A stretch of 32,141 bases of DNA, from positions 1 through 32,141 of the forward strand of contig CAJAYO010000893.1 in the NCBI GenBank assembly GCA_903948415.1, given 5' to 3'. The stretch is from an uncultured Opitutia bacterium. Lineage in GTDB: Bacteria > Verrucomicrobiota > Verrucomicrobiia > Opitutales > Opitutaceae. The notes below the pieces were generated by a model. The model was not told the DNA's origin. It worked only from the letters and a program-made list of their open reading frames with translations, and did not search any database. Shown here in pieces: positions 1 to 32,141 of this stretch. Each line of letters opens with the position of its first letter. Positions within the stretch are counted from its first letter, which is position 1. The position numbers were made by a program, and so were the translations under genes.

Positions 1-1
1 A

Positions 2-373
2 AAAGAGAAGTCCTCCGAGCGGCTCACCCGTGCGGAAGCGCTGGCCCCACCGATCGCCGGACCGTGGAAAGTGACTAAACTGACCCGTCTCGCCGCCGCG
101 GGGCGCGACGGTGCCGATGCCGCGCGCGCGACTGCACGCCTGACCGACGCCGCCGTCTTCCTGAAAACGCTGCCGCCGCTGGACCGCGCCGAGGCGTCAC
201 TCGCTCTGGCTCAAGGCTGGGCGCTCGCCGGTGAATCGCTCGATGGAAAAGCCCGGGCCCGTGCCGCCTTGGACGCCGTGCTCGCGGAGGCCGAACGGGC
301 CGACCCTCCGGAAACGTGGCGAAAACCGCGCGTCCGGGCACTGCCGGCCTCCGCCGCACTCTCCGGCAAGTAA
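2..373 (+). CDS. 3' end of a protein-coding gene truncated by the window edge; Ala-rich hypothetical protein
   Basis: Frame 2 is open from the first base through 373 with no stop (KEKSSERLTRAEALAPPIAGPWKVTKLTRL...). The ORF track only shows the internal GTG at 71. Confidence 0.6.
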   Translation, partial: KEKSSERLTRAEALAPPIAGPWKVTKLTRLAAAGRDGADAARATARLTDAAVFLKTLPPLDRAEASLALAQGWALAGESLDGKARARAALDAVLAEAERADPPETWRKPRVRALPASAALSGK

Positions 374-433
374 GGCGGACGTCAGTCCGCCTCCGCTGTC
401 CACCCGCACGCTCACATCGATCCCCCCGGGCGC

Positions 434-460
434 AAAAAAGGGCGGGTCCGAGACCCGCCC
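434..460 (-). terminator. Rho-independent terminator, mainly serving the minus-strand gene ending at 499 (possibly bidirectional)
   Basis: Inverted repeat gggcgggt-ccgag-acccgccc (440-460), followed on the minus strand by a T-run (cttttttgcg). Confidence 0.75.
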
Positions 461-498
461 TGCTTTAACTCTATCCGCGGCGCCACGCGCTTTCGTCG

Positions 499-2295
499 TC
501 AGTCCACTTCGTAGACCTCGATGATCACGCTGCCCGCTGCACCCTTGCCCTTGATTTCCACCGTGTAGTTGCCGGCCGCGAGCGTCTTGACGAGGACGGC
601 GTCTTTGCTGCCCGCGGGCAGCGCAAACGCGCCAACTTTCGCCGCCAGGCTCTTGACCTGCTCCCCGCTCCAGTCGTCGTTGGTCGCAATGACGGTCTGC
701 CCGGAGTACAGGTCCATGGTCGGATCCGCCAGCACGCTGCCTACGCCGAGGGGCGTGAGACCGGGCCCGACCGCGCGGATCAAGACCGTTTGCGTCTGGG
801 TGCCGCCGATCACGAAGCCGGCCGAGATCACGCCGTTCGCGTTGAGCGTGGCGAGCGTCGAAATGTTGAGCAGCTTGCTCGTCGAACCCAACACCACGGG
901 CTCGTCCGCCACGGTCGCGTCGGCGTCAGTCAGGTAGCCCAGCTGGGAGATCGCGCTCCAGCCCTTGGCCCAGTTCGCCGTCTTAAACGCGCCGATGTAG
1001 TCCGTCTGCGCAAAAAAGCCGTCCGTCGGGGCCGTCTTCGCACCGCTCAACGCGGGGCTACCGCTCGCCGGACGGGGATCGAGCCCCTTGTTGCGCGTGC
1101 GGCTGATGCCGGTGAGGCGCGGGTCGGTGTTGATCCGGTTGTTCGCCTTCACGTGGTCCGCCGTGTAATTGCTCGCCGGAGCCGCCCCGCCCGTGGTCGC
1201 ATTCGGGCTGATGAACAGCTGGGCGTCCGTCGTGCCGGCGCCAAACGTGCCGAAAATATTGTTCGTGATCGCGAGATCACCGGCCGCGAGACGCCTCGCG
1301 CTGTCCTGCGACTGCGCGGTTTCGGTTTCGATGCGCACCGCGTAGGTCCGGTAGTCGTGGACAATCGAATTGTAGAGTTTGCCACCCGTGTTGTCGCGGA
1401 AGATGAGGCCGTTGCTGCCGGTGTTCGTGGACGTCGCACCGGAACCGATGAGCGTCAGGTTGTAGAGTTCGGGCATGGCGTAGGGCTGGCCGTCTTCCGG
1501 CGTCGTCCCGCCGTCCATTTCCATGGCCTGATTGCCCTTGTCGCTCGCCCCGATGGCGAACCAGAACTGGCCCTTGCCGCGGAAACCTTCGTCCCAGTCG
1601 AAATTGTCGTCGTCGTTGAACGAGCTGATCATGAACTTGGTGTTCACCGTGCCGCCGAAGAACTCCACGCCGTCGTCGTTCGCCGCGTAGCAATCGATGT
1701 ACTCGATCGTCGTGCCACGACCCACGCCACCGAGCGTGAGCGCGTTCAGCTCCACATTCGCCGCCACGATCGCGCTGCTGTGCTTGATCTGCGCATAGCG
1801 CAGCACGCCCGAATTGTCGTCGTCGTCCGTGCCACCGTAGATGCCGCGCGCATCCGTCGTGGCGATGCCCTCGACGTTGCCTTGGCCGCTCACGGTGTTG
1901 ATCCGCGCCCGCCCGAGGATCACCACGCCGCCCCAGAGGCCGCGGTCGGACTCCGTGAGATTCGGCGAACTGGTGCTCAGGTTGTCGGACTCCGCGGTGA
2001 AGATAATCGGCGCCGTGGCGGTGCCGTTGGCACTGAGGCGGGCGCCGCGCGTGATCACGAGCGCCGTAGCGTCGGCCGGATTCGCCTTCGCCCGGCCCTT
2101 GATGACAGTGCCGGACTCGATGGTGAGCAGCACCCCGGTTTCCACGAAGACCTTCGTGTCGAGAATGTAGACGTTATTGCGGGTCCAGGTCGTGTTCGAC
2201 GTGATCGCCGTCGTCAGGACGACGTCTGCGGCAGACAGGCCGGCCGGCGCGACGATCAGCGCGACCAGCGATTTGAGGAGGAGTGAGCGTTTCAT
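499..2295 (-). CDS. Secreted beta-helix-type surface protein with a C-terminal ~115-aa Opitutaceae-style domain
   Basis: 598 aa with signal peptide (MKRSLLLKSLVALIVAPAGLSAADV). Contains GLWGGVVILGRARIN, YGGTDDDDNSGVLRYAQI and NALTLGGVGRGTTIEYIDCYAANDDGVEFFGGTVNTK motifs. C-terminus AGFVIGGTQTQTVLIRAVGPGL...LADP...NDDW...GSKDAVLV...IIEVYEVD. Confidence 0.85.
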   Translation of the reverse strand: MKRSLLLKSLVALIVAPAGLSAADVVLTTAITSNTTWTRNNVYILDTKVFVETGVLLTIESGTVIKGRAKANPADATALVITRGARLSANGTATAPIIFTAESDNLSTSSPNLTESDRGLWGGVVILGRARINTVSGQGNVEGIATTDARGIYGGTDDDDNSGVLRYAQIKHSSAIVAANVELNALTLGGVGRGTTIEYIDCYAANDDGVEFFGGTVNTKFMISSFNDDDNFDWDEGFRGKGQFWFAIGASDKGNQAMEMDGGTTPEDGQPYAMPELYNLTLIGSGATSTNTGSNGLIFRDNTGGKLYNSIVHDYRTYAVRIETETAQSQDSARRLAAGDLAITNNIFGTFGAGTTDAQLFISPNATTGGAAPASNYTADHVKANNRINTDPRLTGISRTRNKGLDPRPASGSPALSGAKTAPTDGFFAQTDYIGAFKTANWAKGWSAISQLGYLTDADATVADEPVVLGSTSKLLNISTLATLNANGVISAGFVIGGTQTQTVLIRAVGPGLTPLGVGSVLADPTMDLYSGQTVIATNDDWSGEQVKSLAAKVGAFALPAGSKDAVLVKTLAAGNYTVEIKGKGAAGSVIIEVYEVD

Positions 2296-2339
2296 GCGTT
2301 TTCTATGGGTGGTTGGGTTGGACGGAAAATTAAGCCGGC

Positions 2340-5198
2340 TCAGAAGCCGTAGCCGAAGCTCAGGGAGTAACTGCGGCCCCGTGGCCGCTCGTAGCGGACG
2401 TAATCCACGCCGCGAAACGTCTGCGTCGCCCGGTCCTCGGAGTTGAGGAGGTTCTTCGCGGAGAATCCTACCTTCCAGCGTTCGGCAAATTTCTGCGACA
2501 CGATGAAGTCGAGCTCCGCGGACGGCTGCTCAAAAATATCCGGCGTGCCCGGCGGACTCACGAGGGCGAGACGCTCGCCAAAGAGATTGTAGTAGATGCT
2601 CGCCGACGTCCGCGTGCGGGGATTCGAGTAGCTCAGATCGCCGTTGACGAGGTGGTTGGACTGCCCGGCGAGCGCACGCGTCGCCGGTGCGTCCGCCTTG
2701 TAGAGCCGCGCCACGCGGAGTTCCGAAGGCGAAATCTCCACCGACGATTCGACGACCGTGAGGTTGAGCCCGAAGGTAAAGTTTTTCAGCGGCGACCACA
2801 GTCCCTCGAGTTTCTGCCGGAACTCGAACTCCGCACCGTAGACCCGGCCCTTCTCGGGATTCTGGTATTGGATTTCACCCTGGTTGATGATGAGCCCGGT
2901 CGGCGCGTAGATCGCCTTCTCGATTGGGTTCTTCAAATTTTTCCAGAAGGCACTGACCGCGACGATGCGGCCCGGTCCCGTGAACCACTCCCAGCGCAGA
3001 TCGAAGTTATCGATCAGCGTGCGCTTGAGGTCCGGATTGCCGATGTAAACGAAGTCACCCACAAACTCGAACGTCTCGTAGGGCGCCATTTCGCGGAAAT
3101 TCGGCCGGGCCAACGTGCGTCCGAAGGCCGCACGCACATTCATTTTCGGGTGCAGTTCGTAAACCAGATTCAGCGAGGGCAAGGTGTCGCGCAGATCAAG
3201 CAGACCTTGGCGCCGCGTCGGGTCCTGACTCGTCACGACCATGTCCGTCGTCTCGATCCGCGCCCCCCCGATGGCGCGCAGCTTCTGCGTGATCGGCACA
3301 TCCGCCATGAGGTAGAAACCGTCCACGCCCATCGTGGCATCATAGTTGTTGCGCGGAGCAGAGGTGTCCTGGACGAACAGGGTGTCCGTCAGGAACCGCC
3401 CCGTCGCCGCATTCACGTTGCCGACATTCGCCGGCAGGAAAAAAGTGTCGGCGTTGCCATCGAACCGGCGCCCGAGCGAGCGGTAGATGTATTGGCGTTC
3501 GCGGAAGCCGCGCTCGATCCGCGCCAGCGCGCCGCCGGCCTTGAGTTTCAACTCCCGCCCGTCCCACGCGTTGAATGGCAGCGTGAGATCGAGCCCGTAA
3601 TCTTTGCGCGTCTCCTCCAGCTTCCGGAAATAGCGCGCCGGATTGACCAGGCCGGAGGTCTCCCATTCGTAGAACGTCTGACCGCCGATCACCCGCGACG
3701 AATTGTTGAAAAAACGGGTGTCGGGCTCGTCCTGGGTGTTGCGTCCATTCGAACCGGTCCATTCGACAAGGAGGCCGCGCCACGACGAAAACAGGTGGCG
3801 CCCGGTCAACTGCACCGACCGCAGCTCGCGCTCGGTGAACTTCAGCGTCCGGGTCGTGTAGGTCTGATCGTTGTCGAGGCCGCCGCCCGCGATGTAGAGG
3901 CCGCTCTGCTGCCGGGCGACATCCTCGCCGGTCGAGTTAAAGAGGCCGTTGAGGGAAACCTCGTGCTCGGGACTGAACCGCCACGAAACCTTCGCCGTTC
4001 CCCCCGCCGTCGTCTCCTCGCTGCCGCGCTCGTCGTCGAGACTCACCGTGGTCGAGAGCGCGTTGCTGTTCGTGCCCTGCAATTCGTTGCGCCCGATGCG
4101 TCCGCCGCGGTAACTCGAAAAACTGTGGTCGCTCGAAAGCGAGGCGATCACGCCAAACGTCTGCGTGCCGACTTCGAAGCGGTCGCCGTAAGTGGCGGAA
4201 AGTTTGCGGTTCCACTTCGCCTTGCTCCGCGTCGGCGCCATCACGGGGGAGAATAGCCGCGAGAGCTGCCCGATCTCCGCGTCCGCCGCCGCTCCGCGGG
4301 CCGGAATGGTCTTGCTCCCGAGCCCCGTCGGAATCTGGCGGGTCCCGTCGTCGCGCCCCAGCCAGTCTTCGGTGGCCGGATACCCGAGAATCGCCTCCCC
4401 CGTCGTCTGCGTGTTGTAACTTGTACCCAGCGAAAACGCGAAGGTCCGCGTGTCCGGCAGCGCCTTCGTGCGGATGTCCACATTGCCGCCGGAGAAATTC
4501 CCCGGCCGGTCCGGCGTAAACGTCTTCGAGGTCACGATCGCGTCGATCAATTCCGCCGGAAACAAGTCCATCTGGACCGCGCGGCGGTCAGGATCGGCAC
4601 TGGGCACCTCGGCGCCGTTCAGCGAGGTCGAACTGTAGCGATCACCCAGACCGCGGATGTAAACGTATTTTCCGTCGACGACGGAGGCCCCGGTCACGGC
4701 CTTCATGGCTTGGGCCGCATCGTTGAAGCCAAGCCGGCTCATCTGTTCACTCCCGATCGAGTCACTCACTGCCACCGCCTTCTGCCGCTCGACGAGCAAC
4801 CCACGGCCCGAATTCCGCAGCACCTCCGCACTGACCGAGAAATTGTCGAGGCGCACGACTCCGCCTTCGATCGGGTTGAGGACGAAATCGACTTTCCCCC
4901 CGTCCCCCTCGGCCGCGGAAAGTCCCGTCACCGTCAGCGGTTGAAAGCCGGCCTTCGAAAGCAAAACATCCTGCTTGCCGGCCGGCAGTCGGTCCAACCG
5001 GAAGTGCCCGTTGAGGTCGGTGAACGTCGCCGGTCCACCACCGGGGACACTCACCGCGACGCCCGAAATCACGACCCCGTTGCCAGCGCTGAGCACCCGG
5101 CCGGAAATAAACGCCGTGGACGGCTGCGCCCATGCCACAAAGGATGCGGACCAGGAGACGAGGAGGACTAGCGCCAGAAACGGCACACGTATAATCAT
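2340..5198 (-). CDS. TonB-dependent receptor with N-terminal carboxypeptidase-regulatory-like domain
   Basis: Signal peptide MIIRVPFLALVLLVSWSASFVAWAQ; CarboxypepD-like segment (ISGRVLSAGNGVVISGVAVSVPGG...DLNGHFRLDRLPAGKQDVLLSKAGF); plug (YVYIRGLGDRYSSTSLNGAEVPSADPDRRAVQMDLFPAELIDAIVTSKTFTPDRPGNFSGGNVDIRTK); C-terminal SFGYGF. ATG at 5198 preferred over the track start at 5255. Confidence 0.92.
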   Translation of the reverse strand: MIIRVPFLALVLLVSWSASFVAWAQPSTAFISGRVLSAGNGVVISGVAVSVPGGGPATFTDLNGHFRLDRLPAGKQDVLLSKAGFQPLTVTGLSAAEGDGGKVDFVLNPIEGGVVRLDNFSVSAEVLRNSGRGLLVERQKAVAVSDSIGSEQMSRLGFNDAAQAMKAVTGASVVDGKYVYIRGLGDRYSSTSLNGAEVPSADPDRRAVQMDLFPAELIDAIVTSKTFTPDRPGNFSGGNVDIRTKALPDTRTFAFSLGTSYNTQTTGEAILGYPATEDWLGRDDGTRQIPTGLGSKTIPARGAAADAEIGQLSRLFSPVMAPTRSKAKWNRKLSATYGDRFEVGTQTFGVIASLSSDHSFSSYRGGRIGRNELQGTNSNALSTTVSLDDERGSEETTAGGTAKVSWRFSPEHEVSLNGLFNSTGEDVARQQSGLYIAGGGLDNDQTYTTRTLKFTERELRSVQLTGRHLFSSWRGLLVEWTGSNGRNTQDEPDTRFFNNSSRVIGGQTFYEWETSGLVNPARYFRKLEETRKDYGLDLTLPFNAWDGRELKLKAGGALARIERGFRERQYIYRSLGRRFDGNADTFFLPANVGNVNAATGRFLTDTLFVQDTSAPRNNYDATMGVDGFYLMADVPITQKLRAIGGARIETTDMVVTSQDPTRRQGLLDLRDTLPSLNLVYELHPKMNVRAAFGRTLARPNFREMAPYETFEFVGDFVYIGNPDLKRTLIDNFDLRWEWFTGPGRIVAVSAFWKNLKNPIEKAIYAPTGLIINQGEIQYQNPEKGRVYGAEFEFRQKLEGLWSPLKNFTFGLNLTVVESSVEISPSELRVARLYKADAPATRALAGQSNHLVNGDLSYSNPRTRTSASIYYNLFGERLALVSPPGTPDIFEQPSAELDFIVSQKFAERWKVGFSAKNLLNSEDRATQTFRGVDYVRYERPRGRSYSLSFGYGF

Positions 5199-5247
5199 GA
5201 TTTGAACTACCGCGCGGCTCAACTTCGCTGGGCAACCCGAAAGTCCT

Positions 5248-5302
5248 GCCGTCACTCAACCTTCACCCTGCCGTCACCGGTTCGCCACAAACGTCACAAT
5301 CA
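5248..5302 (+). promoter_or_regulatory. Pho-box-like tandem 11-bp direct repeats in the divergent intergenic region
   Basis: 11-bp frames: GCCGTCACTCA / ACCTTCACCCT / GCCGTCACCGG / TTCGCCACAAA, then CGTCACAATCA slightly out of register. CCTGCCGTCAC repeats exactly at 5245 and 5267 (22 bp apart). Confidence 0.5.
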
Positions 5303-5440
5303 GGATGGGGCCAGTCCACGACCGGCCGGGTCCGACTTCCGCCCGTTGGCCGCTTCCGCGCCTCAAGCTGAGGAAACGTAACCGGACTGTTTCCTGTCCG
5401 CCGCGTGTCCGTGACCCAAGGCGGCTATCACTGGGTTGGT

Positions 5441-7324
5441 ATGCACCTCACCAATCGCTTCGTTCCTCGATTTTTCCCTGCCGTCGCTGCCGCGACTCTT
5501 TTCCTCCCGCAAGTGTCTGCCCAACCGGCCCCCGTCACGGCGGCGGTCAACGGCCACTATTTCATTAATAACGGTCTCGTCGGCGTGGGCCGCATCCCGG
5601 CCGCATCCCGCGACAAATTTGGCGAGACGCTCGGTTCTTTCTCGGCCTTGACGCACGACGCCACCTCCTGGCGGCGGGCGGCGGACGGTTCTTACAGCGG
5701 GACGTTCTTCATGCAGCCCGACCGTGGCTATAACAATCCCGGCACCACCAATTGGCGGGCGCGCTTTTTTACGCTGGCCCTCAGCTTCACGCCATCGTCC
5801 GTTGGGTCTTCGTCCCAGAACCAGGTCCGCATCACCGTCGCCGATACCACTCTGCTGACCGAAGCCAACGGCACCCCGTTCACGGCACTGGACGCCGCCG
5901 CCGGCGCCGCGGGGCTGCGTGCCGCAACGGGTTCTCTGCCGGTGATGCCGCAAGCGTTTAACGGACGCCTCTCCCTCGACGCCGAAGGGATCGTGCGCCT
6001 GGCCGACGGCTCGTTGTTCATCAGCGACGAATACGGTCCCTACATCTACAAGTTTACCTCCGCCGGCGTGCTGCAATCCGCGATCCGCCCGCCCGCCGCG
6101 TTCGTTCCCCGACGCAACAGCGCCGATTCATTTGCCTCCAACAATCCTGCGCCCGGCCAGCCGGCGCCCGCTCCCGTCGACCCGACCGTCGGCCGTCAAA
6201 ACAACCAAGGCTTCGAGGGCTTGACGCTTTCCCCCGACGGCAAAACGCTTTTTACGCTGCTCCAATCGGCCGCGCGGCAGGACGGCGGAACCGGCGGCGC
6301 AAGCCTGATTCGTTTCAACACCCGCCTGCTCGCGTATGATATCACCGGCGCGACGCCGATGCTGAAGGGCGAGTATGTCTTGCAGTTGCCCACCACGCGC
6401 ACCGCGGCCGGGGCCACCCTCGTCTGCGCCCAGAGCGAAATTCTGGCGATCAACAGCACCCAATTTCTCGTTTTGGCCCGTGATGCCGGCTTCGGCCGCA
6501 CCTACCCGATCCCGACGTCGAACTATCGGAAAATTCTCATCTACGACATCAGCAACGCCACGAACATCGCTGGCACGAAGTTCGACGATGCCGCCAACCC
6601 GGTCGCGCCTGCCGGCGTGCTCGATGCCTCGATCAAACCCGCCGCACGCGCCGAGTTTATTGATATCAACGATGGCGCCCAACTCGCCAAGTTCGGACTC
6701 CGCAACGGTCCGACCGACGACGCTAACAACCTCTCCGAAAAATGGGAGGCCCTGACCCTGCTGCCCGCGCTCGATCCGGCTGCGCCAAACGACTATTTTT
6801 TGTTTGTCGGCAACGATAACGATTTCATCACCCAAAGCGGTCTGCAGGACGGGGTCGCTTACGCCCACCCCTCGGGCCGGGAGAACGACTCCATGCTCCT
6901 CGTTTACCGGCTGACGCTTCCCGGCCGGATGCCCAACGTCTCCAGCCGCGCCCAGACGGGCACCGGGGCCAACGCCCACATCGGCGGGTTTGTCGTTACC
7001 GGACCGAAGCCCAAGCAAGTCCTTATCCGCGGCGTCGGCCCGGCTTTGAGCAATTTTGGGGTTGCCGGCACGCTCGCCGATCCCGCGTTGGTTGTTTTCA
7101 GCGCCGCCGGTCAGGAACTGCTGGCCAATGACGACTGGGGCACCGCCGCGAACGTTGCGGAACTGCGGGCCGCGACCAGCGCAGCCGGCGCTTTCGCTCT
7201 CGCGGACGGCAGCAAAGACGCGGCGGTGCTCGCCATGCTCGATCCCGGCAGTTACTCGGTGCAGGTGAGCGGCGCAGGGGGCTTGACGGGCATCAGCTTG
7301 GTTGAGGTTTATGAAGTGCCGTGA
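5441..7324 (+). CDS. Secreted esterase-like activity of phytase family protein with the shared C-terminal domain
   Basis: ATG at 5441 gives signal peptide MHLTNRFVPRFFPAVAAATLFLPQVSAQ. Contains LSLDAEGIVRLADGSLFISDEYGPYIYKFTSAG, QGFEGLTLSPDGKTLFTLLQSA and NLSEKWEALTLLPALDP...YFLFVGNDNDF, typical of phytase-like esterases. C-terminal IGGFVVTGPKPKQVLIRGVGPAL...LVEVYEVP. Confidence 0.85.
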   Translation: MHLTNRFVPRFFPAVAAATLFLPQVSAQPAPVTAAVNGHYFINNGLVGVGRIPAASRDKFGETLGSFSALTHDATSWRRAADGSYSGTFFMQPDRGYNNPGTTNWRARFFTLALSFTPSSVGSSSQNQVRITVADTTLLTEANGTPFTALDAAAGAAGLRAATGSLPVMPQAFNGRLSLDAEGIVRLADGSLFISDEYGPYIYKFTSAGVLQSAIRPPAAFVPRRNSADSFASNNPAPGQPAPAPVDPTVGRQNNQGFEGLTLSPDGKTLFTLLQSAARQDGGTGGASLIRFNTRLLAYDITGATPMLKGEYVLQLPTTRTAAGATLVCAQSEILAINSTQFLVLARDAGFGRTYPIPTSNYRKILIYDISNATNIAGTKFDDAANPVAPAGVLDASIKPAARAEFIDINDGAQLAKFGLRNGPTDDANNLSEKWEALTLLPALDPAAPNDYFLFVGNDNDFITQSGLQDGVAYAHPSGRENDSMLLVYRLTLPGRMPNVSSRAQTGTGANAHIGGFVVTGPKPKQVLIRGVGPALSNFGVAGTLADPALVVFSAAGQELLANDDWGTAANVAELRAATSAAGAFALADGSKDAAVLAMLDPGSYSVQVSGAGGLTGISLVEVYEVP

Positions 7325-7611
7325 GTCGCTCCGAGGAGGCCCGGCTGCTCTACACGCTCCTCCATGCGGCTGAGGAGGAGCAGCGTATCCTTGACGCAAG
7401 CACGCTGGAGAAGTGGCTTGCGCTGAAGCTCCGCTATGACCGCGCGAGGGCCGCACGGAGCCACACGGCGCTCCTGGCCCTCTTTGCGGACCTGGAGCGC
7501 CGGGAGCTTTTTACCGGAACATGGATTGAGTTCCGTTGGCGGAAGGCGAAGGCGCAGCGCGGGCCGAAAGCGACTGTCCGGCCGTCGCGCGGCGGCGTCA
7601 CGCATAAGTAA
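7321..7611 (+). CDS. Hypothetical protein, 96 aa, charged/helical
   Basis: GTG start overlaps the upstream TGA (GTGA); GC-rich third positions consistent with coding. No recognised domain. Confidence 0.5.
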   Translation: MSRSEEARLLYTLLHAAEEEQRILDASTLEKWLALKLRYDRARAARSHTALLALFADLERRELFTGTWIEFRWRKAKAQRGPKATVRPSRGGVTHK

Positions 7612-7657
7612 CCGCCGCGCCACGAAGCCGCCACATTGGGTCGGTAGGGTGGTCGGC

Positions 7658-8233
7658 ATGCGCTGCCTCCCCTCCGTTTTGCTCGCCACGGTCTGCTGCA
7701 GTCCGATACCGGCCCAGACCGTTGCCCACACACCCCGCGGTCCCGCCGCCGCGCCCGAAGCCCAGGCGTGGGCCCGCTACACCACACAGTCGAAAAACGC
7801 CCTCGCCGCGCTCGACGCATCCTCGGCCGCGTCGGCGCTCCCGCCGGCTCCGGCCGGCGTCACCGACCTCGCGTTCGCCGAATTTTTCGGTCCCATCGGC
7901 GATCGCGGCCTCGAGTATTCGGAAAAACTCCGCGGACTCGCCGGCCGCCGCGTCCGTCTCGTGGGCTACATGGTCCGCGAACAAGAACGTTCCCCCGGCC
8001 TCTTCCGTTTCGCCGGGTGGCCGATTGCCGTCGAGACGCTGGGTCTTTGTTCTGTCGACGATACCCCGCCCAGCACCGCCTACGTGATCGTCCCCGACCC
8101 GGGCCAAAAACTCCCGCCCTGGCGGCCCGGCCGCCTGCTCCTGACCGGCACCCTCGAGGTCGGCGCCCGCGCGGAAGCCGACGGCCGCAACTCGTTTGTC
8201 CGCCTCGTGCTCGACCCCCAACCCGCGCCCTGA
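7658..8233 (+). CDS. Secreted hypothetical protein, 191 aa
   Basis: ATG at 7658 gives signal-like N-terminus MRCLPSVLLATVCCSPIPAQ. C-terminal half (LAGRRVRLVGYMVREQERSPGLFRFAGWPIAVETLGLCSVDDTPPSTAYVIVPDP) resembles small secreted OB-like/DUF3299-type proteins. Confidence 0.7.
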   Translation: MRCLPSVLLATVCCSPIPAQTVAHTPRGPAAAPEAQAWARYTTQSKNALAALDASSAASALPPAPAGVTDLAFAEFFGPIGDRGLEYSEKLRGLAGRRVRLVGYMVREQERSPGLFRFAGWPIAVETLGLCSVDDTPPSTAYVIVPDPGQKLPPWRPGRLLLTGTLEVGARAEADGRNSFVRLVLDPQPAP

Positions 8234-8298
8234 CCCGCCCAACTCGACCCGTCCGCCTTCTTCCACCCACCGCCCTGCCTCGCCTTCCATTTTTTCTC

Positions 8299-10302
8299 AT
8301 GCACCACACTCCCCGCTTCCTTCTGCTCGCCGCCACGCTCGTGGCGGCCTCGTTCTCTGCGGTCTCCGCCGCACCGATCGTCACGCGACTCACCCCGCCG
8401 AGCGGTCTGTTCTACTTCCAGGACCCGAATCCTCCCTACATCTCGCGCTTCGTGCCCGGCCAGCGCTTCGACCTGCAGGCCACGATCTCGCCCGACGCCA
8501 CCCAGAATATCGCCGGCGTAAAATTTTACGTCAATAACACCGAGGTCCCCGGCACGATCACGCTCGTGCCTGCCACGGTCGCCGGCCTCCCCGCCAATAC
8601 TCTTGTGGCGACCCTCCGCAACTACAGCCTCGCGTCCCCCGGTGTCCATCGTCTCACCGTCAGCGCCACCCAGCTTCCCAACGGCCAATCCGTCCTCGCC
8701 ACCGGAAATTTCGAGATCGTCCACCTGGGCGCCGCGCTCGGCAACCCCAAGGCCAAGAACATCATCTTCATGATCGGTGACGGCATGGGCATCGCCCACC
8801 GCACCGCCGCACGTTTCATGCTGAATGGGGTCAGCCAGGGTAAAGCCCTCGCCCCGCTTGCCATGGACACCTTTCCCGTCACCGGCCTGCTCCAGACCTG
8901 CTCGCTCAACTCCATCGTCACCGACTCCGCCCCCGGCGCCTCGTGCTACTCAACGGGCAACAAGAACAACAACAACCAGGAAGGCGTGTTCCCCGACGAC
9001 ACGCTCGACGCGTTCGACAATCCGCGCACTGAATACATGGGCGAGTTTCTCGCCCGCACCGGCGGCAAATCCCTCGGCATCGTCACCACCTCCGACGTCT
9101 TCGACGCCACGCCCGCCGCCTTCGCCATCCACACCCAGAACCGCGGTGCCGGCACCGGCATCTGCGACCAGTACCTCGATGAAGCTGTGGTGAAGGCCAA
9201 CCTCACCGTCCTCCTCGGCGGCGGCCGCAAATGGTTCCTCCCCGCCACCACCGCCGGCTCTGCCCGCAACAACGCCACCGACTACGTGCTCCCCACCGAA
9301 CTCGCTACCGGCTGGAGCGTCGTCGCCGGCGCCCTCGATCCCAACCGCGACCTCCTCGCCGATTTCCAGAAAGCCGGCTTCGCCTACACCGCCAACGCCA
9401 CGCAGCTCAAGGCGCTTCCCTCCTCCACGGAAAAGCTCCTCGGTCTCTATGCGCTCTCGAACATGAACGTCGCCTCCGACAAAATCGACGGTCGTCGCGG
9501 CAACCCCGCCGTCGTTAACGAATTCGGTTTCCCCGATCAACCGATGCTCGATGAAATGACCGACGCGGCCCTCGCCGTGCTCTCGAAAAACCCCGCCGGC
9601 TTCGTCCTCATGGTCGAGGCCGCCTCCATCGACAAACAGGCCCACAACATGGATACCGACCGCTGGATCCTCGAGACCATCGAGTTCGACCGTGCCATCG
9701 GCCGCGCCAAAGCCTTCGCCGCCGCGAACCCCGACACGCTCGTCCTCGTCACCGCCGACCACGAATGCGCTGGCGTCAACATCATCGGCGCCTCCACCGT
9801 CACCCAGGCCAGCCTCAACGCCCGCGCGAATTCCGGCGGCGGTGCCGCCCAACTCCGCGACCCCGCCCCCGGCTCCGCGACACCCGTCGTCGGCGTCTAC
9901 GAACTCGCCGGCTTCCCCGTGTATGGGATCCAGCCCGACGGCTACCCCGCCACCACCAATCCCGATCGGAAAATGCTCATCGGCTACGCCGGCGGCGCCG
10001 ACCGCTACGAAGACTGGCAGAGCAATCCCCGCCCCATCCGCGACACGCAGCAACCCTTCAATGCCACTGCGCCCCTCAACTCCCATCCGAACAATCCCCT
10101 CGAGCGCAAAAACGCCGGCAATTTCCTGGTCACCGGACAGGTAAGCGGGACCAGCGCCGTCCACACCGCCTCCGATATTCCGATCTCGGCCTACGGCCGC
10201 GGCGCCGCCCACTTCACCGGCACGATGGACAACACCGATGTCTTTTTCCGCGCCATGAAAGCCATCCTCGTCGGCGCCGACACCACGGTGGCCGAGCGTT
10301 AA
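8299..10302 (+). CDS. Secreted alkaline phosphatase (PhoA-type) with an N-terminal Ig-like extension
   Basis: ATG at 8299, signal peptide MHHTPRFLLLAATLVAASFSAVSAA. AKNIIFMIGDGMGIAHRTAARF (metal-binding D), IVTDSAPGASCYSTG (nucleophile Ser), TPAAFAIHTQNR, VLMVEAASIDKQAHNMD, VLVTADHECAG. Confidence 0.92.
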   Translation: MHHTPRFLLLAATLVAASFSAVSAAPIVTRLTPPSGLFYFQDPNPPYISRFVPGQRFDLQATISPDATQNIAGVKFYVNNTEVPGTITLVPATVAGLPANTLVATLRNYSLASPGVHRLTVSATQLPNGQSVLATGNFEIVHLGAALGNPKAKNIIFMIGDGMGIAHRTAARFMLNGVSQGKALAPLAMDTFPVTGLLQTCSLNSIVTDSAPGASCYSTGNKNNNNQEGVFPDDTLDAFDNPRTEYMGEFLARTGGKSLGIVTTSDVFDATPAAFAIHTQNRGAGTGICDQYLDEAVVKANLTVLLGGGRKWFLPATTAGSARNNATDYVLPTELATGWSVVAGALDPNRDLLADFQKAGFAYTANATQLKALPSSTEKLLGLYALSNMNVASDKIDGRRGNPAVVNEFGFPDQPMLDEMTDAALAVLSKNPAGFVLMVEAASIDKQAHNMDTDRWILETIEFDRAIGRAKAFAAANPDTLVLVTADHECAGVNIIGASTVTQASLNARANSGGGAAQLRDPAPGSATPVVGVYELAGFPVYGIQPDGYPATTNPDRKMLIGYAGGADRYEDWQSNPRPIRDTQQPFNATAPLNSHPNNPLERKNAGNFLVTGQVSGTSAVHTASDIPISAYGRGAAHFTGTMDNTDVFFRAMKAILVGADTTVAER

Positions 10303-10329
10303 GCGATCCCAACTTCAGCACCTGCCGCG

Positions 10330-10353
10330 TGGCCACGGGGAAACCCGTGGCCA
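10330..10353 (+). terminator. Rho-independent terminator after alkaline phosphatase
   Basis: Perfect 10-bp inverted repeat tggccacggg-gaaa-cccgtggcca, followed by tgtcgttttc. Confidence 0.75.
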
Positions 10354-10447
10354 TGTCGTTTTCTCACCTCGCCCGCCGCCCCCCGCTCGTCAGGCCGACC
10401 CCCTGCGCTCCTTTTCCGACCGTGCGACCGATCAACCGAACGCCCGC

Positions 10448-11341
10448 TCAGTTCCGCAGCGCGTCTTTTTCCGCCCGAAAGTCCGGGTGAATTCTCCGGG
10501 CCGCCGCCGCGTGCACCTCCGCTCCGCTGTGATCGCCCCTCCGAGCGAGGATTTCTCCCAGCCGGTGGTGCACGTTCGCCCACGTCGGCATGCCTTCGCC
10601 GCTCGGCGGTGAAAGCCGGAGGCACCGTTGCAGTGCCGCCAACCCACGCTCCAATTGCCCGCCGCTCAACGCGGCACACCGCCCGATGTGGTAGAGGGCC
10701 ATGAAGTCATCGGGCGTTTCCCGCAACACGTCGTCGAACTGGGCAAACGCCTCGGCCGGTTTGTTCTCCGCGAGAAAAAGCGTCGCCCGGGCGACCCGCC
10801 CGCCCATCGGGTCCAGTTTCGCGATCTCGCCGGCCTGCGCCAGTGCCTGCTCGCGGCCACCGCCGGCAATCCGCGGCGCCACACAATAGTAACCGAGTAA
10901 ACTCCAGCGGTAGGCCGCCACCGCCGGCTCCAATTCCGCCGCCCGCCGGTAGGCCTGGAGACATTTCCGCGCCCACCCGAGCTTCGCCAACAGACCGGCC
11001 TTCTGCGCTGCAAGACCGCACGCATCACCCAGCGCGTTTTGCACCCGCGCGTCGTCGGGCAGCGCGCGGGCGGCTTTTTCCAAATGGGCCAGCGCGACGG
11101 CCTCGTCGTCGAACCACAGGGCCAGCCGACCAAGGTAGAAATTGAGTTCGATGCTGTTCGGTTGGTCGCGACTGAGGCTTCCGAAGGCGGTGCGGGCCTC
11201 CGCATAGCGTCGCTCCTCATAGAGGACCCGGGCGGCGCTGAACCCGAGCGAAAGGTCTTCGGCCCCGAGCCGGAGGCCCGGATAGAGGCCGATGGCCAGC
11301 GCCAACACCTGCCATTTCATGAGCTCGGGGTGGGTTTTCAT
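10448..11341 (-). CDS. TPR-repeat protein with N-terminal signal/anchor
   Basis: MKTHPELMKWQVLALAIGLYPGLRLGAEDLSLGFSAARVLYEERRYAEARTAFGSLSRDQPNSIELNFYLGRLAL...; several tetratricopeptide-like repeats. ATG overlaps the upstream stop (ATGA). Confidence 0.8.
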   Translation of the reverse strand: MKTHPELMKWQVLALAIGLYPGLRLGAEDLSLGFSAARVLYEERRYAEARTAFGSLSRDQPNSIELNFYLGRLALWFDDEAVALAHLEKAARALPDDARVQNALGDACGLAAQKAGLLAKLGWARKCLQAYRRAAELEPAVAAYRWSLLGYYCVAPRIAGGGREQALAQAGEIAKLDPMGGRVARATLFLAENKPAEAFAQFDDVLRETPDDFMALYHIGRCAALSGGQLERGLAALQRCLRLSPPSGEGMPTWANVHHRLGEILARRGDHSGAEVHAAAARRIHPDFRAEKDALRN

Positions 11342-11697
11342 CGGGCAGCTTCGGTCCGACTCGTGGCGCTCTGGGGCGCCAGATGGCTGCGCGCGAGCCG
11401 GCGCAGACGCTGGGTCGAGACCCGCACGCGGGCCCGCCGGCGCCACCATCCGCGATTGCGGCGGTCGACCACGTAGTCGGCGAGTTCCTCATTCAATTGC
11501 CCCATCGATCGGGCCGACCCGCAGGACCGAATTAACTCGTGATCGACCAAAAAAAAGTCGCGCCAAACGAGGCCCACCACCGGCGCCAACAGCCGCGCGT
11601 GCCACGGCAGGCAGGTCCAAAAAACGCGCCGTTCGAACGCTGGCTCGGGCCAGCCGCACCACGCGCAATGAAGTTCCTTCAAAGTTTTCGGTTTCAC
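11338..11697 (-). CDS. Small hypothetical protein with an N-terminal Cys pair (CAWCGW) and Arg-rich C-terminus
   Basis: GTG at 11697 (MKPKTLKELHCAWCGWPEPAFERRVFWTCLPWHARLL...) after the ClC terminator; stop overlaps the start of the TPR gene. Confidence 0.55.
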   Translation of the reverse strand: MKPKTLKELHCAWCGWPEPAFERRVFWTCLPWHARLLAPVVGLVWRDFFLVDHELIRSCGSARSMGQLNEELADYVVDRRNRGWWRRRARVRVSTQRLRRLARSHLAPQSATSRTEAAR

Positions 11698-11784
11698 GAC
11701 CGAGGGAGCACGACCACGCCTCCGGACCGCGGCAAACCGCCGGGGTGACGATTGGGCAAATTCCTCCGCCTCCCCCGATCCCGA

Positions 11785-11821
11785 AAAACATGAAGGCCGC
11801 CCAACCCCTTGGACGGCCTTC
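11785..11821 (-). terminator. Rho-independent terminator for the ClC/EIIA operon
   Basis: Minus strand: gaaggccg...cggccttc stem, then catgtttttcgg T-run. Confidence 0.7.
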
Positions 11822-11957
11822 CCTAACCTGACCTGCACTGTGAACTACCGCAGCGAAAGACGCCACCGCCCGAAAAACGTTCAATTCCCCGCCAACGACC
11901 GGAAAAATATCTCCGCCGCCCGATCGCCGCGCGCTTTGCCCCAGGCCTGCCCGCGAA

Positions 11958-13745
11958 TCACGCGGCCACGGGTTTCTTGCGCTTTTCGACGAGCGCGAGC
12001 AGCAGGTCGCCCTTCGACAAACTGCCCCGCAGCGTCCCGTCGGGCTCCACCACCGGCAGCCGTTCGGCGGCGATCCCCAGAAAACCGCCGAGCGCCTCGG
12101 CCAAAGGCTGCGATGGGGCGACCCGGGGAAAGTCCTCGTGCAAAATATCCCGCGCAATGACCAACTCCGCGAGGTCCGGCTCGCCCAAATACGGCTTGAT
12201 GTCGTGCAGCGAGACCACGCCCTTGAACCGGCCCGCCGCATCGACCACGTAGAGGTTGTTCACCCGCACGCTCAGGAACAGCCGCGCAATCTCGGCGAAA
12301 CGCGCGGTCTCACCCACCACCGGCGGTTTTACGCGCATCAGATCGGCGACCCGCGTCTCGGTGGAGAACGGGGCGACCGACTCCGCCGCCGCCGCCTTGG
12401 TCTTCAGCGACTCGCTATAGAGCGACCGCGTGTCGAGCCCCCGGGCCGTGTAATAGGCAATCACGCTGCACAGCATCAGCGGCAAAATGATGTCATAGCT
12501 CAGCGTCATCTCGAACAGCATGATCACCGCCATGACCGGCGCGCGACTGGCCGCCGACAAAAACGCCCCCATGCCGACCAGCGCGAACGCCCGCGGGTCC
12601 TGCGCCGCCGTCGGCCACACGGCATGCACCGCCATGCCAAACAGGTAACCCGCACTCGCCCCCATAAACAGCGAAGGCGTAAACACACCGCCCGGCGCGC
12701 CTGAGCCAAACGAGGCCATCGTCGCGAGCCACTTGCACGCCGCAATCCCGAGCAACACTTTCCACATCAGGCCGCCGTTGAGGATCTGCACCACCACCGA
12801 GTAGCCGTTGCCCGCCACTTGCGGAACGTTGATCGCGATCGCCCCCACCGCCAGTCCGCCCAAGGTCAGACGCGCGACCAACGGAAGCTTGAGACTGACA
12901 AAAAAACCTTCCGCCTGCCGCAGCGACCGCAGAAACCACGGTGCGAGCACGCCCATCAGCAAGCCGAGCACCACATACGGCCCCATCTCCCACGCCGAAT
13001 TGAGATGAAACTCCGGCACGCGATAAAGCACGTGGGCCGAAGTCAGCACCCGCACCGTGAGCGTCGCGACCACCGCGGAAACGGCGAGCGGGCCAAGACT
13101 CTCCATCGCGATCGTGCCGAGGATGATCTCCGCCACGAAAAACGACCCCGCGATCGGGGCATTGTAGGCGGACGCGATCCCCGCCGCGGCACCGCACGCG
13201 ACGATCAGCCGCAGTTGCGGGGGCGTAAACTGCCGCCAGCGCCCGATCAGCGAAGCCAGCACCGCCGCCAACTGCACCATCGGCCCCTCCCGCCCGATTG
13301 AGCCGCCGGACCCGATCGAAAAAAGGGCCGCCACGCTCTTCACCACACTGGCCCGGATGGGGACGTGACCGTTCCCGATCGCGATCGCCTCCATATAGTC
13401 GGTCGAACTCTGGCCGGGCGCGATGTGCTTCCCCAGGAGCAGCACGAGCCCCGCGCACGTCCCCCCCAACGCCGGCACCAGCAGACAACCCCACCACGGC
13501 AGCTGTCGCATCGACTCCACCACGCCCACCCCGTTGCCCGAATAGCCGAACAAATCGTGCACGCCCTCCGCCAGTCCGGTGAAGAGGATCGAGGACAGCG
13601 CGCCGAGAAACCCGGCCAGCGCCGCCCACAACAGCGTGACCTGCCACTCCGTCGGCTGGAGCTTTTCTTGGATCCAAAGTCGCCAACGCAACAGCCGCAT
13701 CAGCCGGCGCAACAACAGTTCCGCGGGATCGATCACCGCTTTCAT
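11958..13745 (-). CDS. ClC-family chloride channel/antiporter with C-terminal CBS domain pair
   Basis: Motifs GSGGSIGREGPMVQLAAVL, ASAYNAPIAGSFFVAEIILG and GSGAPGGVFTPSLFMGASAGYLFG; C-terminal CBS segment (VADLMRVKPPVVGETARFAEIARLFLSVRVNNLYVVDAAGRFKGVVSLHDIKPYL...). Confidence 0.93.
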   Translation of the reverse strand: MKAVIDPAELLLRRLMRLLRWRLWIQEKLQPTEWQVTLLWAALAGFLGALSSILFTGLAEGVHDLFGYSGNGVGVVESMRQLPWWGCLLVPALGGTCAGLVLLLGKHIAPGQSSTDYMEAIAIGNGHVPIRASVVKSVAALFSIGSGGSIGREGPMVQLAAVLASLIGRWRQFTPPQLRLIVACGAAAGIASAYNAPIAGSFFVAEIILGTIAMESLGPLAVSAVVATLTVRVLTSAHVLYRVPEFHLNSAWEMGPYVVLGLLMGVLAPWFLRSLRQAEGFFVSLKLPLVARLTLGGLAVGAIAINVPQVAGNGYSVVVQILNGGLMWKVLLGIAACKWLATMASFGSGAPGGVFTPSLFMGASAGYLFGMAVHAVWPTAAQDPRAFALVGMGAFLSAASRAPVMAVIMLFEMTLSYDIILPLMLCSVIAYYTARGLDTRSLYSESLKTKAAAAESVAPFSTETRVADLMRVKPPVVGETARFAEIARLFLSVRVNNLYVVDAAGRFKGVVSLHDIKPYLGEPDLAELVIARDILHEDFPRVAPSQPLAEALGGFLGIAAERLPVVEPDGTLRGSLSKGDLLLALVEKRKKPVAA

Positions 13746-14266
13746 CGCTTGGACTCCGCCCCCCGGGCCAGCAGCGCGAGAAACTCCGCCTCCGTCTTTG
13801 CCGTGAGCAGCCCTGCCCGCACCCCCGGTTTCTTCAACAGGCGCGACAAGCCCGCCACCAGTTTCAAATAGTCCGCCACGGCCGCCTTCGGCGTGCCGAT
13901 CAGAAACACCAGCCGCACCCCCGGATGCTCCGGATCAAACGCCACGTCCTGGGTCGCCCGGCCCACGGCGAGCACCATCCGCCCGACGCCCGCGGTGCGC
14001 GCATGCGGCAACGCGACATCCGCCGCGATACACACCGAGGCAATCGCCGCCCGTTCCATCAGATCAGCCAGGAAACGCGGCGCATCCGTCACCCCCCCAC
14101 CCACCGCCCCCAGCCGGGCGTGCAGTTCCCGTATCGCCTCGGCCCCGGAGGCCGCCTGGAGCTCCAAGGCCAGAACGTCAGGGTTCGCAATGAGATCGGT
14201 CGGTGGTGTCACGGTGCACGGAACGGTAAGCGACCGGCGCGCCAAAACAAGCCTCGCCCGTGGCAT
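13742..14266 (-). CDS. PTS EIIA type-2 (fructose/Ntr-like) domain protein
   Basis: EIIA-2 pattern ADLMERAAIASVCIAADVALPHARTAGVGRMVLAVGRATQDVAFD...VRLVFLIGTPKAAVADYLKLVAGLSRLLK with the candidate phospho-His in ALPHA. Stop overlaps the ClC start (ATGA). Start uncertain (ATG 14266 or GTG 14212). Confidence 0.82.
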   Translation of the reverse strand: MPRARLVLARRSLTVPCTVTPPTDLIANPDVLALELQAASGAEAIRELHARLGAVGGGVTDAPRFLADLMERAAIASVCIAADVALPHARTAGVGRMVLAVGRATQDVAFDPEHPGVRLVFLIGTPKAAVADYLKLVAGLSRLLKKPGVRAGLLTAKTEAEFLALLARGAESKR

Positions 14267-14336
14267 CCCCCCCCACCGTTGAAACCGGTCGCCCGCGCAC
14301 CGACGGAATCGCGCCCCGCCCCCGCCCCGCGGCCGC

Positions 14337-17096
14337 TCAATCAATGGTATACGGCTCGGGCTCTGCTTCCGGCTCCGCATGCGCCGTCAGCGTCACCAGG
14401 CTCCGCAACGACGTGAAGTGCTGGCTCAGATCGAAATCGCCGCCCAGCCCGCCGATGAGTTTGTCGAACAAATCTTTTTTCGACGCCTTCAGCGTCTGGA
14501 TCCGTTCCTCAATCGTGCCCGCCGTGACCATCCGGTAGACGAACACCGTGCTCTTTTGGCCGATACGGTGCACCCGGTCCACGGCCTGGGCCTCCACCGC
14601 GGGATTCCACCACGGATCGAGCAAAAAGACGTAATCGGCCGCGTGCAGCGTGATGCCCGTGCCGGCCGCCTTGAGCGACACCAACATCGCGGCCGCACCC
14701 TGCGCCGTCTGAAAGCCCTGCACGGGCTTGAGGCGGTCGAGCGTCATACCCGTGAGTTCGTAGCGCGGCAGCTCCGGAAAATACTTCTGCAGCGCCTCGC
14801 GCACGCGGCCGAGCAACATGACAAACTGCGAGAAAATCACGACCTTGTGCCCGCTGCTCACAATCTCGGTCAGTTTCTCCACCAGCAGGTTGATCTTCCC
14901 GGAATCCGCGAGCGGCGCATTCAACCACGGCAGCATGTCGGGGTCGCAGCACGTCTGGCGCAGGCGCGTGAGCAGCGCGAGGAATCCAAAACTCTTCTCG
15001 CGCATCGCGGCCCCCACGTCGTCGCCCAGCCGGTCGAGCCCCTCGGAACAAATCCGCGCATACTCCGCCCGCTGCACGTCGGTGAGCGGGCAGATCAGAT
15101 CCATTTCCATCTTCGGCGGCAGTTCCGTCGCCACTTCCTTTTTTGTGCGCCGCAGGATGAACGGGGCCAATTGCGCCCGCAGCCGCGTGAGCGTGCCCTC
15201 CCGGTCGGCGTTGAGCGCCGCCTCGAACATCGCCCTCGACCCCAGCAGGCCCGGCAGCAAAAAGCGGAAAATGCTCCACAAATCGAGCTGGCGGTTTTCC
15301 AGCGGCGTGCCCGTCAGCACGATCCGGTGCTGGGCCCGCACCGCAAAACAGGTCTGCGTGATTTTCGCGTCCGGGTTCTTGATGAACTGGCCTTCGTCGA
15401 GCACGGCGTAGCCAAACTCCGCGCCCGGCAACATCGCCCGGTGCTTCCGGAGCTGCGTGTAGCTCGCCAACCAGATCACCGGGTCTTTGCGCTGCGTGAA
15501 ATCGTGCCCCGTCTTCAGCACATCGACCGCCAGCTGCGGGAAAAACTTCGCGATCTCCTCGCGCCACACCGGCACCACGCTGGCCGGGCAGACAATGAGG
15601 TGCGGCTTGCCGGCGATCGGACGGGCCGCCAACAACGACAGAACCTGCAGCGTCTTCCCGAGCCCCATCTCGTCGGCCAACAGCCCGTGGCAGCCCACGT
15701 CGCAGAGGTGGTGCACCCACTCGACTCCGCGGCGCTGATACGGCCGCAGCAGCTCCGGCAGCGCCGGCGGCGCGGGCGGGACCGAGAGCACCTGCTGCCG
15801 CCACGCTTCGATTTCGGGCGACAGCGTGAGTTTCAGCCGCACATCGCTGAACAGCGAAAAAATCAGATACGGCGACAGGGCGCCGTTTTCCGCCGCATCC
15901 GAACCCTGCGTTTCCGCGACATTCTCCTGCCACGCCGTGAACGACGCCCACTTGTCCGCCGGCAAGGCGACGATCCCGATATTGGGCAAAATGACCGGCT
16001 GCCCGTTGCGTTTCAGCAGGGCGTGGACCTCCGTGTCCGTGAGCATCCGTTCGCCCGCACGAAAGATCCACCGCAGGTTCAACGCCGCATGCTCCCCGTC
16101 GCCGCCGGTCGCACCCGCACGCGGCGCCGCGCGCTCGGCCAACGCCTCGATCTCGATCGCCCAGGTGCCCTTGCCCAGATTCGCCGACTTCTCGTCGAGT
16201 TCGATCGCGAACAGCCGCTTCCAGGCGGGCAGCACGGTCTTGAGAAAATTCGGAATCTCCACCAGCGACTCCATCAGGTAGACGCCCGTGTCCTGATGAT
16301 AGTGGAAATGCGCTTTGCGCGCATAGGCCGCGAGCCCGATCAGCTTCGCGCGCTCCCCCGACGTCACATGACCGTTTCCGTTCGCATGGGCGTCGGGCCC
16401 GAGGGCCGGATGCTTCGTTTTCTTGTCGGCGTCGAGCCACGCCGCCTGAAAGGTCAGCCCGGCCGACTTCGTCTTAAATAGGAGGACCAGCGTCCGCGAC
16501 GGGCCGTTGTGGGTCCCGACCGCGGTCGGGCCCGCGGCCGGAGCCGGACGCGCCGCGCCCCCGCCGGAATTCCCCGCGGCCGCGGCGGCCGCCCCTCGCC
16601 CAAATCCCTGGCCGCGCCCGTGCGTCGGTGCATGCCCATGGCCGGGGGCGCTCGCGCCCACCGTGCTCCCGCTCGCCGGGGCGTGCCCCGCCGCGAAACC
16701 GTTGCCGTGACCGTTACCGCCCGCGTGCCCCGTCGCCGAACGCGACCGCTCGTCCCCCAGCGGCGAAATCTCATCGGCCACCAACTCCTCAATCTCGTGC
16801 ATTCCGGCCACCGCCAGCGCGTGCGCCAATTCCGTATCCGTCGAGGACGAACGCACACTGAGACCCGTGCTCGTCCATTCGATCACCGCGTATTCGTCCT
16901 TCTTCTCGATCCGACGGTGCACGATCGCGTCCCGGTCCGTCAGTTCCAATTCGCGCACTTCGCTGTCCCGATAGATCTGGCGCCCCACTTCCAGTTGCGA
17001 GGCCGTGAAGGCCCCTGACCAGTCGTTCTCGAGCTTTCCGAACCAAAATTCGAGGGAATGAGGAGTATAGACGCGCTTTGGGCCGTGGGACTGCAT
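14337..17096 (-). CDS. SNF2/SWI2-family DEAD/DEAH-box helicase
   Basis: LLADEMGLGKTLQVLSLLAA (Walker A), YAVLDEGQFIKN (motif II), VLTGTPLENRQLDLWSIFRFLLPGLLG, VVIFSQFVMLL, LKAAGTGITLHAADYVFLLDPWWNPAVEAQAVDRVHRIGQK. ATG at 17096 preferred; 17141 also possible. Confidence 0.93.
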   Translation of the reverse strand: MQSHGPKRVYTPHSLEFWFGKLENDWSGAFTASQLEVGRQIYRDSEVRELELTDRDAIVHRRIEKKDEYAVIEWTSTGLSVRSSSTDTELAHALAVAGMHEIEELVADEISPLGDERSRSATGHAGGNGHGNGFAAGHAPASGSTVGASAPGHGHAPTHGRGQGFGRGAAAAAAGNSGGGAARPAPAAGPTAVGTHNGPSRTLVLLFKTKSAGLTFQAAWLDADKKTKHPALGPDAHANGNGHVTSGERAKLIGLAAYARKAHFHYHQDTGVYLMESLVEIPNFLKTVLPAWKRLFAIELDEKSANLGKGTWAIEIEALAERAAPRAGATGGDGEHAALNLRWIFRAGERMLTDTEVHALLKRNGQPVILPNIGIVALPADKWASFTAWQENVAETQGSDAAENGALSPYLIFSLFSDVRLKLTLSPEIEAWRQQVLSVPPAPPALPELLRPYQRRGVEWVHHLCDVGCHGLLADEMGLGKTLQVLSLLAARPIAGKPHLIVCPASVVPVWREEIAKFFPQLAVDVLKTGHDFTQRKDPVIWLASYTQLRKHRAMLPGAEFGYAVLDEGQFIKNPDAKITQTCFAVRAQHRIVLTGTPLENRQLDLWSIFRFLLPGLLGSRAMFEAALNADREGTLTRLRAQLAPFILRRTKKEVATELPPKMEMDLICPLTDVQRAEYARICSEGLDRLGDDVGAAMREKSFGFLALLTRLRQTCCDPDMLPWLNAPLADSGKINLLVEKLTEIVSSGHKVVIFSQFVMLLGRVREALQKYFPELPRYELTGMTLDRLKPVQGFQTAQGAAAMLVSLKAAGTGITLHAADYVFLLDPWWNPAVEAQAVDRVHRIGQKSTVFVYRMVTAGTIEERIQTLKASKKDLFDKLIGGLGGDFDLSQHFTSLRSLVTLTAHAEPEAEPEPYTID

Positions 17097-17183
17097 CCGC
17101 GTAAAAAAAATCGACCGTAGAAACCGCCCGCCTCGGTGCAACCACTAATTTGCAGTTCAGCGCTCCGCCCACGATTTCTCGAA

Positions 17184-17216
17184 ATCGTCACCCCGCCGCC
17201 ACCCGATCGCCACACG
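17184..17216 (+). promoter_or_regulatory. Pho-box-like tandem 11-bp direct repeats upstream of the glycolipid operon
   Basis: Three in-register 11-bp units: ATCGTCACCCC / GCCGCCACCCG / ATCGCCACACG; ends about 75 bp before the GTG start at 17290. Confidence 0.45.
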
Positions 17217-17289
17217 GTGCTGCCACCATCCCTTCCGGCAACCACCTGCATCGTCCTCCTTTCCGCCCAACCCCCGCCGCGCCTCCCTC

Positions 17290-18453
17290 GTGAAACTCGC
17301 CCTCGTCACCGAAACGTTCCCGCCGGAAATCAATGGCGTGGCGATGACGTTTGGCGTCATCGCCCGCGAACTCGGTCGTCGCGGCCACGCGGTCACCGTC
17401 TATCGCCCTCGCCGGCCGGGCCCGCTGCCGGCTTCCACCCCCGCCGATTTCACGGAGGTCGCGTTGCCCGGTCTGCCCGTCCCCGGTTACCCGCTGCTGC
17501 GCTTCGGCCTTCCCGCCGGCTCCGCCCTGCGCCGGCGCTGGCGCGCCGACCGCCCGGACCTCGTCCACGTCGCCACCGAGGGTCCGCTCGGCGCCTCCGC
17601 CGTGAGCGCCGCCCGCTCGCTCGGCCTCCCGGTCACGTCCAGTTTCCACACGAACTTCCACGCTTACACGCAACACTACGGCTACGCCCCCCTCCACCGG
17701 CTTGTGCTCTGGTGGCTCCGCCGGGTCCACAACCGCACCGCCCGCACCTTCGCGCCCACCACCCAACTCTGCGCCGAGCTCGAGGCACTCGGCTTCCGCG
17801 ACCTCGCCCTCCTCTCCCGCGGCGTCGACACCTGGCAGTTTCACCCCGCCCGCCGCTCCGGCGACCTTCGCCTGAGCTGGAAAGCGACGCCCGAAAACCC
17901 CGTCGTCATCCACGCCGGCCGCATGGCCGCGGAGAAAAACTACCCGCTCCTCTTCGAATGCTTCGCCGCCATGCGCGCGGCCAACCCCCGCTGCCGTTTC
18001 GTTTTGGTCGGCGACGGCCCGCTGCGCCCGCGCCTCCAACGCGACCACCCGGAGTGCACCTTCACCGGCTTCATCTCCCGGGACGAACTCGCGCGGCACT
18101 ACGCGTCCGCCGACATCTATATCCACGCCAGCCTCACGGAGACGTTTGGCAACGTCCTCACCGAGGCCCTCGCCAGCGGCCTGGCCGTCGCCGGCTTCGA
18201 CTACGCCGCCGCCCGCCAGTTCATCCAACACGGCTACAACGGTCTCGCCGTGCCGTCCGACCGCCCCGACCTGCTCCTCGCCGTCGCCACCCGGCTCGCG
18301 ACCGACAGCGCTCTGCGCGCCCACCTGCGGGCCTCCGCCCGCGCGGCGGTCGAGCCGCAGTCCTGGGAGACCGTGATCGCCCATTTCGAATCCGACCTCG
18401 CCCACGTCATCGCCCGCTCGCGCTCCACCGCTCTCGAACCCGCCGTCGTATGA
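17290..18453 (+). CDS. Glycosyltransferase family 4 (SqdX/PimB/MgtA-like lipid glycosyltransferase)
   Basis: MKLALVTETFPPEINGVAMTFGVIARELGRRGHAVTVYRP, SFHTNFHAYTQHYGYAPL, VIHAGRMAAEKNYPLLFECFAAM, FVLVGDGPLRPRL, YIHASLTETFGNVLTEALASGLAVAGFDYAAARQFI. Confidence 0.92.
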   Translation: MKLALVTETFPPEINGVAMTFGVIARELGRRGHAVTVYRPRRPGPLPASTPADFTEVALPGLPVPGYPLLRFGLPAGSALRRRWRADRPDLVHVATEGPLGASAVSAARSLGLPVTSSFHTNFHAYTQHYGYAPLHRLVLWWLRRVHNRTARTFAPTTQLCAELEALGFRDLALLSRGVDTWQFHPARRSGDLRLSWKATPENPVVIHAGRMAAEKNYPLLFECFAAMRAANPRCRFVLVGDGPLRPRLQRDHPECTFTGFISRDELARHYASADIYIHASLTETFGNVLTEALASGLAVAGFDYAAARQFIQHGYNGLAVPSDRPDLLLAVATRLATDSALRAHLRASARAAVEPQSWETVIAHFESDLAHVIARSRSTALEPAVV

Positions 18454-19640
18454 AAAAACCCCGTGTCCTCATTCTCACCGCCGGGTTTGGCGAAGGCCAC
18501 AACGCCGCCGCCCGTGCCCTGGCCGCTGCATGCGATGCCCTCCATGGCCCCGGCACCGCCCGCCTCGTCGATGTCTTCGCGCTCGCCTCGCCCCGCCTCA
18601 ACGCCCTTACCCGCCGCGTCTATCTCGGCCTGATCAACCGCACGCCGCGCCTCTGGAGTTCCGTCTACGCGTGGGTCGACCGCGCCGCGATCTTCCCCCG
18701 CGCGCTGCTTTTCTTCCGCCGCGAAAGCCGCCTCCTCGGTCGCATCATCGCCGCGGAACAGCCCGCCGTTCTCTGCAGCACCTACTTCATCTACGCCTAC
18801 CTGCTCGAGGGTCTCGCGCGCGAGGGCCGCCCACTCCCGCCGCATTTCAATATCGTCACCGACTCCATCAGCATCAACTCCCTCTGGTGGCGGGCCGCCT
18901 GCACGGGCTGGTTCCTGCCGAATCCGGAATCGGCCGAGGTGCTCGGCCGGGCCGGCATCGCGACCGAGCGTCTCCATGTCGCCGGGTTCCCCGTCAACCC
19001 GTTTTTCCGCGCCCACGCCGCCGCATTCTCGCCGCCCGCCCTCGCCGGCGGCGCCACGCCGCGTGTGCTTTACATCATCAACTCCGGCACCCGCCTCGCA
19101 CTCGAAACCGCCACCCAGTTGCTCGCCGAACCCGGCTGGTCCGTCACCTGCGCGGTCGGCCGCGACGAGCCCCTCCGCGCGCGCCTGGAAAAACTCGCCG
19201 CCACCCGGACCCATCCGGCCACGATCCTCGGCTGGACCGACCAGATCCCCCGCCTGCTTCTGACGCACCACGCCGTCGTGAGCAAAGCCGGCGGCGCCAC
19301 CACCCAGGAAGCCATCGCCGCGCGCTGTCCGATGATCGTCAACCAAGTCGTCCCCGGCCAGGAAGAGGGCAACTACGAACTCCTCCGCCGCCACCGCGTC
19401 GGGGCCCTGGCCGAGACCCCGGATGCCATCGTCCGGGAACTCCGCCGTGCGTTCGCCGACCAAGGCCGCGTCTGGAGCGAGTGGCGCAGCACGCTCACCC
19501 ATCTGGCCCGGCCCGACGCGGCCCACGCGATCGCGGCGCACCTGCTCGCGCACTCGGCTCCCACCGACGAACCGGGCCCCGTTCCCTTGCCGCACGCCCC
19601 GGCCTTCCCCGCGCCCCCCCTCCCTGCGACGACCGCATGA
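18450..19640 (+). CDS. MGDG synthase/UgtP-like (GT28) glycosyltransferase
   Basis: MKKPRVLILTAGFGEGHNAAARAL (GxGHxxAA), LNALTRRVYLGLINRTPRLWSSVY, GFPVNPFF, ILGWTDQIPRLLLTHHAVVSKAGGATTQEAIAARCPMIVNQVVPGQEEGNYELL. Start overlaps the upstream stop (ATGA). Confidence 0.9.
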   Translation: MKKPRVLILTAGFGEGHNAAARALAAACDALHGPGTARLVDVFALASPRLNALTRRVYLGLINRTPRLWSSVYAWVDRAAIFPRALLFFRRESRLLGRIIAAEQPAVLCSTYFIYAYLLEGLAREGRPLPPHFNIVTDSISINSLWWRAACTGWFLPNPESAEVLGRAGIATERLHVAGFPVNPFFRAHAAAFSPPALAGGATPRVLYIINSGTRLALETATQLLAEPGWSVTCAVGRDEPLRARLEKLAATRTHPATILGWTDQIPRLLLTHHAVVSKAGGATTQEAIAARCPMIVNQVVPGQEEGNYELLRRHRVGALAETPDAIVRELRRAFADQGRVWSEWRSTLTHLARPDAAHAIAAHLLAHSAPTDEPGPVPLPHAPAFPAPPLPATTA

Positions 19641-20581
19641 AAACGTGCTTCATCCTCAACCCCACCTCGGGCCGCAACCGCCGCCGCCCCGCTTTGGCCG
19701 GGCTCCTGCGCGACTTCATTTCATCGCGTTCCCTCGACGCCGTTGTCGCGACCACCGATGGTCCCGGCCATGCCACGCACCTCGCCCGCGACGCCGCGCT
19801 GGCCGGCTGCACGACCGTCGTCGCCGTTGGCGGCGACGGCACGATGAACGAAGTCGCCCAGGCCCTCCTCCACACTCCGGCCGCCCTCGCGCTCGTCCCC
19901 TGCGGCTCGGGCAACGGCCTCGCGCTGCATCTCGGCGTGCCGACGGCCCTGCTGCCCGCCCTCAACCTCGTCGCCCGCATCGGCGGACGTGTTGCCCAAA
20001 TCGATACGGGGAGCGCCAACGGCCATCCCTTCTTCAACGCCATGGGCCTCGGGCTCGATGCCGACGTGAGCCGCCGCTTCAACACCCTCACCTCCCGCGG
20101 ACTTCCCGCGTACGCCCGCACCGCGTTCGCCGCCTTTCGCGATCTGCGCACGGAACGCGTCTTCATTTCGACCTCCGACCGGCGGGAGACCCTCGACATC
20201 GTCCTCGTGGCCGTGGCGAACTCCGACCAATACGGCAACAACGCCCGCATCGCGCCTGGCGCCCGCACGGACGACGGCGCGCTCGATCTGGTCGCCGTCC
20301 GTACCGTCGGATTTCTCGGTGCGGCGGCCCTCGCCGCCCGGCTCTTCTGCGGCCGGTTCGACCGGAGCGCCCATGTTTGCCGCCTTCAGAGCCCGAGCTT
20401 TGTCATCGAACGCGCCGCTCCCGGCCTCATCCACACCGACGGCGAAACCCACGCCACCGGCGCCACGGTCGGGATCCTCGTCCACCCGCGCAGCCTCCGC
20501 ATCGTCGTGCCCGTCACCTCCTCCGCGGTGGCGGTCGTCGACGCGCTCTCCCCCGCCGGCTTCGCCCTCCAGCTGCCATGA
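19637..20581 (+). CDS. Diacylglycerol kinase family lipid kinase
   Basis: MKTCFILNPTSGRNRRRPALAG, TVVAVGGDGTMNEVAQALLHTPAALALVPCGSGNGLALHLGVP, FNAMGLGLDADV, HTDGETH. ATGA overlap with the upstream gene. Confidence 0.92.
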   Translation: MKTCFILNPTSGRNRRRPALAGLLRDFISSRSLDAVVATTDGPGHATHLARDAALAGCTTVVAVGGDGTMNEVAQALLHTPAALALVPCGSGNGLALHLGVPTALLPALNLVARIGGRVAQIDTGSANGHPFFNAMGLGLDADVSRRFNTLTSRGLPAYARTAFAAFRDLRTERVFISTSDRRETLDIVLVAVANSDQYGNNARIAPGARTDDGALDLVAVRTVGFLGAAALAARLFCGRFDRSAHVCRLQSPSFVIERAAPGLIHTDGETHATGATVGILVHPRSLRIVVPVTSSAVAVVDALSPAGFALQLP

Positions 20582-21405
20582 AAAAACTCCTGCGCGTCCG
20601 GACCGTGATTCTCTCCGACGTCCACCTCGGCACCGCCGAATCCAAAGCCGCCGAAGTGAACCACTTCCTCCGGCACACGCGCTGCGAAAAACTCATCCTG
20701 AACGGAGACATCATCGACGGCTGGCAGCTCACCCGCTCCGGCCAATGGACCAAGGCCCACACCCGCTTCATCCGCATCGTCCTCAAGAAACTCGAGAAGC
20801 GCGACACCGAGGTCATCTATCTTCGCGGCAACCACGACGACATCCTCGCCTCGTTCCTCCCGCTCGATTTTGAAAATCTCCGCATCGTCGAAGACTACAT
20901 TCACGAATCCCCGCGCGGCCGTTACCTGGTTCTTCACGGCGACGTGTTCGATACGATCACGAAAAATTTCGTCTGGCTCGCTCACCTCGGCGACTGGGGC
21001 TACCAGTTTCTCCTCAAGCTCAACCGCGCCTACAACGCCTGGCGGGCCTGGCGCGGACAGGAATATTGGTCGCTCAGCAAAGCCATCAAGGCGCGCGTCA
21101 AACAGGCGGTCAGCCACGTCGGCGATTTCGAGGCGCACATCGCCGAACTCGCCCGCGCCCGCGGCTGCACCGGCGTGATGTGCGGCCATATCCACACCGC
21201 TGCCGACAAAATGATGGGCGACATCCACTACCTCAACAGCGGCGACTGGGTCGAGTCGCTCAGCGCCGTCGTCGAGCATTTCGACGGCCGTTTTGAACTC
21301 GTCCACTTCACCGACTTCGTCCGCGAGTTCCCGCTGGACCTCGCGGACGGCGGCTCCGACGACAGCCCCGCCGAGCCCGCTCTCGTCGACGCGGGCAGCG
21401 AATAG
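20578..21405 (+). CDS. Calcineurin-like metallophosphoesterase of the PlcP/LpxH-like family
   Basis: VILSDVHLGT, LILNGDIIDGW, IYLRGNHDDILASF, RYLVLHGDVFDTI, LAHLGDWGYQFLLKLNRAYN, YWSLSKAIKARVKQAV, GVMCGHIHTA, YLNSGDWVESLSAVVEHFDGRFEL. ATGA overlap with the upstream gene. Confidence 0.9.
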   Translation: MKKLLRVRTVILSDVHLGTAESKAAEVNHFLRHTRCEKLILNGDIIDGWQLTRSGQWTKAHTRFIRIVLKKLEKRDTEVIYLRGNHDDILASFLPLDFENLRIVEDYIHESPRGRYLVLHGDVFDTITKNFVWLAHLGDWGYQFLLKLNRAYNAWRAWRGQEYWSLSKAIKARVKQAVSHVGDFEAHIAELARARGCTGVMCGHIHTAADKMMGDIHYLNSGDWVESLSAVVEHFDGRFELVHFTDFVREFPLDLADGGSDDSPAEPALVDAGSE

Positions 21406-21481
21406 TCCCCCGCTGCGTTCGTCGCAAAAAGCGCTCAAATTTATTTGTCACGTAATACGTGCCGGCCGTTTTGCAGGGGCC

Positions 21482-21503
21482 GTTTCTTGGCAGAAAAAGA
21501 AAC
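21482..21503. terminator. Possible terminator between convergent genes
   Basis: gtttctt-ggcagaaa-aagaaac inverted repeat (7-bp arms, A/T-rich); weak. Confidence 0.3.
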
Positions 21504-21512
21504 ACCGTCACA

Positions 21513-22355
21513 CTAGCCCCGCCCACCCCCGCCGCCCAGATCGCGGCTCAGAAGATGAATCCAGTCTTCGTGCAGGAATTCGGCGGACCCGCCGGTGAAA
21601 AACGGCTCAAGTTCCCGGCACAGCCAGTCCCGCGTCTCCGTCACCGGTTCCTGTTTTCGGTCGATCGCGCCGATGAGCGAACTGTGCGTCAGCAGATTGT
21701 CCACATACTCGTCGAGCGTGTGCCGGACCCGGTGCGTCAGGCTCTCGCGCGCCACGTCGTGAAAGCCGAACCCCACCGCCTTTTCCTCCGTCAGCACCTC
21801 GTCGTTGCGCTGCGCCTTCGGGTAGCGGGCCCGAAACACGCCGCGTTTCCACGTTTCAAACTCGGCGTGGTCCGCCAGCTTGCCCGTCGAGCCGACCTTG
21901 TACAAAACGAGCCATCCTCCACCCCGCAGTACCCGCGCGGACTCGGCCAGAAATTTGTCCTGGTCGAACCAGTGATAGGCCGAGCACACCGTCAGCAGAT
22001 CGAAACTGCCCCGCGCAAACGGCAGCGCCTCCGCATAACCGCAGCGATAGTCGATGGCCGGATGCCGCTCCGCCTGCGCCAGCATGAACCGCGACGAATC
22101 AAGCCCCACCACCGACTTCGCCAGCGGCAGCAGCGCCACGGTCGAATGCCCGGTGCCGCACCCCACGTCCAACGCCCGCTCCACCGGCAGCGCCTCGCCC
22201 AGAAGGGTCTTCACCCATCCGAGCACGCGCCCCTGGCTCTGGGGCCGGTTGCCGGCGTAGCGCGCCGCCGCCGCTTGCGAGTTGAAATGGTTGACGACGC
22301 TGTGTCCGGCCGGTCCTTCCGGTCCGGGCTGCACCCAAGTAGTCGCAGGATTCAT
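21513..22355 (-). CDS. Class I SAM-dependent methyltransferase
   Basis: ERALDVGCGTGHSTVALLPLAKSVVGLDSSRFMLAQAE...YAEALPFARGSFDLLTVCSAYHWFDQDKFLAESARVLRGGGWLVLY. ATG at 22355 preferred over the track start 22475. Confidence 0.9.
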   Translation of the reverse strand: MNPATTWVQPGPEGPAGHSVVNHFNSQAAAARYAGNRPQSQGRVLGWVKTLLGEALPVERALDVGCGTGHSTVALLPLAKSVVGLDSSRFMLAQAERHPAIDYRCGYAEALPFARGSFDLLTVCSAYHWFDQDKFLAESARVLRGGGWLVLYKVGSTGKLADHAEFETWKRGVFRARYPKAQRNDEVLTEEKAVGFGFHDVARESLTHRVRHTLDEYVDNLLTHSSLIGAIDRKQEPVTETRDWLCRELEPFFTGGSAEFLHEDWIHLLSRDLGGGGGRG

Positions 22356-22566
22356 CCCGCACCTTTTCCGCGCCGCCGGATCCGCGCAACCGCCCTGCGT
22401 CACGATCACGCAACATCGCCGGCGACGCCCCATCCCGTCCTCGTTCTCACCCTCCGGGCCCTCGCGCGACGGCAAAAATCACAACGGCGTTTCGGACTCG
22501 AAACGTTTCGGTGACACCGCGGGTTTGCCTTTGCCAACGGAAGAACGAGCGCTCGCTGCTATCTCG

Positions 22567-23685
22567 ATGCCTGCGCCCACACTTTCCCCTGCTCTTTCGT
22601 TGCTGGCGGCCTTTTCCCGCTTTTCGCCCGCCCAGCCGCTCCACCATTTTTTTCGCGCGGCGGGCTACAAGCTCCGGCCGCCCCGCCCGTTGCCGCATAC
22701 GCCCGCGATCACCCCCGCCCAAACCGAAATCCTCGCCCGCGGCGAAGCCGCCCTTCACCAGCGCGCCACCGTCCTCTGCGAGCGGCGGTTCGGCTCGACG
22801 CCCACAATTGTACTGGGTGGCTTCGTGCCCGACTCGACCGAACAAGTTTTTCTGTTGCGCGGCTATCTCCTCCGGAGGGGCAGCGTCTATTATCTGAACT
22901 ACCCGCGCGGCGGGTTTTCGCCCGCGCTGATTTGCGCCCAGCTCGACGATCTCGTCACCGAGCTGAACACGCTCCACGGCCAGCAGCCCGTCGTCTTCGG
23001 CGTCAGCTTCGGCGCCGGCCTCGTATTGGAATGGCTCAGACGCTCCCGTGCCGCCCATCGCTCTCCCTCCATCGGCGGCGTGGTCCTCGTCAGTCCCGTC
23101 GCGTGCGCCGCCGACATCGTCGTCCCCGGCGAAGCCAAGGCGTCCACCTTGATCGGTCGCGCCCTCAAACCGTACCTCGATAGCGGTGCAACTGTCGGTC
23201 CGGAAGTGATCCACCGTTCCCGCACCATTTTCGCCAAGATTTTTGAAGCCGGCGCGCAGAACCGCGAAACGATCCGATCTCTCCTCACCGCCGGTGAACT
23301 GCTCCAACTCCGGGACCGCGTCCTCGCAGCGATCAAGGACCTCGAACCCTTGGGCGCCTGCGAACGCGTCGACGCCCTGCGCGCCATGCCGCCGCTTTCC
23401 CCGTGGGACACCGCCGGACGCCTCCCCCTTGCGACCGCACCCGCCCTCGTCCTCTACGCCGAGAAAGAAAGCGCCGTGATCGCGGTCGGCTCGCCGACCC
23501 GCACCGCCTTCGATTCGGCCCTCCAGGCCATTTTCCCCCACGGGGAACTCAAGGTCGTCTCCGGCGCGCCCGGCGGCAACGCCGTGCAACACGCGTCGCT
23601 TATTTTCCATTACTTTCAATTTCTGCCGCCGGTGGCGGCCTTCTACCGCAGTCTGAAAGCCCGGAAACTTCCCCTCGCCGCATGA
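22567..23685 (+). CDS. Alpha/beta hydrolase
   Basis: TIVLGGFVPDSTEQVFLLRGYLLRRGSVYYLNYPRGGFS, nucleophile elbow VVFGVSFGAGLVLEWL (GxSxG), VVLVSPVACA, C-terminal H in QHASLIFHYFQF. Confidence 0.8.
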   Translation: MPAPTLSPALSLLAAFSRFSPAQPLHHFFRAAGYKLRPPRPLPHTPAITPAQTEILARGEAALHQRATVLCERRFGSTPTIVLGGFVPDSTEQVFLLRGYLLRRGSVYYLNYPRGGFSPALICAQLDDLVTELNTLHGQQPVVFGVSFGAGLVLEWLRRSRAAHRSPSIGGVVLVSPVACAADIVVPGEAKASTLIGRALKPYLDSGATVGPEVIHRSRTIFAKIFEAGAQNRETIRSLLTAGELLQLRDRVLAAIKDLEPLGACERVDALRAMPPLSPWDTAGRLPLATAPALVLYAEKESAVIAVGSPTRTAFDSALQAIFPHGELKVVSGAPGGNAVQHASLIFHYFQFLPPVAAFYRSLKARKLPLAA

Positions 23686-25256
23686 ACCTCAAGGACCTCT
23701 ACACGCTCGGCGCTTCGGTCCTGGCGGCGGCGGCCGCTCGGCGCCTTCGACAGGTTACCGCGGCGCCCGGCCACCAACACCAGATCTTTTCCCGCCTGAC
23801 CCGCCGTCTCGCCGCCACCTCCCATTGGGCCGAGGCGGGCGTCACCGCGACCATGAACTACCCCCGTTTCCAGGAGCGCATTGCCCCGCACAGCTACGAG
23901 CGCCTCGCTCCCGCCGTCGAGCGCATGAAACGCGGCGAAGCCGACGTCCTGTGGCCGGGACGTTGCGCGCATTTTGCGGTCTCGTCCGGCACGACCGCCG
24001 GACGCACGAAGTATCTGCCGATTACATCGGCGATGCTCGATCACTTTCGCCAGGCCGGACTCGACTCCCTGCTCTACTACGCCGCCCGCACCGGTAACCC
24101 GTCGGTCTTCCGCGGCCGCCACTTGTTTCTCGGGGGCTCGTCGGCCCTTTCCCCGCTGCCCGAGATGGCGCCGCACAAGGCCTACGCGGGAGACCTCAGC
24201 GGGATCACCGCGCTGAATCTGCCCGCGTGGGTGGAAAAACACCTCTACGAACCGGGCGCGCAAATCGCCCAGATGACCGACTGGCCCGCCAAACTCGCCG
24301 CCATCGTCCGGCGGACGAGTACCGTCAACATCACCATGCTCGCCGGCATCCCGAGTTGGGTGCTGATCCTCGCCGCCGCTCTCCGCCATCACGCCGCCGC
24401 CCACGACCGCTCGGCCCTCCACCTGCAGGAAATCTGGCCGAACCTCGAATGCTTCGTCCACGGAGGCGTTCCGATCGACCCCTTTCTCGGCGAACTCCGG
24501 GCCGCCCTCGGGCCGACGGTGAACTTCCACGAGGTCTATCCCGCCTCGGAGGGTTTCATCGCGGCTCAGGCCGACGAGCCGGGCCTCGGACTCCGGCTCA
24601 TGGCCAACGCCGGCATCTTCTACGAGTTCATCCCTCTCGCTGACTACGACGAAACGCGCCTCGAACACCTCGGCCGCAAAGCCGTGCCTCTCGCCGGCGT
24701 GCAAGTCGGCGTCGACTACGCGCTCGTGATGACGACCCCCGCCGGTCTCGCGCGCTATGTGATCGGCGACATCGTGCGCTTCACCTCGACGGAGCCGCCG
24801 CGCCTCCTCTACGTCGGGCGAACGAAACTGCAGCTCAGTGCCTTCGGGGAGCATGTTATCGAAAAAGAGGTCACCGATGCCTTGCTTGCCGTCACGCAAC
24901 GCCACGCCTGCACCATCGCCAACTTCCATGTTGCCCCCATCTTCGTCAACGCCGCCACGGGCCAACACCGCGGACAACACGAGTGGTGGATCGAACTCCG
25001 CTCCGGCACGACCCCGGCGCCGATGCCCGCGCGCCTAGCCACCGACCTCGACACCGAGTTGCAGCGCCTCAACGACGACTACGAAGCCAAGCGACTGGGC
25101 GGGGGGCTCGCCCCGCCGTCCGTGCGCCTCGTCGCCCCCGGCACGTTCGAGCACTGGCAGCGCCGTCAGGGCAAATGGGGCGGTCAGCACAAAATGCCCC
25201 GGTGCCGCAGCGACCGCACAATCGCCGACGAACTCGCGCTCGCAGTTGCTTCCTAG
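23682..25256 (+). CDS. GH3-family (auxin-responsive GH3-like) acyl-adenylating enzyme
   Basis: AHFAVSSGTTAGRTKYLPIT (P-loop-like), NVTMLAGIPSWV-type segment, NFHEVYPASEGFIAAQ, YALVMTTPAGLARYVIGDIVRF, LLYVGRTKLQLSAFGEHVIEKEV. ATGA overlap with the hydrolase. Confidence 0.92.
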   Translation: MNLKDLYTLGASVLAAAAARRLRQVTAAPGHQHQIFSRLTRRLAATSHWAEAGVTATMNYPRFQERIAPHSYERLAPAVERMKRGEADVLWPGRCAHFAVSSGTTAGRTKYLPITSAMLDHFRQAGLDSLLYYAARTGNPSVFRGRHLFLGGSSALSPLPEMAPHKAYAGDLSGITALNLPAWVEKHLYEPGAQIAQMTDWPAKLAAIVRRTSTVNITMLAGIPSWVLILAAALRHHAAAHDRSALHLQEIWPNLECFVHGGVPIDPFLGELRAALGPTVNFHEVYPASEGFIAAQADEPGLGLRLMANAGIFYEFIPLADYDETRLEHLGRKAVPLAGVQVGVDYALVMTTPAGLARYVIGDIVRFTSTEPPRLLYVGRTKLQLSAFGEHVIEKEVTDALLAVTQRHACTIANFHVAPIFVNAATGQHRGQHEWWIELRSGTTPAPMPARLATDLDTELQRLNDDYEAKRLGGGLAPPSVRLVAPGTFEHWQRRQGKWGGQHKMPRCRSDRTIADELALAVAS

Positions 25257-25685
25257 GGCCAGAACTGACCGCCCGCGGCCGAGGCGACGAGGGCGCACGG
25301 GGTCATCGCGGCATCGTCCCCGGGAGGCGAAACCCCGTTGCGCTCTGCCGCTCCGGGATGTGGGTCTCTTCCGGAATGCTCACAAAACGGCGGGGATATG
25401 TTCGTCGTCGACGATCGCGTGGCGCCCCATCGTTCAACGAACCGCGACGGCGCCCTCTCTCGTATCGGAATACGCGATGCGACCACCTGCCTCGCGCAGC
25501 AACTCCCCGCGTCCTCGGACGCTTTTTTGAGAAAAAAAGAAATTGGCTGGTCGTGACCTCGCCCGTGCTATCGGACCAAAATCAGCCAGAACCGCCAGGC
25601 GGGGTCTTCCCGCTCGGCCGCCGCCGCCGCCAAGAAAATCACACGGAAAACTCCGCCCCATGGCGCCAGGCCCATCCGCGGGCGG

Positions 25686-26132
25686 TCAAACGGCGCGCCT
25701 CGCCCCGGAAGGATTGAGGCCGGGTGCCGGCTCGATTTTCTGGGCATCACTCACGGCCCCAGCTGCCTTGGATGAATGAGGAACTTCCGCGGCCGGAGCC
25801 GTCCGCCTGGCGGCGGCCTTGGCTTTCTGGGGGCGCGTCGATTTCTTCACCGCCATCCGCAGCTTTTTCCGGGGAACAGTCCGCGGGGCAATGGCAGCGA
25901 CGGTGGCCTCATCCAACGCCCGGTTGAGCACTTTCAATTTCTTGCGGACACCCTTTGCGTCACGCTTCGCCAGCTTGAATGCTTTCTTCGCGCGTTTGTG
26001 GCTCTCCTTGGTGCTGATCACCCGCTTCTTTGCGATCGCCAGGCGCTCTTCCAATGCGGTCACCTGCCGCTGCAAATCGGGAATTTTCGCCGTTTCCGGC
26101 GCCTCGGTGTTCGTCTCAATTTTGGTTTTCAT
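25686..26132 (-). CDS. Small coiled-coil protein with a Lys/Ala/Arg-rich basic tail
   Basis: 148 aa; heptad-like N-terminal half (DLQRQVTALEERLAIAKKRVISTKESHKRAKKAFKLAKRDAKGVRKKLKVLNRALDEAT), then basic PRKKLRMAVKKSTRPQKAKAAARR. Confidence 0.7.
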   Translation of the reverse strand: MKTKIETNTEAPETAKIPDLQRQVTALEERLAIAKKRVISTKESHKRAKKAFKLAKRDAKGVRKKLKVLNRALDEATVAAIAPRTVPRKKLRMAVKKSTRPQKAKAAARRTAPAAEVPHSSKAAGAVSDAQKIEPAPGLNPSGARRAV

Positions 26133-26345
26133 AATTTGCGGTAGGAGATCGGCGAACGCCGCAGCTCTGCGGTCACCGGCGTGAAAAATGGCCGCGACGG
26201 TACAGCGCAGACTATCCTGGAATCAACGCCGGGAATGTTACGTTTTCCGCGCTCGTTCGCGGGGATCTTCCCGCCCGAATCATGCACCTGCGGAAGAGCC
26301 GCGTCATGACTCCCCTGACCGCACCGTCGAAATCGCAGACCTCCC

Positions 26346-26389
26346 ATTGTCACGCCTTCGTCACGCAAACGACTCCGGTTCGCCATGGA
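26346..26389 (+). promoter_or_regulatory. Pho-box-like tandem 11-bp direct repeats upstream of the second TonB-dependent receptor
   Basis: ATTGTCACGCC / TTCGTCACGCA / AACGACTCCGG / TTCGCCATGGA in strict 11-bp register; a TAAGAT -10-like hexamer follows at 26397-26402. Confidence 0.5.
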
Positions 26390-26439
26390 GCAACCGTAAG
26401 ATCGACCCTCTTGCCACACCACTCTCCCGCTTTGTCCCG

Positions 26440-29400
26440 ATGAAACCCACCTCTCCTCCCACCACCGCCTCTCTCGTTCGCCCGCGCGCGCTGCAATTTT
26501 TTGCCCTTGCCGCCGGTTTGGCCTCCGTCAGTTCAGCTGCAGCGGCCGAGGTTTCCACGGCACCCAAAAGCGCTCCCGCCAAGTCCGACGTCGTCGCCCT
26601 CCAAAACTTCGTCGTCACCGGCTCGAACATTCTACGGCTCGACCTGGAGAAGGTCGTGCCGATCACCATCCTCGACCAAGACGCGATGGCCGCGCGCCAG
26701 GCCCTCCTGCCCGTCGACATGCTGACCTCCCTCCCGTCGGTCGTGAATCTCCCGGAAAACGAAACCCGCCTGGGCTCCTCCGGTGCGCGCGGCGACAACG
26801 CCAATATCAACCTCCGCAATCTCGGCGCCACCGGCACCCTCATTCTCGTCAACGGTCGCCGCATGGCCATCAACCCGATGACCGCCGGTCTCTCGCAGGC
26901 CGTGAACGTCAACCAGCTTCCGACCCAGGGCATCGAGCGTATCGAGGTCCTTCGCGATGGTGCCTCCGCGATCTACGGCTCCGACGCCGTCGGCGGCGTC
27001 ATCAACTACGTCCTCAAGCGCTCGTTCCAGGGCACCGAGATCATGCTCCGCCAGGGCCTCACCGAGGGGGGCGGCGGCCAGAGCACGCAGGCGACCCTTA
27101 CTTTCGGCACCAACTTCGCCGGCGGTCAGGGGCGGATTTTCGGCACCGTCGAGGCCCTTTACAAGGAGGCGATTTTCCTTCGCGACCGCGATTTCAGCTC
27201 CACCTCAAATCTCACCGCCAAGGCCCCCGCCCCGTTCAATGCCCTCGGCGGTCCCTTCGACGCCCGCACCGCGCGCGGTCGTTACCCGATTTTCCGCATC
27301 GGCACCGCCACCGCGAGCAACTGGCTTCGTCCCGTCGCCGGCACGCCGACGCTCACGACCGTCGCGCCCACGTTTGCCGCCAATCCGGAATTCTACCTCG
27401 ACCTCAACCAATTCGGCATGGCCTCCCCGCGCATGGCCCGCGCCAATTCGTTCTTCTCCGCCGAGTATGACGTCACCAAAACCGTCACGGCCTTCGCCGA
27501 TTTCTCCTACTACCAAGCCGACTCCACGATGGTCCGCCAACCCCTCGCGCTCAACGCCCCCACCAGCGACAAGCTCGCCGTCATGTCGTTGGACAACCCC
27601 TACAACCCCTACGGCTCCCGTTTCTACAGCGCCACCGGTGCACCCAATGCCGACGGCACGCCGCGCCTCACCGGCGCCCCGCGCGCCGTCAGCCTCGCCT
27701 CGGTGACGCTGCCTGATCTCGGTGTTGAAAAAATCTCCACCAAGGCCGACGTCGTGCGCGCCGCCGCCGGCCTCAAGGGCCGACTCGGCGACACCTGGAG
27801 TTGGGAATCCTCCGCTTTCTACAACCGCGTGAAGGGCGAGGACCTCGCGTTCCCCGACGTCCGCGAAAGCCTGCTCGCCCAGACCCTCGCACGCACCGAC
27901 GCCAACGCCTACAACCCCTTCGGTTACACCTTCAAGGTGCTCAACGGCGCCGTCGTCGCCGATCGCCCCTACACCAATCCCGCCGCCGTCGTAGACTCGT
28001 TTTCCTCGATTTACGCGCGCCACGCCACCAGCTCCATCGCCAGCGGCGACCTGCGCGTGACCGGCCGCTTGCTCCGCTGGTGGGGCGGCGACCTCATGGG
28101 TTCCTTCGGCACCGAATATCGCCAAGACAAGCTCGCAGACCGCCGCCCGCCCTTCAGCGGCGAGAACCCCGCCGGCTCCGGCCTCGAGACGACCGACAAC
28201 GACTACCTCCTCCATCCGCCGCGCCCCGACGTAATCGGCGATCGCCATATCACCAGCTTCTACGCCGAGGTCGTCGTGCCCCTCGTCAGCACCGAGCGCC
28301 GCGTGCCGTTCATCAACACCCTCGAGCTCACCGCGTCCGGGCGGCACGAAAATTACAGCGATTTCGGCCAAACCACGAAACCCAAAGTCGGCCTCAACTG
28401 GCGCCCGCTTTCCTGGCTCATGCTGCGCGGCTCCCGCAACGAGGGCTTCATGGCCCCGAGTCTCGCCGCCCTCTTCACCAGCCCGCGCTGGTCGATCTCC
28501 GCCGGCGCCGGGGACATCGACACCTATCGCAATCCCTTCACCAACGAGGGCGCCTACGTCCAGCGCACGTACTTCGGCGGTAACCCGGATCTCAAAGCCT
28601 CCGAGTCCAAGGGCCAGACCTACGGCGTCGTGATCGATGTCCCCGGCATCAAGGGCCTGAGCCTCACCGCCGACCAGTGGCGCATCGAGCGCACCAACCT
28701 CCTCGGCCAACGCAGCACCGCGCAGATTCGCGCGAGCGACGTCGCCCTTCTGCAAGCTTACACCAAGGCCCAACTCGCCGCCGCCCGCCCCCTCTCCGCC
28801 ATCGACCTCGGCAGCGGCACCGCGAATTACAAGGGCGATCCCGACGTCGTGCGCTACGCCGTCACCCCCGAGGATGTCGCCGCGTTCGGGCCCTACAACA
28901 CCGCCAACCCCAACAACCAACAGGCGGTCGCCGGCAAGATTTTCTCCGTCAACCAGCCGTTCATCAACCTCGCCACCAGCGACCACGAGGGCCTCGATCT
29001 CGGCCTGCGCTACGTCTTCCCCAAGCTCCCCTTCGGCACCGTCGTCCTCAATTCCGAATGGGCCTGCCTCGTGAAATCGCGCTCCGTGACGCGCCCAGCC
29101 AACCAGGCCGCGACCGAAAGCAACGACCTCAACGTCAACGGCGCCTCCCGTTGGCGCGGCACCTCGAACCTCACCTGGCGGCGCGGCGCGTGGACCACCC
29201 ACCTCGGCGCCTACTACGTCGGACCGTCGCAGGACTCCGGCGCGACGACGACTGCGGCCATCTACGATTCGCTCGGGCAACCCGCCTATATTGCCAAGCA
29301 TTTCACCGGCGGTGCCTTCGTTTACCGCTACATCACCGAATCGACCATCACCTACAACCTTTCGGTCGGCTATCGCTTCGGCCGCACCGACACGGCGTGG

Positions 29401-29550
29401 CTCCGCAACACCCGCGTGAGCCTTGGCCTCGTCAATCTCACCGACAAGGCCCCGCCCATCGGCTCCGGCGGTTTCGGCTACAGCCCCGGCGTCAGCCAGA
29501 ATCTCCTCTCCGGCCGCACCTGGTCGCTCGAACTGACGAAAGCGTTTTGA
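26440..29550 (+). CDS. TonB-dependent receptor
   Basis: Signal-like N-terminus from ATG 26440; plug NFVVTGSNILRLDLEKVVPITILDQDAMAARQALLPVDMLTSLPSV...NINLRNLGATGTLILVNGRRM...IERIEVLRDGASAIYGSDAVGGVINYVLKRSF; C-terminal TWSLELTKAF. Confidence 0.94.
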   Translation: MKPTSPPTTASLVRPRALQFFALAAGLASVSSAAAAEVSTAPKSAPAKSDVVALQNFVVTGSNILRLDLEKVVPITILDQDAMAARQALLPVDMLTSLPSVVNLPENETRLGSSGARGDNANINLRNLGATGTLILVNGRRMAINPMTAGLSQAVNVNQLPTQGIERIEVLRDGASAIYGSDAVGGVINYVLKRSFQGTEIMLRQGLTEGGGGQSTQATLTFGTNFAGGQGRIFGTVEALYKEAIFLRDRDFSSTSNLTAKAPAPFNALGGPFDARTARGRYPIFRIGTATASNWLRPVAGTPTLTTVAPTFAANPEFYLDLNQFGMASPRMARANSFFSAEYDVTKTVTAFADFSYYQADSTMVRQPLALNAPTSDKLAVMSLDNPYNPYGSRFYSATGAPNADGTPRLTGAPRAVSLASVTLPDLGVEKISTKADVVRAAAGLKGRLGDTWSWESSAFYNRVKGEDLAFPDVRESLLAQTLARTDANAYNPFGYTFKVLNGAVVADRPYTNPAAVVDSFSSIYARHATSSIASGDLRVTGRLLRWWGGDLMGSFGTEYRQDKLADRRPPFSGENPAGSGLETTDNDYLLHPPRPDVIGDRHITSFYAEVVVPLVSTERRVPFINTLELTASGRHENYSDFGQTTKPKVGLNWRPLSWLMLRGSRNEGFMAPSLAALFTSPRWSISAGAGDIDTYRNPFTNEGAYVQRTYFGGNPDLKASESKGQTYGVVIDVPGIKGLSLTADQWRIERTNLLGQRSTAQIRASDVALLQAYTKAQLAAARPLSAIDLGSGTANYKGDPDVVRYAVTPEDVAAFGPYNTANPNNQQAVAGKIFSVNQPFINLATSDHEGLDLGLRYVFPKLPFGTVVLNSEWACLVKSRSVTRPANQAATESNDLNVNGASRWRGTSNLTWRRGAWTTHLGAYYVGPSQDSGATTTAAIYDSLGQPAYIAKHFTGGAFVYRYITESTITYNLSVGYRFGRTDTAWLRNTRVSLGLVNLTDKAPPIGSGGFGYSPGVSQNLLSGRTWSLELTKAF

Positions 29551-29556
29551 TCCTTC

Positions 29557-30465
29557 ATGCGCCGCTTCTCCCTCCCCGTGGTGCTCGCACTGGCCACGTT
29601 CCGACTTCTCCCCGCCGCCGACGCGCCGGCCGATCCGGTGCGCGAAGCCTCCCGCGCCTGGCTCGCTTCGTTCCCGGCCGCACCGAAGCCCGAACTCACC
29701 AAGCACGGCCTCGTCGCCACCGAACTGCGCCGTTGGAACGTGCGGGGCGCCAACCAGGGCGTCGCCGTCGACGCCAACTCCTTTTACGGAATCGGCAACT
29801 ACGTCGTCGGCAAATACGACAAAACCACCGGCGCACGCGTCGCCGAGTGGGTCGGCCTTCGCGGCGGCGCCACCGTCCACCTCAACGGCGGCCTGGTGCA
29901 GGACGGCCAACTCGTGCTGGCCCACTCAAATTTCCCGCAACTGCCCATGGCCAGTTCGCTGGAGTACTTTGACCTTGCGACGGTGCAACCCGTGAAGTCG
30001 TGGAGTCTCGGCATCCGTCACGGCTCACTCACCTGGGCGGAAAAGAAAGACGGTTTCTGGTGGGCCTGCTTCGCTCACTACAACGACCAGGGCACCGGGC
30101 CCGCGACCGACAACCGCTCGACCCTCTTCGGCCGCTTCGACGAAACATGGCAGCTACGCGAGTCGTGGATCTTTCCTCCACAGGTCATCGCCAACTGGGG
30201 CAAAAGCAGTTCGTCCGGCGGCAGCTGGGGCGACGACGGCCTGCTCTACACCACGGGTCACGACGAAAAGGAACTCTACGTCCTCCGCCTCCCCCTCATG
30301 GGCGTCACTCTCGAATACGTGACGACCATCGCCGTCCCCTTCGAGGGCCGGTCGTGGGCTTGGGACCGCACCGACCAACGCGTGATCTACGGTATCATCC
30401 GCCGCACCGGCGAGGTCGTGGCCGCCCGGATTCCGCCCCTCCCGGCCGGCCTGCTGCGGCGTTGA
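29557..30465 (+). CDS. Secreted propeller-like hypothetical protein
   Basis: MRRFSLPVVLALATFRLLPAADAP signal peptide; repeated blade-like segments (NQGVAVDANSFYGIGNYVVGKYDKTTGARVAEW; DGLLYTTGHDEKELYVLRLP; AVPFEGRSWAWDRTDQRVIYGIIRRTGEVVAARIP). 6 bp downstream of the receptor stop. Confidence 0.75.
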   Translation: MRRFSLPVVLALATFRLLPAADAPADPVREASRAWLASFPAAPKPELTKHGLVATELRRWNVRGANQGVAVDANSFYGIGNYVVGKYDKTTGARVAEWVGLRGGATVHLNGGLVQDGQLVLAHSNFPQLPMASSLEYFDLATVQPVKSWSLGIRHGSLTWAEKKDGFWWACFAHYNDQGTGPATDNRSTLFGRFDETWQLRESWIFPPQVIANWGKSSSSGGSWGDDGLLYTTGHDEKELYVLRLPLMGVTLEYVTTIAVPFEGRSWAWDRTDQRVIYGIIRRTGEVVAARIPPLPAGLLRR

Positions 30466-30511
30466 GCTCGCGGCCCGCGACGCGCCCCCCGGCGCCCTAC
30501 CCCGGCGCCTC

Positions 30512-30551
30512 AAAAAAAATTCCCGGCACCACACAACGAGTGCCGGGAATT
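30512..30551 (-). terminator. Rho-independent terminator for the minus-strand waaA transcript
   Basis: Perfect 12-bp inverted repeat aattcccggcac-cacacaacga-gtgccgggaatt; minus-strand exit runs into a T-run (complement of caaaaaaaa at 30511-30519). Confidence 0.8.
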
Positions 30552-30641
30552 CCTGACCTGAACGCGTTCGCCCGGAACCCGGCAGTCAGACCACCGGAGC
30601 CCGCGGACGAACCATAAACCCCGCTGCGACGATAGCCGCCC

Positions 30642-30685
30642 GATGTGACGGTGCCGCGACGCCTTCGTCACGATCGCGTCAACCC
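30642..30685 (+). promoter_or_regulatory. Orphan Pho-box-like 11-bp repeat array in the waaA 3' region
   Basis: GATGTGACGGT / GCCGCGACGCC / TTCGTCACGAT / CGCGTCAACCC in strict 11-bp register. Confidence 0.35.
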
Positions 30686-30735
30686 TGCTCGTCGACCCTG
30701 AATTCTCCGCCCGATTCCGGCCGCCCCCCCCACCC

Positions 30736-32019
30736 TCACCGCAGCCTTGCGAGTTCCTCGCGGATCACCGCCAGCGTCCGGGCCACCGCGCCCGCATTGT
30801 CGCACCGCCACACCGCCGCCGCCGCCGCCAACGCCTCCCGCCGCGACGCGTCGCGCAACAACTCCTGCGCCACCTCGGCGAGCGCCGCCGCGTCCGCCAC
30901 CTCCCGCGCCGCACCGCGCGCGAGCAGATCCCGCGACAGGAGGCGGAAATTCCCCATGCCCGGACCAAAAATGATCGGCTTGCCCAGCGCCGCCGCCTCC
31001 ACCGGCGTCTGCCCGTCCGTATGCGGCAGCAAACTTTTCCCCACGAACACCACGTCGGCGAGCTGCGTGAGATTGCGCAGTTCGCCCGTCGTGTCGCCCA
31101 CCAGCACATCGACTTCGCCCGGCGCCGGCCCTCTCGAGCGGAAATGAAACTTCAGCTTCGATTTCACCAACAACCGCTCGACGTCCAGCCGCCGCTCCGC
31201 GTGACGTGGCACCAGTATCAGCGCACACCGCACGCCTCGCTCGCGCGTCAACCGCAGCGCGCCGAGCATCGCCTCCTCTTCGCCGGCCCACGTGGACGAC
31301 CCCAACAGCACCAGCCCGTCCGGCAGGCCCAATTCGCAGCGCAATTGCCCGCGCTCGGCGTCCGCCAGCCGCGGAATCTGCACATCCAATTTGATATTGC
31401 CGGTCAGCGTCAGCTTGTCCGCCGGCACGCCCAGTTCGCGTAATCTCGCTTCATCCTGGGCCGAACACGCCAGAAACCGCGTGACGCCGCCCACCAGGAG
31501 CTGCGCCGCGGGCCCGAACCATTTCATCCGCGCAAAACTCCGGTCCGAGAGCCGCGCGTTGATGCACAGCACCGGCACGCCCCGTTTCTGCGCCTGCCGC
31601 AGGTGCTCCGGCCAGCGCTCGCCTTCCGTCAGGATGGCCAGATCCGGTTTGATGCGGCGCCACGCGCGCGCCGAAAACGGCCACCAATCGATCGGAAAAT
31701 ATCCGATCCCAACGGTGTGCGCCTGATATTTGTCCGTCGCCAGCCGATAGCCCGTGCTCGTCGTCGTCGTCAAGTAGACCTCGGTGCCGTCGCGCCGCAG
31801 CGCCTCCAGCAACGGCCCGATCGCCAGCATCTCGCCCACGCTCACCGCCTGCAGCCACACGCGCCGCACACCCGGCTCTTTCTTCGGCAGCCACGGGTGC
31901 CCGCCAAATCGCTGCGCAAAATTCTCCCGATAACCCCCGCGCCGCCGCATCCGTCGCAGGTAGGCCGGAGCCATCACGATCAGCACGGGAATAAAGAATA
32001 ATCGGTAGAACCAAATCAT
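30736..32019 (-). CDS. waaA: 3-deoxy-D-manno-octulosonic acid (Kdo) transferase
   Basis: RRVWLQAVSVGEMLAIGPLLEAL, VYLTTTTSTGYRLA, PDLAILTEGERWPEHLRQAQKRGVPVLCINARLSDRSF, LTGNIKLDV, LLGSSTWAGEEEAML, ILVPRHAERR, FVGKSLLPHTDGQTPVEAAALGKPIIFGPGMGNF. Confidence 0.93.
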   Translation of the reverse strand: MIWFYRLFFIPVLIVMAPAYLRRMRRRGGYRENFAQRFGGHPWLPKKEPGVRRVWLQAVSVGEMLAIGPLLEALRRDGTEVYLTTTTSTGYRLATDKYQAHTVGIGYFPIDWWPFSARAWRRIKPDLAILTEGERWPEHLRQAQKRGVPVLCINARLSDRSFARMKWFGPAAQLLVGGVTRFLACSAQDEARLRELGVPADKLTLTGNIKLDVQIPRLADAERGQLRCELGLPDGLVLLGSSTWAGEEEAMLGALRLTRERGVRCALILVPRHAERRLDVERLLVKSKLKFHFRSRGPAPGEVDVLVGDTTGELRNLTQLADVVFVGKSLLPHTDGQTPVEAAALGKPIIFGPGMGNFRLLSRDLLARGAAREVADAAALAEVAQELLRDASRREALAAAAAVWRCDNAGAVARTLAVIREELARLR

Positions 32020-32141
32020 CGGTGAAGGCGCGTCTGATTGCGGGAATCAGGGGGAAGAGGCAACTCCGCTGATGGGTGTCCAATCGGGCCCACGCGGGCG
32101 CACGTTCGCCCCCCCTCCTTCGCCGCTTCAGGTCGCGTCGG

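Follow-up and report, generated by a model that had tools for sequence, protein, structure and literature searches.

The window is the whole analysed stretch of 32,141 nucleotides from an uncultured Opitutia bacterium of the Opitutaceae. Four open reading frames lie between positions 17290 and 21405 on its forward strand: a GT4 glycosyltransferase, a GT28 glycosyltransferase of the MGD1/UgtP type, a lipid kinase of the YegS/DgkB type and a PlcP-type metallophosphoesterase. They are joined by three 4-bp ATGA overlaps, at 18450, 19637 and 20578. This is the layout described by an earlier sequence-only reading, and the families proposed there agree with the Pfam domains: Glyco_transf_4/Glycos_transf_1, MGDG_synth (PF06925), DAGK_cat (PF00781) with YegS_C (PF19279), and Metallophos. 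The start codon of the GT4 gene is GTG, and the same start is seen in five congeners and at locus L034.

Table 1. Features of the operon and its promoter in the window.
Feature	Position	Strand	Basis
Candidate Pho-box-like operator	17185..17213	+	Three 7-mers with 11-bp period; 21.6 bits with the porin-promoter matrix
GT4, Agt2-type, predicted diacylglycerol (DAG) glucuronosyl- or glucosyltransferase	17290..18453	+	Pfam, Agt2 identity, tree, motifs
GT28, MGD1/UgtP type, predicted DAG hexosyltransferase	18450..19640	+	PF06925, PDB profile search, predicted fold
YegS/BmrU/DgkB-type soluble lipid kinase, predicted DAG kinase	19637..20581	+	PF00781 and PF19279, TIGR00147, PDB relatives
PlcP-type metallophosphoesterase, predicted phospholipase C releasing DAG	20578..21405	+	PlcP identities, LpxH model score

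The arrangement is not a matter of chance, because the same gene order with all three -4 overlaps recurs in nine loci, the window included. Among 80 named loci, which are almost all from Opitutaceae, 53 have the full four-gene set in the order of the window. Fifteen others contain GT4, GT28 and PlcP without a recognisable kinase. The cultured species Geminisphaera colitermitum TAV2 (locus L167) carries GT4-GT28-PlcP. The remaining 12 have only part of the set, in most cases because the match lies close to a contig end.

The phosphoesterase is PlcP-like by sequence. Over the full length it is 47.5% identical to PlcP of Pseudomonas aeruginosa (PA3219) and 42.4% identical to PlcP of Sinorhizobium meliloti; the reference proteins were identified by synteny (plcP-agt1-cyaB and sinI-sinR). 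The metal-binding and family blocks SDxHLG, GDxxDGW, GNHD, HGD, GHIH and GDWVES are invariant in the alignment, and the blocks YWSLS and GDWVES are those of the PlcP family. Phospholipase C activity can thus be predicted. In the phylogenetic tree, the LpxH branch has a length of 10 and other branches are long too, so the deep order of the tree is not relied on, and identities and model scores are used instead. The protein could otherwise be an LpxH-type enzyme in an operon serving lipid A or envelope synthesis. Its relatives are annotated as UDP-2,3-diacylglucosamine diphosphatase in databases, it is remotely similar to LpxH structures, the nearest that have been solved, and a Kdo transferase gene lies 9 kb from the operon. 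However, it reaches only 36 bits with the LpxH model (cut-off 134), and its identity to Escherichia coli LpxH is 23% over about half of the protein, against 42–52% to PlcP-type proteins. No protein of the same genome exceeds the curated cut-off of the LpxH model, while LpxI is encoded elsewhere in it, on contig C567, with 143 bits, over its cut-off. The model score, the partial identity and the presence of LpxI lead to the rejection of LpxH. With a predicted Pho operator preceding the operon as well, the probability of a role in lipid A synthesis is close to nil. The assignment to PlcP made in the sequence-only reading is therefore kept.

The GT4 enzyme is of the Agt2 type. It shows 46.9% identity over 388 columns to PA0842 (Agt2) of P. 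aeruginosa and 33% to Agt1, and its split from the Agt1 group in the tree has support of 81/90, which is not full support. The earlier assignment to GT4 is thereby narrowed to one type. The translation carries the donor motifs GRMAAEKN and TETFG, which resemble those of GTcp (PMC8231724). Agt2, to which it is closer than to any other characterised enzyme, glycosylates DAG to glucuronosyl-DAG (PMC8528852), and the window enzyme can be predicted to accept DAG and to take its sugar from UDP-GlcA or UDP-Glc. The genome encodes an enzyme of the UDP-glucose-dehydrogenase family, and UDP-glucuronate is therefore feasible. PlcP and GT4 are jointly present in 26 of 38 genomes and jointly absent from the other 12. 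This co-inheritance also holds where the two genes are not adjacent, as in genomes G016, G018, G020, G021 and G027.

The GT28 enzyme belongs to the MGD1/UgtP type based on the family model and the nearest fold, as had been suggested. It scores 46 bits with MGDG_synth (cut-off 25). Only UgtP-type and MGD1 structures were matched in a PDB profile search. MGD1 is also the best match of the predicted fold (E = 2e-17), about five orders of magnitude ahead of the first unrelated enzyme. Donor and acceptor are predictions, as the protein scores well below the equivalog cut-offs of known diglucosyl-DAG synthases. Strong orthologues are present in 15 genomes, all with PlcP, and are found only alongside GT4 and PlcP.

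The sequence-only reading expected mono- and diglycosyl-DAG. In such a series, one glycosyltransferase would make monoglycosyl-DAG and the other would extend it. The best NCBIfam match of GT28 is indeed diglucosyl-DAG synthase (133 bits, below the equivalog cut-off of 500), and the restriction of strong GT28 orthologues to genomes with GT4 and PlcP fits a serial pathway too. In Firmicutes, GT28 enzymes of the UgtP type act processively, which points the same way. On the other hand, the glucuronosyl-DAG made by the closest GT4 relative (PMC8528852) would fit poorly as an acceptor for a UgtP-type enzyme. GT28 is also missing from some genomes that retain PlcP and GT4, which indicates that GT4 works without it. 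A serial pathway is therefore considered unlikely. It is one of two options, and given the product of the GT4 relative, the formation of two head groups in parallel is no less likely.

The kinase exceeds the TIGR00147 cut-off (129 bits against 118.65). Its PDB relatives are DgkB, BmrU and YegS, and it carries the motifs GGDGTMNEV, GSGNGLA and DGE. It is predicted to use DAG, and the reaction would run toward phosphatidate. The family also includes phosphatidylglycerol-type kinases and, at low similarity, sphingosine-type kinases. From the latter it could be speculated that the acceptor of the operon is a sphingoid lipid, such as ceramide, and that the kinase is a ceramide or sphingosine kinase. 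More distant PlcP-like genes adjoin genes annotated as ceramide glucosyltransferase. Glycosphingolipids of Caulobacter under phosphate limitation are a lead in this direction, and only a lead. PlcP, however, makes DAG, and GT28 is specifically MGD1/UgtP-like, so that a sphingoid acceptor is quite improbable.

About 77–105 bp upstream of the first start codon is the sequence TCGTCAC-CCCG-CCGCCAC-CCGA-TCGCCAC, whose footprint is conserved among aligned relatives. It consists of 7-bp direct repeats with an 11-bp period, an operator form common to phosphate-uptake promoters. The classical Pho box (CTGTCAT-N4-CTGTCAT) has no 9-of-14 match in the window promoter. The repeat is a diverged form, visible only through the aligned relatives and then through a matrix built solely from 11 phosphate-porin promoters. 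With this matrix (threshold at least 14 bits), sites are seen upstream of GT4 in 65 of 74 operons, drawn from related genomes and hence not fully independent, and on the reverse strand in none. Upstream of GT28, DAGK and PlcP, the numbers are 1/77, 0/60 and 1/73 (2/210 for these junctions). Column-permuted matrices gave at most two sites and shuffled promoters at most one. In genome G013 the operon is split, and each half is preceded by a site. Some genera have PlcP and GT4 but no recognisable operator of the same form (loci L048–L052). The operator pattern has only three matches in the whole genome, one of them upstream of a phosphate porin/PstS operon. The third match (C919:9714) has no recognisable phosphate gene downstream and is probably due to chance. 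The best match to PhoB is encoded at C281:447-1118, together with PhoU and the Pst permeases on one contig of the genome, and PhoB is presumably the actual binder of the repeat.

This regulatory evidence is the strongest of the new evidence. A constitutive glycolipid operon, carrying PlcP by happenstance and with no tie to phosphate, is very hard to reconcile with the phosphate-porin operator in 65 of the 74 operons and before both halves of the split one, and is accordingly given very little weight.

The gene identities, the operon structure and its conservation, the co-inheritance of GT4 and PlcP, and the operator common to phosphate-porin promoters, all read from sequence, argue for a Pho-controlled lipid-remodelling operon of the PlcP-Agt type for phosphate starvation, with a second predicted DAG glycosyltransferase and a lipid kinase (probability roughly 0.78). 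When phosphate is short, phosphorylated PhoB, whose gene is clustered with pst and phoU in this genome, would bind the repeat and turn on a single transcript of the four genes. PlcP would cut the phosphate-bearing head group off membrane phospholipids and release DAG, to which GT4 and GT28 would each add a sugar. The most likely products are acidic glucuronosyl-DAG in place of phosphatidylglycerol (PG) and neutral hexosyl-DAG in place of phosphatidylethanolamine (PE). The kinase might convert surplus DAG to phosphatidate, which would limit DAG build-up and make the switch reversible. It is possible, although short of an even chance, that one Pho-switched transcript in Opitutaceae replaces both phospholipid charge classes in this manner, GT4 serving for PG, GT28 for PE and the DAG kinase for the reversal. 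Such a transcript would form a remodelling unit that is compact and self-contained and works in both directions. As for the complete cycle claimed earlier, its core of PlcP, two glycosyltransferases and the operator is strongly supported, while completeness assumes that the kinase uses DAG.

The closest known systems are the PlcP-Agt operons: PA3219-PA3218 of P. aeruginosa with the unlinked Agt2 PA0842, plcP-agt of Methylosinus, and those of SAR11 (PMC8528852, PMC9239053, PMC4796936). They share PlcP with a GT4 enzyme, Pho-box-like control and the predicted DAG intermediate. In the window, in contrast, GT4 comes first and PlcP last, GT4 is Agt2-like and not Agt1-like, GT28 and the lipid kinase are placed between them, and the host belongs to Verrucomicrobiota (Opitutaceae). 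Additional glycosyltransferases also accompany PlcP in plcP neighbourhood types 3 and 5, although the extra enzymes there are GT21/Pgt-type and proteobacterial (PMC4796936). The window GT28 shares the family, the fold and the donor-site motifs GGxT..E and PGQEEGN with MGD1/UgtP, but is only 19% identical to MGD1 and lies in a predicted Pho operon of a Gram-negative bacterium. Likewise, the kinase resembles DgkB, BmrU and YegS in both domains and in the catalytic motifs, and differs in being operon-linked to PlcP. The phosphate islands of HIMB59, a group of marine Alphaproteobacteria, combine a diacylglycerol kinase, an RfaG-type glycosyltransferase and "LpxH", as annotated by the authors, with pst and phoBR; the authors did not interpret these genes as lipid remodelling (PMC10734472).

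The operon does contain more genes than a plcP-agt pair, as noted before. The idea is less new than was implied. Already published are PlcP beside more than one glycosyltransferase and its presence in one marine verrucomicrobium (PMC4796936), and for P. putida a DagK that depends on PHO has been reported in lipid remodelling (PMC5082522). The swap of phosphate for sugar in lipids is a known bacterial strategy, which here very probably takes the form of an enlarged set of genes that is common across the family and has a phosphate-type switch in front. Most work on lipid remodelling at low phosphate has been done in Proteobacteria, and verrucomicrobial methanotrophs were reported to lack PlcP (PMC9239053). 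The kinase within the same transcript offers a testable answer to how PlcP-released DAG is handled and to the way back. With the operator as a motif, the Pho regulon could be searched for directly in Opitutaceae. In this family, many genomes of which are lake-derived, PlcP appears to be a trait that occurs regularly and is linked to Pho.

The three ATGA-coupled junctions of the sequence-only reading, together with its four genes and their coordinates (Table), are all borne out in the sequence. Its family calls agree with Pfam, which assigns the products to GT4, MGDG_synth (GT28), DAGK_cat with YegS_C, and Metallophos. The window is contig C893 of the source genome, a 6.7-Mb draft, 95% complete, which named relatives assign to Opitutaceae (Verrucomicrobiota).

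Table. Coordinates of the operon and of other features in the window and in compared loci (L).
Sequence	Position	Feature	Remark
Window	5249-5300	Pho-type repeats CCGTCACTCAACCTTCACCCTGCCGTCACCGGTTCGCCAC	upstream of phytase-like gene; first three units 15.0 bits
Window	5405-7324	phytase-like esterase	PF13449
Window	7768-10302	alkaline phosphatase	PF00245, E 5e-76
Window	17185-17213	predicted Pho operator	three 7-mers before first gene
Window	17290-18453	GT4 (P0001)	+ strand
Window	18450-19640	GT28	+ strand
Window	19637-20581	lipid kinase	+ strand
Window	20578-21405	PlcP-type phosphoesterase (P0004)	+ strand
Window	22282-25256	hydrolase-like protein overlapping GH3-family protein	the former without Pfam match
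Window	26347-26386	four-unit Pho-type repeat TTGTCACGCCTTCGTCACGCAAACGACTCCGGTTCGCCAT	also in G007 (L036:5634)
Window	26440-29550	TonB-dependent receptor	likely ATG at 26440, ~55 bp after the repeat
L063	4977-6898	PlcP-like gene overlapping unrelated glycosyltransferase gene	Parabacteroides distasonis plasmid record
L068	5774-6871	PlcP-like gene, ceramide glucosyltransferase gene	Alphaproteobacteria
L069	4765-5910	PlcP-like gene, ceramide glucosyltransferase gene	Alphaproteobacteria

By sequence, P0004 is a PlcP-type enzyme and not LpxH; the sequence-only reading had called it PlcP/LpxH-like. It is 47.5% identical to P. aeruginosa PA3219, assigned by synteny (directly preceding Agt1, beside an adenylate cyclase gene), and 42.4% identical to the S. 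meliloti protein whose gene adjoins the sin quorum-sensing genes, which is taken to be PlcP from its synteny. Published PlcPs share 46–47% identity (PMC8528852), so P0004 falls within the range of the family itself. In the alignment, P0004 and the PlcP references share the metal site and the blocks YWSLS and GDWVES. LpxH was rejected: the LpxH equivalog model gives P0004 36 bits against a cut-off of 134, and no other protein of the genome comes up to that model. Identity to E. coli LpxH is 23%, over part of LpxH. LpxI is encoded on another contig (C567, 143 bits), so lipid A can be made without P0004. The closest PlcP-like protein outside Verrucomicrobiota (51.7%) is that of L063, whose arrangement may be a Bacteroidota counterpart.

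In the plasmid collection, P0001 best matches the P. aeruginosa gene adjoining plcH-plcR, that is PA0842, Agt2 (46.9% identity, 388 columns); identity to Agt1 is 33%. The GT4 tree groups it with Agt2, separate from Agt1-like proteins, with moderate support. It contains GRMAAEKN and TETFG, near to the donor motifs of GTcp (PMC8231724). Agt2 produces glucuronosyl-DAG when expressed in E. coli (PMC8528852).

The GT28 is 92% identical to that of the nearest named relative. Only two proteins of solved structure were matched by a profile of 18 GT28 sequences: plant MGD1 and a processive DAG beta-glucosyltransferase. MGD1 is also the best match of the predicted fold (pLDDT 87.5), with E-values of 2e-17 and 1.6e-15; the enzyme ranked after it stands at 2.6e-10. 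The score is far under the equivalog cut-off for diglucosyl-DAG synthase, so the claim is kept at family level, with no product. The kinase exceeds the TIGR00147 cut-off and resembles DgkB, BmrU and YegS; its substrate is inferred to be DAG.

PlcP and Agt2-type GT4 (E <= 1e-60) are both present in 26 of 38 genomes and both absent in 12, the sets being identical; these genomes are related and some drafts incomplete, so they are not 38 independent trials. The two genes are unlinked in several genomes, so their co-occurrence is more than linkage. Strong GT28 orthologues are seen in 15/38 genomes, all with PlcP. Among 80 named loci, the four genes keep the same order in 53, and 15 are GT4-GT28-PlcP. 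GT4 and PlcP are the core, reaching order level; GT28 and the kinase are variable, with GT4-kinase-PlcP and kinase-PlcP arrangements occurring besides GT4-GT28-PlcP. Conservation of the hydrolase-like/GH3 pair 3' of the operon is confined to the genus.

The most economical reading of PlcP, two glycosyltransferases and a kinase is a DAG-centred scheme. PlcP would release DAG, the glycosyltransferases would convert it to glycolipids, and the kinase would return the surplus to phosphatidate. With low probability, the glycosyltransferase acceptor may instead be ceramide; two alphaproteobacterial loci (L068, L069) couple a more distant PlcP-like gene with one annotated as ceramide glucosyltransferase. 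Under the DAG-centred scheme, parallel acidic and neutral products would fit the kinship with Agt2 better than the serial mono-to-di route proposed from the sequence alone.

A conserved block of three 7-mers with an 11-bp period precedes the operon in the promoter alignment of congeners. Its degenerate pattern has three matches in 6.7 Mb: the operon promoter, one lying ~55 bp ahead of a Porin_O_P gene that has a gene for a PstS-type binding protein after it, and a third that is probably chance. The reversed control pattern has none in this genome. Since the pattern was derived from the operon itself, an independent test was made with porin promoters, which carry the same three-unit repeat in relatives. 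A matrix of 11 porin-promoter sites, all operon sites left out, gives 21.6 bits on the window's operon promoter. Of the 74 operon promoters taken from named genomes, 65 contain a match of >=14 bits to it; every one of these matches is upstream and in forward orientation, and the reverse strand gives none. At the same threshold, matches occur in 1/77, 0/60 and 1/73 of the 200-bp stretches preceding GT28, kinase and PlcP, respectively; column-permuted matrices match <=2 promoters, and among shuffled promoters <=1 is matched. In G013 (L035, L109), the operon is split, GT4-GT28 lying ~1 Mb from (GT4-)kinase-PlcP, and an operator precedes each half (21.5 and 20.1 bits), the top two among 3,296 background tiles. 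The closest PhoB match, PhoU and Pst permeases are together on one contig of the window's genome, and in several genomes a porin gene lies a few kb or less from the operon. The operator is predicted to be a PhoB-type (Pho) site.

Published work already covers PlcP-Agt remodelling, the presence of more than one glycosyltransferase near plcP, and a verrucomicrobial PlcP (PMC4796936, PMC9239053, PMC8528852). DagK is among the PHO-dependent remodelling proteins of P. putida (PMC5082522), and phosphate islands of marine HIMB59 contain diacylglycerol kinase, 'LpxH' and a glycosyltransferase (PMC10734472). The open-access literature searched yielded no account of the four-gene operon, nor of a Pho operator or lipid remodelling in any member of Opitutaceae.

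With the alkaline phosphatase gene adjoining the phytase-like one, several genes for phosphate scavenging are present in the window. In other genera (L046, L047, L053), lone, unlinked plcP genes are preceded at ~-113 to -120 by a repeat of the type TTGTTAC-N4-CAGTTAC, possibly a variant Pho box.
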